Source: Vampirovibrionales bacterium
GTDB taxonomy: Bacteria; Cyanobacteriota; Vampirovibrionia; Vampirovibrionales; Vampirovibrionaceae
Assembly: GCA_029866025.1 (NCBI GenBank)
Contig: JARXAD010000003.1
Span: 62,001 to 126,000 of the forward strand
Length of the DNA: 64,000 nt
Direction of reading: 5' to 3'
The notes below the pieces were generated by a model. The model saw nothing but the letters and a program-made list of their open reading frames with translations, was not told the origin of the DNA and searched no databases. Both the position numbers and the translations under genes were made by a program. This document shows, piece by piece, positions 1 to 64,000 of the stretch. Numbering within the stretch: the first letter of the stretch is position 1; each line of letters begins with the position of its first letter.

Positions 1-306
1 TCCCACCCAGAAGCGCATAAAATTGCCATTGAAGAGTACAAACGCCTAATGCAAGCCAAGAACAAGGCCTTTTTAGCGCCCTTTACTTTCGGGGTACTGG
101 TGGTGGGCATGACGGTGGCGTGGCTCAACCGTTTTTGGACCGATTATCGCTTTAGCACCCAGCGCAAAGTGTGGGCCGACACCATTTTGAAAGACCTGAA
201 GCAAAAATCGGTGCAAGCCGTTTTTCAAAATCTTACTTATTCTTCCACCTTTCGGCCTTTAGGCTCGTTGCCAAGCACACCGCAATTTAAGCAAGTGGGC
301 TACTAA
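1..306 (+). CDS. C-terminal part of a hypothetical membrane protein (5' truncated by window)
   Basis: Frame 1 is open from base 1 (SHPEAHKIAIEEYKRLMQAKNK...); TM segment FLAPFTFGVLVVGMTVAWL; stop at 304-306. Confidence 0.6.
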   Translation, partial: SHPEAHKIAIEEYKRLMQAKNKAFLAPFTFGVLVVGMTVAWLNRFWTDYRFSTQRKVWADTILKDLKQKSVQAVFQNLTYSSTFRPLGSLPSTPQFKQVGY

Positions 307-402
307 TCGTGGTTTAGATAGGTCACTTCGCTTAAAGCAACCTCCTAAGTGTAATCCTGCCCATCCCTTTCAAAAAGGGTCCTTGCCCCCTACAATTACC
401 CC

Positions 403-1428
403 ATGACTACTGCATTCCCACTATCGCCTCAACCCAATCTTGCTTCGAAAACGGCCAGCCAAACCCTTATAAAAGTGGATCTTGTAAAAGGGGAGCTTGC
501 TCCCCCCTACCGATCGTATAACCACTGGTTGCAAGAACAATTTGGTGGTCGGGTAGCCAAAATTTCGGTGGATCCAGGCTTTACCTGCCCCAATATGGAT
601 GGTACCAAGGGCGTGGGCGGCTGCACTTTTTGCGATGAAACCGGGTCATCCTCTCGCGTACCCATTAAAACGGAAAGTATTACGGAGCAAATTTTAAAAA
701 CCTTGCCTAAAATGCAGGATCGCTTTAATACCCATCGCTTTATTGCGTATTTTCAGCCGCGCACCAATACCTACGCGCCGGTGGCTAAACTTAAGGCCGT
801 GTATGATGAAGCCTTAGCCGCCCACCCCGATATTATGGGGCTGGCCATTAGCACCCGACCCGATTGCGTAGACGAAGAAAAGCTGGCCCTGATTGCCAGC
901 TACCAACAGCCCGGCCGTTTGGTCAGTATTGAGTACGGCTTACAAAGCATCCACAACCGGTCGTTGGCGGCGGTGAACCGTTGCGAGACGGTGGAAGACT
1001 TTGAGACAGCCTATGCCCTCACACAACAATACGGCATTGATCACTGCATTCATGTGATTTTGGGCTTGCCCGGCGAAAGCTGGGAGGACATGATGGCCAC
1101 GGCCAATCAGCTGGCCGCATGGCGGGTAGCCGGTGTCAAAATTCATTTGCTGGTAGCCATGAACAAAACCATGCTGGCCAAAGACTTTGAAGCTGGCCGA
1201 TGGGCTCCTATGGAGCGAAACACTTACATTCACACCGTGTGCGATTTTATTGAACGTTTACACCCCGAATGTGTGATTCACCGAGTAGCAGGCAACGGAC
1301 ACCCCTTGCATGTGCTGGCCCCCAGGTGGATGACAGAAAAATTTGACGTAATGAGTGACATTGACGCTGAGTTTAGCCGTCGTGGCACGCGGCAAGGCAG
1401 CCACTGTAACACTTTTTTTACAAAATAG
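403..1428 (+). CDS. TIGR01212-family (YhcC-like) radical SAM protein
   Basis: 341 aa; RSYNHWLQEQFGGRVAKISVDPGFTCPNMDGTKGVGGCTFC with radical SAM cysteines. Confidence 0.9.
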   Translation: MTTAFPLSPQPNLASKTASQTLIKVDLVKGELAPPYRSYNHWLQEQFGGRVAKISVDPGFTCPNMDGTKGVGGCTFCDETGSSSRVPIKTESITEQILKTLPKMQDRFNTHRFIAYFQPRTNTYAPVAKLKAVYDEALAAHPDIMGLAISTRPDCVDEEKLALIASYQQPGRLVSIEYGLQSIHNRSLAAVNRCETVEDFETAYALTQQYGIDHCIHVILGLPGESWEDMMATANQLAAWRVAGVKIHLLVAMNKTMLAKDFEAGRWAPMERNTYIHTVCDFIERLHPECVIHRVAGNGHPLHVLAPRWMTEKFDVMSDIDAEFSRRGTRQGSHCNTFFTK

Positions 1429-1507
1429 CACATAAAAATATTGAGGACGTTTATTGCCATTAGAAGAACCGTATTCCCCCCACTGAACACGTGATTGGAT
1501 CGACTGT

Positions 1508-1984
1508 ATGAATAAATTGCTTACCCTCCCCTTAGCCGCACTTATATTGCTCTCCCCCGTTACTTCAAGCGTATCTCATTCAAAAGATAAATTTTCGACA
1601 AGCGATTATTTAAGTAACGTGCTCAACTTGCTTGGCAATGATAACTACCGTTACGAATTTAAACCAGCTAACCAGTCTTTTACCAGCTTCTATGCAGATG
1701 TTCGCACTAGTGCTCTGGTTATTTCAGATAATAGGAAAACTAAGCATGCCACTGAGTTTAGCAATCATTTTTCAGGTACGTTTGAAGACGATCAACTTAA
1801 AAGCGTTTCGTTTGATCGCGGTACAGATAGTAATGGATCAGAAACCGTGATGTGCGATGCAAGTGGAACTATTTTTGTTAATGGGCAAAAACAGGAAGGG
1901 TTAAGCGACACCTATGGTAAACAATGGTTTAAAGCCTTTAAAAAATTACACAACGAAGGCATGTGGGCGAAAGAACCTGTATAA
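1508..1984 (+). CDS. hypothetical secreted protein
   Basis: 158 aa ORF with N-terminal signal-like segment MNKLLTLPLAALILLSPVTSSVS. Confidence 0.6.
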   Translation: MNKLLTLPLAALILLSPVTSSVSHSKDKFSTSDYLSNVLNLLGNDNYRYEFKPANQSFTSFYADVRTSALVISDNRKTKHATEFSNHFSGTFEDDQLKSVSFDRGTDSNGSETVMCDASGTIFVNGQKQEGLSDTYGKQWFKAFKKLHNEGMWAKEPV

Positions 1985-2079
1985 AAGCGCTCTTCATAAG
2001 AGCTGGTTTAAGGTAGTCATTGACTTGTAATTGCCGTATAGTAAAGCGGTTTAGCTGCTGCACACACGAGACGACTGCC

Positions 2080-3213
2080 ATGACCTTGGAACCCTTAATC
2101 GCCCGATTGGTATTGGAAGACGGCAGCGTATACACGGGCCAAAGCACGGGCGTGCCCGGCACCACCCTTGGTGAAATTGTGTTTAACACCTGTATGACGG
2201 GCTACCAAGAAATTCTCACCGACCCAAGCTACACGGGCCAAATGGTGGTGATGACCGCCCCCGAAATTGGGAATTATGGCGTGAACACCGAAGACATTGA
2301 ATCGTCTGGGGCTTCGGTAAGTGTGAGCGGCTTTATTACACGAAAACTTAGCCCCGTGGCCAGCAATTGGCGCTCCAACGGCACATTGGGCGATTACTTA
2401 ACCCACAACCAGGTAACGGGCATTTGTGGCGTGGATACTCGCGCCATTACGCGTCGCATTCGCACCGCAGGAGCCATGAAGGCAGGCATTACCACAGACA
2501 CCACCCTAAGCACCGAGGCGTTTTTAGAACAAATCCGTTCCCAGCCTCGCCTCAGTGATCAAGACTTGGTAGCGAAGGTAAGCTGTAAAGCGCCCTACAC
2601 CCTGACCCAAACCAAAACGGTTAGCCACACGGTAGATAAGCTGGTGGTGATTGATTTTGGCATGAAGCAAGGCATTTTACGCTACCTAAAAGGCTTGGTA
2701 ACAGAACTAGTAGTGCTGCCCCACAATGCCACCTTAGAAGACGTTTTGGCCCAAAACGCTCAAGGTGTGCTGCTGTCCAATGGCCCCGGAGACCCTGAAA
2801 ACTGCCCCGACGCCATTGCTTTAGTGCAACAGCTCATGGCGCGGCGCATCCCTACCTTTGGCATTTGCTTGGGGCACCAAATCATTTCGCTTGCCTGTGG
2901 GGCGGTGGTGGCTAAAATGCCCTTTGGGCACCATGGGGGCAACCACCCTGTAAAAGACACACTCACCAATACCATTGCCATTACCAGCCAAAATCATGGC
3001 TTTGCCACCATGCCGCACAATTTTCCAAGCGATGTGCTGGAAGTGACCCACCTTAATTTGTTTGATGGCACCATTGCTGGAGTGCGCCACAAAACCTTGC
3101 CCGTGGCCAGTGTGCAGTTTCACCCCGAGGCCAGCCCCGGCCCCCACGACAGTGCCTACCTGTTTACCCGCTTTATGCAGGGGGTGCTAAACGGCCAGCC
3201 TGTGATGGTGTAA
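2080..3213 (+). CDS. carA: carbamoyl-phosphate synthase small subunit
   Basis: ARLVLEDGSVYTGQS, GEIVFNTCMTGYQEILTDPSYTGQ, class I amidotransferase GICLGHQ and QFHPEASPGP; ATG at 2080 preferred over ORF-track start 2020. Confidence 0.95.
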   Translation: MTLEPLIARLVLEDGSVYTGQSTGVPGTTLGEIVFNTCMTGYQEILTDPSYTGQMVVMTAPEIGNYGVNTEDIESSGASVSVSGFITRKLSPVASNWRSNGTLGDYLTHNQVTGICGVDTRAITRRIRTAGAMKAGITTDTTLSTEAFLEQIRSQPRLSDQDLVAKVSCKAPYTLTQTKTVSHTVDKLVVIDFGMKQGILRYLKGLVTELVVLPHNATLEDVLAQNAQGVLLSNGPGDPENCPDAIALVQQLMARRIPTFGICLGHQIISLACGAVVAKMPFGHHGGNHPVKDTLTNTIAITSQNHGFATMPHNFPSDVLEVTHLNLFDGTIAGVRHKTLPVASVQFHPEASPGPHDSAYLFTRFMQGVLNGQPVMV

Positions 3214-3309
3214 CCGTTTGTTACAAACTGCTCATTAATTAGCAACAACTACCTTATTTAAGGTTTTATGCAATAGATGCTGGGTATTTCCATTCAAAAA
3301 AGGACTTGT

Positions 3310-3775
3310 ATGAAGTTTTTAACGAGCATTCCATCAATGGGCCAAATTGAAGGTGGTTTTAAAGCGTTAGGCCGTAAGGCTGGCATTTTACCCAAAAGAA
3401 AATTTGCCCCCCCCCATTGAAATTACCAACGCACACGACCTACCAATTGACTTTTTAAAAAAAGCCATAGAACATAAAGCTCCCGATTTAGAAAAATTTC
3501 TTAATAGGAGCAACGTTGATAAGAGGGTATGGGCTGAGTTAGACAATTTTTTCACTGATGCCCCAGAGCTTATGGCTAAGATTCAGGATGAAGAGTCCCT
3601 TTTAAAAGCAGTTAGAAGTTTATTGATCGAAGATCATCACAATGTATTACGAGCCAATTTTTCTAACAACGGGTTTGCATTGCAACGAGGACTCGATGAA
3701 TCAGCCGCACATCCTTGGAACGACGAAGCCATCGAAAAATTAAAAGAGATGGGCTATAAATTTGCTGAAGCTTAA
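3310..3775 (+). pseudogene. hypothetical ORF interrupted at a polyC(9) tract
   Basis: ATG at 3310 reads MKFLTSIPSMGQIEGG...KRKFAPPH* and stops after C9 (3407-3415); the +1 frame continues IEITNAHDLPIDFL... to 3775. Eight Cs would fuse the two. Confidence 0.55.
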
Positions 3776-3809
3776 ACGGTTGCAAACCCAACCATTATAA
3801 AAACGGCTA

Positions 3810-4208
3810 TTAACGGCCCCACATGCGGGTAATAAAGCCAGCCACCCAACCCAGCTGTGGGTAGGCAAATTGGTGTTGGGCCACAAAGGCAGTGAGCTGG
3901 GGTTGAATCGAAGGGCCACGACGAACCAACACGCTGGCACAACCGCTGCGGGTGTCATCGCTCAGCAAGCCATTCAGCAAGGCGGTATCGGCGGTAGCTC
4001 CCAGGTTAAGCAGCAAGGTTTCAATGCGTTGGCGCAAAGCAGGTTCCGCTACTCCCAAGGTCTCTACCAACAAGGCCACCTGAGCCGAAGACCACTCGTG
4101 GGTCTCGGGGGTCAGCAAGGTCTTGGCACGATCGACCAAGGTCAGCACGGGGGTGCTGGTCTCGTATTGGCGAACTAAAGGGGCGGGTGGCTTGAGAAGT
4201 GCGCTCAT
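3810..4208 (-). CDS. hypothetical protein
   Basis: 132 aa ORF, plausible composition. Confidence 0.5.
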   Translation of the reverse strand: MSALLKPPAPLVRQYETSTPVLTLVDRAKTLLTPETHEWSSAQVALLVETLGVAEPALRQRIETLLLNLGATADTALLNGLLSDDTRSGCASVLVRRGPSIQPQLTAFVAQHQFAYPQLGWVAGFITRMWGR

Positions 4209-4622
4209 GACAATGGGTCAATCTATCTATCCAACAATTCACAAGTGGGGAACAAGACCGCCTATAACACCGGTGGGCCTTTGAACACCTTTAGTTATAA
4301 CCGAGCAACGGGAGATGCGACAAGGCGTTGAACACCTTAAAAACAGCGGTATTGGCCACCTCTTTACATGGCCCTTATGCCGATGGTGAAGGTTCCTAAG
4401 GGTAAGGCAATAAAAACAAGGCAAAGGGCCAGACAGACAAGAAAAATCAGGATGCGATCCCCAGATCGCAATCTCAGAAACAAGTAAAGGAGGCTAAGAA
4501 GCTTTAGGGTCTCTTCAACCCACCTTTATATGTTCTTTATCTGGTGCTCCTTCACTTACAGTAGGGTCTTCTACTTGCTTTATAGGCATGGCTTATCCAA
4601 AATAGCTTTATGTGGCTAGTTT

Positions 4623-4657
4623 AAAGGCTCCCTGGCTATAAAACCAAGGAGCCTTTG
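4623..4657 (-). terminator. rho-independent terminator-like hairpin downstream of gltA
   Basis: AAAGGCTCCCTGG...CCAAGGAGCCTTT inverted repeat just past the gltA stop. Confidence 0.6.
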
Positions 4658-4679
4658 TTAAAAGTAGGCCTTTGGCCTG

Positions 4680-5834
4680 TTAGCGTTGGACCATGGGCAC
4701 GTACGCCACGTGCTGGGGACCGGTGTACAACACGCTGGGGCGGATGAGCTTATTGTGGTCCAATTGCTCAATCACGTGGGCACTCCATCCGGCAATACGG
4801 GCAATGGCAAACATGGGCGTGTAAATAGGAATGGGCAGCCCCATGACGTAATAAATGTAGGCGGTAGGAAAATCCACGTTGGGGTGAATGTTCTTTTCAC
4901 GAAGCATGACATCTTGCACAATTTTAGCGGTGTTAAACCAGCGCATTTGGCCGGTACGCTCGCACAAATCTTTGGCTTTTTCGTTCAACAGCACGGCACG
5001 AGGGTCGCCATTTTTATAGGCGCGGTGGCCGAAGCCCATAATTTTTTTCTTGGTGGCCAAGGCATCCAAAATAAAGGCTTCTGCGGCCTCTGGGTTAGGG
5101 ATTTCCATGAGCAGTTTCATGGCTTCTTCGTTAGCACCCCCATGAAGAGGCCCCTTAAGGGTTCCAATGGCGCTCACAATACCACTGTGCAAGTCTGAGA
5201 GCGTAGACGTGGTGACCCGTGCCGCAAAGGTGCTGGCGTTAAAGCCATGATCCACGTAAGCAATCAGCGTCGTATCAAACAGCTTGGCGGTTTCGGGATT
5301 AGGCTTTTCGCCCAACAACATGTATAAGAAATTAGCACCGTGGCTGAGGCTATTATCGGGTTCCACAATGGGCTGACCTTGAGACAAGCGGTGGCTATAA
5401 GCCGCCAGCAATGGCAATTTGGCCGTTAAACGAATGGCTTTACGTACATTGGCGTCATGGCTGTTGTTGGGCACTTCGTCATCGTACATGGCCAACAATG
5501 CCGTACCCGTGCGGAGGGCATCCATGGGGTGAATGGTATTAGGGAAGGTTTTGAGTGCCTCAATCACGGGCGCAGGCAAGGTGCGCTCGGCCACCAATGC
5601 GTCACAAAAGGTTTTGTATTCCGTGGTGTTGGGCAGTTTGCCGTAAAGCATCAAGTACGCCACTTCTTCAAAGGTGGCATTCTCAGACAAATCACGAATG
5701 TCGTAGCCACGGTACATCAAGCTTTTCAGCTCGCTATTGACGAACGACAGCTGTGTTTCCCCAGCAACAACGCCTTCTAGCCCAGGGCTGTATGGTTTTG
5801 CAGCAGGTTGTGCAGTGGCAGCGGTAGACGACAT
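4680..5834 (-). CDS. gltA: citrate synthase
   Basis: GPLHGGANEEAMKLL, MGFGHRAYKNGDPRA, SLMYRGYDIRDL; start at MSSTAATAQ. Confidence 0.93.
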   Translation of the reverse strand: MSSTAATAQPAAKPYSPGLEGVVAGETQLSFVNSELKSLMYRGYDIRDLSENATFEEVAYLMLYGKLPNTTEYKTFCDALVAERTLPAPVIEALKTFPNTIHPMDALRTGTALLAMYDDEVPNNSHDANVRKAIRLTAKLPLLAAYSHRLSQGQPIVEPDNSLSHGANFLYMLLGEKPNPETAKLFDTTLIAYVDHGFNASTFAARVTTSTLSDLHSGIVSAIGTLKGPLHGGANEEAMKLLMEIPNPEAAEAFILDALATKKKIMGFGHRAYKNGDPRAVLLNEKAKDLCERTGQMRWFNTAKIVQDVMLREKNIHPNVDFPTAYIYYVMGLPIPIYTPMFAIARIAGWSAHVIEQLDHNKLIRPSVLYTGPQHVAYVPMVQR

Positions 5835-5987
5835 TGAATAAATCTCCTCAACACACCCCAAATGGGTGTTCTTCTTACACAAAGTAGATTGTTTTATCCA
5901 TTTACGGCGTATTACACCACAATGAGGATTTTCTCACAATGACTCTGACGGGGGAGCCCCCCAGATAGTGTAGAACCTTGAAGCAAG

Positions 5988-6515
5988 TTAGTGATTAAGC
6001 CAATATAGACCGGCATTGAGGGCCAGCGCATAGCTAATCCACAGGCAGTAAGGCAAAAACAACAGGCCAGCAAAACGATGGGTCGTCCAAAAGCCTTTTA
6101 ATACGGGCAACATTAGCAACCACATCACCGTTAAACAGACTAAGCCAGCCAGGGGGTTATGGCTGGCAAAAAACGCATACGACCAAACCAAGTTCAATAC
6201 CAGTTGCAAAAAATAAAGCCGTATCACGGAGAGCTTCTTCTCTGGGTGCTGCCAATAACTCAGCACCGCAAAGGCCATGAGAATATAAAGCGTGTTCCAC
6301 GCCACGGGAAAGGCCCAGTTGGGGGGCGTAAACCACGGCTTATTAAGGGATGCATACCAAGGCGCCAAATGAGGCCGAGTAATCAGGCCGCCCAACACCG
6401 CTGCCAGAGCACTACTGGCAAAAGCCAACATGACAGGACCTAAGCCTTTATCACTTTTGCAATCATCGTGAGTATGAGGCTCTGTTTTTTCTGGCTGAGT
6501 TTGGACTTCTGACAT
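5988..6515 (-). CDS. tspO: TspO/MBR family protein
   Basis: PWYASLNKPWFTPPNWAFPVAWNTLYILMA, five hydrophobic segments. Confidence 0.85.
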   Translation of the reverse strand: MSEVQTQPEKTEPHTHDDCKSDKGLGPVMLAFASSALAAVLGGLITRPHLAPWYASLNKPWFTPPNWAFPVAWNTLYILMAFAVLSYWQHPEKKLSVIRLYFLQLVLNLVWSYAFFASHNPLAGLVCLTVMWLLMLPVLKGFWTTHRFAGLLFLPYCLWISYALALNAGLYWLNH

Positions 6516-6523
6516 AATCGTTC

Positions 6524-6829
6524 CTAATTTTCCACCGGAATCAGACTATTAACGGCTTGGGCAGCTTCTACGTCTTTTTCGGTTACCCCATTGGCCGTGT
6601 GGGTGTAAAAAGTGATTGTCAGCGTAGGCCACGTCAATAACACATCGGGGTGGTGATCGTGAGCTTCGGCCCAGTCACCAATGGCTTGCACCCATGCTAG
6701 GCCTTGCTTGTAGTTAGGATTCGAAATCACACGCACCAGGTGGCCCGCCTCATTGACATGCCAACCATCCAACCCAGCAAGCTGGGCTTTTAGTTGCTGC
6801 AAGGTTAATGCTTCCAATGTTTGAGCCAT
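6524..6829 (-). CDS. 4a-hydroxytetrahydrobiopterin dehydratase (PCD/DCoH family)
   Basis: GDWAEAHDHHPDVLLTWPTLTITFYTHTANGVTEKD. Confidence 0.88.
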   Translation of the reverse strand: MAQTLEALTLQQLKAQLAGLDGWHVNEAGHLVRVISNPNYKQGLAWVQAIGDWAEAHDHHPDVLLTWPTLTITFYTHTANGVTEKDVEAAQAVNSLIPVEN

Positions 6830-6885
6830 AGAACGATCACCTTTACGCTAACGTCAACCTTGTAATGAATTCCGTAAGCTTTTTT

Positions 6886-6908
6886 ATAAAAGGCCAGCTT
6901 GCTGGCTT
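6886..6908 (-). terminator. terminator-like hairpin downstream of eno
   Basis: On minus strand AAGCCAGCAAGCTGGCCTTTTATAAAA. Confidence 0.55.
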
Positions 6909-6944
6909 GACGTGAACCTCAACCTTGAAAGTGCCTTGAGGTTA

Positions 6945-8408
<1,464 letters not shown>

Positions 8409-8446
8409 TCACGGTAACGTCCCTCTTTATTACAAAGGAAACCTCA

Positions 8447-8782
8447 ATGCTGGCTTGGATTTTTAACTGGGTGGTATCCGCTTTGGCGGTAATGCTGGTG
8501 GCCTACATTATTCCGGGTATTCACGTGGATGGCTTTATGGCTGCCCTGATTGCCGCTGTGATGATGGCGGTGGTAAACACCCTGATTGCGCCTATTGTTG
8601 GACTGCTGGCGCTGCCTGTAACAATTGTAACGCTGGGCCTGTTTGGCTGGATTATTAACGCCGCCATGTTTGGTTTGGCCGCTTACTTGGTGCCAGGCTT
8701 TAGCGTGGATGGCTTTTTACCGGCGCTAATTGGGTCTGCCGTGTTGGCTATTGTGAATGGCGTGTTGGGACTTAAAAAATAG
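8447..8782 (+). CDS. phage holin family 4 superfamily / YvlD-like membrane protein
   Basis: Four TM helices, typical MLAWIFNWVVSALAVMLVAYIIPGIHVDGF...ALIAAVMMAVVNTLIAPI pattern. Confidence 0.8.
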   Translation: MLAWIFNWVVSALAVMLVAYIIPGIHVDGFMAALIAAVMMAVVNTLIAPIVGLLALPVTIVTLGLFGWIINAAMFGLAAYLVPGFSVDGFLPALIGSAVLAIVNGVLGLKK

Positions 8783-9697
8783 CTATAACAACACCAACGC
8801 CATACCGGCGCCTAAAACCGCCACCACTTGTAGTTTGTGGGCGGTAATGGCCTCGTTAAACCACCAGCGGCCCAAGGCCAAGGCCCCCACTAAGCAGAGC
8901 ACCCGCTTAATGGCCTCAAACAGGCCCACGTTCATGTGTTGCGTTACCACCAGTTGCAAATACAAGGCCACAATGGCTGTTGCCGAGGCTGTCATCAGCC
9001 ACCCCCACGATTGAAAAATGGCTGCCGACAAGTCGGCTTTTGTACTGGGGGAACAATCTGTTTTAAGGGCCAACATCCCAAACACCACCGCCAAACTGCC
9101 ACACAAAAACACGCTATGGAACAACGGCGATGCCACGGCCACGCTGGCTTTATCTACCACCGGAGTAATGGCAAAGCACAGAGCACACAGGGCCATCAGC
9201 CCCAGGCCTTTCAGTACGGCCGGAGTCACTTCTTGGGCGCTGCCTTCTTTATCTTTGGGCGGAAAGGCCAACCAGGCCATGCCCACCATTACCAACCCGA
9301 TGCCACCCCATTGGCGCAGCTGTAAAGTTTCTCCAAACCACCACTGGCTACACAATGCCGCCACCGCAGGTGTAAGCGACAACATCGGCACCGATAGGCT
9401 TAACGGCGCCATACTGACAGAACGTAAAAAGAGGGTGTTCCCCATTAAATTAACAACCAGAGACATACTGGCGGGTATCCAGTACTCCCACGACTGTTGA
9501 GGGACGGGTGCCCCTTGCCACACCCATAGGGCTGCAAAAGCCACCACTTGAAGCACCATGAGCAAGGTTAGGGTGGTGTAGGTAGGGAGGCGCTGGGCTA
9601 ATTTTTTTCGCGTGCCGTCAAACACGCTCCAAGCGGCATCACACACGCCACAGAAGCCTAATAAGGTTCCATTTGCCATCGGTAAAGTACACACCAT
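8783..9697 (-). CDS. EamA/DMT-like transporter
   Basis: 304 aa, ~10 TM; LYLQLVVTQHMNVGLFEAIKRVLCLVGALALGRWWFNEAIT. Confidence 0.75.
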   Translation of the reverse strand: MVCTLPMANGTLLGFCGVCDAAWSVFDGTRKKLAQRLPTYTTLTLLMVLQVVAFAALWVWQGAPVPQQSWEYWIPASMSLVVNLMGNTLFLRSVSMAPLSLSVPMLSLTPAVAALCSQWWFGETLQLRQWGGIGLVMVGMAWLAFPPKDKEGSAQEVTPAVLKGLGLMALCALCFAITPVVDKASVAVASPLFHSVFLCGSLAVVFGMLALKTDCSPSTKADLSAAIFQSWGWLMTASATAIVALYLQLVVTQHMNVGLFEAIKRVLCLVGALALGRWWFNEAITAHKLQVVAVLGAGMALVLL

Positions 9698-9765
9698 TTA
9701 TCAACACGGTGGCTTAGTGTATGCCAGGGCACGGTTGGAATAAAGCCCACGCAATGGCAGCTTGT

Positions 9766-10890
9766 TTACTGAGACGCAATGACGGTGTCTTCCATCAGGC
9801 TAGGCTCCTCACCCTCATCCTCCGCCGAATCCTCTTTCTCCACCGGCAAAGGTTGGGATGCCGCTGGCATGGGCAGGGTGTCATTCACCGCGTAGTTGTG
9901 AGTCTTTAATTCATACTGTTTATGGGCATTTTCAAAGCGCTGGGCTTCCTCAAAGGCCATGGAAAGAATGGCACCATACGCTTGTTGGGCTTGTAACACT
10001 TGGCTTTTAACCAATGGTAACAAAGCTTGGCGCAAAGCGGCTTTAAATTCCGTCGGACGATTTACCACCCGGTAGGGGTCCGCCATTACCACATGTTGAT
10101 TGGCCTGCAGTAAATCAAACACTCTTAGGTGGCTGGCCTGAATGGCTTCCAGCAAAAAGGGTTTGAGGGTGTCTTTAGACAGTTGCATCGGTACCAGGGC
10201 TTCTTGCTGAAGCGCCGCATAATCGCCGGGCTTTAGGACATCCCCTTCAATAAAGGCGTGGATTCCTTGGCCTAAATCAGGGTGAAGGTTGGCATAATTG
10301 GGGGCCAAGGACCAATTAAAGGTGTGGGTGCTGTGCAAGGGCATGTAAATATCCCCCACATAATGAGCCAAGGCCCCAGCATGGTATTGCACCAGCTGAT
10401 GCGCTTGTTCTAACTGGGCGGACGTGGCATTGGGATGAGGTGTGGCCAGGGCCGCAATAAGCTGATTGGTGTGATGCAGCACGCTATCGTAGGCGGTGGT
10501 GCCTTTGGGCAAGTCGGTTTCTTTAAGAGAGCGGACCTGCCAAGCTTCGGCTAACTGCTGTTGTTTGTCCAACGATAACCGTTGCATGAGATCCGGCCAC
10601 GGTACCCGATACGAATCAATGTGCAGCTTGCTGCTATTGGCCGATTGAGCCAGGGAATACGGATTAACGCTCTCGTTACGGGCATCTTCTAAATTAATGT
10701 AGTGGGCTGGCCCTGCTTTAAATTGATCCTGGGCATCATCGTGAAGACCCAAGGTTACTTCGTTTTGCTGTAGGTAGCGCTTAAAATCGTGTTGAGCCAC
10801 GGCAGTGACCCCGCCTTGGCGGATGGCGTGGTGGGTGGATTGGAACCATCCAAATTGAGAGGCTGGGCCAGTGGAGGTGAGAGTGTTCAT
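9766..10890 (-). CDS. S1/P1-nuclease / zinc-dependent phospholipase C-like protein
   Basis: HAGALAHYVGDIYMPLHSTHTFNW and further His/Asp pattern; likely start at MNTLTSTGPASQ. Confidence 0.6.
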   Translation of the reverse strand: MNTLTSTGPASQFGWFQSTHHAIRQGGVTAVAQHDFKRYLQQNEVTLGLHDDAQDQFKAGPAHYINLEDARNESVNPYSLAQSANSSKLHIDSYRVPWPDLMQRLSLDKQQQLAEAWQVRSLKETDLPKGTTAYDSVLHHTNQLIAALATPHPNATSAQLEQAHQLVQYHAGALAHYVGDIYMPLHSTHTFNWSLAPNYANLHPDLGQGIHAFIEGDVLKPGDYAALQQEALVPMQLSKDTLKPFLLEAIQASHLRVFDLLQANQHVVMADPYRVVNRPTEFKAALRQALLPLVKSQVLQAQQAYGAILSMAFEEAQRFENAHKQYELKTHNYAVNDTLPMPAASQPLPVEKEDSAEDEGEEPSLMEDTVIASQ

Positions 10891-10981
10891 ACCGTAATAA
10901 GACGCCTGAAGGACACAAAGTGCCCTTTTTATAAGCCAAAATGAAAAGACCTTGTAATATTCCGTTACAAACTGTTCCAAG

Positions 10982-11175
10982 ATGGGTTATTTTTGTTTTT
11001 ATATAAACACGAGGAACAAACAACCGGCCGTCACTCAGACGCTCCAAGGTTCTTCTATCAGACCCACTTTTACCTTGTTCGCAAGGTGTACCAAGTTAAT
11101 TATTCACTCTCTCTTGTCTCTCTCTTCTCGAATCAATCAAGATTCAACCCCGGCCGCAAACCGGGGTCTTTTTTT
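10982..11175 (+). ncRNA. candidate structured small RNA
   Basis: Non-coding interval with ACCTTG-TTCG-CAAGGT hairpin (11072-11087) ending in CCCCGG...CCGGGG-TCTTTTTTT terminator. Confidence 0.3.
11148..11175 (+). terminator. rho-independent terminator
   Basis: CCCCGG-ccgcaaa-CCGGGG-TCTTTTTTT. Confidence 0.8.
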
Positions 11176-11253
11176 GCCCAGCACTGCTGGGCTTATATAC
11201 TAGCTTTGGGGTAAACCACAAAACGCGTTCAGAGTTGGCGGGTTGAGTCGTTG

Positions 11254-11640
11254 TTAAAATTTAGCTCTAACTGGCTCACCAGAGGTATTATCCAGCGTAA
11301 GGGTATTATTTTTATACGTTAAAATGCCGGTTTGTTTTACTTCCTGGTTGGCAATCTTAATTCCTTGGTAATTATAGTTAATGCTTTCTAATAGGCCGAT
11401 GAATAATCGTATTGGCTTGGAGCAATGAGAAAACCAATCGTGCAAAATTTTCCACTCATCTTTACTAAATAAATAATAGCCAAAGTCGGTTTTTACTGTG
11501 GTTGGGTATAATTCACTAAATTCTGCAAGTTCCTTATTTGCTTTAAAATCCTTCAAAGCTTGGTTTTGCTCATTCGGTGTAGCAATCAGTTTTAAATAAC
11601 CAAACTGTGGGGCGTTAATATTCATGGGGTAGTGCTCCAA
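11254..11640 (-). CDS. hypothetical protein
   Basis: 128 aa ORF. Confidence 0.6.
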   Translation of the reverse strand: MEHYPMNINAPQFGYLKLIATPNEQNQALKDFKANKELAEFSELYPTTVKTDFGYYLFSKDEWKILHDWFSHCSKPIRLFIGLLESINYNYQGIKIANQEVKQTGILTYKNNTLTLDNTSGEPVRAKF

Positions 11641-11711
11641 ACGTGTTTATACAGAAGTACCCTATAGTAACGTTGGTGAATGCCCCCAATTGCCTGACAT
11701 GGAACCCAACG

Positions 11712-11966
11712 CTACAACCGGCTAAGCACCAGCTTTTGAATGAGATCGATGAGGAAAAACAGCAAGAAGGGAGAAAAATCCATGCCGCCCAAGGGTGGGA
11801 TGAGATTGCGGAAAGGCATCATAATGGGATCCGTGGCGCTACGAATGGCCAACCACGGTTGATGATCCCAATTAAGGCGCGGGAAGAAGGAGAGAATGCA
11901 CCGAAAGATGATGAGGTACTTCAATAAATCTAAAAACAAGCTGAGGGTGTAACCAAGTTGGGACAT
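11712..11966 (-). CDS. YggT family membrane protein
   Basis: LDLLKYLIIFRCILSFFP...RSATDPIMMPFRNLIPPLGGMDFSPFLLFFLI. Confidence 0.85.
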   Translation of the reverse strand: MSQLGYTLSLFLDLLKYLIIFRCILSFFPRLNWDHQPWLAIRSATDPIMMPFRNLIPPLGGMDFSPFLLFFLIDLIQKLVLSRL

Positions 11967-12024
11967 GAATCAAACCTTTTAATCTATAGTAAACAATCCT
12001 GCCATTATAAAACCCCTTTGGAGC

Positions 12025-12849
12025 CTAGTGGCCTCGGGCGCTGTTAAGCATACCGGCTAGGCCGTCATGCACAGTATCGGCAGGCAGGTTGGCAATGAGG
12101 CTAAACAACAGCTCTTTAAGCTTGGCATTGTTGGCCTTAAACACCTCCAGCACAGCGGCATGGCTTACGGGTTCAATACCGTCTACGCCACTGTCGTAGT
12201 CCGTCATTAAGGCAATGCTTAGGCTGGCCATCTCCAGTTCTTTTACCAAGTGTACTTCGGGGTACTGGGTCATGTTAATCACTTCCCAGCCCATGCTACG
12301 GAACCACTGAGATTCGGACCGAGTGCTAAAGCGGGGGCCTTGAATGACAACCACCGTGCCGGTTTCGTGGTGAGGAATGCCCAACTGTTTGGCGGTGGCA
12401 ATGGCCACTTGGCGCATGGGCTCATCAAAGGGGTCGGCGGCGCTGACGTGGGTGGTAATGGGGCCATCGTAAAAGGTGTCGGTGCGGCCATTGGTGCGAT
12501 CCACGAATTGATCGCAAAAGACGAAATCGCCGGGCTTGTAGTGTTTTTGCAAGCTGCCAGCGGCGCAGGGGCTAATCACTCGGGTAATGCCCAAGGATTT
12601 AAACGCCCACACGTTGGCGCGGTAATTAATTTTATGAGGAGGAATACTATGATCTTCGCCATGGCGGGGCAAAAAGGCCACTTTTTTACCGCCAATGGTG
12701 CCGATGGTTAGGGTGGCACTGGGAGCACCGTAGGGGGTTTCGACCTGCACACGCTCAGGATTTTCGAGGAGATTGTAAAATCCAGACCCACCAAAGACGC
12801 CGATTTCGGCTTGGCGTGGGGTGGTTATGGGAAAATGAAAGGGGGGCAT
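12025..12849 (-). CDS. mtnP: S-methyl-5'-thioadenosine phosphorylase
   Basis: IGVFGGSGFYNLL, FLPRHGEDHSIPPHKINYRANVWAFK, GTVVVIQGPRFSTRSES; internal start MPPFHFP preferred. Confidence 0.92.
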   Translation of the reverse strand: MPPFHFPITTPRQAEIGVFGGSGFYNLLENPERVQVETPYGAPSATLTIGTIGGKKVAFLPRHGEDHSIPPHKINYRANVWAFKSLGITRVISPCAAGSLQKHYKPGDFVFCDQFVDRTNGRTDTFYDGPITTHVSAADPFDEPMRQVAIATAKQLGIPHHETGTVVVIQGPRFSTRSESQWFRSMGWEVINMTQYPEVHLVKELEMASLSIALMTDYDSGVDGIEPVSHAAVLEVFKANNAKLKELLFSLIANLPADTVHDGLAGMLNSARGH

Positions 12850-13361
12850 AACAGGGCTCCAGAGGATCAGTGAACGCACACAAATTGGGGTACTCGTATC
12901 GTATCCAAAAGGCGTGGCCGTGTCAGAGGGGAGTCCGTCACGGGATTTTCCGTTACAACCATCGTATATAAAGACAAAAAAACACCCAGCCAAAAGGCAT
13001 GGGTGTTGTGAATGTGTCTGTATCGGCCCCGGCGAAGGGGCTCTTTATTAATTAACCTATATTATAGCCAGTTGAGAATTATTTGCAACTGGTTTGTTAT
13101 TGAGGGTGTAATTCTAACAAATTGTAACAATACGCTGCTTACGTATGACGTTTGTCATAGGAATGTCACGACATCGATGTTAAGTAGGGGCATGAACACG
13201 GATTCTACCGGGTTTTGGATAACAGTTTTACGATTTACTACTAACAACGGTAAATATTGACGGTATAAACGCAACTGCATACGATGCTTTGTGTGACAGG
13301 TTTAGGGGACATGGTTGTTTAAAGACGATTGCTACAGTGAGGTTTCCGGGAGGAAAAGCAG

Positions 13362-13637
13362 ATGAAGATGGGTTTGTTGGCAGACACAGGATACGTTCGG
13401 GAGCAGGCAGTACTTACCTTTGCAGCCAGGCATAAAGCCAAAGCTGCATTAATGGGAGGGGATATTTCTTCTTATCCTTCTTATGGACTTACTTTTCCGC
13501 CCAATTACAGCCCTGCTCTGATGGCACATTCCAGACAGGGCTTTTCTATAGATTATCCGAATTACTCTCATACCTCTGCGGACGGAGATAGGATTATCTT
13601 TAGCGCCGAAGCAGGCTTTTACAAACCAAGATATTAG
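13362..13637 (+). CDS. hypothetical protein
   Basis: 91 aa ORF with good RBS (GGAGG, 'ccgggaggaaaagcagATG'). Confidence 0.6.
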   Translation: MKMGLLADTGYVREQAVLTFAARHKAKAALMGGDISSYPSYGLTFPPNYSPALMAHSRQGFSIDYPNYSHTSADGDRIIFSAEAGFYKPRY

Positions 13638-14884
13638 GCCTGAGTGGCCAGCTCACTTGGCGCAGAGGTGGCGGACGGATTTTCTACTAACCCTGCAGGC
13701 TTGGGTGGCGCTAATAATTCATTCAGGGTGCGCTGAACCTCACTAATTTGCAGCGGTTTACGAAGCACCTGCTTAAAGCCAACACGGGTGGCATCGTTAA
13801 TACGCATTTCATCACTACTGGCGGTTACCAGTACAAAGTGTGGTAAATTTTTGCCCAGTTTGGCTTTTAGGTAGCGCAACATGTCTACCCCATCCAAGCC
13901 CGGCATCACTAAATCGCAAAACACCGCTTTAATGCGATTGGGCTGTTGCATGGATTCAATGGCCTCGTAACCAGAATTGGCCCGATGAACGGCATAGCCT
14001 AACTCTTTAAAGGTTTTTTCTAAGATGACCAGATTAAAACCAACGTCATCCACCACTAAAATTTCATCTGCCATTTTGATAGGCCTCTTGTAATCGTTAC
14101 CCTTGGAAAGTTTGGATAGCTTTTCTGCAATCACTGCCAAGTCCAGCGGTTTACTCATCATATCTTTAATGCCTACATCCCGAATATCTTTCAGCTGTTG
14201 AGCAGCCAAACCATCGGTAATGAGGAGAAAGGGAATCACATCGCCCGAACGCCCTTCCGTAACTTTTTCAAGTTGTCGGCCTTTAAAACGTTTAAACAGC
14301 TTGGTGGCGGGCATGTCGTCCAGTTCGGCCTCTGCCACAACAATAGAAATTGCCTCTCCAGCTTCATGACGCTCTAACACCTCTTTACCAGATTTGCAGT
14401 GAATGAGCTGGTGCGGCGTGTCATCAAACATGGTTTGGAACCATTCAAAGGTGGTTCCTTGGCTATCTGCAATAATCAAATGCAAAGCTTTTTCGTTGCT
14501 CTGAATACGAGTCAGCTGATCGATGGTTTTGGCCAGCACTTCGACACTGACAGGTTTTTGAAGCACCATACGAAAACCCAACTGGTCCGCTTCTTCACGA
14601 TCCTCGACTGAGGTGCCTCCTGTCATCAACACAAAAGGTGGAAGCGACATGGCCCCCAAGCCGTTAAATACCTTTAGTTTTTGTGCCTGAAGGTAAAATT
14701 CTTTACCATTCATGCCCTCCATCAACAAATCCGTAATCACCAAGCCTGTATCGGGATTGGTCCTTAAAAACACCAGGGCATCCTGGCCACTGTTGGCCAC
14801 AATGACTTTATGGCCAGCATGTTCTAATATTTTTTTCATGGAAATGCAGGTAAACTGCACGTCATCCACCACCATAATCTTCAT
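13634..14884 (-). CDS. triple response-regulator receiver protein
   Basis: Three REC-like modules: MVVDD...VITDLLMEG...QKP; LIIADSQ...VVAEAELDD...SKP; LVVDD...FCDLVMPGLDG...RKP. Confidence 0.85.
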   Translation of the reverse strand: MKIMVVDDVQFTCISMKKILEHAGHKVIVANSGQDALVFLRTNPDTGLVITDLLMEGMNGKEFYLQAQKLKVFNGLGAMSLPPFVLMTGGTSVEDREEADQLGFRMVLQKPVSVEVLAKTIDQLTRIQSNEKALHLIIADSQGTTFEWFQTMFDDTPHQLIHCKSGKEVLERHEAGEAISIVVAEAELDDMPATKLFKRFKGRQLEKVTEGRSGDVIPFLLITDGLAAQQLKDIRDVGIKDMMSKPLDLAVIAEKLSKLSKGNDYKRPIKMADEILVVDDVGFNLVILEKTFKELGYAVHRANSGYEAIESMQQPNRIKAVFCDLVMPGLDGVDMLRYLKAKLGKNLPHFVLVTASSDEMRINDATRVGFKQVLRKPLQISEVQRTLNELLAPPKPAGLVENPSATSAPSELATQA

Positions 14885-15306
14885 AACGCGTACTCCGCCT
14901 CAAAGGCCTGAAGAGAAGTGGGCACCACGGGTAATGAAAAAATGCCGGCCACGTGATTTGAAAACGTGTAAAACAGCTCTGGCAAAGGTCTCCAAAATTC
15001 CCTAATGGTTTGCCAGTCGCCTTGATGTGCCGCTGTCTCTAGTGCCAAACAGCATTGTTGAAGTTGACTGGCAGCCACATTGGCCGAAGCACCCTTAAGG
15101 CTATGCACTAGTCGATGGGTGGTCTCTAAATCGTTGCGCGTAATGGCCAGTTTTAATTGCTTGAGTAGTTGTAAGCCTTCAATTTGATACAGCTCTGCAA
15201 GTTCTGCTGCCAATTCTAAATCGCCCCCCAAATTGACGAGCAACTGAGAGTGATTAAAAACGGGGGTGAACGTATAAGCCGTAACCATGCGCAGCGCTAT
15301 CCTCAA
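14881..15306 (-). CDS. Hpt (histidine phosphotransfer) domain protein
   Basis: RLVHSLKGASANVAASQLQQCCLALE; overlaps start of the receiver gene. Confidence 0.85.
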   Translation of the reverse strand: MRIALRMVTAYTFTPVFNHSQLLVNLGGDLELAAELAELYQIEGLQLLKQLKLAITRNDLETTHRLVHSLKGASANVAASQLQQCCLALETAAHQGDWQTIREFWRPLPELFYTFSNHVAGIFSLPVVPTSLQAFEAEYAL

Positions 15307-15843
15307 CCATGGGTTATCCCTTAACTATCGTCCGCTTGTACGATTACTTGAGAGACGTTTTCTCTACTGATAAATCTTTGCTCTAAAGCTTTATAGGCTT
15401 AACAAGGCATTTTTAGTGCCAATGTAACAAGATGGTAACGTAGTAGCATCAAAACAGGGTGTGCATGTTTTTATGCCAGTGTAAGGCTTGGGAAATAGAA
15501 ATGCTGTAGACATTGGACACAATGCCTACAACTGATAACGAACGAGTCGAACACTCGTACCTGAGGGGTTTAGTAGGTAACATTGGCGTTAATGCCATAC
15601 AAACCTGATGGACTTTGAGGGCACATAACAAACGGTGTTGCCACGGCAATACCAAGGATAGAGGTTAGGATTATCAACAGAGAATAGAGAATCAGGCAGA
15701 GATTGGAGCTCAGGCATTGGGCTAATAGATCATAGGTCATAGGGAAATATCGTTACACACATAGGCAAACAACACAGGGCTAAACGGGCTTTAACGCTTA
15801 TTTAGCTGGGTTTACACACACCAACCATAGAGGGGAAATCCAC

Positions 15844-16191
15844 ATGGGTTTTGCTGCGAGTACCGCGCGGCTTCTCATGCTTACTGCGCGAAAGTCTGAC
15901 CTCGAACTTCGGGTTCAGATGATCAACCAGATGCGGATGTACTGGAGCGATGTCACATCAATGATGATGATGGCAGCCGCGGCGGATCCCAGTGCATTCA
16001 AGCCAGGAGAAGAAAAAGCGATTCAATTGGAGGCACGACGTGCCTACGTTTCGCAAATGGAAAAAATGCTAGAAATGGACGGCAAGAAAGCGGATGCTCA
16101 ATTAGCGGCCATTGAAAGTGAAATGCAGGCTGTTACCAAACATGTGACAGATAATGCCAAAAGCTTTGGCGGCTTAAATGCCCGTGGCTAA
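15844..16191 (+). CDS. hypothetical protein, MGxAAS...LMLTARKSDLE family
   Basis: 115 aa ORF; N-terminal MGFAASTARLLMLTARKSDLELRVQMINQMRM. Confidence 0.7.
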   Translation: MGFAASTARLLMLTARKSDLELRVQMINQMRMYWSDVTSMMMMAAAADPSAFKPGEEKAIQLEARRAYVSQMEKMLEMDGKKADAQLAAIESEMQAVTKHVTDNAKSFGGLNARG

Positions 16192-16225
16192 AGGTACTAT
16201 CTAATCATTGGGTAACATCTTAAGT

Positions 16226-16535
16226 ATTACGGGACGAGACTGACCAGAGCGAGTGACGGAAACCCCTGGCAACGGCTATGGTGCGCAACGCCATAACGGT
16301 GACAGAAGGGCTGCGGCATTGCTTCGAATAGAGTGAGACAGAGGCACCAAAAAATTACGGGACGAGACTGACCAGAGCGAGTGACGGAGAACCCTGGCAA
16401 CGGCTATGGTGCGCAACACCATAACGGTGATAGAAGGGCTGCGGCATTGCTTCGAATAGAGTGAGCCAGAGACACCAAAAATTACGGGACGAGACTGACC
16501 AGAGCGAGTGACACACACCCCTAGCAACGGCTATG
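16226..16535. repeat. tandem ~128-bp repeat, about 2.4 copies
   Basis: ATTACGGGACGAGACTGACCAGAGCGAGTGAC starts at 16226, 16354 and 16481. Confidence 0.95.
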
Positions 16536-16837
16536 AAGACATTGAAGTCTGATTGATTTGAGGAGAGACCGCCAATAATAAAATGATTAGGCGTACCTAA
16601 GGCCTGCTTGGCTTTGGCCTGGCTTACCGGTAAAAAATAGTCACCATTATTGGTTATTGAGATAGCCCTAATTTTTGTATGCTCGAACAGCCTTGCTGAT
16701 CGGGCTATTAGACGTTGGTGACTATATATGGCACGCCTGAAGAAACTAAATGGACCACCAAAAGGCAATTTTTAACAACAATTTGTTTTTATTATAAAGA
16801 GAGAATTATTTACTATTTGGTATGAGAGGATTAAGAG

Positions 16838-17278
16838 ATGAGTAGTGTGAACAATAGCTACAGCAATTATTCGTATGATTTTAACAAAGTCCACGAATCG
16901 TTGGATAAAAACAAAGATGGCTATGTTAACAAGAGCGAAATTCAAGTGTATCAAAATCGCTTGGCCAACAATAATAGTAACAGTGGAAAAAAGGCTAAAA
17001 GTTTTTTGGTGGATTTGCTTAATAATTTTGATCGAGTGAATTCATTATCAGACGTAACTCCAATACATTATGAGAATACCTATATATTGACGGGATTAGA
17101 GCAAAATGACCCACAAGATGTTGCACGCGGTATTACGTTGTTGGATTTTAATAGATTAGCCAAAGGATCCGACGGTCAGTATGATGCGAGTGGTGGAAAC
17201 CTAAGAATAGAGAAACTTGATTTTTCAACCGCACTATCTTTATCCGAATTTTATAGAAAATACCCGCCACCACCATAA
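16838..17278 (+). CDS. EF-hand-like protein, tandem copy 1
   Basis: MSSVNNSYSNYSYDFNKVHESLDKNKDGYVNKSEIQVYQ; C-terminal YPPPP. Confidence 0.8.
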   Translation: MSSVNNSYSNYSYDFNKVHESLDKNKDGYVNKSEIQVYQNRLANNNSNSGKKAKSFLVDLLNNFDRVNSLSDVTPIHYENTYILTGLEQNDPQDVARGITLLDFNRLAKGSDGQYDASGGNLRIEKLDFSTALSLSEFYRKYPPPP

Positions 17279-17342
17279 TTAAGGGTCTGCAAGCTTTAAT
17301 TTATTAATATTTATATATAATGCACAAAAGAGAGATTAAGAG

Positions 17343-17810
17343 ATGAGTAGTATTAACAATAGCTACAGCAGTTATTCGTATGACTTCAACAAAGTCCATA
17401 AAGCCTTAGATAAAGATAAGAATGGCTACTTGACTGAAAATGAAGTGAAAGCTTACAAACAAAAATTAGCCAATAAAAATACTGCTTCGGCCAAAAAAGC
17501 AACGCATTTTTTAACTGGGCTATTAAACAACTACGCTTCAGTAAAATCTTTGTATGATGGAGCTCTCGCTCCGCAAGGAATTCCTTATAATGACGCACAA
17601 TTAGAAGAGCAAAAGCAGATTAAACAGAAGGAAGCTTTAGGTGTGTCAATAAACGACTTTGCCAGATTAGCGAACATAAATGCTACCTATTCTATGAATA
17701 CTCTCTACTCATCAGGTGGAGTACCAACCTTCAATAATTATACGTTTGATAATTTGCAATCTAAAATTGATGAGTCAAACCGAAAAGTACTTGAATACCC
17801 ACCACCTTAA
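17343..17810 (+). CDS. EF-hand-like protein, tandem copy 2
   Basis: MSSINNSYSSYSYDFNKVHKALDKDKNGYLTENEVKAYKQK; C-terminal YPPP. Confidence 0.8.
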   Translation: MSSINNSYSSYSYDFNKVHKALDKDKNGYLTENEVKAYKQKLANKNTASAKKATHFLTGLLNNYASVKSLYDGALAPQGIPYNDAQLEEQKQIKQKEALGVSINDFARLANINATYSMNTLYSSGGVPTFNNYTFDNLQSKIDESNRKVLEYPPP

Positions 17811-17878
17811 TTAATTGTTAGTCTGCAAGCATTCATTTATCACTATTTTATAGTAAATCACAAAAGAGAGATTAAGAG

Positions 17879-18242
17879 ATGAGTAGTATTAACAATAGCT
17901 ACAGCAGTTATTCGTATGACTTCAACAAAGTCCACGAATCGTTGGATAAAGATAAGAATGGTTATGTTGATCAGGCTGAAATCAAATAGCGGTAAAAAGG
18001 CCAAGGCCTTGCTCAGTGATTTACTCGCTAATTATGACAAAGTAAAAGGCCTTCATGGACCTGCTTGGGGAATGAGACCTTCCGAAGAAACTATGCAGCA
18101 AGCCGATGCGAAAGAAAAGCTAGGTATTAGTATTATGGACATAGGACAATTAGCCTCTGGCTACGGTAACAAAGATCGTCTCGAACGGCTGGATTTTTCT
18201 AATATGAAAAACTACTATGATGAGCATGGATACCCACCTTAA
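17879..18242 (+). pseudogene. EF-hand-like protein, tandem copy 3, frameshifted by internal deletion
   Basis: MSSINNSYSSYSYDFNKVHESLDKDKNGYVDQAEIK* stops at 17989; the other frame continues NSGKKAKALLSDLLANYDKVKGL...GYPP*. Confidence 0.8.
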
Positions 18243-18323
18243 AAAAATAACTTCTTCTAAGCAACACGCGTTAGGGGTGCTCCGCTGAATAGCAGGATAT
18301 CCCGTTAGAGGGTTAATTTTTGG

Positions 18324-19415
18324 CTAAAACAATCCACTTAAAGCATTGAGTGTGGCGCTAATCATCATAATCAAAAACAAAATTCGCATCATCTTTGGGG
18401 GAATGTGAGGCATCCACTGGGCACCCACGGCACCGCCTACCAAGCCTGCCCCGGCCATTAGTAGCGCATGTGGCCAGTCAATCAACCCTGCTTGGGCTTT
18501 ACCCACAACGCTGGCGCCGGCAATTAACACAGCGGTAGCACTGCCACTGCCCGATGAATGACTGAGGGGGACCCACAACAGCCCCACCATGAGAGGAATG
18601 AGAAACACAGAGCCCCCGATTCCCAATAATCCTGCAGCAACACCCGTGACAAAGGCCACCGCAAAACAAACAGTCCAAGAGAGTAGAGATACCGACTTAA
18701 GATCAGACGGGCTAGAAGGATCGACAGTCGTTACAGCGCTGGACGTATTTTTGGCGGTTTTTACCCAGTAAAACACCATTAAAATAATAAGCATAGCCGC
18801 CATTAGCAGGCGTAGGGCGGTTTCGTTCCATAAAACAGACCATCGGCCTCCAATGTACCCACCTAACAATGCAACCCCACCCAACAAAAGCGAGGTTTTG
18901 TAGCAGATACGCTTGCCTATCGCGTGGACGGTGGTGGCGCTAACGCTAGCAGTAAAGCTTTGCAAGGCTGCAAACCCTGTCAGCTGGGCAAAGCTTAGGC
19001 CGCCAGAAATCATTTGGGGCCACATTAATTGCAGGCCGCTCATCATGGCTAAAATCATTAAGCCACCACCGATGCCCAATAAACCTGCTGCCACACCTGC
19101 CAAAAAGCCAACGGCCATTAGTGCCAACGAACTGGCTGGCACCAGCCCCACACCGTGGCCCAAGGATGTTAACAAGTCGAAACAATCCGTCATAACGAGG
19201 CGACCCAAAAAAGCAATTGATGCTATGATGCCATCATTCATGTGTGTAGTCACGCATTTGTTGTGATGAATGGTGGTTTCCGCAAAGGGCCACGTTATGG
19301 GTAAGGATTTGGTAGCCATGCGGCTTTCCACAGAAGCATTGCTCAACGAATTGCAGCGGTTCCAAGTACTGCGCGAAGATTTGGTGGCATGGGAAAACGC
19401 CTTGGGCCTCAGCAT
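18324..19415 (-). CDS. TSUP family (TauE/SafE) sulfite exporter-like permease
   Basis: Duplicated GFLAGVAAGLLGIGGG / FVTGVAAGLLGIGGSVFLIPLM; real start probably downstream of the ORF-track start. Confidence 0.85.
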   Translation of the reverse strand: MLRPKAFSHATKSSRSTWNRCNSLSNASVESRMATKSLPITWPFAETTIHHNKCVTTHMNDGIIASIAFLGRLVMTDCFDLLTSLGHGVGLVPASSLALMAVGFLAGVAAGLLGIGGGLMILAMMSGLQLMWPQMISGGLSFAQLTGFAALQSFTASVSATTVHAIGKRICYKTSLLLGGVALLGGYIGGRWSVLWNETALRLLMAAMLIILMVFYWVKTAKNTSSAVTTVDPSSPSDLKSVSLLSWTVCFAVAFVTGVAAGLLGIGGSVFLIPLMVGLLWVPLSHSSGSGSATAVLIAGASVVGKAQAGLIDWPHALLMAGAGLVGGAVGAQWMPHIPPKMMRILFLIMMISATLNALSGLF

Positions 19416-20496
19416 TCCTTCAGACGCTGACGGTAAACCTGTCTACAGCCAGCATCATGTCAACCTCTTTAAAAACATCAAAAAACACCTCGCTTTGGGC
19501 AAGTCGTTTTCAGATATTCAGCAATTGGTCCAAATTCCCGCTAATTTATCGGTTGCTGTTGCCTTAGACCCCAAACCAGAAACCCCACAACCCTCTCCTA
19601 ATCCACTGCCTCGCTCGTCCAATGTCATAGAATCATCCACTTCCCTTATGACCAGCCAACCGAAACGCTCTCCCAGCTCTATGCTAACGTCCCCACCGCG
19701 TCGACCCGCTGCCCCCGTGACTCAGCCCGACATGCTCCCCACAGCAAAATCTTTGGCGTCCATTTCGGTGGATGCCCATCAATATGATCTGATGGATTTG
19801 TTGCGCCAGACCATGGCCGAAAAAGATCAACTCCAACAACAATTGATCGATGTTGAAAAATTAAATTCCCATCTTAACAATGCCAATGGCATGTTTCACC
19901 GCAAGGTAAAACAACTGGATGAAGAGCTAAAAGCCTCCCAAGCCGCTGGCGACCAGAATCGCTTGTTTCAGCTCATGGAAGACAAGGCTCGTTTGCACCA
20001 CCAGGTGCTGGATAGCGAAAAAACCATTGGCCAGCTTAAAAAGCAAATCATGCTATCTGACGAACTGGTGTTAAAAGCCCGCCAAGAGGCCATGATTAGT
20101 GAACAGCAGTTGGCCAAGCAAATCCAGTTTTTGCAATCCGAACTCTCCTCCGGTGACGGCTCTCGTCAGCCCAATGCCGATACTTTTTGTGGCCAGTGGA
20201 ATGAAGAAGCTTACTGGCTGGAAACCCGCTTTGATACGTATGGCGTAGATATCCCCGCCGATCGTCGTCGCGTATTAACCATTGCTCAGCCACCCATGCA
20301 ACTTATTGGTCCCATGGCTGTTTTAAGCCAAACCTATCGTTTAGAGCAGCAGCCCCAATGGCAACGAACGGAAACCTTGCTGCTGATTGCTACCAACCCA
20401 ATGCGTTTGCAAGGGTTGATGGACGTTACCTATCGCCTAAACGAAACCCCCGTAGCCCAGGCTTGGTACCGAATTGGGGCTACCAAGCAACCTTAA
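19306..20496 (+). CDS. MerR-like HTH plus coiled-coil protein upstream of mreB
   Basis: LSTEALLNELQRFQVLREDLVAWENALGLSIPSDADGKPVYSQHHVNLFKNIKKHLALGKSFSDIQQL then heptad-rich segment. Confidence 0.65.
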   Translation, partial: DLVAMRLSTEALLNELQRFQVLREDLVAWENALGLSIPSDADGKPVYSQHHVNLFKNIKKHLALGKSFSDIQQLVQIPANLSVAVALDPKPETPQPSPNPLPRSSNVIESSTSLMTSQPKRSPSSMLTSPPRRPAAPVTQPDMLPTAKSLASISVDAHQYDLMDLLRQTMAEKDQLQQQLIDVEKLNSHLNNANGMFHRKVKQLDEELKASQAAGDQNRLFQLMEDKARLHHQVLDSEKTIGQLKKQIMLSDELVLKARQEAMISEQQLAKQIQFLQSELSSGDGSRQPNADTFCGQWNEEAYWLETRFDTYGVDIPADRRRVLTIAQPPMQLIGPMAVLSQTYRLEQQPQWQRTETLLLIATNPMRLQGLMDVTYRLNETPVAQAWYRIGATKQP

Positions 20497-20707
20497 ATCG
20501 CCTAAAGCACCCTTGTTTTTTTAATGCGAGTGGGCGGGGCTGCTTCTCTGTTTCAGCCCGCTTTTGAGATGACAAATGATTGAAGTTAAAAGAGAGAGAC
20601 CTTGCCCCCTTGGAGGCCTGGCACGTGTGGTGGCAACAAGGTAGGATAGAGAGACTTTTTAAGCGACTGTTCGCGCTGTTTACGATGTATATAGAAAGCC
20701 TGTGGCC

Positions 20708-21832
20708 GTGAGTTTGTTTCAATCGCTAATGGATTTATTTCGTGAAAATTTGGGCCTGTTTGGGGGAAGCACCCCGGCTCAATCCAACGCCAATGATATT
20801 GGCATTGATTTAGGAACCGTCAACACCTTAGTGTGCACGGCTTCCAAGGGTGTGGTGTTGCGAGAGCCATCAGTAGTGGCGGTAGACAAAAGCCAAAGTC
20901 CGCCCAAAGTACTGGAAGTAGGAGCCGCTGCACGGGACATGATTGGCCGTACTCCCGAGCATATTCACGCCATTCGCCCGCTGCGAGATGGGGTGATTGC
21001 CGAATTTGAATGGGCCGAAGTGCTGCTGCGTCGCTTTATTGATCGCGCTTTGGGCGATAAGGTGTTTAGCCAAGGCAAACCGGGCCGCATTATTATTGGG
21101 TTGCCCAGTGGTGTGACGGAAGTGGAACGCCGGGCCGTGGGTGATTCTGCTTACAATTGTGGGGCTCGCATTGTTAATTTAATTGCAGAGCCCATGGCAG
21201 CAGCCATTGGCGCTGGCATGCCCGTGGAGCAACCCACCGGTAGCATGATTATTGATATCGGTGGCGGCACCACGGAAGTGGCTGTGCTCAGTCTCAATGG
21301 CATTGTGGTGAGTAAAAGCCTGCGTATTGCTGGCGATGAATTGAACAGCAACATTCAACAGTATATGAAAACCGCCCATGGCCTTTCCATTGGCGATCGC
21401 ACCGCAGAAGACATTAAAATTCAGCTGGGGTCTGCCTGTGAGCTAGATAAAGAAAGCGAAAAGGCTACGATGACCATTCGAGGGCTGAACTTGGCCACAG
21501 GATTACCTGATTCCTTGGTGATTACAGTGCCAGAAGTACGGGCCTGCATTAGCGCCACTTTGCAAAAGCTGGTGGAAGGCGTTAAAGCGACCTTGGAAAT
21601 TACACCACCCGAACTGGCCGCCGACATTGTGGAAAAAGGCATTGTATTGGCTGGGGGCGGTGCCTTACTACGAGGCATGGATGCTTACATAGCCAGCCAT
21701 GTGGCGGTGCCTGTCTTCATTGCCAAGGACCCCTTATCGTGTGTGGTGTTGGGTACTGAACGTTTGCTGAGTGATCCGACCTATGAGGCGATTTTACTCG
21801 CTTCTGAGTATGATCCACGCCACTACCATTAG
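20708..21832 (+). CDS. mreB: rod shape-determining protein MreB
   Basis: IGIDLGTVNTLVC, IIGLPSGVTEVERRAV, IIDIGGGTTEVAVLSLNGIV, GIVLAGGGALLRGMD; GTG start. Confidence 0.95.
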   Translation: MSLFQSLMDLFRENLGLFGGSTPAQSNANDIGIDLGTVNTLVCTASKGVVLREPSVVAVDKSQSPPKVLEVGAAARDMIGRTPEHIHAIRPLRDGVIAEFEWAEVLLRRFIDRALGDKVFSQGKPGRIIIGLPSGVTEVERRAVGDSAYNCGARIVNLIAEPMAAAIGAGMPVEQPTGSMIIDIGGGTTEVAVLSLNGIVVSKSLRIAGDELNSNIQQYMKTAHGLSIGDRTAEDIKIQLGSACELDKESEKATMTIRGLNLATGLPDSLVITVPEVRACISATLQKLVEGVKATLEITPPELAADIVEKGIVLAGGGALLRGMDAYIASHVAVPVFIAKDPLSCVVLGTERLLSDPTYEAILLASEYDPRHYH

Positions 21833-21852
21833 AGTCCTGAATTGTGGCGGCA

Positions 21853-22317
21853 ATGACTTCTCTCACTATCGTCCTGGTAGAGCCTCGCATTCCACAGAAT
21901 ACAGGCAACATTGCACGTTTGTGTGCTTGTTTGGGGGCCAAGCTGTACTTGGTAGGCGAACTGGGCTTTGTGCTGAACGATAAACATTTGGCCCGTGCTG
22001 GTATGGATTACATCGATCGTGCCATCCCTGAGCATGTGACGGAGATGGCCGCTTTAAATGACACAAACCCTTTGGATACTCGCTATTACCTGAGTGCAAA
22101 AGCCACCAAAACGGTGTGGGATGTTTCTTTTCCAAGGCATGTCACCCTGGTATTTGGACGAGAAGACAAAGGCTTACCTCCGGCACTGATTCAATCCAAC
22201 CCGGATCGAGCCATCACCTTGCCCATGCCCGGCGAAGGGCGTAGCCTTAATTTGTCCTCTGCTGTGGCCGCCACCGCGTATGAGGTCCTTCGGCAACAGC
22301 AGTGCGTCTTGCAATAG
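21853..22317 (+). CDS. trmL: tRNA (cytidine(34)-2'-O)-methyltransferase (SPOUT)
   Basis: LVEPRIPQNTGNIARLC, LVFGREDKGLP, LNLSSAVAATAYEVLRQ. Confidence 0.92.
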   Translation: MTSLTIVLVEPRIPQNTGNIARLCACLGAKLYLVGELGFVLNDKHLARAGMDYIDRAIPEHVTEMAALNDTNPLDTRYYLSAKATKTVWDVSFPRHVTLVFGREDKGLPPALIQSNPDRAITLPMPGEGRSLNLSSAVAATAYEVLRQQQCVLQ

Positions 22318-22395
22318 AATCACTTGGCAAACCATTTGCGCAGGGTCTCGTGTTTTTGATAAAGTTAAGTTTAATAACCACGGCTTGCCGTGTGT

Positions 22396-22471
22396 GGGCG
22401 GTTGGCGCAGTTGGTAGCGCATCACATTGACATTGTGGAGGTCACTGGTTCGAGCCCAGTACCGCCCACCA
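22396..22471 (+). tRNA. tRNA-Val(GAC)
   Basis: Full cloverleaf: GGGCGGT...TTGACAT anticodon loop...GGTTCGAGCCC...ACCGCCC-ACCA. Confidence 0.93.
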
Positions 22472-22528
22472 CTTTTAAACAAATCTCCTGCCCCTTAACC
22501 TTAAACACCAGCTATAGAGGTCACTCTA

Positions 22529-22680
22529 TTGGAAACCATTTCAAAGCATCGTTTAGAAGCCTTTAGTGATGGCGTTATTGCCATTTTCATTACCATTATG
22601 GTGTTGGAATTAAGACCTCCTGCCGGAGTGACTTTAAGCGCCCTTCAGTCGTTGCTTCCCGCCGTGTTGAGTGCAATGCA
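22529..22680 (+). pseudogene. truncated TMEM175/DUF1211-like fragment
   Basis: METISKHRLEAFSDGVIAIFITIMVLELRPPAGVTLSALQSLLPAVLS, then runs into antisense of the UDG gene. Confidence 0.65.
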
Positions 22681-23396
22681 CTTTTTGCGCTGGCAAACAA
22701 GGCATCCAGCATGGGTTCGGTAAGCTTGCCGGTAAAGGTGTTTTGCTGGCTGGGGTGGTACGAAGTAATCACCGTTAATCGATTGCTAACAGGAGTCACA
22801 ACGTTGTGGCCAAAAGCGGGCTTTTTTGGCATGGCGTCGATAGCAAAGGGTTCCCATAAATCCGGAGTGGTTTTTAGCGTGGCCCACAACCCATTAAGGG
22901 CCACGCTACCCAAACAAATCACCACCTTTAAGTTACTTAACAGCCGTAACTCCTCTCGCAAAAAAGGCTGGCAAGCAGCAACTTCTTGAGACGTGACTTT
23001 ATTTTGAGGCGGGGCGCAGTGGCAAATGGCGGTAATCCAAGCGCTGGTTAGTTTTAGGCCATCGTTTTTTTCTTTACTGCTTGGCTGGTTAGCAAAGCCC
23101 GCTTTATGCAAGGCTCTGTACAGCCACAGGCCGCTGTTATCTCCCGTAAACATGCGCCCGGTACGGTTGGCCCCATGGGCCGCCGGAGCCAGCCCCACAA
23201 TCAACAATTGGGCGCTGGGGTCACCAAAACTGGGAACCGCCTTGCCCCAATACACCTCGTCTTGGTATTGTTTGCGCTTATCGGTGGCCACTTGCTCTCG
23301 CCAAGCCACCAGCCGATCACATTGGCGGCAGGCAGTAATCGCTTCGTTTAGCTTAACAAGGGTTTGGACAGGGCTCATGAATCCCTCAATCCACAC
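22596..23396 (-). CDS. family 5 (UDGb-type) uracil-DNA glycosylase
   Basis: LIVGLAPAAHGANRTGRMFTGDNSGLWLYRALHKAGFAN; VTSYHPSQQNTFTGKL. Confidence 0.88.
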   Translation of the reverse strand: MWIEGFMSPVQTLVKLNEAITACRQCDRLVAWREQVATDKRKQYQDEVYWGKAVPSFGDPSAQLLIVGLAPAAHGANRTGRMFTGDNSGLWLYRALHKAGFANQPSSKEKNDGLKLTSAWITAICHCAPPQNKVTSQEVAACQPFLREELRLLSNLKVVICLGSVALNGLWATLKTTPDLWEPFAIDAMPKKPAFGHNVVTPVSNRLTVITSYHPSQQNTFTGKLTEPMLDALFASAKSALHSTRREATTEGRLKSLRQEVLIPTP

Positions 23397-24349
23397 AAGG
23401 ATCGGGCAAAGGCTTTGGGCTCAAAGGGAATGAGATCCTCAATGCTTTCTCCCACGCCCACCCATTGAACGGGCAGCTTGAGTTCATCGGCAATACTAAG
23501 AACCACCCCCCCTTTGGCGGTGCCATCCAGCTTGGTCAACACAATGCCGTGCAAGGGCAGAGATTGAGTAAAAACGCTGGCCTGCTGCAATCCGTTTTGG
23601 CCCGTAGTGGCATCCAGCACAAGCCAATTCACTCGTTGAGAACCTACGGGTAGTTGTTTGGCAATCACGCCATCAATTTTTTTCAGTTCGTTCATCAGGT
23701 TAATTTGGTTTTGCAAGCGGCCTGCCGTATCCAAAATAATCACGCTAGCATTGGAGTGTTTAGCCACGTCAATGGCTTCATACGCCACAGCAGCAGGGTC
23801 TCCATTAGGTTTGCTGACTAGGGTGGCTTCTGCACGTGTTGCCCACACCGCCAGTTGTTCCACGGCAGCGGCACGAAAGGTATCGCCCGCGCCAATCACC
23901 ACGCGATGTCCTTCGTTTTTGAGACGATGCGCGAGTTTACCAATAAAAGTGGTTTTACCGGCGCCGTTTACGCCCGTTACCATCACCAACGATAACTTGG
24001 CCGGATCAAAGGTGATGGGTTTTTGCAGTGCCAAAAGCTGGGCTTCAATGCTTTGGGCCAAGGCTTCTTGCACAGCACTGGTGGATTTCCACGATTGATT
24101 TTTCAGTCCGTCTACCCAGCGGGTGGCGGTACTCACGCCCACATCGGCTAGCAATAACGTGTCTTCCAATTCGTCAAAGAAATAGGTGTCTACGGTGGTG
24201 TGGGTGCCAAACAGGTTGGCTAGGGCTCCACCCATTTTTTGACCCCAACCCCCATTGACGGTTTTGACAGGGGCGGTTTTAACAGGTGCACCTTCGTTGG
24301 GTGGAGGGGTTACGGTGGACGTTTTTTTAGACTGAAACCAAGAAAACAT
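23375..24349 (-). CDS. ftsY: signal recognition particle receptor FtsY
   Basis: VTGVNGAGKTTFIGKLA, GAGDTFRAAAVEQL, ILDTAGR, LTKLDGTAKGGVVLSI. Confidence 0.95.
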   Translation of the reverse strand: MFSWFQSKKTSTVTPPPNEGAPVKTAPVKTVNGGWGQKMGGALANLFGTHTTVDTYFFDELEDTLLLADVGVSTATRWVDGLKNQSWKSTSAVQEALAQSIEAQLLALQKPITFDPAKLSLVMVTGVNGAGKTTFIGKLAHRLKNEGHRVVIGAGDTFRAAAVEQLAVWATRAEATLVSKPNGDPAAVAYEAIDVAKHSNASVIILDTAGRLQNQINLMNELKKIDGVIAKQLPVGSQRVNWLVLDATTGQNGLQQASVFTQSLPLHGIVLTKLDGTAKGGVVLSIADELKLPVQWVGVGESIEDLIPFEPKAFARSLCGLRDS

Positions 24350-24428
24350 GAGCGGGGCCTGTCAAGATAGTCAAGTAAAAAGAAGATAGAATGCCTAGAA
24401 ATTAAACATAGTCGAAATGGTATAAATA

Positions 24429-25838
24429 CTAGTAGCGCCAGATAAGATAGACGGTACTAATAACAAGTGAAAGTAGCGTGACACTAGCGCCCACCTTAAA
24501 AAACTCCATAAAACGAATCTCGTGGCCCCGTCGACGGGCCATATCCACTACCAACACATTGGCCATTGCGCCTACTAGCGTGGCATTGCCACCCAAGCAC
24601 GCCCCTAGCGATAAACTCCACCACAAGGGTTGAAGGTTACTAAAGGCAATAGGGTCAATACGATTCAGGTTTTGCACCAAGGGAATCATTGTGGCCGTGT
24701 AGGGAATGTTATCCACCACGGCGGATAAGGCTGCAGAGCCCCATAAAATAACGATACTCATCAGGTTGGCGTTGCCCCTGGTCCACGCCAGCAGTTGTTC
24801 TGCCAGCCAGCTTAGGGTGCCGCTTTTTTCTACAGCACCCACCATTACAAACAGGCCAATAAAAAAGAAGATCGTGGTCCACTCCACGTCGTTCCAAATA
24901 TCGTCGCGATGTTCAAACAGCATCAACACGCTGGCACCGGCTAGGGCAATGGTACCGGCTTCAATATGGGTAACGTGGTGGGTTAAAAACCCCACAATCA
25001 CCAGTGCCAAAACGATTAGAGCCTTTATCATAAGAGGTTTATCGGTAATGGCTTGCCCCACAGAAAGTGTTGTAAGTTGCTGAGTTGCCTCGGGCGAAAG
25101 GGTGACATCCTTTCGGTACCACCACGCCAACAAACCAAGGCTGGCCACACTAATCAGGCCAATGACGGGTGCTAAGTTCACTAAAAAATCGTTAAAGGTA
25201 ATGCCTGCGGCGCTGCCAATCATCATATTGGGAGGGTCGCCCACCAAAGTAGCCGTGCCGCCAATGTTACTCAGCAAGGTTTCGGCCACCAAATATGGAA
25301 TGGGATTGATACCTAGCGTGGCGCACAGACTAACCGTCACGGTGCCAATCAACAATATGGCGGTAACGTTGTCTAAAAACGCGCTAATAAAGGCGGTTAA
25401 GCTAGCCAGCAATAACATAAGTACCATACCGTTGCCTTTACTGGCTTTGGCGGCGGCGCGAGCCAAGGCATCCAATGCGCCGGTTTGTCCCAAAATATTC
25501 ACCAAAATCATCATGCCCACCAACAGAGCAATCACGTTAAAATCAATGGCGTGCAAGGCTTCTGCTTGGGTAAATACGGGTGTAAGTAGCAACAAGCTAC
25601 TGCCCAGCAAGGCCACCACCACCTTGGGCACTTTTTCCCACACAATAAACACGTAGGCTATCAATAACACCACGTTGGGCAGCCAGTTCCACCCCAATGG
25701 AATGGCGGAAGGGAGAGACAAGCCCCATTTAGAGCCAGCGGTTTCGGTAAAAAGAGCGGCGTCCATCTGATGAGAGACTTTCAGGCCAACGCCCCATATT
25801 GTACCAAGGCCAGACTCGCCCAAGGTGTATCCATCCAC
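24429..25838 (-). CDS. ArsB/NhaD-like (SLC13/IT superfamily) ion transporter
   Basis: [47 protein letters not shown]. Confidence 0.85.
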
Positions 25839-25896
25839 AAATAGTCCCTTGGATTTGGTAAACTACAGGGTCGTGTTTGTACCCATGGAAAATGTT

Positions 25897-27351
25897 ATGC
25901 CGTTTGCTGCGCCCAATGCCCCAAAAACCCTGTACCAAAAAATTTGGGAACGCCATGCGGTGCCCTACCCACAGCAACTACCGGTAGGCGTTCATGCGGC
26001 TGAATTGCCCACCCTGCTGTACATCGACATGCACCTGATCCACGAAGTGACGTCTCCTCAAGCCTTTGAGGGCCTTCGTCAGCGGGGTATTCCTCTCAAG
26101 CGGCCCGATCGCACCATGGGCACCATGGATCACAGCACCCCAACCACGCCTCGCACGGCTAGTGGCGAGATGATCTATACCGATTCTCAGGCCCAAGCCC
26201 AAGTAGAAACCTTAGAGCGCAACTGCGCGGAATTTGGCGTCACCCTGTTTGATTTGTCTACGGGTCACCAAGGCATTGTCCACGTGATTGGGCCTGAGTT
26301 GGGCCTGACCCAACCGGGGATGACCATTGTGTGCGGCGATAGCCACACGGCGACTCATGGGGCTTTTGGTGCCTTGGCCCACGGTATTGGCACCAGTGAG
26401 GTAGAACACGTGATGGCCACCCAGTGCTTGTTGCAAACCCCCAGCAAAACCTTGGAGGTGCGGGTGGACGGCACCTTACAACCGGGCGTTACCGCCAAAG
26501 ATGTGATACTGGCCATCATTGCCAAGCTAGGCATGGGCGGCGGTACGGGCTACGTGCTGGAATACACAGGCAGCGCCATTACCAGCCTGAGCATGGAAGG
26601 CCGCATGACCCTGTGCAACATGAGCATTGAAGCCGGTGCTCGTGCCGGTTTAGTCGCTCCCGACGCTGTGACTTTTGAGTATTTACAAGGCCGTGCCTAC
26701 GCGCCAAAGGGCGATGCGTGGGACAACGCCGTGGCCGACTGGCAAACCCTCCACACCGATGCCGGTGCGACTTACGACGCCACCATTACTCTGGACGGCA
26801 GCGCCATTGAGCCCATGGTAACCTACGGTACCAACCCCGGCCAAGGGGTGGGCGTGTCCCAAACTATTCCCACCACCGAACGTCTTTCTGCTGCCGAAGC
26901 AGCCGACTTGGAAGAATCCTTGGCCTATATGGGCTTGCAGTCGGGCCAACCCATGGTGGGCACGTCCGTGGATGTGGTGTTCATTGGCAGTTGTACTAAT
27001 TCTCGGATGGAAGACTTGCGTGCTGCTGCTGTGGTGGCGAAAAAAGGCCACGTGGCCAAGGGTGTTCGGGCCTTGGTGGTGCCAGGGTCTCAGGTGGTTC
27101 AACAGCAAGCCGAAGCCGAGGGCTTGCATACCGTGTTTACCAACGCTGGTTTTGAGTGGCGAGAACCTGGGTGCAGCATGTGCATTGCCATGAACGGCGA
27201 TAAACTGGAGGCTGGCCAAGTGTGTGCCAGCACCAGCAATCGCAATTTTAAGGGCCGCCAAGGCCAAGGGGGCCGCACCTTGCTAATGAGCCCGGCCATG
27301 GCCGCTGCCGCTGCCTTGCACGGCAAAGTGGTAGATGTGCGAACCTTGTAA
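25897..27351 (+). CDS. leuC: 3-isopropylmalate dehydratase large subunit
   Basis: [59 protein letters not shown]. Confidence 0.93.
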
Positions 27352-27367
27352 GGACCAGTTTTGAAGC

Positions 27368-30208
27368 CTATTTTTTCCGCGCCGCTGTTTTCTTTTTGGC
27401 GGCAGGTCGTTTGGCCTTAATCACCTTACTTACGCCCAGCACTTCCGCAGCCGATTTTTCCGCCGCTTTGTCGCGCGCGGTTCTGCCATAAGGATTGGGC
27501 TTGGTAGGTGCTGATTTTTTAGTGGTCTTACTGGTAGCCTTGGTGGTTTTTCCTGATGCTTTTGTAGCACGCGCACCGGTTTTACCGCCTGATTTAGTGG
27601 TAGCAGATTTTTTCTCAATGAGGGCAGCAGCTTGCTCTAAGGTCACGGTGTCGGGGTCGGTGCCTTTGGGTAAATTTACCAAGGTGGTGCCATGCTTAAT
27701 GTAGTACCCAAAGCGGCTTTTCTGAATCAGCGCCGGTTTGCCATTAATCTCACCCACGTTAATAATGCGTTTACCGCTGGCCACAATCACTTCCAAGGCA
27801 CGCTGTAAATCAACCGTCAGCACATCGTCTTCGGCCTTCAGTGACACAAACAATGGCCCCTGCTTGAGGTACGGCCCAAAGCGTCCCAAACCGGCCTCGA
27901 TGGTCTCGCCCGATTCTGGGTGAACGCCCAACAACCTTGGCAGGCTAAGGAGTTTCAATGCTTGCTCTAGGGTAATCTCAGCAGGGCGAATCTCTTTAGG
28001 AATGGTGGAACGGTGGGGCTTAATCACCTTGGGCTTTTTGGGCTTAACTGGTTTTTTGGCCTCTTTTTTAGGCTTGGCATCGGCTGCCTTGGAGGTTTTC
28101 TTGGGTTTAACAGGGGTAGCCTCTTCAGGGGGTAGTTCTTCCACGTCACCCAGTTGCAGGTAAAAACCGTAGGGGCCTTTGCAAACGTACACGGGCTTGC
28201 TGGTAACAGGGTCCATGCCTAAGGTTTTGGGGCCTTCGCTAAATTCGGCGCCACCATCATCGCCATCGCTTTTTAGCTGCTTGGTTACTTTGCACTCGGG
28301 GTAATTGCTGCACCCAATAAAGGCGCCAAATTTCCCCAGTTTTAAGCCCAAACGACCGTCTTCGCACGAAGTACACTTTCGGGGCGTGGGGTTGTCTTCC
28401 GTTACTTTAAAAAAGTGCTGGGCCAAACCCTCATCCAAGGCGTCCAACACATGGGTAATGGTGAGTTCAGACGTTTCACCCACCGCGGCTTTAAAATCCG
28501 TCCAAAACTGGGTAAGAACATCATGCCAATCGGCTTGATCATCGGAAATGCTGTCTAGCTGCTCTTCTAGGCCAGCGGTAAAGTCGTATTCCACGTAGCG
28601 TTTAAAAAACTGGCTTAAAAATTCCGTCACCAAGCGGCCACGATCTTCCGGCACAAAGCGCCGCTGTTCCATACGCACGTAGTTACGGTCTTGCAGCACT
28701 CTAATAATACTGGCGTAAGTAGAAGGGCGGCCAATGCCATACTCTTCCAACACCTTCACCATCGTGGCTTCGCTGTAACGCGGCGGGGGCTTGGTAAAAT
28801 GTTGCTCCGGGGTTACTTCTTTGAGTGTTAAGGCTTGCCCTTCCGTCATGACTGGCAAGGAGGGCCCATCATCGTCCGTACCTTCCACTGCTTTGGCAGG
28901 GGATTCATCCTTGGTTTCTTTGTAGATGCGATAAAAGCCGTCAAACACCAAGGTACTACCGCTGGCGCGCAGGGTAATGACTCCCTTGGCGTGAGGCGAT
29001 GTAATGTCTACCCCCACTTGATCCAACACCGCTTGTTCCATTTGGCAGGCCAAGGTGCGGCGCCAAATTAGTTCATACAGGGCCGCTTGATCCTCATTGA
29101 GGTAGCCCTTCATTTTTTCCGGCGTGCGTTTAATATCCGTGGGGCGAATGGCTTCGTGAGCCTCTTGGGCGTTTTTTTGCTTGCTTTTGTACATGCGCGG
29201 CGAACTAGGCAGGTACTTGTCGCCCAGATTGCTTTTGATAAAATCGCGCACACTCATCACGGCCTCAGCCGCCAAATTCACGCCATCGGTACGCATGTAG
29301 GTAATGAGACCCGTGGTTTCGCCGCCGAGTTCAATCCCTTCATACAGGCGCTGAGCGGTTTGCATGGTTCGGGTTGCCGAAAAACCCAACTTGCGTGAGG
29401 CTTCCATTTGGAGCGATGAGGTAATAAAGGGGGGGAAGGGGTTGCGGCGAACCGTCTTCTTTTCCACTTTCTCAACGGTAAAGGTGCCGCCTTGTATGGC
29501 GGTGACGGCTTCTGTGGCCATGGCTTCGTTGGTTAGGGAGAGTTTATCCAGCTTTTGGCCAAACAACGTGGTGAGGCGTGTAGGCACAGGTTGCTGTTGT
29601 TGCGTTGCCAGAAGGGCTTCCACGCTCCAGTATTCTTGGGTAATGAAGGCTTCAATTTCCGCCTCGCGTTCGCATACCAAGCGCAACGCCACGGATTGCA
29701 CTCGACCAGCCGACCGGCTGCCGGGCAATTTTCGCCACAAAATGGGCGATAAGGTAAAGCCCACCAGGTAATCCAAGGCACGGCGAGCCAAATAGGCGTT
29801 GACGAGAGGGGTATCAATCTCCCGTGGGTTGTCCATGGCTTTTAAAATAGCGGTTTTGGTAATTTCGTTAAACACCACCCTTTGCACCGGCTTGTCTTTA
29901 AGGGTGCCGCGCTCTTTGAGTACATTTAGCACATGCCACGAAATGGCCTCTCCCTCACGGTCAGGGTCAGTGGCCAGAATAAGAGTGTCGGATTGCTTGA
30001 GAGCGCGCTCAATGTCTACCACCCGCTTTTCCGATTGCTTGTCCAGCTCCCACGCCATCTCAAAGTTATTGTCAGGCAGCACGGAGCCGTTTTTAGAAGG
30101 CAAATCGCGGATGTGGCCATAGCTGGCAAGCACCGTGTAATCGGCACCGAGGTACTTATTAATGGTTTGGGCTTTGGCGGGAGATTCCACCACCACGACG
30201 TGCTTCAT
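27368..30208 (-). CDS. topA: DNA topoisomerase I with Lys-rich C-terminal tail
   Basis: VVVESPAKAQTINKYLG, ATDPDREGEAISWHV, GLITYMRTDGVNL, zinc-finger CTSCEDGRLGLKLGKFGAFIGCSNYPEC. Confidence 0.96.
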   Translation of the reverse strand: MKHVVVVESPAKAQTINKYLGADYTVLASYGHIRDLPSKNGSVLPDNNFEMAWELDKQSEKRVVDIERALKQSDTLILATDPDREGEAISWHVLNVLKERGTLKDKPVQRVVFNEITKTAILKAMDNPREIDTPLVNAYLARRALDYLVGFTLSPILWRKLPGSRSAGRVQSVALRLVCEREAEIEAFITQEYWSVEALLATQQQQPVPTRLTTLFGQKLDKLSLTNEAMATEAVTAIQGGTFTVEKVEKKTVRRNPFPPFITSSLQMEASRKLGFSATRTMQTAQRLYEGIELGGETTGLITYMRTDGVNLAAEAVMSVRDFIKSNLGDKYLPSSPRMYKSKQKNAQEAHEAIRPTDIKRTPEKMKGYLNEDQAALYELIWRRTLACQMEQAVLDQVGVDITSPHAKGVITLRASGSTLVFDGFYRIYKETKDESPAKAVEGTDDDGPSLPVMTEGQALTLKEVTPEQHFTKPPPRYSEATMVKVLEEYGIGRPSTYASIIRVLQDRNYVRMEQRRFVPEDRGRLVTEFLSQFFKRYVEYDFTAGLEEQLDSISDDQADWHDVLTQFWTDFKAAVGETSELTITHVLDALDEGLAQHFFKVTEDNPTPRKCTSCEDGRLGLKLGKFGAFIGCSNYPECKVTKQLKSDGDDGGAEFSEGPKTLGMDPVTSKPVYVCKGPYGFYLQLGDVEELPPEEATPVKPKKTSKAADAKPKKEAKKPVKPKKPKVIKPHRSTIPKEIRPAEITLEQALKLLSLPRLLGVHPESGETIEAGLGRFGPYLKQGPLFVSLKAEDDVLTVDLQRALEVIVASGKRIINVGEINGKPALIQKSRFGYYIKHGTTLVNLPKGTDPDTVTLEQAAALIEKKSATTKSGGKTGARATKASGKTTKATSKTTKKSAPTKPNPYGRTARDKAAEKSAAEVLGVSKVIKAKRPAAKKKTAARKK

Positions 30209-30309
30209 CGACGTCTCCAGAGAAAAACAACTACAACCGCTTGATGGAGACTATAGAGTAAGAGGTGCCAGCCAGCAAGCTGGCTTTGATAACAAACCCA
30301 GCGCTTTCG

Positions 30310-31584
30310 TTAAGCCGGTTGATAGGTAAAGCCATCGGTTTTTAGGCGCTGGATCACTTCCTTCATCTCGTCATCTGGATTGACGAGGGAAAGACGCACA
30401 AAGCCTTCGCCGTATTTGCCAAAGGCTGTACCCGGAACCAACACCACGCCGCTGGTTTCCAGTACTTCGGTGGCAAAGGTTTCGCAGCTGGTGTAGCGCG
30501 GGGGAATGGGCACCCAGAAGTAAAAAGTGGCTTTGGGTAGGTTCAGGGTTTCTTCCGGCCAGCCCAGCTCTAAAAAGCCTTGCTTCATTAGCTTTTGTTT
30601 GCCTTCGTACACCTTGTTCATGTCGGTGACGAATTGCTCACAGAGAGGGCTTTCAATGGCAAACACGGCGGCTTTTTGAAGCACCTTCCACAAGCCGCTG
30701 TCCATGGTGCTTTTGACGGTGTTCAGCACATTAATGGCGTCTGCATTGCCCACGGCAAAACCAATACGCCAGCCCGTAATAGCATAGGGCTTGCTCAGGC
30801 TATGGAACTCAACAGCAATGTCACGCGCACCGGCCACTTCCAAAATGCTGGGGGGCTTGGGTTCTCCGGCAAATACCATTTCGCTGTAGGCGTTGTCGCT
30901 AATCACCAAAATGTTGTGCTCGCGGGCAAAGCGCACCACGTCTTCGTAATAGCTAAAGGGGGCCGTGGCACCAATGGGGTTGCTGGGATAGTTAAGAATC
31001 AACGCCTTCACCAAGTTAGAGTTGTAGCCCCGATTGGTGAGTTCTTGCAAGGTACGCTGCATGTCGGGCAGGTAGTTGTTTTCGGGGGTTAGGGGCATGG
31101 AATAGGCCAAGCCACCCGCAATTTTAATGGCATCAGCATAAGAAGCGTATCCAGGATCGGGAGTGAGGATAATGTCCTTTTCCATGATGTCGTCTTTGGG
31201 GGTAATGACGCCCCTGAACATGGCGGCCAAACCTTCTTTGCTGCCCACCAAGGAACACACTTCGGTTTTCCAGTCCACATCCACGCCAAAGCGGGTTTTC
31301 ATGCGCTTGGCCACAGCCTGACGAAAAAACGGTTCCCCTTCCGGCACTGAATAGCTGTGAATGCCCGGTTCCGCCAACAGATCGGTAATTTTTTTAAGCA
31401 GTACCGGTGGTGGAGCGACGGTAGGAGCACCAATGCTCATTCGTAAGGGTTTACGTCCTTTGGCTTCCAGTTCGGGGGTTAGCTCCAGCACGCGCTTGGC
31501 AATGCGAAACATAATGTAGGGCTGCATCTCGCTGCATAAATCGGACACAAGGCTTTTAATGTTGGGCTTGGAGAGGGTTTTCAT
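30310..31584 (-). CDS. class I/II pyridoxal-phosphate aminotransferase (LL-DAP aminotransferase/AspC-like)
   Basis: LILNYPSNPIGATAP, SDNAYSEMVF, EFHSLSKPYAITGWRIGFAVG. Confidence 0.88.
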   Translation of the reverse strand: MKTLSKPNIKSLVSDLCSEMQPYIMFRIAKRVLELTPELEAKGRKPLRMSIGAPTVAPPPVLLKKITDLLAEPGIHSYSVPEGEPFFRQAVAKRMKTRFGVDVDWKTEVCSLVGSKEGLAAMFRGVITPKDDIMEKDIILTPDPGYASYADAIKIAGGLAYSMPLTPENNYLPDMQRTLQELTNRGYNSNLVKALILNYPSNPIGATAPFSYYEDVVRFAREHNILVISDNAYSEMVFAGEPKPPSILEVAGARDIAVEFHSLSKPYAITGWRIGFAVGNADAINVLNTVKSTMDSGLWKVLQKAAVFAIESPLCEQFVTDMNKVYEGKQKLMKQGFLELGWPEETLNLPKATFYFWVPIPPRYTSCETFATEVLETSGVVLVPGTAFGKYGEGFVRLSLVNPDDEMKEVIQRLKTDGFTYQPA

Positions 31585-31908
31585 TGGGTTTACTTCCTAT
31601 AGGAGGGCACAGAGAAAATCATTCTTCAGAGTAAAACAAAGGCCCTATGGGAGCCACACCCAGCAAGCTGTGTTTTTTTACTTGTAATCAGCGCAACCCT
31701 CTAAAATTTAGAGCTTGACGTATTGTTTAACGAACAAACACACTTTGGCGTGTTGCGACATGGAACCGCTTCGGGTAACTTAACAGTCAATTCGAAGCGA
31801 CGTTTACGACAGATTAAAATTTAAAAGACGCTTTTCGTTTACTTTGCCCCTCCAACCTTTCGTAACAGGGTTACGCCCAATCTAAGTTAAAAAAGACGCT
31901 TTGCGTCT

Positions 31909-31982
31909 GCGCTCGTAGCTCAGCTGGATAGAGTATCGGCCTCCGAAGCCGAGGGTCGCGCGTTCGAATCGCGCCGAGCGCA
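31909..31982 (+). tRNA. tRNA-Arg(CCG)
   Basis: GCGCTCG...CTCCGAA anticodon loop...GTTCGAATC...CGAGCGC-A; preceded by AGACGC-ttt-GCGTCT hairpin. Confidence 0.93.
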
Positions 31983-32086
31983 GGCGCATAGTGCCTTTAT
32001 TTATAAATAGTCTTAATTTTTACGGAGGCAATTTTCTTTGCCACAGGCACGCAGTGCTTTTATTTAAAAAGTAGCCTTGGGATTGT

Positions 32087-33130
32087 TCACGGTGCTTTGC
32101 TAATGGGGCGTAATTGAGCTTCTAGGCGCTGGGCCATAGCAGCCACGGTGTAATGCTCTCGCCGATTGAGCAAATAGGCTTTCACCGAAGCGTAAAATGC
32201 TGCATCGCTGTAAAGCCGCTTTAGGTGGGCCTGTAATTCGTCATCGCTCGTGTAAAACAGCGGGTATTCCTCCCCCAGTTGCTCTTTTCGCACCGGTCCT
32301 GGGTTGGCTAAAACGGGAATACCGCGCGCCATACCTTCCATGGGTTTAATACTGCCCGCCCAAGCGGATTCAGGCTGCTCGTTGGCCAGTAGCACACTAC
32401 AAGCACTTACCGCGTGATGCATTTCGGCAAAAGGTACGGGTGGTAGTACCATTATTTCACTGCGATCCACGGGTATGTCTACTCGGCCTGCCATCACCAA
32501 CGTAAGGCTAGGAATGGCGGCCTTTAAGGCATCGTAGCAGCGTAAAAAAGCATTAGGGCGTGTGTGTTCCACAATGCGGCCAAAATAACCCACCGTAAAC
32601 CCATAACCCATGCGGGCTTTGTATTGAAAGATTTTAGCGTTGTCTTCGGCCTCAAAAAAATGAGGTGCCAAGGTTTGGCCAATGTTAATGACCTGCTGGG
32701 GGGCAATCATATCGGTAGGGAAATTATGATGAAAATACCCATCAATGCCGCCGGCTAGTGTGGTTAGGTTCTCCAATCCGTATTTCCACGCCTCGGTAAA
32801 GGCTAGCACAGCTTTGGCTTCTCTGAACACGGTCTCATCGTAGGGACTAGCCACCGCTAGCTTGGGCTGTGGGCACGCCGCAAACACCTCCCAGTTATTA
32901 CGTATAATATACAGGTCGCAATCTGGTCGAGGGGCTTCAATGCGTTTTTTGGTAAGACCATAGCCACTAATCGCCGGATTAAAAAGCTGGTTGTTGTAGT
33001 AAACCTGGGCAAACTGGCTTAACGCCGTTAAAAAAGAAATTTCATTAATTTTATCACCACGATTGGGTTCTAGTTGGGTTTGATTACCCAGGACGTAATA
33101 AATTTTTAAGGGAGAAGAAGCAGTTGTCAT
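32087..33130 (-). CDS. glycosyltransferase-like protein
   Basis: GYFGRIVEHTRPNAFLRCYDALKAAIPSLTLVMAGRVD; KPMEGMARGIPVLANPGPVR. Confidence 0.75.
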   Translation of the reverse strand: MTTASSPLKIYYVLGNQTQLEPNRGDKINEISFLTALSQFAQVYYNNQLFNPAISGYGLTKKRIEAPRPDCDLYIIRNNWEVFAACPQPKLAVASPYDETVFREAKAVLAFTEAWKYGLENLTTLAGGIDGYFHHNFPTDMIAPQQVINIGQTLAPHFFEAEDNAKIFQYKARMGYGFTVGYFGRIVEHTRPNAFLRCYDALKAAIPSLTLVMAGRVDIPVDRSEIMVLPPVPFAEMHHAVSACSVLLANEQPESAWAGSIKPMEGMARGIPVLANPGPVRKEQLGEEYPLFYTSDDELQAHLKRLYSDAAFYASVKAYLLNRREHYTVAAMAQRLEAQLRPISKAP

Positions 33131-33145
33131 CAGGGCAGCATCTAT

Positions 33146-34417
33146 TTACCTAGACAATAATTGGTGAAAGGCCAAGGCCGTGGCTTGGCGAGTAAATTGA
33201 TGAATGTAATCAATGTTGGGCTGCACCCTTTCCAAATCACCCCCCTGCCAACGCCTTAGCAAGCCTTCCAGGGCAGCGGCCACGGCTTCAACATCATTGT
33301 ATTGGGCCACGGTAGATAAACCTGTTGGCTCTAAGAAGGCTTCCAAGTCGTTCTCACGGTGAGGGGTTGACCGATGAATAAGTGCCAGCATGGGCTTGTG
33401 TAAGCCCATCGTGTCAAACACCTTACCCCCCGTCGCATCCGGCAGCGATGAAATATGCAACAGCACATCGGCGGCAAGTAGGGCCTTCAAGGTGTCCTCG
33501 TAGGGCAACACGCCTCCATGAGTAAAGGCAACACCCTCTACAGAAGGTTTATAGCCCTTGGTTTTTCCGTAAAACACGACATGCAGCTGATTGGGGAGCA
33601 ATCGCCCGTCATCCTTCAACAGTTGAAGGGCCGCAAAAAAGACCTCGGGGGTTCGATTGCCATAAAAACTACCGGCATAGGCAATCGTAAAAGGGGCGTT
33701 GGGCTCTTTTGGCTTTGCTAAAGCCCGAATACTCGCCATTTGCTCGTCATCAAAACCATTGGGTAGCACCCGTAATTTACAAGCCATTGCTTCAGGTAAA
33801 ACCGCTGTGTACTTGCATTTCAAGGCCTCGTTAATAACCCCAATATAGGTGGCGTCGTTAAATAATTGGCGTTCTAAGCCCTTATTGCAAGCGTGAATAA
33901 AGCCCCCTGTGGCGGCATTGGGATTCAAAGACCACTCGTCTCGCAAGTCCATAACCCATACGGCGTTGGGGTTTTGACGCTTAAGAGCTTGACCAATGAG
34001 GTGAGCCACCGGCGTTGGCGACGAAGACACAATGGCATCACACAGCTGAGGGTTATTCTTTAACCAGCGCTTTGCAGCCCAAGCCCACGGCAGGGTTTCA
34101 TCGGGCACCCACCACCGGTTAAGCCAAGCCGATGCCCAGTGCCACTTACCTAACAATTTTCGGATTTTTTGCGCCACCGGTGTGTAAGCAATCGGTATCA
34201 CCGTAACGCTTTCAGGCAATTCGGCAGCAAGCGAGGTATCCAATACGGCATCTTTGGGGGCTTGATGAGTCACAAGAGTAATGATCCAGCCCTGTTGAGC
34301 TAAATGCTTGGCCAATTTAGCCACCCGAATGGCTGCAATGCCGCCCAAAGGTGGGGCATGATACGCTACAATCACCAAGTGTTTGGCCACTGTCGTTTCA
34401 GAGAAATCGGGCGTCAT
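33146..34417 (-). CDS. GT4-like glycosyltransferase
   Basis: PPLGGIAAIRVAKLAKHLAQQGW; FTIAYAGSFYGNRTPEVFFAALQLL. Confidence 0.8.
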   Translation of the reverse strand: MTPDFSETTVAKHLVIVAYHAPPLGGIAAIRVAKLAKHLAQQGWIITLVTHQAPKDAVLDTSLAAELPESVTVIPIAYTPVAQKIRKLLGKWHWASAWLNRWWVPDETLPWAWAAKRWLKNNPQLCDAIVSSSPTPVAHLIGQALKRQNPNAVWVMDLRDEWSLNPNAATGGFIHACNKGLERQLFNDATYIGVINEALKCKYTAVLPEAMACKLRVLPNGFDDEQMASIRALAKPKEPNAPFTIAYAGSFYGNRTPEVFFAALQLLKDDGRLLPNQLHVVFYGKTKGYKPSVEGVAFTHGGVLPYEDTLKALLAADVLLHISSLPDATGGKVFDTMGLHKPMLALIHRSTPHRENDLEAFLEPTGLSTVAQYNDVEAVAAALEGLLRRWQGGDLERVQPNIDYIHQFTRQATALAFHQLLSR

Positions 34418-34422
34418 AGGGC

Positions 34423-35418
34423 TTACAGCCCGCTGGCCAATAAAACACTTGAAGAATTGACCGGCAATGAAGGCTTCGACTGTTTTAGGGCTTCGTTTAC
34501 CAGTCCTCGAACACCGGCATCCACCGTAACCTTGGGGGCAAAGCCCAACACGCTTTGGGCGGCGGTAATACTCGCCACCGAATGACGAATATCGCCTTGA
34601 CGAGCGGGATTAAAGGTAACAGGCAGTGTGTAGCCAAAGGCATCGCTAACGGCTTGCAATAAAGCCAGCACGCTAATGGCGTGGCCGGTGCCAATGTTAA
34701 GCACGGTTGGGTTGGGCGTATTGGGGTTGATCGTTGTCTTAGCCGCCAGCAGGTTGGCCTGCACAATATCGCTGACATGAATAAAATCGCGAGTTTGCAA
34801 GCCGTCGCCAAACACTAGGGGCGACGTTTTGGTTTGATAGGAGGCAATAAATTTAGATAGAACCGAAGAATACGGAGATTCTGCCTTTTGGCGGCTACCG
34901 TACACGTTAAAGTACCGTAGGGCCATAGTTTCCAGCCCCATGGTTTGGGCATAAAACTCGGCAGCCAGCTCATTTTGCAATTTGGTAACCGCATAGGGGG
35001 ATTTTGGCTTCGTTAGCAACGATTCGCTGGCAGCCACGGTGCCAATATCACCATACACAGCGCACGTAGAGCTAATGACCACACGTTTAACACCTGCCTT
35101 AGAAGATTCATAAAGCAGGGTATCGGTAGCTTGCGCGTTAATAGTGCGGTACGCCTCAGCCAGCTGAAAAGACTCATTCACCGACGTTTTGGCCGCTAAA
35201 TGAAACACCCAATCCGTGCTGGGCAAATAGGGTAAATAACTGTCAGGCTGGCAAATGTCACCGTGTACCAGGGTAATAGCGTTGCGAACGGTTGCTAAAT
35301 TTTCAAGGTTACCCGAGGATAAATCATCCAGCACCACCACGCTGTGGCCGTCGGCCACCAGGCCCTCTACCAAATGAGACCCAATAAATCCGGCGCCACC
35401 CGTTACCAAAGCCTGCAT
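34423..35418 (-). CDS. NAD-dependent epimerase/dehydratase (UDP-sugar 4-epimerase-like)
   Basis: ALVTGGAGFIGSHLVEGL, SSTCAVYGD, PYAVTKLQNE, ARQGDIRHSVA. Confidence 0.9.
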   Translation of the reverse strand: MQALVTGGAGFIGSHLVEGLVADGHSVVVLDDLSSGNLENLATVRNAITLVHGDICQPDSYLPYLPSTDWVFHLAAKTSVNESFQLAEAYRTINAQATDTLLYESSKAGVKRVVISSTCAVYGDIGTVAASESLLTKPKSPYAVTKLQNELAAEFYAQTMGLETMALRYFNVYGSRQKAESPYSSVLSKFIASYQTKTSPLVFGDGLQTRDFIHVSDIVQANLLAAKTTINPNTPNPTVLNIGTGHAISVLALLQAVSDAFGYTLPVTFNPARQGDIRHSVASITAAQSVLGFAPKVTVDAGVRGLVNEALKQSKPSLPVNSSSVLLASGL

Positions 35419-35480
35419 AACCGAACCTTTACCAAACTGTAGCTGCCATTATAAAGCCAAACAAGGGAGTAATCTACCAA

Positions 35481-36851
35481 CTAGGCTACTGGTAAAGGCT
35501 CTTGCACCAATGACGGAGAGGCATTGGTCTGTAACGAAGCCTGTAAAGCCGCAAAAATAGGCGCATTAACCCCTAGGGTGGTTAAGACGCTAGGGCCACC
35601 TTGAGCCGCTAATTGCTGCGCATAGTGCATATGGTTGGTCAGCACCGAATGACGATCAGGCGCCGCTAGGCCCCAGCCGCCCACGTAAGGTGTATCGGTA
35701 TTAGGGTCGTACCACCACTCGGCAGGAATGTCGTTACGGCAAAGGCGCAAGAATCGCTGAGCCACAGCAGCAGGGGCCCATTGTTGACGAACATACTGTT
35801 GAGCCGACAACCCAAGGGCTTTGCGTCGTGGAGCATCCGAAATTAAAGCGTGTAAGTTGTCCACCAAGGCGTCGGGGGGCCCTGTCATGGCGGGGGGAAT
35901 GAAGCTGGGCGTCATCGTGGCAGCCATTAAATCGTGTTCTAAGCCACACACCACGGTGGGCACGCCGTAATAGGCGGCTTCGGTAGCCAAGCCTGCCAAA
36001 AAAGTATCGCTGTAGAGCTCGTCTACCAAAATATCGGTTTTCTGTAGGTAGGAAATCACCTGGTGGTTGGGCACATTCACCAGCTCAACAAAATCAATGG
36101 CATGCCCCTCAGTCTTCAGGGTTTCAATGGCTGCCCTAACGGCGGGTGTCCCCTTAGTTTTTTGAATACTCGGCGCATGCAAAATTCGAACTGGATCGCC
36201 CGCCGCAGGGCTTTGAGTGCTTACTGATTCTTCGCCCGAAAAAGGAATCCCCACTGCAGACCACTGAACCACTGGCTTTTTGTGCAACAGGCTGGTGGGC
36301 GGGTGATTGACCACCACATCGGCAGTGCGCTCAATGGCCGTTATGCTGGCCACACGGTCCTGGGTTCGTATGGCTAGGGTTTCGGGCGTGTCGTCTTGAT
36401 AATTACCATTTAAATAGGGCGGACGAGCATCGGAGCCGTGGAACACATAAATAACGGTTTTACCCCAAGCCTTTAGCAGGGCAATGTCTCGATAGCGACG
36501 CTTGCCTACAAAGGCACCATCAAAAGTGGTTCGGTAGCCATAAATAAACACATCGTGGGTTAAGGCCATATACGCAAACACAAGCCACTGCAAGGCCGTT
36601 AACAGTAGTCTTAAATAACTACGCTCTACGCTCTTTTTCTTTTTAATGGCATCGGATCGTAGAATGATGGGCGCCACCCACTGTTGTAAGGCACTCGGCT
36701 TGTGGTAAGCAAACTTATGGGGCACCGGCTCGAAAAAGGTGTTGGGCACGCCCAAGGCATCAAAGCCTGCTTTTAGGTGACGATAATACCCGGCCACTTC
36801 GCTAAGGCCCATAAAGATGCGGGGCTGCCGTTTTTTGGTGTAAAAAGCCAT
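35481..36851 (-). CDS. glycosyltransferase-like protein
   Basis: 456 aa; VRILHAPSIQKTKGTPAVRAAIETLKTEGHAIDFVELVNVPNHQVISYLQKTDILVDEL. Confidence 0.7.
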   Translation of the reverse strand: MAFYTKKRQPRIFMGLSEVAGYYRHLKAGFDALGVPNTFFEPVPHKFAYHKPSALQQWVAPIILRSDAIKKKKSVERSYLRLLLTALQWLVFAYMALTHDVFIYGYRTTFDGAFVGKRRYRDIALLKAWGKTVIYVFHGSDARPPYLNGNYQDDTPETLAIRTQDRVASITAIERTADVVVNHPPTSLLHKKPVVQWSAVGIPFSGEESVSTQSPAAGDPVRILHAPSIQKTKGTPAVRAAIETLKTEGHAIDFVELVNVPNHQVISYLQKTDILVDELYSDTFLAGLATEAAYYGVPTVVCGLEHDLMAATMTPSFIPPAMTGPPDALVDNLHALISDAPRRKALGLSAQQYVRQQWAPAAVAQRFLRLCRNDIPAEWWYDPNTDTPYVGGWGLAAPDRHSVLTNHMHYAQQLAAQGGPSVLTTLGVNAPIFAALQASLQTNASPSLVQEPLPVA

Positions 36852-37018
36852 GGCGGCGGCGTTACTCCTGCGTAGTACTCAACCTATTCACACCCCAGTT
36901 GTACCAAAAACCCAGGTCATGCCGCCAGCCTTGTTCTTGCCTGTGGGAGCTGTCAGTGTTATTTTCACCTTGGTTTCTACCCTATCCGACTTTGTTCTTC
37001 GAGACTCTCCTCCGCATT

Positions 37019-38872
37019 ATGGCTATTTTAAAAGACATTAAAGAAAACCTCGGTGGTGCCACTTCCTATAAAGAAGATTTGCAGCTTTACCGACGTTTAC
37101 TTACCCTACTAAACCCTCACTGGAAGCGTTTTAGCATTAGTGTTGCGGCTAGCATACCCGTGGCGGCTATGGGCGGGGTGCTTACGTATTTAAGCGGCAC
37201 CTTGGTAGATGAATTACTACAGCACAATAATATCGGTGTTTTAAAACTGGTTCCCTTGGTTATTTTAGCCAGCGCCCTTATTGAAGGCGTGTTTACCTAC
37301 ATTAGCAATTACCAAAGCAATTATGTGGGGACTTCCATTAGCCAAAGCTTGCGTAAGGGGCTGTTTGATAAGTTGATTGTGGAAGATATTCAATACATTT
37401 TTAAAAATACCCCCGGTGATTTACTGAGCCGCTACTACACCGATCCGGGCCGTGTGCAAGCCGCCATTGTGGATAACTTGCAATCACTGATTTTAGAAAG
37501 CATGAGCATTGTAGCCTTTAGCGTGGTGTTACTCACACGCAGCTGGCAGCTGGCCATTGCGGCGCTGGCCATTATTTCCCTCATTATTTTCCCCATTCAA
37601 ATTATTTCTAAAAAAATTCGCACACTCGATTTTCAAAATCAAAAAATTGCCGGCGCTTTGTACGATGTGTTTTACGAAGCAGTGGTGGGCGCACCTGTTA
37701 TTGCGGTGTTTAACCTGCAACAAGCCCAATCCAAACGTTTTGATAAAGTGCTACAAGAGTTTTTTGTTAACACCATGAGAATGACACGCGCCAGCATTGT
37801 GCTTAAGCCCATTCTTCAGGCCATTTCAGCCCTAGGCGTGGCTGGTATTTTATCGGTAGGGGCCATACTGGTCGAGCGTCACACCTTAACCGCTGGCCAA
37901 CTTACCAGCTTTTTGATTGCTTTAATATTGCTATACAAACCCATTAAAAACGTGGGTGGCATTATTAGTAAAATTCAGCGTGTTTTTGCCCCTGCCGAAC
38001 GGGTGTTTGAAAAACTGGGGCGAGCCTCCACCATTACCGATGGCCCCAATCCCATTGCTGTGAATCAGTTTGAATCCCTTACCTTTGAGGACGTAAGCTA
38101 CAGCTACCAAGAAGACGCCAGCAGCCCTGTGCTCAATCACATTAACCTAACCGTCAAACCTGGCGAAACCATTGCTTTGGTGGGTCGCAGCGGCGGTGGT
38201 AAATCCACCTTTGTTAATTTAATTCCACGTTTTATGGACCCCACCGGCGGCCGCCTGCTACTAAATGGCCATGATATGAAAGACGTGAGCCTGCATGATT
38301 TACGCAATCTTATCGCCATGGTTAATCAACAAACGGTACTATTCAGAGGTAGCCTTGAAGAAAACGTGCGCTTAGGCAACGCTAGCGCCACCCAAGAACA
38401 ATTAGACAAAGCCTTTGAAGTGGCCAACCTCAATGAAATGCTTTCCATGCGTCTTTCTGGCTCTGATAGTGACGCAGGGCCTGGCGGGGCCTACTTATCG
38501 GGCGGGCAGCGCCAGCGAGTCAGTATTGCTCGTGCGTTGATTAAAAATGCGCCTATTCTCATTTTAGATGAAGCCACTAGTGCGCTGGATAACGAAAGCG
38601 AAGCCTTTATTCAAGACGCCTTTAAAGAGCTCTCGGCAGGCAAAACCGTGTTTGTCATTGCCCACCGTTTAAGCAGCGTGCTCATGGCCGACCGCATTTT
38701 GGTAATGGATAAAGGTCACATTGTGGAATGCGGTAATCACAATGAATTGATGGCGCTTAAAGGGCTGTATTCTCACCTGTTTGAGCTGCAATTTAGGCAC
38801 CTCAATGCTGACGATACCAATCCTTATTTAATGAACACCGCAGCGTTACCTCCGTTGCCACAACCCGTCTAA
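37019..38872 (+). CDS. MsbA-like ABC exporter (TM + ATPase)
   Basis: Six TM plus GRSGGGKSTFVNLIPRF, YLSGGQRQRVSIARAL, LILDEATSALD; ATG at 37019. Confidence 0.92.
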   Translation: MAILKDIKENLGGATSYKEDLQLYRRLLTLLNPHWKRFSISVAASIPVAAMGGVLTYLSGTLVDELLQHNNIGVLKLVPLVILASALIEGVFTYISNYQSNYVGTSISQSLRKGLFDKLIVEDIQYIFKNTPGDLLSRYYTDPGRVQAAIVDNLQSLILESMSIVAFSVVLLTRSWQLAIAALAIISLIIFPIQIISKKIRTLDFQNQKIAGALYDVFYEAVVGAPVIAVFNLQQAQSKRFDKVLQEFFVNTMRMTRASIVLKPILQAISALGVAGILSVGAILVERHTLTAGQLTSFLIALILLYKPIKNVGGIISKIQRVFAPAERVFEKLGRASTITDGPNPIAVNQFESLTFEDVSYSYQEDASSPVLNHINLTVKPGETIALVGRSGGGKSTFVNLIPRFMDPTGGRLLLNGHDMKDVSLHDLRNLIAMVNQQTVLFRGSLEENVRLGNASATQEQLDKAFEVANLNEMLSMRLSGSDSDAGPGGAYLSGGQRQRVSIARALIKNAPILILDEATSALDNESEAFIQDAFKELSAGKTVFVIAHRLSSVLMADRILVMDKGHIVECGNHNELMALKGLYSHLFELQFRHLNADDTNPYLMNTAALPPLPQPV

Positions 38873-39161
38873 AGCACAGCAAACTCAACCTACATACACC
38901 ATGGCTGGGGCCAATGCCCATGACTGCTAAAAATTAAATGCAACGCCGTAGTATATGACGTGGTGACATTCGGCAAACAGGTTCTAAAATTGGTTTACCT
39001 TAGGGCCTTCAGTTAGCCCGCTTCTATCAAACACCGGCTTTAGGGGCATTTATTCCTCATCGCCCAAGCTAGGCAGGGTTATTGCAATGGGGTTGTTATT
39101 GTTGTTTTTGATGGTGGATAACACAAGCAACTCCCTAGCCTTGGGACAATGTGTATTACGC

Positions 39162-40733
39162 CTAGACCAACATAACCCTCGAATCGCTGGGAGTAGAAGC
39201 CCCAAACAACACCTGCCAACCGCACTCATGCAAATCTTCAGCTTGCTGGGCATTTGATTGGGCCATGACCTGAGCCGCCAGCGCATGACGCTTATCCGGC
39301 GCTTCCACCAAGTTGATAATGGCCGTCGCTGCTTCCGTGGGGGTATTAACCAAAATGGCTGTGGCGTATTGATTTTGAGCCCCGTTAAAGGGCTGCACCA
39401 CGGGCCAGCAACGAACAATAGGAATGGCACCACTGGCCATGCCTTGCAGCACTGTTTCGTGAGTGCCTTCTCGCCAACTGGTGGAAAGCACAAAGCCCAT
39501 GCGTGTAAACACAGGTGGCAAATCGGTGGTGTAGGGCGAGTAGTCAATGGCATCCGCTAGTGTTAAGGCCTTTATTTGCTGAGTAAAACGTGCCTTGGCA
39601 TCCCAATTTTCGGGTTGATTCAGCACCACCGCATCATCAAAGGGTTGGCCCACCAGCAACAATCGCCACGGGTGTTGCGGCGCACGATGACGCAGCTCGG
39701 CGAGTAATTCCAAGGCAAAAATTGGATCTTTATTGGCGTTGTTATAACCAATCAAGCCCAGTGTGGTGGCAGCGTTGCTTGTTTTTGGTAAAGAAAAAGG
39801 TTCTAAATTCTGCTGATTTTTAATGACCCAATGCCGCAGGTAAGGATGCTTGGTACTTAGCTGCCGCTGAGCATTCACGGCATCAAAATTATGCTGGCAC
39901 ACTGTAACAAAATCACTGACGGCGGACCAATTAATACAATACAAGTAATACGAATACGCCTCCACGCTATGCAAGCGTATAATTAGGCGCTTACCTGGTT
40001 GATGCAGATGAGACAACCAAATGGCGGCGCTTTTGGCCCACTCCACCACCAGGGTATCGCTGGCTTCATACCACGTTCTAAATAAGGGGCACACGTCATC
40101 CACAATGGCCCACAGGGCTTCGGGCGTAGCCTTCCCAGAAAACAACACCTCAAACAAGCGGGGCTCGGCAGCCTGCAGAAAAGCATCCCACTCAAAGGTT
40201 TTTACGGTGTAAGAGGAGGCTGGATCGTGGGCCAGTTTCTCAATAACGGGTTGAATAAAATGCCAGTTGTTATTGGTCACAAAGAAAATCTTTTGGCTGT
40301 TTGCTTGCGGGGTTAAGTCGTGAGGAAAGGCTTTGAAGGAGCCGCGCAGGTGCTTGGCCAAAGGGGTTTCATCCCATTGTTCTGCCAGTGTTGGATGACT
40401 AAAAAAAGCATGCGAATAGGTAGCCGTTAACAGCGGCTGAGACGCCACAAATCCACTCCCTGATTGAAAATCGTATAAGGCGGTTTTAAAGGCAGTCAGT
40501 GTTAAATCAGAGGGATTAAAATCATAGGCCGTGGGTTGTTTTTTTTGAAAGGTAAGCCACGATACGGTTTTTAAAAAAATTCCCGTAATGCCGGTGGGGT
40601 AGTAAGATTTTAAGAAGCGCAAAGCTGCTGCATGAGATGGATTAAAGAGCAACAGCACCCACGCTGTTTTTTTTGCAGCCGCCACGGTGCCGCAAAACAC
40701 ATGACCAAAAAATGAATACTTGAGACGAGTCAT
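39162..40733 (-). CDS. glycosyltransferase-like protein
   Basis: LGLIGYNNANKDPIFALELLAELRHRAPQHPWRLLLVGQP; FVLSTSWREGTHETVLQGMASGAIPIV. Confidence 0.75.
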   Translation of the reverse strand: MTRLKYSFFGHVFCGTVAAAKKTAWVLLLFNPSHAAALRFLKSYYPTGITGIFLKTVSWLTFQKKQPTAYDFNPSDLTLTAFKTALYDFQSGSGFVASQPLLTATYSHAFFSHPTLAEQWDETPLAKHLRGSFKAFPHDLTPQANSQKIFFVTNNNWHFIQPVIEKLAHDPASSYTVKTFEWDAFLQAAEPRLFEVLFSGKATPEALWAIVDDVCPLFRTWYEASDTLVVEWAKSAAIWLSHLHQPGKRLIIRLHSVEAYSYYLYCINWSAVSDFVTVCQHNFDAVNAQRQLSTKHPYLRHWVIKNQQNLEPFSLPKTSNAATTLGLIGYNNANKDPIFALELLAELRHRAPQHPWRLLLVGQPFDDAVVLNQPENWDAKARFTQQIKALTLADAIDYSPYTTDLPPVFTRMGFVLSTSWREGTHETVLQGMASGAIPIVRCWPVVQPFNGAQNQYATAILVNTPTEAATAIINLVEAPDKRHALAAQVMAQSNAQQAEDLHECGWQVLFGASTPSDSRVMLV

Positions 40734-40762
40734 GAATAAAACAGCCCTAAAAAATAAAAAAC

Positions 40763-42013
40763 CTAGCCCGCTGGTTTATTAACGCCTTGGCTACCAGGGA
40801 AACAATACTTCAGGTAAAAACTTTTGGGCACACGGTCTAGTTTGTACATGAGCCAGAAAAAGGGGCGGGCTTTTTCAAAAAAGGGCTTGTAGGTTTTAAA
40901 CTCCGTGTAGGGCACCAGTGGCAAATCCAACACCCGCTCAAATTCTTCATCGCTAAAGCCTAAGCGAGTTTTCACCAACTGAATCACATCCGCTTCGCAC
41001 TGAGGAGGCTTAGCCATTTCGGCGAGGGCTTCATCCCGAGTCATTTGACCGCTGCGGGTACACGCGGCAAAACCCAACATGCGCATATCGTAACTGGTGC
41101 GCCGTGGAATGAAATAGCTGTGATAAAAGGCAGTAAAGCGATTTTCTAAATGGTGGCCGCCATACCATTCCCAGCCAAACTCTTGAGCGAGAAATTTTTT
41201 GGTGGCTTCTTTGTCATAATCCAAGTGGTACAAGGGCCGTAGCTGAGCAATACCACTAAAGGCCGTCCATTTTATAAAGTTAAACAGGTCTAAATTGGGA
41301 TAGGTTTTAAGGGGCATGGTTCCGTATTGTTTATGCACACTTTTAACGTACTGGCCATCAAAATAAATCCATCCGTGAGGCGAAACGCCTTCAGTTCTAA
41401 AAGAATGGCCATTAATAATGTAAGGAATGTTGTATTTTTCCGCAGCTTTGTAGCAAGTGGCCGCCAAGGCAATATCAGTCGGGGCCTCAATATCTTTAAC
41501 GCCCGAGAGCATAAAAGCCCGGCAAATATCGTTGTATTCGCGGCTATCGGCCACAATGGTAAACAGCTCTACGTCTAATTTATTCAACACTTTGTAAATA
41601 TTTTGCGTAGCAATGGGGGAGTTCCACGTGTTATCAAAGTGGGCCGCTAGGGGACGCAGGCCCCATTGTTTTAGCTGCCACACCAAATAAGAACTATCGC
41701 ATCCGCCACTGACGCCAATAACGCAATCAAAAGCGTTGTTTTTGCCTCGCTCTTTCATTTGGGCCACTTGGGCCATTAAAATCTCGTGACCCTTAGCCCC
41801 GGTGGGATACTGGGCGTCCATCACATCGTGTAAATTACAGTAATTACACACGCCTTGGGCGTCAAACACAATGCTGGGGGTAGATTCATCGTAAATACAT
41901 CGGCTACACACTTGCCCTGTAGTACTTTTTTTGTAGTTGGGGGGCGTAATAAATTGTTGTGCCGTGGTATTAGCAAAGGTAGATAAGGCTTCAGGCATTA
42001 GCTCTAGGGTCAT
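40763..42013 (-). CDS. N-acetyl sugar amidotransferase (WbpG/PseA-like)
   Basis: CSRCIYDESTPSIVFDAQGVCNYCNLHD; DCVIGVSGGCDSSYLVWQLKQWGLRPLAAHFDNTW. Confidence 0.85.
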   Translation of the reverse strand: MTLELMPEALSTFANTTAQQFITPPNYKKSTTGQVCSRCIYDESTPSIVFDAQGVCNYCNLHDVMDAQYPTGAKGHEILMAQVAQMKERGKNNAFDCVIGVSGGCDSSYLVWQLKQWGLRPLAAHFDNTWNSPIATQNIYKVLNKLDVELFTIVADSREYNDICRAFMLSGVKDIEAPTDIALAATCYKAAEKYNIPYIINGHSFRTEGVSPHGWIYFDGQYVKSVHKQYGTMPLKTYPNLDLFNFIKWTAFSGIAQLRPLYHLDYDKEATKKFLAQEFGWEWYGGHHLENRFTAFYHSYFIPRRTSYDMRMLGFAACTRSGQMTRDEALAEMAKPPQCEADVIQLVKTRLGFSDEEFERVLDLPLVPYTEFKTYKPFFEKARPFFWLMYKLDRVPKSFYLKYCFPGSQGVNKPAG

Positions 42014-42276
42014 CCCAAAAATTCCTACACAATTATTACGGAGCAGAAGGTCTTACTCTATCATAAATGCCCGACAGCATTAGATGGATGCCTTTATGCC
42101 TTTGTGAAGTAATAATGATGCAAGTCTAACGCACTTGTAACGACTTTTACCTTGCATCAACCTTGTGGTGCTTAACACACTTACACACATTTTGCACAAC
42201 ACATCACTTTCGGCGTCATTTGCTCTTTTTGCGTTACTAAGGCGTTAGGCGTCAGATGTGCTCTTAGCGTCATGGT

Positions 42277-43206
42277 TTGTGCGCTAATATCAGCATGAGC
42301 ATTGCTACCATAGTAAAAGCCTACCTTCGTACTTGGGCAGAATGGTATGTACACATAGTACTGGTGGTGTGCCGGACCAGCAGGGCTTGGTGGACTGCCC
42401 TTTCCCCCAACTCTCCCGTAATGATAAGTACGGCGAAGTACAATACTTTTGGCCAATTGTTAACGTTGTACCAACCCAATGGTCCTGTTTCTAAAACCAT
42501 TGCTACCCGTCCCGCTATTTTAATGGTGCATGGGGGTGCTTGGACCCTTGGCATTGGCAGTCGCTTTGATTTTGCCTCACATTGCCTGTACTTGGTTCGG
42601 CAAGGTTACACCGTAGCAACGGTTAGTTACCGGCTATTACCCAAACACCCCTACCCTGCTGCTTATAACGATTTATGTGACGCGGTAGGCTGGTTGTCTC
42701 ATAGCTTGGGCAAGCCCGTTCTACTCATGGGGCATTCGGCGGGCGGGCATTTATCTTTGCTGGTAGGGCTTCGCGATACACAACTTTCCATTGCCGGTGT
42801 GGTTAGTTTGTCGGCTCCCACCGATTTATCGGCACTACTGCCCGTTATTGAAGTGGAAAAGCGCATGTTTCTTCGTGGAACACGACCGGAAGATGCATCG
42901 CCAGCGTTTTACGCACAGAGCCTGTTGGGGCAGCCCTGTGACGGATTGCCACCGTTTTACATTTTTCATGGCGACCGCGACGTGGTGGTGCCTCTGTCTC
43001 AGGCGCAAGCCTTTGTGGATCTCTTGCGGAGTGCTGGGGCTCGCGTTCACTTCCACGTAATGGAAGGGGTGGGCCACTGGTTTCCTTTTGTGTCGGAAAA
43101 TAATTTGGGGGTAGTGGATGCGGTCTTGGAAGAAATTTTTTCAACCATTTTCCCTAGCCCTTCTATTTTGCATCTTGAGGCCCCCCTCAATATTTCACTG
43201 CTATAG
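42277..43206 (+). CDS. alpha/beta hydrolase (esterase-like)
   Basis: ILMVHGGAWTLGIGS, LLMGHSAGGHLSLLVGL, FYIFHGDRDVVVPLSQA; real start may be ATG 42421. Confidence 0.85.
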   Translation: MCANISMSIATIVKAYLRTWAEWYVHIVLVVCRTSRAWWTALSPNSPVMISTAKYNTFGQLLTLYQPNGPVSKTIATRPAILMVHGGAWTLGIGSRFDFASHCLYLVRQGYTVATVSYRLLPKHPYPAAYNDLCDAVGWLSHSLGKPVLLMGHSAGGHLSLLVGLRDTQLSIAGVVSLSAPTDLSALLPVIEVEKRMFLRGTRPEDASPAFYAQSLLGQPCDGLPPFYIFHGDRDVVVPLSQAQAFVDLLRSAGARVHFHVMEGVGHWFPFVSENNLGVVDAVLEEIFSTIFPSPSILHLEAPLNISLL

Positions 43207-43238
43207 GTTTAAGAGATACCCCTAGCACCCCAACTTCT

Positions 43239-43266
43239 AACGTCTGATAATATATATTGTCCTCTA
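43239..43266 (+). repeat. left dif-like/attachment site (hybrid; degenerate XerD arm)
   Basis: AACGTCTGATAA-TATATA-TTGTCCTCTA, 33 bp after the hydrolase stop. Confidence 0.7.
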
Positions 43267-43512
43267 TTATCCACGACAACTATCGTAGTTTAAGAGGAGC
43301 TAACGCTGCAAACACAGTCTATCATTATAATTTTGAAAAATATTAGAGACGTTTCCGTTTCAAATGTAAACAACGATGGTAACAATTTCTCCTTTTGACT
43401 TTGCCGTAAAAAGTTTCGGGCTTTACCGCATCGGTTTTGATGTGGTACTTTCCGTAACAGAAATTAATATATAACCCGTTACCAAAACGTGCAATAGAGA
43501 GAGGAAAACCCC

Positions 43513-44460
43513 ATGAAAAAAAGAGGACGTCCAGCCAAGGCCACGCCGAAAAAACCCGTCAAAAACGATTCTACGAAGCCCGTAGAGCCACCAAAAGAAA
43601 CCATCCTAACCCTTGACACGGTAGCCGAGCATTTTTCGGAAAATATGCCCAAGGTTGAACCCTATGTGATGGCCTTGGCCAACCCAACCGAAGCGGAAAA
43701 CCCGCCCACCGTCACACAGCCTGACGAAACAACGCCGCCACTAGCGGATAGTAAAAAACCGGTAATTGGGCCAATCAATCAGTACGACTATAAAGACCGT
43801 TACAAGCGGCCTTTTAGCCCTGCCATTCATGAAACCAACCCCGATGGCTCCCCCAATTTAACCCGCAATGGCAATTTAAGACTAAAGGCCATTAAAACCC
43901 CCGGCGCGGAACGCTTGCAAGCCCACGCCATTGGAGCCAAGCCCCCAGAGGTGCAGATTGCCGAAAAAGAACAGGCAGTAGCCAAGCTGGAAGCGGAAAA
44001 GAAAGCCATTGCGGCGGCGGAGTCACTCCAACAAACAAAAAATTGTGCCTTCATGGCGGTAATGAGCTTTACCGGTGTTGCCCAAGGGATTTTTGGGGAC
44101 GAGTGGAAACCCGGTGAATCTGAAATGGACATGCTCACCCAGTCCACAACGGATTATTTTCACGCCCAAGGCATTACCGACATCACCCCCGGATGGGCTT
44201 TGGTGTTAGGCATTGGGGCCTATGCCTTGCCACGCCTAACGATGCCGAAAACAAAGGCGAAAATTGAAGGGGCCATTAAGGCCGTGATGGGGCCACCTAC
44301 CCCAAAGCCAACCAAGCTGCATTTGGTGCCTGACGCTCAAAACCAGCCCATCCCAACACGAGAGCAATTTGAAGCCGCCCAAAAGGCAGCAGCGGAAGCC
44401 ACAACGCCACCAGAAGAACCCAAAGAGCGTCACGGCTGGCTAGGGACGGGCGAGGTATAA
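43513..44460 (+). CDS. provirus: Pro/Lys-rich membrane-associated protein upstream of ATPase
   Basis: 315 aa, KKRGRPAKATPKKP N-terminus; hydrophobic TPGWALVLGIGAYALP; overlaps no other plausible gene. Confidence 0.75.
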   Translation: MKKRGRPAKATPKKPVKNDSTKPVEPPKETILTLDTVAEHFSENMPKVEPYVMALANPTEAENPPTVTQPDETTPPLADSKKPVIGPINQYDYKDRYKRPFSPAIHETNPDGSPNLTRNGNLRLKAIKTPGAERLQAHAIGAKPPEVQIAEKEQAVAKLEAEKKAIAAAESLQQTKNCAFMAVMSFTGVAQGIFGDEWKPGESEMDMLTQSTTDYFHAQGITDITPGWALVLGIGAYALPRLTMPKTKAKIEGAIKAVMGPPTPKPTKLHLVPDAQNQPIPTREQFEAAQKAAAEATTPPEEPKERHGWLGTGEV

Positions 44461-44462
44461 CC

Positions 44463-44969
44463 ATGATAGCAGGGCATAGCCTAGTTGCGGGGCGCAGCGG
44501 CTTTGGCAAAACAACCCTTGTAAAGGGATTGGCTCAGCGCTTTAGCGATGGGGGAACCCCTGTATTGGTACTCACCACCTTTCCGCAAGACTCATGGCCA
44601 GCGGACTATATTACGGATAACCCCGAAGAATTTATTGAAAAAGTATTCTTCCATACCGGATGCTTTGTTGTTGTGGATGAGGGAGGAGAATTTGCGGGGC
44701 AATACAATAAAACAATGAGCAAGCTGGCCACCCGTGGACGACATAATGGCCATATTTGTGTATTTATTGCCCAAAGAGCCACAATGATCAACGTCAATAT
44801 ACGGGCCAATTGTAACAATCTGTTCATTTTTAAAAGCTGTGTGGATGACTGCAAGATTTTAGCCAATGATTTTGCGGTATCCGATTTAACCGGTGCGTCA
44901 AACCTAGAGCCGGGCAAGTGTATTGCTGTCATTGGTAGCCAAGAGCCTCAGTTGATGAGGGTTTTTTAG
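44463..44969 (+). CDS. provirus: FtsK/HerA-type genome-packaging ATPase
   Basis: Walker A GRSGFGKTTL, Walker B CFVVVDEGGEF, then TRGRHNGHICVFIAQRATMINVNIRANCNNLFIFKS. Confidence 0.88.
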   Translation: MIAGHSLVAGRSGFGKTTLVKGLAQRFSDGGTPVLVLTTFPQDSWPADYITDNPEEFIEKVFFHTGCFVVVDEGGEFAGQYNKTMSKLATRGRHNGHICVFIAQRATMINVNIRANCNNLFIFKSCVDDCKILANDFAVSDLTGASNLEPGKCIAVIGSQEPQLMRVF

Positions 44970-45063
44970 GGGTATTGACACGCTTCAAAGAGGACGTGGT
45001 ACAAGTTTATTAACGTCTGATAACGTTATTTTTTTGCCGCATTATCCAGAGAGAGGAAACCCC

Positions 45064-45144
45064 ATGCTCAAACAGATCGCAATTGGAGCTGCCGCCACCG
45101 TGGCCGGTATGTTCTTGTACCAACAATTCTTTAACCGGGCCTAG
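45064..45144 (+). CDS. provirus: 26-aa membrane peptide
   Basis: MLKQIAIGAAATVAGMFLYQQFFNRA after GAGAGAGGAAACCCC leader; below ORF-track size cutoff. Confidence 0.65.
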   Translation: MLKQIAIGAAATVAGMFLYQQFFNRA

Positions 45145-45150
45145 TCATTC

Positions 45151-45294
45151 GTGGCTAAGCAATTCTTTGTGACGCTTGCCGCCATTTTGGCTGCCGGATG
45201 CCTTTTAAACGCTGCCACCCGTGGCACGTTTGGGGGTGCGGTGGCCAATGCGGCAAAATTCGCTGCCGATGGCTACGATACCGACAAAGTGTAA
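45151..45294 (+). CDS. provirus: 47-aa membrane protein (GTG start)
   Basis: VAKQFFVTLAAILAAGCLLNAATRGTFGGAVANAAKFAADGYDTDKV; below ORF-track cutoff. Confidence 0.6.
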   Translation: MAKQFFVTLAAILAAGCLLNAATRGTFGGAVANAAKFAADGYDTDKV

Positions 45295-45368
45295 CGGTTA
45301 GCTGTTTTTCCTATTTTTTGTAACGTCTAACAAGATCCGGCGCACCGGATAGAGAGAGGATTTTCCCC

Positions 45369-46259
45369 ATGGCTGCCAACCCCGTTTTAGCTCCTGCCAT
45401 TTTCCCCATGTTCCAACGTAAATACGCTGGATTTGAGGCCATTCAATCCAATGGTGTGGCCACTTGCCGCGTCCCTACCACGGGTCGCCACTACGCCCAC
45501 CGCTTGCATTTTAAAACCTCCGCTGGTGCAAACCTTACCCAAGCCGAGATTGAATCCCAAGTCACCCTAATCAAAGTAAAAATTAACGGCGTCACCACCC
45601 ACGAAGCGCCCCCCGCCGTGTTCCATATGCTGCAAAAGTATTATGGCGATGCCAAAGGGGCCACCATCGTTCCGGGCGTGTTGCTGATTGACTATTGCCG
45701 CCGCCACCTGACCTTGCCCGCCGAGCGAAAACAGATGGCTTTGGGTATGCAAGGCGTGGACACCTTCACCATTGAGTGTTACACCGGCACCCTAAGCAAT
45801 TTGGCGGTGATTGACTTCAATGCCAGCATTGAAAACGTGGAAAGCCCATTGGGGCCTCACTATCGCCTGTTGTCCAACCCTCAGTACAAAAACACTACCG
45901 GCGAACACCAGATCAGCGACCTTCCCAAGGCTCCCAATGCCGCATTGCTGGCCTACCATATTTCCTTGGGTTCCGTTCCGGGCGTACTCAGTGAAGTATC
46001 CCTCATTGCGGATAACGTCAATTTGTTTGAGCGCCAAGCCCCTACCGTTACCCAGCAAGTGTTGGAAGATGCGGGGCGTAACCCTCAATCCGGTTACTAC
46101 CATATTGACTTCAACCTCAATAACGAGGTGTTGGGCCTGTTCCCGTGGACGCAAAACAAGCGCACGGTACAAGATTGGCGCTTAACTCCCAACTGGAGTA
46201 CCGCCCCCAACGACTTCAAGGTGTACACCGAGCAAGTTTTCAACATGCCGCAGCTGTAG
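45369..46259 (+). CDS. provirus: major capsid protein, PM2 P2-like double jelly roll
   Basis: 296 aa directly after ATPase and small membrane ORFs; collinear motifs MALGMQGVDTFTIECYTG, HQISDLPKAPNAALLAYHISLG, YYHIDFNLNNEVLGLFPW. Confidence 0.8.
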   Translation: MAANPVLAPAIFPMFQRKYAGFEAIQSNGVATCRVPTTGRHYAHRLHFKTSAGANLTQAEIESQVTLIKVKINGVTTHEAPPAVFHMLQKYYGDAKGATIVPGVLLIDYCRRHLTLPAERKQMALGMQGVDTFTIECYTGTLSNLAVIDFNASIENVESPLGPHYRLLSNPQYKNTTGEHQISDLPKAPNAALLAYHISLGSVPGVLSEVSLIADNVNLFERQAPTVTQQVLEDAGRNPQSGYYHIDFNLNNEVLGLFPWTQNKRTVQDWRLTPNWSTAPNDFKVYTEQVFNMPQL

Positions 46260-46273
46260 AAAGGCGGTGAACC

Positions 46274-46675
46274 GTGGGCATTTTCGATTCACTCAAAAGT
46301 GTATCGGGTAAGGTCCAGTCCATCGTCAAAAGCGGCTCCGATACCGTAAAAACAGTTCGCCACACTGCAAGCGATTTGGTCACCGATGCGGGCAATGCAG
46401 CCCGCAACGTTGGCTATTACGCCCAAAATTTTGGCTCTGTTATTACCAACATTGGCAGCGGTGTACGACGGGTTGGCAACCAAGCCAATGGCACAGCGGC
46501 GGTATTAAAAAACGACGCCTTGTTTAAAGCTGCCGAAATAGTAGGCGACCAAACCACCTTTACGGGCAATGCCAACGTGCGCCCTAGCGGCAACACCGAT
46601 GGCACGGATTGGTTTGTAATCGCGGCGTGGGGTGTGGGGGCTGTGGCCACCTATGCCTTGCTCAAAAAGATGTAG
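46274..46675 (+). CDS. provirus: tail-anchored virion membrane protein candidate
   Basis: C-terminal TM WFVIAAWGVGAVATYALLKKM. Confidence 0.75.
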   Translation: MGIFDSLKSVSGKVQSIVKSGSDTVKTVRHTASDLVTDAGNAARNVGYYAQNFGSVITNIGSGVRRVGNQANGTAAVLKNDALFKAAEIVGDQTTFTGNANVRPSGNTDGTDWFVIAAWGVGAVATYALLKKM

Positions 46676-46687
46676 GAGAGCCGCACT

Positions 46688-47281
46688 ATGGGTTATGTAA
46701 TGCAAGCAGGCGCATCTGTGGACGCCTATGAGTTGACGGGGCCACCGTCTAACAACAATAGCGGCGGCAACCCTTACGCCTACAGTGACCCGTATGTGTT
46801 TTATACCCCGGTAAGCCAGCGGCCCGCCACCCGCCCGCTGCAGCAATACAACGCGCAAAAAGACCCCATGAGCAATAGCTATATGGGCGGCGGCTGGGAG
46901 GATGACCCCAGCATTTTTAGCAATGGCCTGTTGGGTGCGTTGCGCCCCTTTGATTTTGTTCCGGACAATGGTTGGTACGATCCCCAGCTGGATGACATTG
47001 CCGCCACGGATCCCTATAGCAATTTAAGCCCCAACCCTCCCAATCCTAAAGACAACGACTTGGAGAAAGCCAAGGAAGCCGCCAAAAAAGCAGCGGCCAA
47101 CGGTGGCAATGGCACCAATGGGGGTAATGGGTCAGGCAATCCCCAGCAACCCCAACCATTTGGCGGAACGCCCGATACCGAAGGCGAGCCCCGCCCTTGG
47201 TGGCATTGGGCCGCTTTACTGGGTGGCGGTGGCTTGGCGGTGTGGTACCTCACCAAGAAAAAGAAAAAAGGGAAGGGGTAG
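46688..47281 (+). CDS. provirus: tail-anchored, Gly/Asn/Pro-rich protein
   Basis: C-terminal WWHWAALLGGGGLAVWYLTKKKKKGKG. Confidence 0.75.
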   Translation: MGYVMQAGASVDAYELTGPPSNNNSGGNPYAYSDPYVFYTPVSQRPATRPLQQYNAQKDPMSNSYMGGGWEDDPSIFSNGLLGALRPFDFVPDNGWYDPQLDDIAATDPYSNLSPNPPNPKDNDLEKAKEAAKKAAANGGNGTNGGNGSGNPQQPQPFGGTPDTEGEPRPWWHWAALLGGGGLAVWYLTKKKKKGKG

Positions 47282-47284
47282 CCG

Positions 47285-47602
47285 GTGGCCAGTGGAAACG
47301 CTGTAGGAGTCGATCAGGCCAATTTTGGCCTAGATTTAACCGCCCCCGCCGAAAGCGGAGCCCGCTCACAAAGCAGTCAAGCGGGTGTGGTGGCTCCTTT
47401 TGGTGCGTTTAATGTTACAGGCGGCGGTAAGTTCTCCAGCCTCAATAGCAGTACCAGCGGCGGTTGGGGCATTCGTCCCATGGCTATCGATGCGGCCACC
47501 ACCCCCGGCGCAGCCGTTAAGCCCTCGTTTTTTTCCGATCCGTTCAACGTTACCCTTTTGGCGCTAGGAGGTGTGGGCCTATGGCTACTCCTCAAAAAAT
47601 AG
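47285..47602 (+). CDS. provirus: tail-anchored small protein (GTG start)
   Basis: C-terminal FNVTLLALGGVGLWLLLKK; 3 bp after previous stop. Confidence 0.7.
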   Translation: MASGNAVGVDQANFGLDLTAPAESGARSQSSQAGVVAPFGAFNVTGGGKFSSLNSSTSGGWGIRPMAIDAATTPGAAVKPSFFSDPFNVTLLALGGVGLWLLLKK

Positions 47603-48015
47603 CAACCCCCGCCGCCCGTTTAGTACAGTGGAGCCCCACGGTGGCGGAGCATTTGGGCCAGTATTTAACGCCACAACAATTAAACGGCGTGTTTTATGAT
47701 TGGTACGGCAACCGGGTTGCCCTGTGGGGCCTGTTTAGTGGCAATACCCATGTGGGCACCTTGGCTACCCGCATTGATGTGATGCTGGATAAAACCCGCC
47801 ACTGGGTGTTTGTTCATGCGGGCGGTAAGTGGATTGAACAATTAAAAGACCTTCAATCGTACTTTGAGGGCGTGGCTCACCACCACCATTGCCACGCCTT
47901 GCGGCTGGATTTGGGAAGCGGACACATTGCCCGCATTGCCCGCGAGCGCTTGCGGGGCTTTACCACCTATGAAGTCTCCATTGTGTGCCCTTTAACCAAA
48001 AGGGGGGCATCATGA
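47581..48015 (+). CDS. provirus: hypothetical protein
   Basis: 144 aa ORF in tightly packed operon. Confidence 0.7.
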   Translation: MATPQKIATPAARLVQWSPTVAEHLGQYLTPQQLNGVFYDWYGNRVALWGLFSGNTHVGTLATRIDVMLDKTRHWVFVHAGGKWIEQLKDLQSYFEGVAHHHHCHALRLDLGSGHIARIARERLRGFTTYEVSIVCPLTKRGAS

Positions 48016-48353
48016 GTGGCGGAAAGTCTAACAGTAAAAGCACCAGCACCACCACAACCACCACCCAACAAACAGACGAGCGTGTGGCGGCAACGGATAT
48101 GGGCGTGGCCATTGGTGCCAATGCCAATGTTAGCGGCCTTACCATCCAGCAATTGCCGGAAGAATTGGGGCCCATTGCTAACAAGCTACTGGATACCCAA
48201 GAGATGCTTATTAACATTGCATCCCAAGCGAGCGAAAAGGCCATTACTCAAACAGAAGACGCCCAAGCCGATAGCGCCAAGAACGTCCAGCGCCTTGTTT
48301 TAATCGGCGTGGTGGCCGTTGTGGTTATCGTCATTGCATTAAGGAAGAAGTAA
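48012..48353 (+). CDS. provirus: tail-anchored protein
   Basis: MSGGKSNSKSTSTTTTTTQQ...LVLIGVVAVVVIVIALRKK; ATG at 48012 preferred over 47985. Confidence 0.7.
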   Translation: MSGGKSNSKSTSTTTTTTQQTDERVAATDMGVAIGANANVSGLTIQQLPEELGPIANKLLDTQEMLINIASQASEKAITQTEDAQADSAKNVQRLVLIGVVAVVVIVIALRKK

Positions 48354-48357
48354 CACC

Positions 48358-48960
48358 ATGAATAACTCAGCAGATACCGCCAGCAAACAGGCTTACCAAG
48401 AAATATCCTTCACCCTTGCCGCCTCCCAAAGCGTGGTCTACAACATTAATGGCCGTAGCCTTTCCATTGATACCATCAGCGGTAGCGGCCTCACCATGAG
48501 CGTTGACGATGGCAGCTTCTCCACTGTCCAGCAAGGAAGCGGCTTTGAGTTGCCAGAGGGGGAGGAGTTCCGCAAGGTTTCCTTTAACAATACCAGCGCT
48601 TCTAGCGTTACCATTACCCTTGCCGTAAGCCGCAGCAAGCTATCCACCCGCGTTAGCCTTTCCGGAAGCGTAAGCGTGACCAGCGGGGCCACCCCCACCA
48701 CCCCAGCCGTTGTAACAGCCGCCACCGCTGCAACGGTATTGGTGGCTGCAAGTACTAGCCGCCGTTCTGTAATGGTTCAAAACCTACACGGTAGCGATAA
48801 TTTGTGGGTAGGCAATGCCAACGTGGGCAATGATGCGGGCCCCCGTGGCTTGCGAGTGCCCCCCGGCGGTAGCTTAAGCCTTGCCACGGGCGGGGCCCTA
48901 TGGTGCCGCCGTGGCGGTGCCAATGATATTACGGTAGGCGTGTTGGAGATTGCTCAATAA
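48358..48960 (+). CDS. provirus: beta-rich vertex/penton-like candidate
   Basis: 200 aa, repeated short beta-type segments (FTLAASQSVVYNINGRSLSIDTISGSGLTMSVDDGS...); structural inference. Confidence 0.6.
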   Translation: MNNSADTASKQAYQEISFTLAASQSVVYNINGRSLSIDTISGSGLTMSVDDGSFSTVQQGSGFELPEGEEFRKVSFNNTSASSVTITLAVSRSKLSTRVSLSGSVSVTSGATPTTPAVVTAATAATVLVAASTSRRSVMVQNLHGSDNLWVGNANVGNDAGPRGLRVPPGGSLSLATGGALWCRRGGANDITVGVLEIAQ

Positions 48961-49439
48961 TGATGAACGCATTAAGCCAACCCAATAACTTGGCCATTGC
49001 CATTATTAGTGACCAAAAAGCCTTGGGAAGCCACGGGGGAACCTTTACTTCCGCCGCTTGGCGTACCCGCGATCTGAATACCGAGGTAACAGACACCGCC
49101 GGCCTTGTTACCGTGGCATCCAACCAGTTCACCCTACAACCGGGCCGGTACTTAATTGAAGCCAGCGCCCCTGCCTATGGATGCAATACCCATAAAACAC
49201 GATTACAAAACATAACGGACGCTACCACCGTAGCTACTGGCACCACCGAACACGCCAACCCTACCTATGGTGTACAAAACCGTAGTTTTTGCGACGCCGT
49301 AGTAACGCTAACGGCTTCTAAAACCTTTGAGTTACAGCATTGGTGTAGCACCACAAGTTCAACCTTTGGCCTTGGCTATGTGGTGGCCAGCACCAACGGC
49401 GTGGAAACATTCGCCACCATTCGCATTACCCGATTGTAA
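48960..49439 (+). CDS. provirus: C1q/TNF-like receptor-binding spike candidate
   Basis: FTLQPGRYLIEASAPAYGCNTHKTRLQNITDATTVATGTTEHA...KTFELQHWCSTTSSTFGLGYVV..ETFATIRITRL. Confidence 0.7.
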   Translation: MMNALSQPNNLAIAIISDQKALGSHGGTFTSAAWRTRDLNTEVTDTAGLVTVASNQFTLQPGRYLIEASAPAYGCNTHKTRLQNITDATTVATGTTEHANPTYGVQNRSFCDAVVTLTASKTFELQHWCSTTSSTFGLGYVVASTNGVETFATIRITRL

Positions 49440-49507
49440 TTTACTCGAGTCTCTCCATTTTTAAAACCCTGTCCCCGTCTATGTTTCATTGAAAGGAAAC
49501 CCACAAA

Positions 49508-49978
49508 ATGAGTAACGTTGATCTCGCCCTTGCCTTAGAAACCCTCTTACCGGGTGCCCAGTACGGTGGCAGCTTAACCCCTAACACCCCCGAAGCCTAT
49601 GGCGCCATTATTTGGGATGATAAACGCCCAAAGCCCGGCATTGAAGAATTGCTTGCCGTGGTTGTTCCGGAGAAAAAAGAAGCGATTTTGGCCAAGGCCC
49701 ATGCCTTGTTTACCAGCTTGCCGCTGGAGCTTCAAGAAGCTTACCAGACGCCCGTCAATAACTTTCTTATTGCCTCACAAAATGGTAACGAGCCTCTCGC
49801 CCTCCGCAACCTAAAAGCCATTCAACCGCTGGAGCCTGCCCATGCCCCCATTCTCGCTCAATTTGCGTCCCTATTTGGGTTGGATATTGTTGCGCCGGTG
49901 GATAGCACCGTGGGCCCCGTGGATGCTGGCTTAGACGCCCTACTGGACGCACAAGCGGGGACGCCTTTTAGTGGATAA
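49508..49978 (+). CDS. provirus: hypothetical protein
   Basis: 156 aa; GAIIWDDKRPKPGIEELLAVVV motif like that in phage fibre-associated proteins. Confidence 0.6.
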   Translation: MSNVDLALALETLLPGAQYGGSLTPNTPEAYGAIIWDDKRPKPGIEELLAVVVPEKKEAILAKAHALFTSLPLELQEAYQTPVNNFLIASQNGNEPLALRNLKAIQPLEPAHAPILAQFASLFGLDIVAPVDSTVGPVDAGLDALLDAQAGTPFSG

Positions 49979-50264
49979 GAAGGCCAGCATAGCCCTTGCC
50001 GCCGCCGCCTGCCTGTTGTTATGGCTGGCCTACAGTGGCACACAAAAGGCCGTAAACAACGGCCCCCCGCCCGTGCCGTTAGGAGACCCCGGCGGCTTGG
50101 GGGGCTTTGGCGATTATTTTAACGTGTTTGGGTGGTCTGCCAACGATGGCCAAGGCAAGCAAACCACCCCGCCCAAGTTTAAGTACACCGTAAACGAGCC
50201 CATACGCGCCGGTATTAGTTACTACGATGACCACGGCGAAGGCTGTGCCGATTGTGGAGGGTAA
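49971..50264 (+). CDS. provirus: N-terminally anchored small protein (GTG start)
   Basis: KKASIALAAAACLLLWLAYS; 8-bp overlap with previous gene. Confidence 0.6.
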   Translation: MDKKASIALAAAACLLLWLAYSGTQKAVNNGPPPVPLGDPGGLGGFGDYFNVFGWSANDGQGKQTTPPKFKYTVNEPIRAGISYYDDHGEGCADCGG

Positions 50265-50268
50265 GCCT

Positions 50269-51135
50269 ATGATTTTTGCCGCATTGGCCGCCATTGTGGG
50301 CGGTATTTTTGGTTGGAGCCAAACCAAGGTTGGCAAAGCCAATGCCGCTGCCAATGATTTGGTGGGCGATGTGCGCGGCTTTAATTACGATCCCCCGCAA
50401 GACATTAACAACCTGTTAAAGGCCTACCCTGCCTCGGTTCCGCCGCCACCCCCCTTGCCCAATTTAACCCGTTTAAGCAGCATTTTTACAACCGCCGATC
50501 CGTTCTCAGTCTCCACCGTTGCAGGAGGAAAAGTAGTGCCACAACCCCTTACCCCAACCGGTAGCCAAAGCAATTCCGGGGGCTTTACGGGTGCCTTAAG
50601 CCCCGAAGCGGCCCAAGCCGCCGCCGCCCGTGGTGACGTGCGCTTTATGCAGCAACCCATGAGCCGGTATTTTTACTGGAGCGATGCGTTTACAAGCCAG
50701 CAGGCCACCGCTGCCGCCATTAAAAAAACGCCCCTTTCCATTTTTAGGGCTGCCGCTCAAACCGCTGCCAAGCTGGATGCGGTGAATGATTACCTATCGG
50801 CCAAAGCCAACAAACGGGTGCAAATAGTGGTGAAAGGCCACAGCTTTATACGGTATGCCCCTGTTTCTACCGTGGGCGGAACCGCCACCAAAAGCCCCCA
50901 TATGCAAGGCAAGGCGGTTGATTTTCATGTGGCAGGTTATGCCGACGTGAGAGGAAACCAGCGGATACAAGCGTGGCTGATGCAGAACCGTAAAGGGTTG
51001 GGAATTGGAATAGAAAAAACCAATCAAAGTTACAGCCATATTGATTTAGGCGGTGTGCGCGTTTTCGATAACGTAACGGGCTATCCACTGTTAAGCGATG
51101 CCGCCATTAACAACTTTATTGCCAATTACAAATAG
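50269..51135 (+). CDS. provirus: M15-family peptidase (murein endopeptidase/endolysin-like), membrane-anchored
   Basis: SPHMQGKAVDFHVAGYADVRG...YSHIDLGGVRVF (SxHxxGxAxD...HxD metal site); N-terminal TM MIFAALAAIVGGIFGW. Confidence 0.85.
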   Translation: MIFAALAAIVGGIFGWSQTKVGKANAAANDLVGDVRGFNYDPPQDINNLLKAYPASVPPPPPLPNLTRLSSIFTTADPFSVSTVAGGKVVPQPLTPTGSQSNSGGFTGALSPEAAQAAAARGDVRFMQQPMSRYFYWSDAFTSQQATAAAIKKTPLSIFRAAAQTAAKLDAVNDYLSAKANKRVQIVVKGHSFIRYAPVSTVGGTATKSPHMQGKAVDFHVAGYADVRGNQRIQAWLMQNRKGLGIGIEKTNQSYSHIDLGGVRVFDNVTGYPLLSDAAINNFIANYK

Positions 51136-51150
51136 AGAGGAAAAAACACC

Positions 51151-51363
51151 ATGTGGCCATTACTGATAATTCCCGCTATTGCGGGCTTAGGGGTGTTTGT
51201 TACCACCCAAGCCGATGACGCCCTGGAGGGTTGGGGCGTTACTCAGAACCCCGGCGGCGGTGTCCCCAGCGGGCCCCTTGGCAGCGTCAACCAAGCCATT
51301 CAATTGGCTTTGTTGGTGGCCATTGCGTACGGTGGCTATCGGCTGTTTAAGAGTGCTAAATAA
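51151..51363 (+). CDS. provirus: small two-TM protein
   Basis: 70 aa; LLIIPAIAGLGVFVTT and AIQLALLVAIAYGGYRLFKSAK; GAGAGG leader. Confidence 0.65.
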   Translation: MWPLLIIPAIAGLGVFVTTQADDALEGWGVTQNPGGGVPSGPLGSVNQAIQLALLVAIAYGGYRLFKSAK

Positions 51364-51551
51364 TGCCGTGGGCTAGCGTGGTTGAACATATTTTAGAAAA
51401 GCCCAGTACTGGCGCTGTTGTGGTGTTGGTTGTGTTTTTAGTGTACGCGGCTCCCATGTGGGTTATGTGGGAGAGCGTGCATTATTTAGCGGCGGAGATT
51501 TCCGCCAGTTTCCGTACCTATTGCATAGAGAGAGGACGCCCCAATGATTGA
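51363..51551 (+). CDS. provirus: small membrane protein
   Basis: 62 aa, one TM (GAVVVLVVFLVYAAPMWVMW). Confidence 0.6.
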   Translation: MPWASVVEHILEKPSTGAVVVLVVFLVYAAPMWVMWESVHYLAAEISASFRTYCIERGRPND

Positions 51552-51732
51552 TTTTCTCCACACGTTGGCATCTCAGCCGTGGTATGGCATCGCTAGCGCC
51601 ACCGTAACGCTGGCCAGTTTAGTGGCTGCCATAACGCCCACCCAATACGATAACAAGGCCGCACAGTGGGCACGCAAGGGGCTGGATTTGGTGGCCCTCA
51701 ACTTCGGTAGCTCACTTAAGAAAGGACGATAA
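51544..51732 (+). CDS. provirus: small protein
   Basis: 62 aa, overlaps prior stop; leader ATAGAGAGAGGACGCCCC. Confidence 0.6.
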   Translation: MIDFLHTLASQPWYGIASATVTLASLVAAITPTQYDNKAAQWARKGLDLVALNFGSSLKKGR

Positions 51733-51733
51733 T

Positions 51734-51823
51734 ATGGCACGCAAAAAACGGAAGTGTAGCGCCAAACAGTTGGCCGCATTAGCCTCAGGCCGTAAAAAAG
51801 GCCGCACCAAGCGCAAGCGGTAA
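51734..51823 (+). CDS. provirus: 29-aa highly basic protein (nucleic-acid condensing candidate)
   Basis: MARKKRKCSAKQLAALASGRKKGRTKRKR; below ORF-track cutoff. Confidence 0.65.
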   Translation: MARKKRKCSAKQLAALASGRKKGRTKRKR

Positions 51824-51909
51824 CGCCTGATAATTACATAAACGTGGTACAATACCTGTACAAACACGATGTAACAGGGTATTTTGCCGTACTCTTATTC
51901 TCTTGATGT

Positions 51910-51940
51910 CCCGCCACACTCTCATGTGGCGGGTTTTTCT
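51910..51940 (+). terminator. rho-independent terminator of provirus rightward operon
   Basis: CCCGCCACA-ctctca-TGTGGCGGG-TTTTTCTTTT. Confidence 0.9.
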
Positions 51941-51941
51941 T

Positions 51942-52310
51942 TTAGTCTCTGTGGTGGCGGATGCTATCCAGCATCCAATTTTCCATACGGCGGCTCATAT
52001 TGCTTAACCGCATATGCAATACCAGCGAGTGAATGGCCATAAAAACCACCATCAACAATAGAATCCAAACAATAACAGACTGGCCGCCTTGAAGAGCTTG
52101 AAAGGCCCCTTTAATACCTTCAAAGTGTTGTTGTTCCTGTGTGGAAAGGGTATACACCTCATCTTGAAGGTTCCGTACTGCCTCTGCTGTATTGGGTGTG
52201 TATTCGGGTTCTGGCTGCTGGATTTCTTCCTGATTTTCTAAGTTTTTTTTAGGTTGAGAAAATACCCAATCAAGGCCCCTCAACAGTATTGCTTCTTCAA
52301 TCCCTGTCAT
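51942..52310 (-). CDS. provirus: membrane protein with coiled coil
   Basis: 122 aa; VIVWILLLMVVFMAIHSLVLHM. Confidence 0.65.
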   Translation of the reverse strand: MTGIEEAILLRGLDWVFSQPKKNLENQEEIQQPEPEYTPNTAEAVRNLQDEVYTLSTQEQQHFEGIKGAFQALQGGQSVIVWILLLMVVFMAIHSLVLHMRLSNMSRRMENWMLDSIRHHRD

Positions 52311-52318
52311 TTTATCCC

Positions 52319-52738
52319 CTATCGCCCTAGGGCGTTTTCAACTTCACTCATACGGCGCTGTTCTTCAGATTCGGTCATTTCCAATTGTCGTTGTCGTTGG
52401 CCCAGTATGACGTTTTCCACATACCCTATCGTATAAACTTGATCGGAAATCCGAACAAGCCTTAAGCGCCACTCTGGCGTGCTTGGTACTGGCTCTGAAC
52501 CACCACAAAAAATTGCCCGGAAATTATCACCCAACTTGCACATTTCACTAATTTCTGGGGTTCTTAAATAATCATCATTGGTAGGGTGAACAGGCTCATT
52601 AACAAGGTAGTGTAATTTAATTTTTCGGGCCGTCTGCTGTGGTTGCTGATACGCATACGGGGCCGGTTGATAGTAGGCGGGTTGCTGTGCCCCACTGAAT
52701 GCCTGCACGGTACTCAGCAGCAAAGAAAGCGGATCCAT
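52319..52738 (-). CDS. provirus: hypothetical protein
   Basis: 139 aa, paired with the 122-aa gene in a leftward operon. Confidence 0.65.
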   Translation of the reverse strand: MDPLSLLLSTVQAFSGAQQPAYYQPAPYAYQQPQQTARKIKLHYLVNEPVHPTNDDYLRTPEISEMCKLGDNFRAIFCGGSEPVPSTPEWRLRLVRISDQVYTIGYVENVILGQRQRQLEMTESEEQRRMSEVENALGR

Positions 52739-52789
52739 AGGTGAGTGACTCCCATCACGTTGTGGTGTATTGCCGTACCGGCATTATAG

Positions 52790-52820
52790 ACGAAAAAAAG
52801 GCCCGGATTGTTCCGGGCCG
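52790..52820 (-). terminator. terminator on minus strand
   Basis: Minus strand GGCCCGGA-acaa-TCCGGGCC-TTTTTTTCG. Confidence 0.85.
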
Positions 52821-52835
52821 TGTGAGGGGAGAGAG

Positions 52836-53000
52836 CTATTGCGACAGGTGCCATTCTTCCAGTGGCCGCAATTCTTTATGCAGCACCTTAAAGTTATTGG
52901 CTTGGGCGTCTAGCCGCTGATGGATACCTATCCAAGCAACGATGTTCAAAACACCCAACAGGCTAAAACCGACGGAATAACAAAGGTTTTCAAAGGTCAT
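52836..53000 (-). CDS. provirus: 54-aa membrane protein
   Basis: MTFENLCYSVGFSLLGVLNIVAWIGIHQRLDAQANNFKVLHKELRPLEEWHLSQ; below ORF-track cutoff; ends just before terminator. Confidence 0.6.
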   Translation of the reverse strand: MTFENLCYSVGFSLLGVLNIVAWIGIHQRLDAQANNFKVLHKELRPLEEWHLSQ

Positions 53001-53332
53001 TGGGTGGCCTCCTCATGTGCTGCTAGTAACTCAGGCATAAAGCGGTAAGCCAGTTCTATAAAAAGGCCTAGCTGAATATCCATATTGGTATCTTCGGCAA
53101 CATATTTTTTGTATTTTCCAGTTGTCAAAAGATGATTAAATGCCTGTTTAGGCATTTTAGAAACAGGGTGCCATATTTGATACACCCAACTTTCATGCCC
53201 GCAAGGATAACCACCGCCACAGTCACAAGAATCAATATCGCAATTAAGGCTTTCATACCCTAAATTTTTATACACTTCCCGAAGGTCTTTAATTGTGGGC
53301 GTATCTTCAATATAGTCATTTATTAAGTTCAT
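52997..53332 (-). CDS. provirus: hypothetical protein
   Basis: 111 aa; CDIDSCDCGGGYPCGHESW Cys/His cluster; 4-bp overlaps with neighbours. Confidence 0.65.
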   Translation of the reverse strand: MNLINDYIEDTPTIKDLREVYKNLGYESLNCDIDSCDCGGGYPCGHESWVYQIWHPVSKMPKQAFNHLLTTGKYKKYVAEDTNMDIQLGLFIELAYRFMPELLAAHEEATQ

Positions 53333-53598
53333 TTGGTGGCCACCTTTCTACAAACGGTATAGCGTGCTAGGCCGCATTCCTTAAGCCAAGCCTGTAACTT
53401 GCCTATATCAAGTTGAGGCGGGAATTCTTCCAAAGTGGCAACGGCGCGGTTATCGTCAAGGGATAACGTTATTTTTTGAAAGTGTAGAGTGGGATAAAGC
53501 CTTCGACTGACAGTAAAAGCGTCATAAACATCATTCATTTTAAGCGGCATCGTGGGCCTTTTCATTTCAGCGTCGGCAACAAAAAATATTCGTTTCAT
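53329..53598 (-). CDS. provirus: hypothetical protein
   Basis: 89 aa, 4-bp overlap with next gene. Confidence 0.6.
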   Translation of the reverse strand: MKRIFFVADAEMKRPTMPLKMNDVYDAFTVSRRLYPTLHFQKITLSLDDNRAVATLEEFPPQLDIGKLQAWLKECGLARYTVCRKVATK

Positions 53599-53930
53599 TA
53601 CACAATTCCTCCTTCGCTAAACCAGCTCAACTTAAAATTGGGGATGGGCAACTGCCACTGAAATTGCTTGCGGCGCCACCATAAGCGCTTGGGGCTATTC
53701 ACGGTGCCAGTTCGCTCAAACAATCGCAACAGGCGATACACAGCGGCATCACTCACGGCGTAATCAGCCGCTACGGCGGTTGGTGCCAAGCCGCTGTACA
53801 CCTCGCACACAATCAAAGCCTTGGTGGCATCGTGGAGCCTCCGTGGCCGTCTGTATTTTGGGTGGCACGGCGTGGCACCAATAACGCAGGGCCATTGACA
53901 CCGTGGCAAGGCGTGACAAATAAAAGACAT
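53598..53930 (-). CDS. provirus: helix-turn-helix DNA-binding protein
   Basis: DATKALIVCEVYSGLAPTAVAADYAVSDAAVYRLLRLFERTGTVNSPKR HTH pattern. Confidence 0.65.
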   Translation of the reverse strand: MSFICHALPRCQWPCVIGATPCHPKYRRPRRLHDATKALIVCEVYSGLAPTAVAADYAVSDAAVYRLLRLFERTGTVNSPKRLWWRRKQFQWQLPIPNFKLSWFSEGGIV

Positions 53931-53932
53931 TG

Positions 53933-54487
53933 CTACCCCTCCCCCCCGTGTAAACGTTCCCAGTTGTAATAGTCAACTGTTTTTTCAACGGTTAAAGCGG
54001 ATATTTCTACGGTTTTTTCGATATTGCTAAGGCAAGTAGCAACATAACCGGCGGGGTTTCTCATGGCTTTAAAAAAGCCTTGGTTCCACCCCAACAAAAT
54101 AAGCAACGCCTTACGGGTACGGTGAATCCCAAGCCGCTGGCAATGGAAGTTAATGCAGCTACCCCGCAATCCCCATGTTTCCATAGCCTGTAAAAAGGCG
54201 GGGTCGCTGTTGACGATGCGGGTAAGGCTTGCGCCGCCTTTCCTTGGTGGGCCTGCCTTTTCGCCTTTTGGAAAGGGGGAATCGCCCACCTTATGGTTAT
54301 GGTTATGGTTATGGGATACAGATGGAGTTGTCTGAGGATTTTCGGAGATCCGGTAAATCTTCGGTTCTAAATCCTGAACACAGTTAATATTTTTATGGTC
54401 ATGATTATGATTATGACGCGAGGGCTTGGGGTCGATTCCAGCAAGCTTTTCGGCACGCTGTAGCGCCCCTTTCAATTTGTGTGACAT
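53933..54487 (-). CDS. provirus: replication/regulatory protein candidate with His-Asn repeats
   Basis: 184 aa; SRHNHNHDHK and SHNHNHNHK; ALLILLGWNQGFFKAMRNPAGYVATCL helical region. Confidence 0.55.
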   Translation of the reverse strand: MSHKLKGALQRAEKLAGIDPKPSRHNHNHDHKNINCVQDLEPKIYRISENPQTTPSVSHNHNHNHKVGDSPFPKGEKAGPPRKGGASLTRIVNSDPAFLQAMETWGLRGSCINFHCQRLGIHRTRKALLILLGWNQGFFKAMRNPAGYVATCLSNIEKTVEISALTVEKTVDYYNWERLHGGEG

Positions 54488-54563
54488 GCAAGGGGGTTCC
54501 TTTTATGGGAGGAACGTAATCGCTCTAAAGGCCTTTTTTCAAGCTATAACGAGGCTGACCTAC

Positions 54564-54593
54564 AACGTCTGATAATGTATATTATGTTCAAAT
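54564..54593 (+). promoter_or_regulatory. right, near-canonical dif site (XerC/XerD)
   Basis: AACGTCTGATAA-TGTATA-TTATGTTCAAAT; central region and TTATGTT match the E. coli dif (GGTGCGCATAA-TGTATA-TTATGTTAAAT). Confidence 0.8.
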
Positions 54594-54618
54594 AGGGTTG
54601 AAGGAAGAATGTGAGCAA

Positions 54619-55686
54619 TTAGGTAATAAAAGGGTTGGAAATGGCTCGTTGGGTTTCGGCATCAAACAAACACAAAGACGATAACTCAATGAAAACCTGG
54701 CTAGGGGTATTGGAGGCTGGCCAGTGTGAGGCTGTGATTTGCAGGGCATGCTTATCGGTGGTGGTGCCATGAACACGGACGGAGTGCCCTAGTTGTTCTA
54801 CATGCTGCGCCGTAAAAGCTAGCGCTAGAGCATTCTCTATTGGTACTAATGAGATTTGTTCCGGGCGAAAGCCGAGGGTTATTTTTTCGGGTAACGGATT
54901 GTATTGGGGTGGTAAAACAATGCGAGTATCGCTCATGCAAACCGTTTGACCTGAGGCCATCGCGGGTAGTAAGTTCATAGGCCCCATAAAGGTGGCCACA
55001 AACACATTGGCAGGCTGGTTGTAAACCGTGAGTGGCGTATCGCATTGCTGCAAAAGACCATAACTAAGCACTGCCACACGATCACCAAGGGTGAGTGCTT
55101 CTTCTTGATCATGAGTGACGTACAGAGTGGTTACCCCTAGCTTTTGGTGCAGCGCTTTGATTTCCTGGCGTGTGGCTAGCCGCAACTTAGCATCCAGGTT
55201 GGATAAGGGTTCATCCATTAAAAACACGTTGGGGTTGCGCACAATGGCTCGCCCCAGGGCTACGCGTTGGCGCTGCCCACCGGAGAGCTGCTTGGGCTTG
55301 CGTTGCAACAAAGGTTCCAATTGAAGCATATTAGCGACATGAGCTACTTTTTCAGCAATAACAGGTTTGGGTTCTTTACGCATTTTTAGGGCAAAGGCCA
55401 GGTTATCAAACACGCTCATATGGGGATACAGGGCATAATTTTGAAACACCATAGCCACGTCCCGATCTTTTGGAGACAGGCCATCGATGCAATTCCCATC
55501 AAACTGTATTGAGCCTTCTGTGGGGGCTTCCAAACCAGCAATAACTCTTAGTACCGTGGATTTACCACAGCCGCTTGGCCCCACCAACACCAAAAACTCG
55601 CCATCGGCCACCGTCAACGACACATCGTTGAGGACGTGGGTGCTGCCAAAAGATTTGCTCAGGTGATCGAGGGTGACTTGTGCCAT
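54619..55686 (-). CDS. ABC transporter ATP-binding protein (UgpC/MsmK-type, carbohydrate importer)
   Basis: VGPSGCGKSTVLRVIAGLE, LSGGQRQRVALGRAIVRNP, LMDEPLSNLDAKLR, TOBE-like C-terminus; start MAQVTLDHLSK. Confidence 0.9.
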   Translation of the reverse strand: MAQVTLDHLSKSFGSTHVLNDVSLTVADGEFLVLVGPSGCGKSTVLRVIAGLEAPTEGSIQFDGNCIDGLSPKDRDVAMVFQNYALYPHMSVFDNLAFALKMRKEPKPVIAEKVAHVANMLQLEPLLQRKPKQLSGGQRQRVALGRAIVRNPNVFLMDEPLSNLDAKLRLATRQEIKALHQKLGVTTLYVTHDQEEALTLGDRVAVLSYGLLQQCDTPLTVYNQPANVFVATFMGPMNLLPAMASGQTVCMSDTRIVLPPQYNPLPEKITLGFRPEQISLVPIENALALAFTAQHVEQLGHSVRVHGTTTDKHALQITASHWPASNTPSQVFIELSSLCLFDAETQRAISNPFIT

Positions 55687-55730
55687 CTCTGTATTATGCA
55701 GGAAGACGCGCCAGGAAGGAACGCCTGTTG

Positions 55731-56087
55731 CTAAAGCGTCTGAACAAAATCGCTGGCTTGAGTCGTGTGCATCCAGCGCGCAAACTGCCATTGGTCATAA
55801 CTATCGGCATAGTGCTGCAATGTCGTCCATAGCCGCTGCCCACTATCGCTAGTGGCGGCTACCCATTGCTTGCCCTGCCATCCAATCAGGGTAAATTCCA
55901 TCTGAATACTGCGGCACAGCTGATAACTGGCAACATCAGCAACCGTCACTTGGTTACGCAAATAACTGTGTAGCCAGCCTTCCAATAATTGACGACTGGG
56001 CAGAGGCTTTTTAGCCGCTTGCGTGGTGCTAGGCGGGTTGTTGCGCTTTAAGTAATCGCTAAAGGCTTCTAAAATCATGGTATTCAT
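55731..56087 (-). CDS. hypothetical protein
   Basis: 118 aa ORF. Confidence 0.6.
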   Translation of the reverse strand: MNTMILEAFSDYLKRNNPPSTTQAAKKPLPSRQLLEGWLHSYLRNQVTVADVASYQLCRSIQMEFTLIGWQGKQWVAATSDSGQRLWTTLQHYADSYDQWQFARWMHTTQASDFVQTL

Positions 56088-56147
56088 TGTACAGGATGGC
56101 GTTCAGACATGAGCCTATAGTTGCAGGATCTTGTCTAGCGAGTCCTA

Positions 56148-57035
56148 TTAGTACCCAAAGCTTTTGGGGTCCAGGGTTTGGGGAGAGTGTTTGGGCGCCT
56201 CTAGCATGGTTTCTCCCACAGGTTGGGTAACGCTGGGATACTGTACTGGCAACTGGGCCGGATTAGCCACGGCAATGTAGCGGGTGTGGTTTACCACCAA
56301 ATTCACCTCAATGCCCTGAGCCCCAATAGCCAACACAGCAAAAGCCGGTTTACCCTTTAGCTGCTGTCGGGTAGACGTATACGGCAAGCTTCCAATCACG
56401 GGCAACATACCCAATAATTTGCCTTGCTGCTTAACCACCAAATATGGCTGTGAAAGCACATTGGACGGGATGTTTTTACCGTCTTCCATTGAGGGTGGGG
56501 GTACACTGGCATCGGGCATTTGGGGATTATGCCAGCGTAGGGCCACAGCGTATACGCCCACGGGGATGGTCCGCCCACCGGCATCTGTAATGGCTTGGTG
56601 GCACACCAATACGGCCAAAGTTTTATCCGTTTGGGGCGATTGAACCTGGGCCAGTTCAGCAGCTTCCACCTGACTGTAATGCCGGTTTAGCTCTTGAAAG
56701 GTGGGCTGTAAAAACTTGGGGGTTTGGGGCTTGTTCCCTGCCTTGCCGTCAGAGACTCCCTTATCTGGAAGCTCCCAATACAAGCCACTTTTCGCGTCGG
56801 TCCAACGGTAATCCCAAATGCCGCGGTTGTTGGCTGCTTCGTAAGGGTTTCGTTTGGCCGGTGGGTCAAAGGCGTCACTGGTGCCACTTAGGCATCCCAG
56901 TGCAAAGGCTACCCCTAACAGGCATAGCCACCGATGAAACCCCAAGGATGCGTGATATGAACTCACCATGATAAGGAAGGTATCGGCACCGAGAGCCGTT
57001 TTATTGAATCGCAAGCCCATAATCCTGTTGAACAA
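56148..57035 (-). CDS. hypothetical lipoprotein/secreted protein
   Basis: LCLLGVAFALGCLSGTSDA lipobox-like; start likely MVSSYHASLGF. Confidence 0.6.
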   Translation of the reverse strand: MFNRIMGLRFNKTALGADTFLIMVSSYHASLGFHRWLCLLGVAFALGCLSGTSDAFDPPAKRNPYEAANNRGIWDYRWTDAKSGLYWELPDKGVSDGKAGNKPQTPKFLQPTFQELNRHYSQVEAAELAQVQSPQTDKTLAVLVCHQAITDAGGRTIPVGVYAVALRWHNPQMPDASVPPPSMEDGKNIPSNVLSQPYLVVKQQGKLLGMLPVIGSLPYTSTRQQLKGKPAFAVLAIGAQGIEVNLVVNHTRYIAVANPAQLPVQYPSVTQPVGETMLEAPKHSPQTLDPKSFGY

Positions 57036-57205
57036 ACAGATGTAGACCCTAAAAAATTGAAATCATTTTTAAGTGCTATGAATTTAAATGATGCTTTTAT
57101 GAAGCCTTTACACTTGCTTCACAACTAAGCGTCATATTTTAAATATCATATAATTCACATAAGGTTATCGTATTTTTAACAACTTCAATTGAATATAATT
57201 AAGTA

Positions 57206-57234
57206 TTGACGTATTAAGTTAAAGCATTTATAAT
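57206..57234 (+). promoter_or_regulatory. sigma70-type promoter
   Basis: TTGACG-17 nt-TATAAT upstream of the 57275 ORF. Confidence 0.7.
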
Positions 57235-57274
57235 ACAACAACTCTCACTTTAAATACTTTAGAAAGTTCACACA

Positions 57275-57928
57275 ATGACGTCACTGGATTCCTTGAGCAC
57301 TATTTTAGAATCAGCAGAAGAAACCTTGAATGAATCATCTATAGCCGATTCTACTTCCATTGGAAGCTTGCTGGAGCAAGTTGAAAGAGAGCTTCAATTA
57401 CTAGAGCCTGCCCTCGAATCACTGAACAAGTTACAACAACTGTTGCAAGACACCCGCCTTAAAAAACAACGCCTTGTGTCGCTTCGCTTAAGCTTACAAT
57501 CCCTGTTAAGTACTCAACAATTGGCCCCTTTGCCTCATTACTTGGATGGGAACCCTACCGGCGTGATGGCCAAGCGCGCTAGCCATGCCACAGAAAAACC
57601 CGATCGCTTTAGTACCTTTTATCCCGACAAAGCTTTTGAAGCCGCCAAAACCCTTCTGCCACGGCGGGATTCCATCAATTACGAGCTGTTTAGAGGCTTG
57701 GTATTTGCCGGTGGCCAAGCCACCACCCAGCAACTGCTGGATTACTTGGTTGAGCACCAAATACGCATGCCCAGCAGCGGCGACACCTTTGAAGAGGTGG
57801 GCCTAACCCAAATATCCTCGCGGATTAACTACCTTATCCGTAAAGGCTTGGCGGAAAGCGTGGGGCGAGGACAATTTCGCCTGACCGTAGGCTGGGAATC
57901 GTCTCTCAGTGATACGGCTATCGTGTAA
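57275..57928 (+). CDS. hypothetical protein with winged-helix-like C-terminus
   Basis: 217 aa; FRGLVFAGGQATTQQLLDYLVEHQ...ISSRINYLIRKGLAESVGRGQFRLTV. Confidence 0.65.
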   Translation: MTSLDSLSTILESAEETLNESSIADSTSIGSLLEQVERELQLLEPALESLNKLQQLLQDTRLKKQRLVSLRLSLQSLLSTQQLAPLPHYLDGNPTGVMAKRASHATEKPDRFSTFYPDKAFEAAKTLLPRRDSINYELFRGLVFAGGQATTQQLLDYLVEHQIRMPSSGDTFEEVGLTQISSRINYLIRKGLAESVGRGQFRLTVGWESSLSDTAIV

Positions 57929-57995
57929 TGAGCGGCAAGTGCTTGGAAGCATTCCGTCTTTTTGCTAACGTAAACAGGTTGGTTTAAACCACTTT

Positions 57996-58068
57996 GGGCG
58001 CTTGGCACAGTTGGTAGCGCGTCTCCTTTACACGGAGAGGGTCGGGGGTTCGAGTCCCTCAGCGCCCA
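57996..58068 (+). tRNA. tRNA-Val(TAC)
   Basis: GGGCGCT...TTTACAC anticodon loop...GGTTCGAGTCC...AGCGCCC-A. Confidence 0.93.
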
Positions 58069-58111
58069 AATTTTAATACCCCATAGTCTCTTTTTTATCC
58101 AAGGTTTATTG

Positions 58112-58555
58112 ATGTTTAATAAACACGTTGCTTCCATTGTTTTATTAACGGCTATGCCTCTGTTCTTAACCACAGATAAAAAAGTAAGCCCTTCAGCCAG
58201 TTCGCCTCAGTCTCAAGCAACCGAATCAATGATTCAGGAAGACACCTTTAAGCTCTCTACCATGGGCGAATTAAAGCAGTTTTTCATCACAGCCGATTCA
58301 GCCTATCAGCAAGCCCACAGCTCTGCAGATAAAATTCGAATGATGCAGGAGGTGTTTGATTACTATAAAGGCAATTACACGGGCGAAGGCGCCACTTCGC
58401 TAAAAACATCCGATGAAAAAAAGCTGTTTGCCCTATTAATGGCTCATGCCGACCGTTACAAAGAACTAACGACTGAAGAACAGCAAGCCCAGCAGGCGGA
58501 ACGCTTTCGACTGGATTTAGCCAAATTTTGGGAAAACTACCGCACTAAAAAGTGA
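58112..58555 (+). CDS. hypothetical secreted protein
   Basis: ~147 aa, N-terminal hydrophobic segment. Confidence 0.6.
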   Translation: MFNKHVASIVLLTAMPLFLTTDKKVSPSASSPQSQATESMIQEDTFKLSTMGELKQFFITADSAYQQAHSSADKIRMMQEVFDYYKGNYTGEGATSLKTSDEKKLFALLMAHADRYKELTTEEQQAQQAERFRLDLAKFWENYRTKK

Positions 58556-58592
58556 ATGAGGCCTACTTTGGGCAATGGACTCCGAGTAAACG

Positions 58593-58952
58593 CTAGGCCA
58601 TCTTATGGAATAAAGATCCATCTCCCTGAAGCAGTTTTTCCTCCTTCAAATTGTAACACACCCGGTAGTTAGGATTGTCAGCATGGACTTGAGGGACGCC
58701 ATGTCTTCTCTTTTGAATTTTTCCTAGGTCAGGTGCTGTTAGGACAAGGCGATCATTAAAGGGATCAAAGAGCCCTACGCGGGGGGATTTTTTTGACAAA
58801 AACCCCCTGCAAGCCTCTTCGATTACAGCGACCATTCCGGAATCATCTATGACGACTTTTCCAACAGGTTTGTCTAGCTTGGGGCAAATTACGTTAAATA
58901 CTCTTCTAGCGCCAGCAGTAGGATTCATAAAAATTATCTCTCCAAGTTTCAA
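58593..58952 (-). CDS. hypothetical protein
   Basis: 119 aa ORF. Confidence 0.5.
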   Translation of the reverse strand: MKLGEIIFMNPTAGARRVFNVICPKLDKPVGKVVIDDSGMVAVIEEACRGFLSKKSPRVGLFDPFNDRLVLTAPDLGKIQKRRHGVPQVHADNPNYRVCYNLKEEKLLQGDGSLFHKMA

Positions 58953-59292
58953 CCTAACTACGGTTGGTAGGGGTCACATATATTGTATTAAATACACTTG
59001 TATGTCAATTGGTCTCTCTATCTCATTCTGTATGCATTAAAACCGCCGCGCCCAAAAAGGTGCTAGCCATTCCACACATTATTTCAAACCTGTTACCAAC
59101 AGCTTCTTCTGTAGCATTAAAACGTCATCCCTCTGTCATTCCACAGTCATCCATCTTTGCTTCACTAAGGGTGTTCACAAGCAGAGACACACTGGAGCAC
59201 ACCGACATGAAAAAGCTACTTCGCCTTAACAACTGGGTACTCACCTTAGGTACCCTATGGCTTCGCTACAATCGGATGTGCTTGCTGTAGGG

Positions 59293-60027
59293 TTATTTGG
59301 AAGCCTTACACCCTTGAGCAATGGTGTTGTTTAAATCGGTGGCTTCTGCGCTACCAGCAGGCAAAGCTGCCAACTGGGCTTGGGCCTCAGTCAATTTACC
59401 CAAACGGCATTGCAACTTACCCAATCCCACCCGTGCCGCATTAAGTGTAGGCACCTTAGCCAAAGCGGTACTGTATGCACCTGCCGCTTCATCCAACTGT
59501 TCGGTTTCGGTGTACACCCAACCCAAAGTGGCAAAGGCGTAACCATTGTCAGGGTTCAAACGTGTGGCTTTTAAAGCCGCTTGCAGGGCCTGCGGCCACA
59601 AGTGCTGTTCCGCCAAAACCCACGCCAAATTAGCATTGGCATCGGCATTATTGGGTTCTGCCGCCAACGCGGTGTTTAAACGTTCCGTAGCCTTAGGCCA
59701 TTGTTTTTGTTGGGCCAAGGCCACCCCCAAGTTTACGTTGGCCGAGACGTGCTGTGGAAAAATAGCAATCACTTTCTCAAAAGACGCTTTGGCTTTGGCC
59801 GTATCCCCCACCGTTTGAGCAGCCACCCCTTCATCAAAATATTTTTGAGACAGCGCCTGTTTATCCGCTTCGCTCATGGAAGCAATACTGGGCTTGGTAA
59901 AGGTGCTTACCCATTCTTGTACCGTTACCACTGGGTCACAACCCGTGAGTCCTACTAGCAAGGTGGACACTAGTCCCACAGAAACCAAGCGAGACATCGG
60001 CAACGACGGAGTTAACACGGACAACAT
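59293..60027 (-). CDS. TPR-repeat lipoprotein
   Basis: LLVGLTGCDP lipobox; TPR units AKASFEKVIAIFPQHVSANVNLGVALAQQ. Confidence 0.85.
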   Translation of the reverse strand: MLSVLTPSLPMSRLVSVGLVSTLLVGLTGCDPVVTVQEWVSTFTKPSIASMSEADKQALSQKYFDEGVAAQTVGDTAKAKASFEKVIAIFPQHVSANVNLGVALAQQKQWPKATERLNTALAAEPNNADANANLAWVLAEQHLWPQALQAALKATRLNPDNGYAFATLGWVYTETEQLDEAAGAYSTALAKVPTLNAARVGLGKLQCRLGKLTEAQAQLAALPAGSAEATDLNNTIAQGCKASK

Positions 60028-60107
60028 AATAAACCCATCTCCAATTAAACACAGCGCCGGATGCCACCAAGTGAACCCAAGCAATAACTAGAATGGTACT
60101 ATAGAGA

Positions 60108-60635
60108 ATGAAAAACAGACAATCGTTCCTTCAGTTTAAACAGGATCCCTGGCTTTCTATGACCCGTGTAGCCCTTACTTCTCAGCCATCCCTAACGGTC
60201 CAACCCATAGCCGAAGAATACCAACCCTTGCTGGCTCGGATTGCCAGCATTCCCGCCATTCGTCATTTGGGCATGGTCATTCAACAACTATCCCCCGGTA
60301 AATGTGTGGCTCTCATGCCCCGTCCTACGGAGATGGATGGTATTTACGAAAGCTATCACGGGGGGCTATTAACCACGGCCGCCGACATGGCAGCATGCTT
60401 TGCCGTCCTTACCCAAACCCCAGCGGAGCAAGCTGTTACTACCACCGATTTGACCATTCGTTTCATTGCGCCTTGCCTATCCGCAGTAACGGTTGAGGCG
60501 ACGGTAATCAAACTGGGAAGAACCCTCTGTCCCGTCGATGTTCGCCTAACAGACGACACCGGAAAACTGGTCGCCATAGGCATGGTGACCTACATGCGCT
60601 TGCCCCATATTCCCCACCAACAACATCCAGCCTAG
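60108..60635 (+). CDS. PaaI-like hotdog thioesterase
   Basis: YESYHGGLLTTAADMAACFAVLTQTP...TTDLTIRFIAPCLSAVTVEATVIKLGRTL. Confidence 0.75.
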   Translation: MKNRQSFLQFKQDPWLSMTRVALTSQPSLTVQPIAEEYQPLLARIASIPAIRHLGMVIQQLSPGKCVALMPRPTEMDGIYESYHGGLLTTAADMAACFAVLTQTPAEQAVTTTDLTIRFIAPCLSAVTVEATVIKLGRTLCPVDVRLTDDTGKLVAIGMVTYMRLPHIPHQQHPA

Positions 60636-60713
60636 GGGGATCCGGCTTGTTCACTGAAGCCAGAGATTCGGTGGACCGATAACGATACTACGGCATACTA
60701 GAGGAGCCACCTG

Positions 60714-60923
60714 TTGACGAATGACCAAAAATACAAACGCCTTAGCCGTAAAGGGGTTTCCATAGTGGAGTACGCCTTGGTGGCAGCCGTAGTGGTGGTG
60801 CCCATTATTATGGCTGTGAATAGCCCTGATTTACGGACGGCCGTTCAAAAGGTATTTACCGACACCGTTAACACGCAAGATACCTCTGGCAATTTAAAAA
60901 TCGATTCTTTTGGAGAGCATTAG
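60714..60923 (+). CDS. Flp/type IVb pilin-like protein (TTG start)
   Basis: RLSRKGVSIVEYALVAAVVVVPIIMAV. Confidence 0.75.
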   Translation: MTNDQKYKRLSRKGVSIVEYALVAAVVVVPIIMAVNSPDLRTAVQKVFTDTVNTQDTSGNLKIDSFGEH

Positions 60924-60976
60924 GCATCATCAGGTAGATAAGCCTTTACTGCCGTAGGCCGTGGTATACTTTTAGC

Positions 60977-62713
60977 GTGACTATGCCATTTGTTGAGGGT
61001 TTTAGGGTGAAGCGGACTTTGGGTAATACCGCACCATCGGTTCATACGCCTGCTAGCGTGCTGTTAACGTTGGTCTATATAGGCGCTGCTGCCAGTGGTA
61101 CCCTAGGCTTACTGCCCTTCAGTGCTTCTTCCGCCTGGGCCTCCGAACTCAATGGATTTCGCCTGGAAAGCCAGAGCGACGGTTCTTTATCGGTCCAGGT
61201 GCAAGCCGATACCCTTCCGGCTTACGACATTGAGCCTTCTGGCAACGGCGTTAGCATCCTGTTAAAAGACACGCATTTATCCGACAGTTTGCGCCAAAAG
61301 GGCTTGCCTGTTGTTATTGATAACCGCAACCGGGCCATTGGCCGCGCCGTACCCGGCGAAGGCAACACCGTTAAAATTATCATCCCCAATTGGAAGCCTG
61401 AACAAGGTGCGTTGCGCATAAAAGCAGATACAGGTTCATCCTACTCCGATTCACCTAAAATTTTACCCCGGCCCGGAATCGTTGCCCCCTCCGAGCGTCT
61501 AACAGGAGCCTTTCAAAGCCAGTTTCGTTCGGCGGCTCAGGCCCTTAATAAGTCCAGCACCAACATTATGGAAGAAACCTCCATTTCGTTACCTGCTGTA
61601 GAAAGTCTTCCTTCTCCTCGCACCAGTGCTGCAAAATCATCCAACACGCGTCGCAATAAAAAAATCACCTACCGCCCCGTGGTGTCTCAACCTACTGCCT
61701 TACCCAAAGTGGTAAACTGGAACCAGCCCGAAGCACCGGCAGCCACCCCGGTGGCAACACCCATGGCTCGTAGCCCGTATGAAGCATCTTCTTTGCCGTT
61801 ATCAGCTCCTACAGCACCCCCTCGTGGAGCGGTGCCTTGGCCCGTGGTGGTTCAGCCTGCCCCAACAGCCAAATCGACGGGGTGGGGAAGTTACGGGCAA
61901 ACAGAAACAGAAAACCCCTATGGGATTGATTCCATTGCGGATACCGTGACGCCCAGTGCAACCACATCAGCTTCTATGGGGAGCCAACTCAAACAATTTT
62001 TTGACAATATTACCGGCAATCGATTTTCCAAGCCCTTTGGAGTGGCTTTTTGGGCGCTCATGGTAGGCGTTATTTTTATAGCCTGTCTTGGCTTTTTGGC
62101 ATTAGCCATTGGTTTGTTGTGCACCCGTTTAGTATTTATCCCCTTTAGTGGCAACGCTTCTGGTAAGGTATCCACAACAAAATCGCGGGCAAGCCTGTTT
62201 GCCTGGCGTCATAGCGCTGCAGAGGAAGACACTATCGATGAGGAAACGCCCTCTGTTTCTGCCGCACCAAAACTTAGGGGCCCCGTAGCCAAGCGGTTTC
62301 CCTTTGTGGCATCGGGATTGTCACAAACTGCTTCCATGTATGTGCCCCATACTGTGGGCCGAGAGCACGATGAGCCCATGCCCAAGCGGTCTATTCGTAA
62401 GCGTCCTCAAATTATTCAGCCCCTTTCTCCTCCGGTGGAACAAAGAAGAACTTCGGATGTTCTAGATACACCCACTCGGCCGTTAGGGTATTCCAACCCC
62501 ATTGCCACAACGGCATGGCGCCCGCATGTGGCAACCACCCCCTCCCCTACATCTCCGGCTATTATTCGTCAAACCCTGGCCCCTCCTCTGCCCATCGAAT
62601 CCCGCGTGGGTTGGTCTTACCCTGATGATGACCGCGACTTGATGGCATCACCTCAGCGCCCAGTCGTACCACCATCCCCCGTAGAACGCGCCTTGTACCG
62701 GTTGATGCTATAG
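60977..62713 (+). CDS. hypothetical AMIN-like/membrane protein
   Basis: 578 aa; LNGFRLESQSDGSLSVQVQADTLPAYDIEPSGNGVSILL; TM FWALMVGVIFIACLGFLALAIGLLC. Confidence 0.6.
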   Translation: MTMPFVEGFRVKRTLGNTAPSVHTPASVLLTLVYIGAAASGTLGLLPFSASSAWASELNGFRLESQSDGSLSVQVQADTLPAYDIEPSGNGVSILLKDTHLSDSLRQKGLPVVIDNRNRAIGRAVPGEGNTVKIIIPNWKPEQGALRIKADTGSSYSDSPKILPRPGIVAPSERLTGAFQSQFRSAAQALNKSSTNIMEETSISLPAVESLPSPRTSAAKSSNTRRNKKITYRPVVSQPTALPKVVNWNQPEAPAATPVATPMARSPYEASSLPLSAPTAPPRGAVPWPVVVQPAPTAKSTGWGSYGQTETENPYGIDSIADTVTPSATTSASMGSQLKQFFDNITGNRFSKPFGVAFWALMVGVIFIACLGFLALAIGLLCTRLVFIPFSGNASGKVSTTKSRASLFAWRHSAAEEDTIDEETPSVSAAPKLRGPVAKRFPFVASGLSQTASMYVPHTVGREHDEPMPKRSIRKRPQIIQPLSPPVEQRRTSDVLDTPTRPLGYSNPIATTAWRPHVATTPSPTSPAIIRQTLAPPLPIESRVGWSYPDDDRDLMASPQRPVVPPSPVERALYRLML

Positions 62714-62739
62714 GGCTGTTTCCCTTTAATTAAGACCTT

Positions 62740-63309
62740 TTAGGTGCGTTTCATGGCGCGATCGATGTCGCGCTGTTGGTCTTTTTTGGCGAGGGTTTCG
62801 CGCTTGTCATAATTTTTCTTGCCTTTACACAAGCCTAGCTCTACTTTAACCCAACACCGTGAGAAAAATAGCTTCAGAGGGATGAGAGAATAGCCCGAAA
62901 GTTGCATTTCCGAAGCCAGCTTGCGTATCTCCTTGCGATTCATGAGTAATTGGCGTGGTCGTGTGGGCTCATGATTAAACACACTGGCCTGTTCGTATTG
63001 TTTAATGTGCATACCATGCAAAATCACCTGGCCTTTTTCCACACGGGCATAAGCTTCGGTTAACGTAACAGCATGCTGGCGCAATGATTTTACTTCACTA
63101 CCCGTTAAAGAAATCCCTGCCACAAAGCGTTCTTCCACATAGTAATTGTGAAAGGCCTTACGGTTACTGGCAATTGTGGATGACGTCGACTTTTTGGTTT
63201 TACCCGACGGCTTACCGGCACTTTTACCAGAAGGGGTAGTGGGTTTGGAGGCCGACACGGCAGACTGCTTTTTCCTATCAAAGAAACGAGACTCTCCATC
63301 ATACGTCAA
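62740..63309 (-). CDS. smpB: SsrA-binding protein SmpB with extended N-terminus
   Basis: ASNRKAFHNYYVEERFVAGISLTGSEVKSLRQHAVTLTEAYARVEKGQV; KGKKNYDKRETLAKKDQQRDIDRAMK. Confidence 0.93.
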   Translation of the reverse strand: MTYDGESRFFDRKKQSAVSASKPTTPSGKSAGKPSGKTKKSTSSTIASNRKAFHNYYVEERFVAGISLTGSEVKSLRQHAVTLTEAYARVEKGQVILHGMHIKQYEQASVFNHEPTRPRQLLMNRKEIRKLASEMQLSGYSLIPLKLFFSRCWVKVELGLCKGKKNYDKRETLAKKDQQRDIDRAMKRT

Positions 63310-63423
63310 GTCCGCAACATCCTACTTAATGATTTGAGCAAGCGCACTGAATGAGGGAGATTCCATTGCTATAATAAACAGAATGCGTCACGATCTCTTT
63401 CCTTGGTTCACAAGTAGCCTTCA

Positions 63424-64000
63424 ATGTCTCAGCCTACCCATCATCGTCTCTGTCGCCTCACACCACGGGCATGGCAAGCATTGCTAAGCCAACCCACTGC
63501 CGCGCCTGCCTTGTCCTATTCAGGCATTCGGCAAGGGTACCCACTCAGTCCTGCCCCAATGGGGTGGGCCATTGTGTTGAACGGCCAGCAGGATTCCTCA
63601 CCACCCTTAGCGGCGGTTTGGGTGGTAGTGGAACGCCCCCATCAATGGCGGTTGATATGGTCCACTCAACCGGGTGAGGCTTCTGCCAATGAAGCTTTAC
63701 TCGCCCATTTAGCAGCGCAAGCCCAGCGCCACGGCATTTCTCACTTTAGCTGTGCCATCGAGATGAACGGAACCGTTTTAGCGGGACTACTCAAATCCCA
63801 TGGCTTTCGTCATGTGGCTACTCAAACCCACTGGCACACTGTTTTGGAACAACGGGCATCTCACTCCCAAAAAAAAGATGCAGACGGAGTATTACCGTCG
63901 TTGCGCTTGGCCCGATACAACGATGCCTGGCCTCTGTTTCATTTGGCTCAAGAAGCCTGTCCTGTCCATGCGCGCCCCTACCTCATGCCATGGCCTCCCA
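63424..64000 (+). CDS. hypothetical protein, 3' truncated by window
   Basis: Open frame from ATG 63424 (MSQPTHHRLCRLTPRAWQALLSQ...) to window end. Confidence 0.6.
   Translation, partial: MSQPTHHRLCRLTPRAWQALLSQPTAAPALSYSGIRQGYPLSPAPMGWAIVLNGQQDSSPPLAAVWVVVERPHQWRLIWSTQPGEASANEALLAHLAAQAQRHGISHFSCAIEMNGTVLAGLLKSHGFRHVATQTHWHTVLEQRASHSQKKDADGVLPSLRLARYNDAWPLFHLAQEACPVHARPYLMPWPP

Follow-up and report, generated by a model that had tools for sequence, protein, structure and literature searches.

The closest described systems to the proteins considered here are the EF-hand superfamily (Pfam PF13499, PF00036, PF13202 and PF13405), the XopAW family of type III secretion calcium-binding effectors (NF041410), NopE/MIIA with its Ca2+-inducible autocleavage domain (DUF1521) and, for some members of the wider family, the plesiocin-type graspetides, in which the plesiocin pattern is TTxxxxEE. 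Tandem copies and gene conversion are seldom seen in the EF-hand modules of bacteria. The stretch of 64,000 nucleotides from a Vampirovibrionales bacterium that we analysed (the window; its own genome is G000, and relatives carry other G numbers) holds three such genes in an array, which represents the lineage-specific expansion of a module of EF-hand type unnamed in the libraries used.

The array proteins score under every gathering cut-off of the superfamily, the best Pfam EF-hand scores being 19.1 bits where 30 are required and 18.5 where 25.4 are required, with a best E of 0.0014, and none of the curated families reached its cut-off for them. At the same time, some relatives' proteins pass a Pfam EF-hand cut-off (27.1 against 25 in G003). 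Membership of the type I dockerins, with their two 22-residue F-hand repeats, was rejected: the dockerin search gave no array match at E<=1 and one weak match (E 0.059) to the copy on C3 of the own genome. The XopAW profile matched weakly over the EF-hand region, with E of 0.015 for copy 2, 0.07 for copy 1 and 5e-4 for a two-module protein of G002; membership was rejected, the array proteins reaching 12.9 and 15.1 bits (matches overall 13-20) against a cut-off of 120. As for NopE/MIIA, a DUF1521/VWD domain is joined to the module in G002, and our working model for the array supposes Ca2+-dependent folding of an exported protein; unlike NopE/MIIA, the array proteins lack DUF1521, and we propose no autocleavage for them.

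Re-reading of the open reading frames placed the array where the original prediction had put it (Table 1). Copies 1 and 2 have 46% identity along their full length, far beyond chance, which bears out their description as tandem paralogues, and the common N-terminus, EF-hand-like loop and YPP(PP) ends that had been noticed are present in all three copies. The G+C content of the array is 36%, compared with 50% for the window.

Table 1. Coordinates of the array, its parts and related loci (window positions unless a contig or locus is named).
Feature	Position	Strand	Details
Copy 1	16838..17278	+	intact ORF, 146 aa, C-terminus KYPPPP; module profile E 6e-29
Canonical EF-hand loop, copy 1	16904..16939	+	DKNKDGYVNKSE; Pfam EF-hand_7 E 0.0017, below cut-off
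Copy 2	17343..17810	+	intact ORF, 155 aa, C-terminus EYPPP; module profile E 4e-30
Canonical EF-hand loop, copy 2	17409..17444	+	DKDKNGYLTENE; Pfam EF-hand_1 E 0.0014, below cut-off
Copy 3, whole	17879-18242	+	broken; ends GYPP
Copy 3, 5' part	17879..17989	+	36 codons to TAG 17987-17989; MSS...AEIK*
Copy 3, 3' part	17985..18242	+	+1 frame, NSGKKAKALL...GYPP; 35-nt gap in alignment; corresponds to the module's C-terminal part, profile positions 95-159, E 9e-17
76-nt block, copy 2	17323..17398	+	leader and first 56 nt of CDS; equals 17859-17934 of copy 3
76-nt block, copy 3	17859..17934	+	equals copy 2 block; downstream bases alternate copy-1-like/copy-2-like
Spacer 1-2	17279..17342	+	resembles spacer 2-3 (17811-17878); repeat family D1 and alignment
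Upstream neighbour, ARKSDLE protein	15844..16191	+	115 aa; ~6 paralogues per genome
TTxALxEEGGG module protein and ligase loci	L141:6862-9679 (G005:C3); L139:6216-8241 (G003:C23)		putative graspetide precursors, unusual in size
FlhA, own genome	G000:C2:331111; C6:31981
FliP, own genome	C9:429477; C3:96741

Each array protein corresponds to one module of ~100 aa, composed, as its sequence reads, of a canonical EF-hand and two degenerate EF-like hairpins. The module profile was built from the array proteins, dispersed proteins of the own genome and proteins of relatives, the dispersed copies on G000:C9, C3 and C5 having made its construction possible. It gives the order as EF1 (DxDxDGxh..xE), a helix with NF/NY..V.SL, the motif G[IV][ST]..DF..LA and a loop ending in [IL]..xDF. 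The EF-hand-like loop of the original prediction turned out to be a canonical 12-residue loop, DxDxDGxhxxxE, present once in each protein (DKNKDGYVNKSE, DKDKNGYLTENE and DKDKNGYVDQAE). In place of paired hands 2 and 3 there are conserved hairpin motifs, degenerate by the standard of the superfamily, the third loop being of a 13-residue type and the second carrying an insertion. What had been called a variable middle is thus variable in one respect, the hypervariable length of this insertion in the loop of the second hairpin, but otherwise the profile reveals conserved motifs with fixed anchors there. A short Tyr/Pro tail ends the protein. AlphaFold models made from four window sequences predicted helices flanking the first loop, with low to moderate confidence, and a long helix after EF1; the pLDDT values of 61 and 56 are poor, and the remainder, including the two hairpins, is uncertain. 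A Foldseek search of the PDB with the model of pLDDT 61 returned no match below 0.001, the top match being an EF-hand protein at E 0.8. The array proteins are probable Ca2+ binders.

Local duplication and sequence exchange gave rise to the three genes. A shared leader had been reported for all of them; we find CACAAAAGAGAGATTAAGAGATG exactly before copies 2 and 3, but copy 1 has GATTAAGAGATG only. A block of 76 nucleotides (20 of leader and 56 of coding sequence) is the same in copies 2 and 3, synonymous positions included; in their bodies identity stands at ~45%. Over the next 60 nt, copy 3 equals copy 1 at CDS offsets 56-65 and copy 2 at 72-78, and at offsets 86-102 it mostly equals copy 1; such alternation is what gene conversion or unequal exchange leaves behind. 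Considering both the identity and the mosaic bases, the common leader was at least in part copied recently, and its conservation as a signal need not be assumed. The likeness between the two spacers indicates that the duplicated unit takes in intergenic DNA. Synonymous sites are saturated among the array copies. Gene conversion is the process that the 5' end of the array clearly points to, the bodies meanwhile diverging; the copies were born by tandem duplication, and conversion is homogenising their 5' ends.

Copy 3 is decayed, as had been noted: aligned as DNA with copies 1 and 2, it has a 35-nt out-of-frame gap which includes part of the exit helix of the first EF-hand, and beyond the TAG the homologous frame is taken up again and runs without a stop through 85 codons to GYPP*. 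The copy was lost through this 35-nt deletion. A programmed frameshift is not favoured, because the gap takes out 35 nt that both other copies have, and sequencing error is unlikely to account for a gap of this length.

The module profile matched 10/10 family genomes at E<=0.05 and eight of them at E<=3e-16 (weakest G001, 3e-8). Across the class, remoter matches were found in 89/289 genomes at E<=1e-3, many of them generic EF-hands. The profile was required for this, single-protein searches of the relatives giving weak matches only. A scan of wider genome contigs returned only a generic EF-hand match in a Clostridiaceae MAG, and the plasmids and viral contigs searched held no relatives of the array proteins, so that there is no evidence for carriage by mobile elements. 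As to the further copies that had been envisaged, no other exact AGAGATTAAGAGATG was found in the genome, but dispersed copies of the module were. In the module tree the array copies form one group (97/85), which is joined by the C9 and C3 copies of the own genome (95/79); the tree resolves this grouping and not the deeper branches.

This bacterial module had no name before; relatives have it as a single copy, as tandem copies or fused to other domains. In G004-G009 (genera g5 and g6) one homologue of ~163-183 aa stands out, and in the regions read it lies between FeoB and ComF (G004, G005, G006, G007 and G009); a like gene occupies the same place in G003 (genus g4). These homologues are single-copy and none ends in YPPP, the very observation by which the original prediction was to be refuted; YPPP is therefore not ancestral as a signal. 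Pro-rich tails do recur in other module members. A second tandem pair is present in the own genome (L133:8748-9698, G000:C1; ORFs of 133 and 134 aa), and in a tandem pair of G005 the first copy is interrupted by an in-frame TAG, so that tandem birth and death is a recurrent event in the family. Single proteins of G002, G003 and G005 contain 2-3 modules. In G002 there are proteins of two and three modules with Pro-rich linkers, and one protein (L135:3336-4952, G002:C36) joins two modules to a domain that passes the cut-offs of VWD (28.3 against 22.9 bits) as well as DUF1521 (24.4 against 23.6 bits).

We infer what the module does from sequence features. The reading that we prefer, at a probability of roughly 40%, is that the array encodes a Ca2+-binding module of proteins acting outside the cytoplasm, locally expanded by birth-and-death duplication. 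Secretion is plausible on indirect grounds, namely the array N-termini without a Sec-type hydrophobic stretch, the VWD/DUF1521 fusion and the presence of two export gates. Two FlhA and two FliP occur in 9/9 family genomes searched, and the second FliP-FliQ-FliR set of the own genome lies at ~C3:95-97 kb; this second type-III-type gate may belong to a flagellum or to an injectisome. Export of the proteins would need no Sec signal and would most likely go through such a gate; flexible in the low-Ca2+ cytosol, they would fold once they bind Ca2+ outside the cell, and there the variable loop and the Pro-rich tail might touch a partner such as matrix, prey or host surface. N-termini of the family are rich in S/N/Y/P/Q/G/T/F relative to 353 background proteins drawn from the loci read (p 1e-5), an enrichment that is descriptive only, since the residue set was picked after inspection. 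Counting against export, the FeoB-ComF homologues mostly do not have an S/N/Y-rich N-terminus, and the VWD/DUF1521 fusion is known from a single protein of a different genus. Both export gates may be flagellar, and no EF-hand genes lie directly beside them in the loci read.

If exported and folding on Ca2+, the array proteins are candidate cell-surface or interaction proteins. Vampirovibrio, a probable relative, preys on algae, and a conjugative T4SS has been proposed as its delivery system (PMC4451040). Export through a T4SS was rejected for the array, PF03135 (VirB4) being found only in G004 and not in the own genome.

The absence of a Sec signal from the array N-termini would also fit proteins that stay inside as cytosolic Ca2+ buffers or sensors, calmodulin/calerythrin-like, with the Tyr/Pro tail docking an internal partner. 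This is conceivable but doubtful. The best sequence matches among solved structures are cytosolic EF-hand proteins, in the EF1 region only, and the relatives' homologue adjoins the housekeeping genes FeoB and ComF, both of which suit a cytosolic role; on the other hand, each array protein has one canonical loop only, the family diverges fast and has lost one copy here, and its members in relatives include fusions to VWD/DUF1521 and to graspetide-like motifs.

We consider it unlikely that the array is a selfish or near-neutral local amplification, an AT-rich lineage-specific family with little selected function. The low G+C given above, the break in copy 3 and the further tandem pairs, one with an in-frame stop, are what such an amplification would leave, and G001 points the same way: it has the block response regulator-Hpt-ARKSDLE in common with the window, and no EF-hand array follows it there. 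Yet the frames of copies 1 and 2 are still open and the module's anchor residues still in place although the two proteins have diverged by 54%, a distance at which unselected frames would be expected to be broken. The ARKSDLE protein of this block (~110 aa, starting MGxxAS.AR..MLTARKSDLE, with no Pfam match) occurs as ~6 paralogues per genome in 9 family genomes, so its nearness to the array may be chance. Between it and the array lies a 128-bp tandem repeat of 2.5 copies (window 16222-16535), unique in the genome and with no Rfam match or unusual fold.

A wider reading would make the module a mobile domain that exported proteins employ as carrier or sensor and that recurs singly, in arrays, in repeats, in VWD/DUF1521 fusions and in graspetide-like precursors, with the array diversifying locally and its hypervariable loop meeting prey or host; we regard it as distinctly unlikely. 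The module profile does link many uncharacterised proteins, two of them RiPP-precursor-like. These are two-module proteins of G003 and G005 with TTxALxEEGGG motifs, adjoining MvdC-like ATP-grasp ligases (MvdC/GRASP_SAV_5884-like, E 2e-46 in G005 and 3e-47 in G003). By analogy with the plesiocin-type graspetides, with which they share the TTxALxEEGG motif and a neighbouring ligase, the motifs would be graspetide cores and the proteins are possible graspetide precursors. A published graspetide survey leaves EF hands unmentioned (PMC8939145). It is highly improbable that the family as such supplies precursors or carriers for peptides modified by ATP-grasp enzymes, with the EF-hand module in the part of leader or carrier and the array as a derived branch: the loci of G003 and G005 speak for it, as does a related ligase in the own genome, but these ligases score under their NCBIfam cut-offs, no ORF of the window has the core motif, and no ATP-grasp ligase lies near the array. 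The own-genome ligase, of the MvdC/GRASP_SAV_5884 type, lies directly after one FlhA and close to a contig end (L105:3060-3989, G000:C6).

Finally, it is scarcely credible that the conserved YPP(PP)-stop end acts in translation, through proline-dependent stalling when the ribosome terminates, instead of serving as a binding tail. In favour of this, Pro-Pro stalls ribosomes (PMC8129111), C-terminal residues influence termination and tmRNA tagging (PMC7246954, PMC2998420), and PP-ending ORFs number 2/353 in the background (one of them copy 2 itself); against it, larger proteins of G002, G001 and G014 have longer Pro-rich stretches after the module, at internal positions where no termination occurs.

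Elsewhere in the window, positions 43513-51135 are likely a provirus of a tailless virus. The ORFs of this putative provirus include one that resembles a packaging ATPase (phrog_2666, E 1e-13), one that resembles an endolysin (50227-51135) and one that resembles a capsid protein (45369-46259), the last being 25% identical to the double-jelly-roll capsid of Vibrio phage 1.249.A (E 1e-3).
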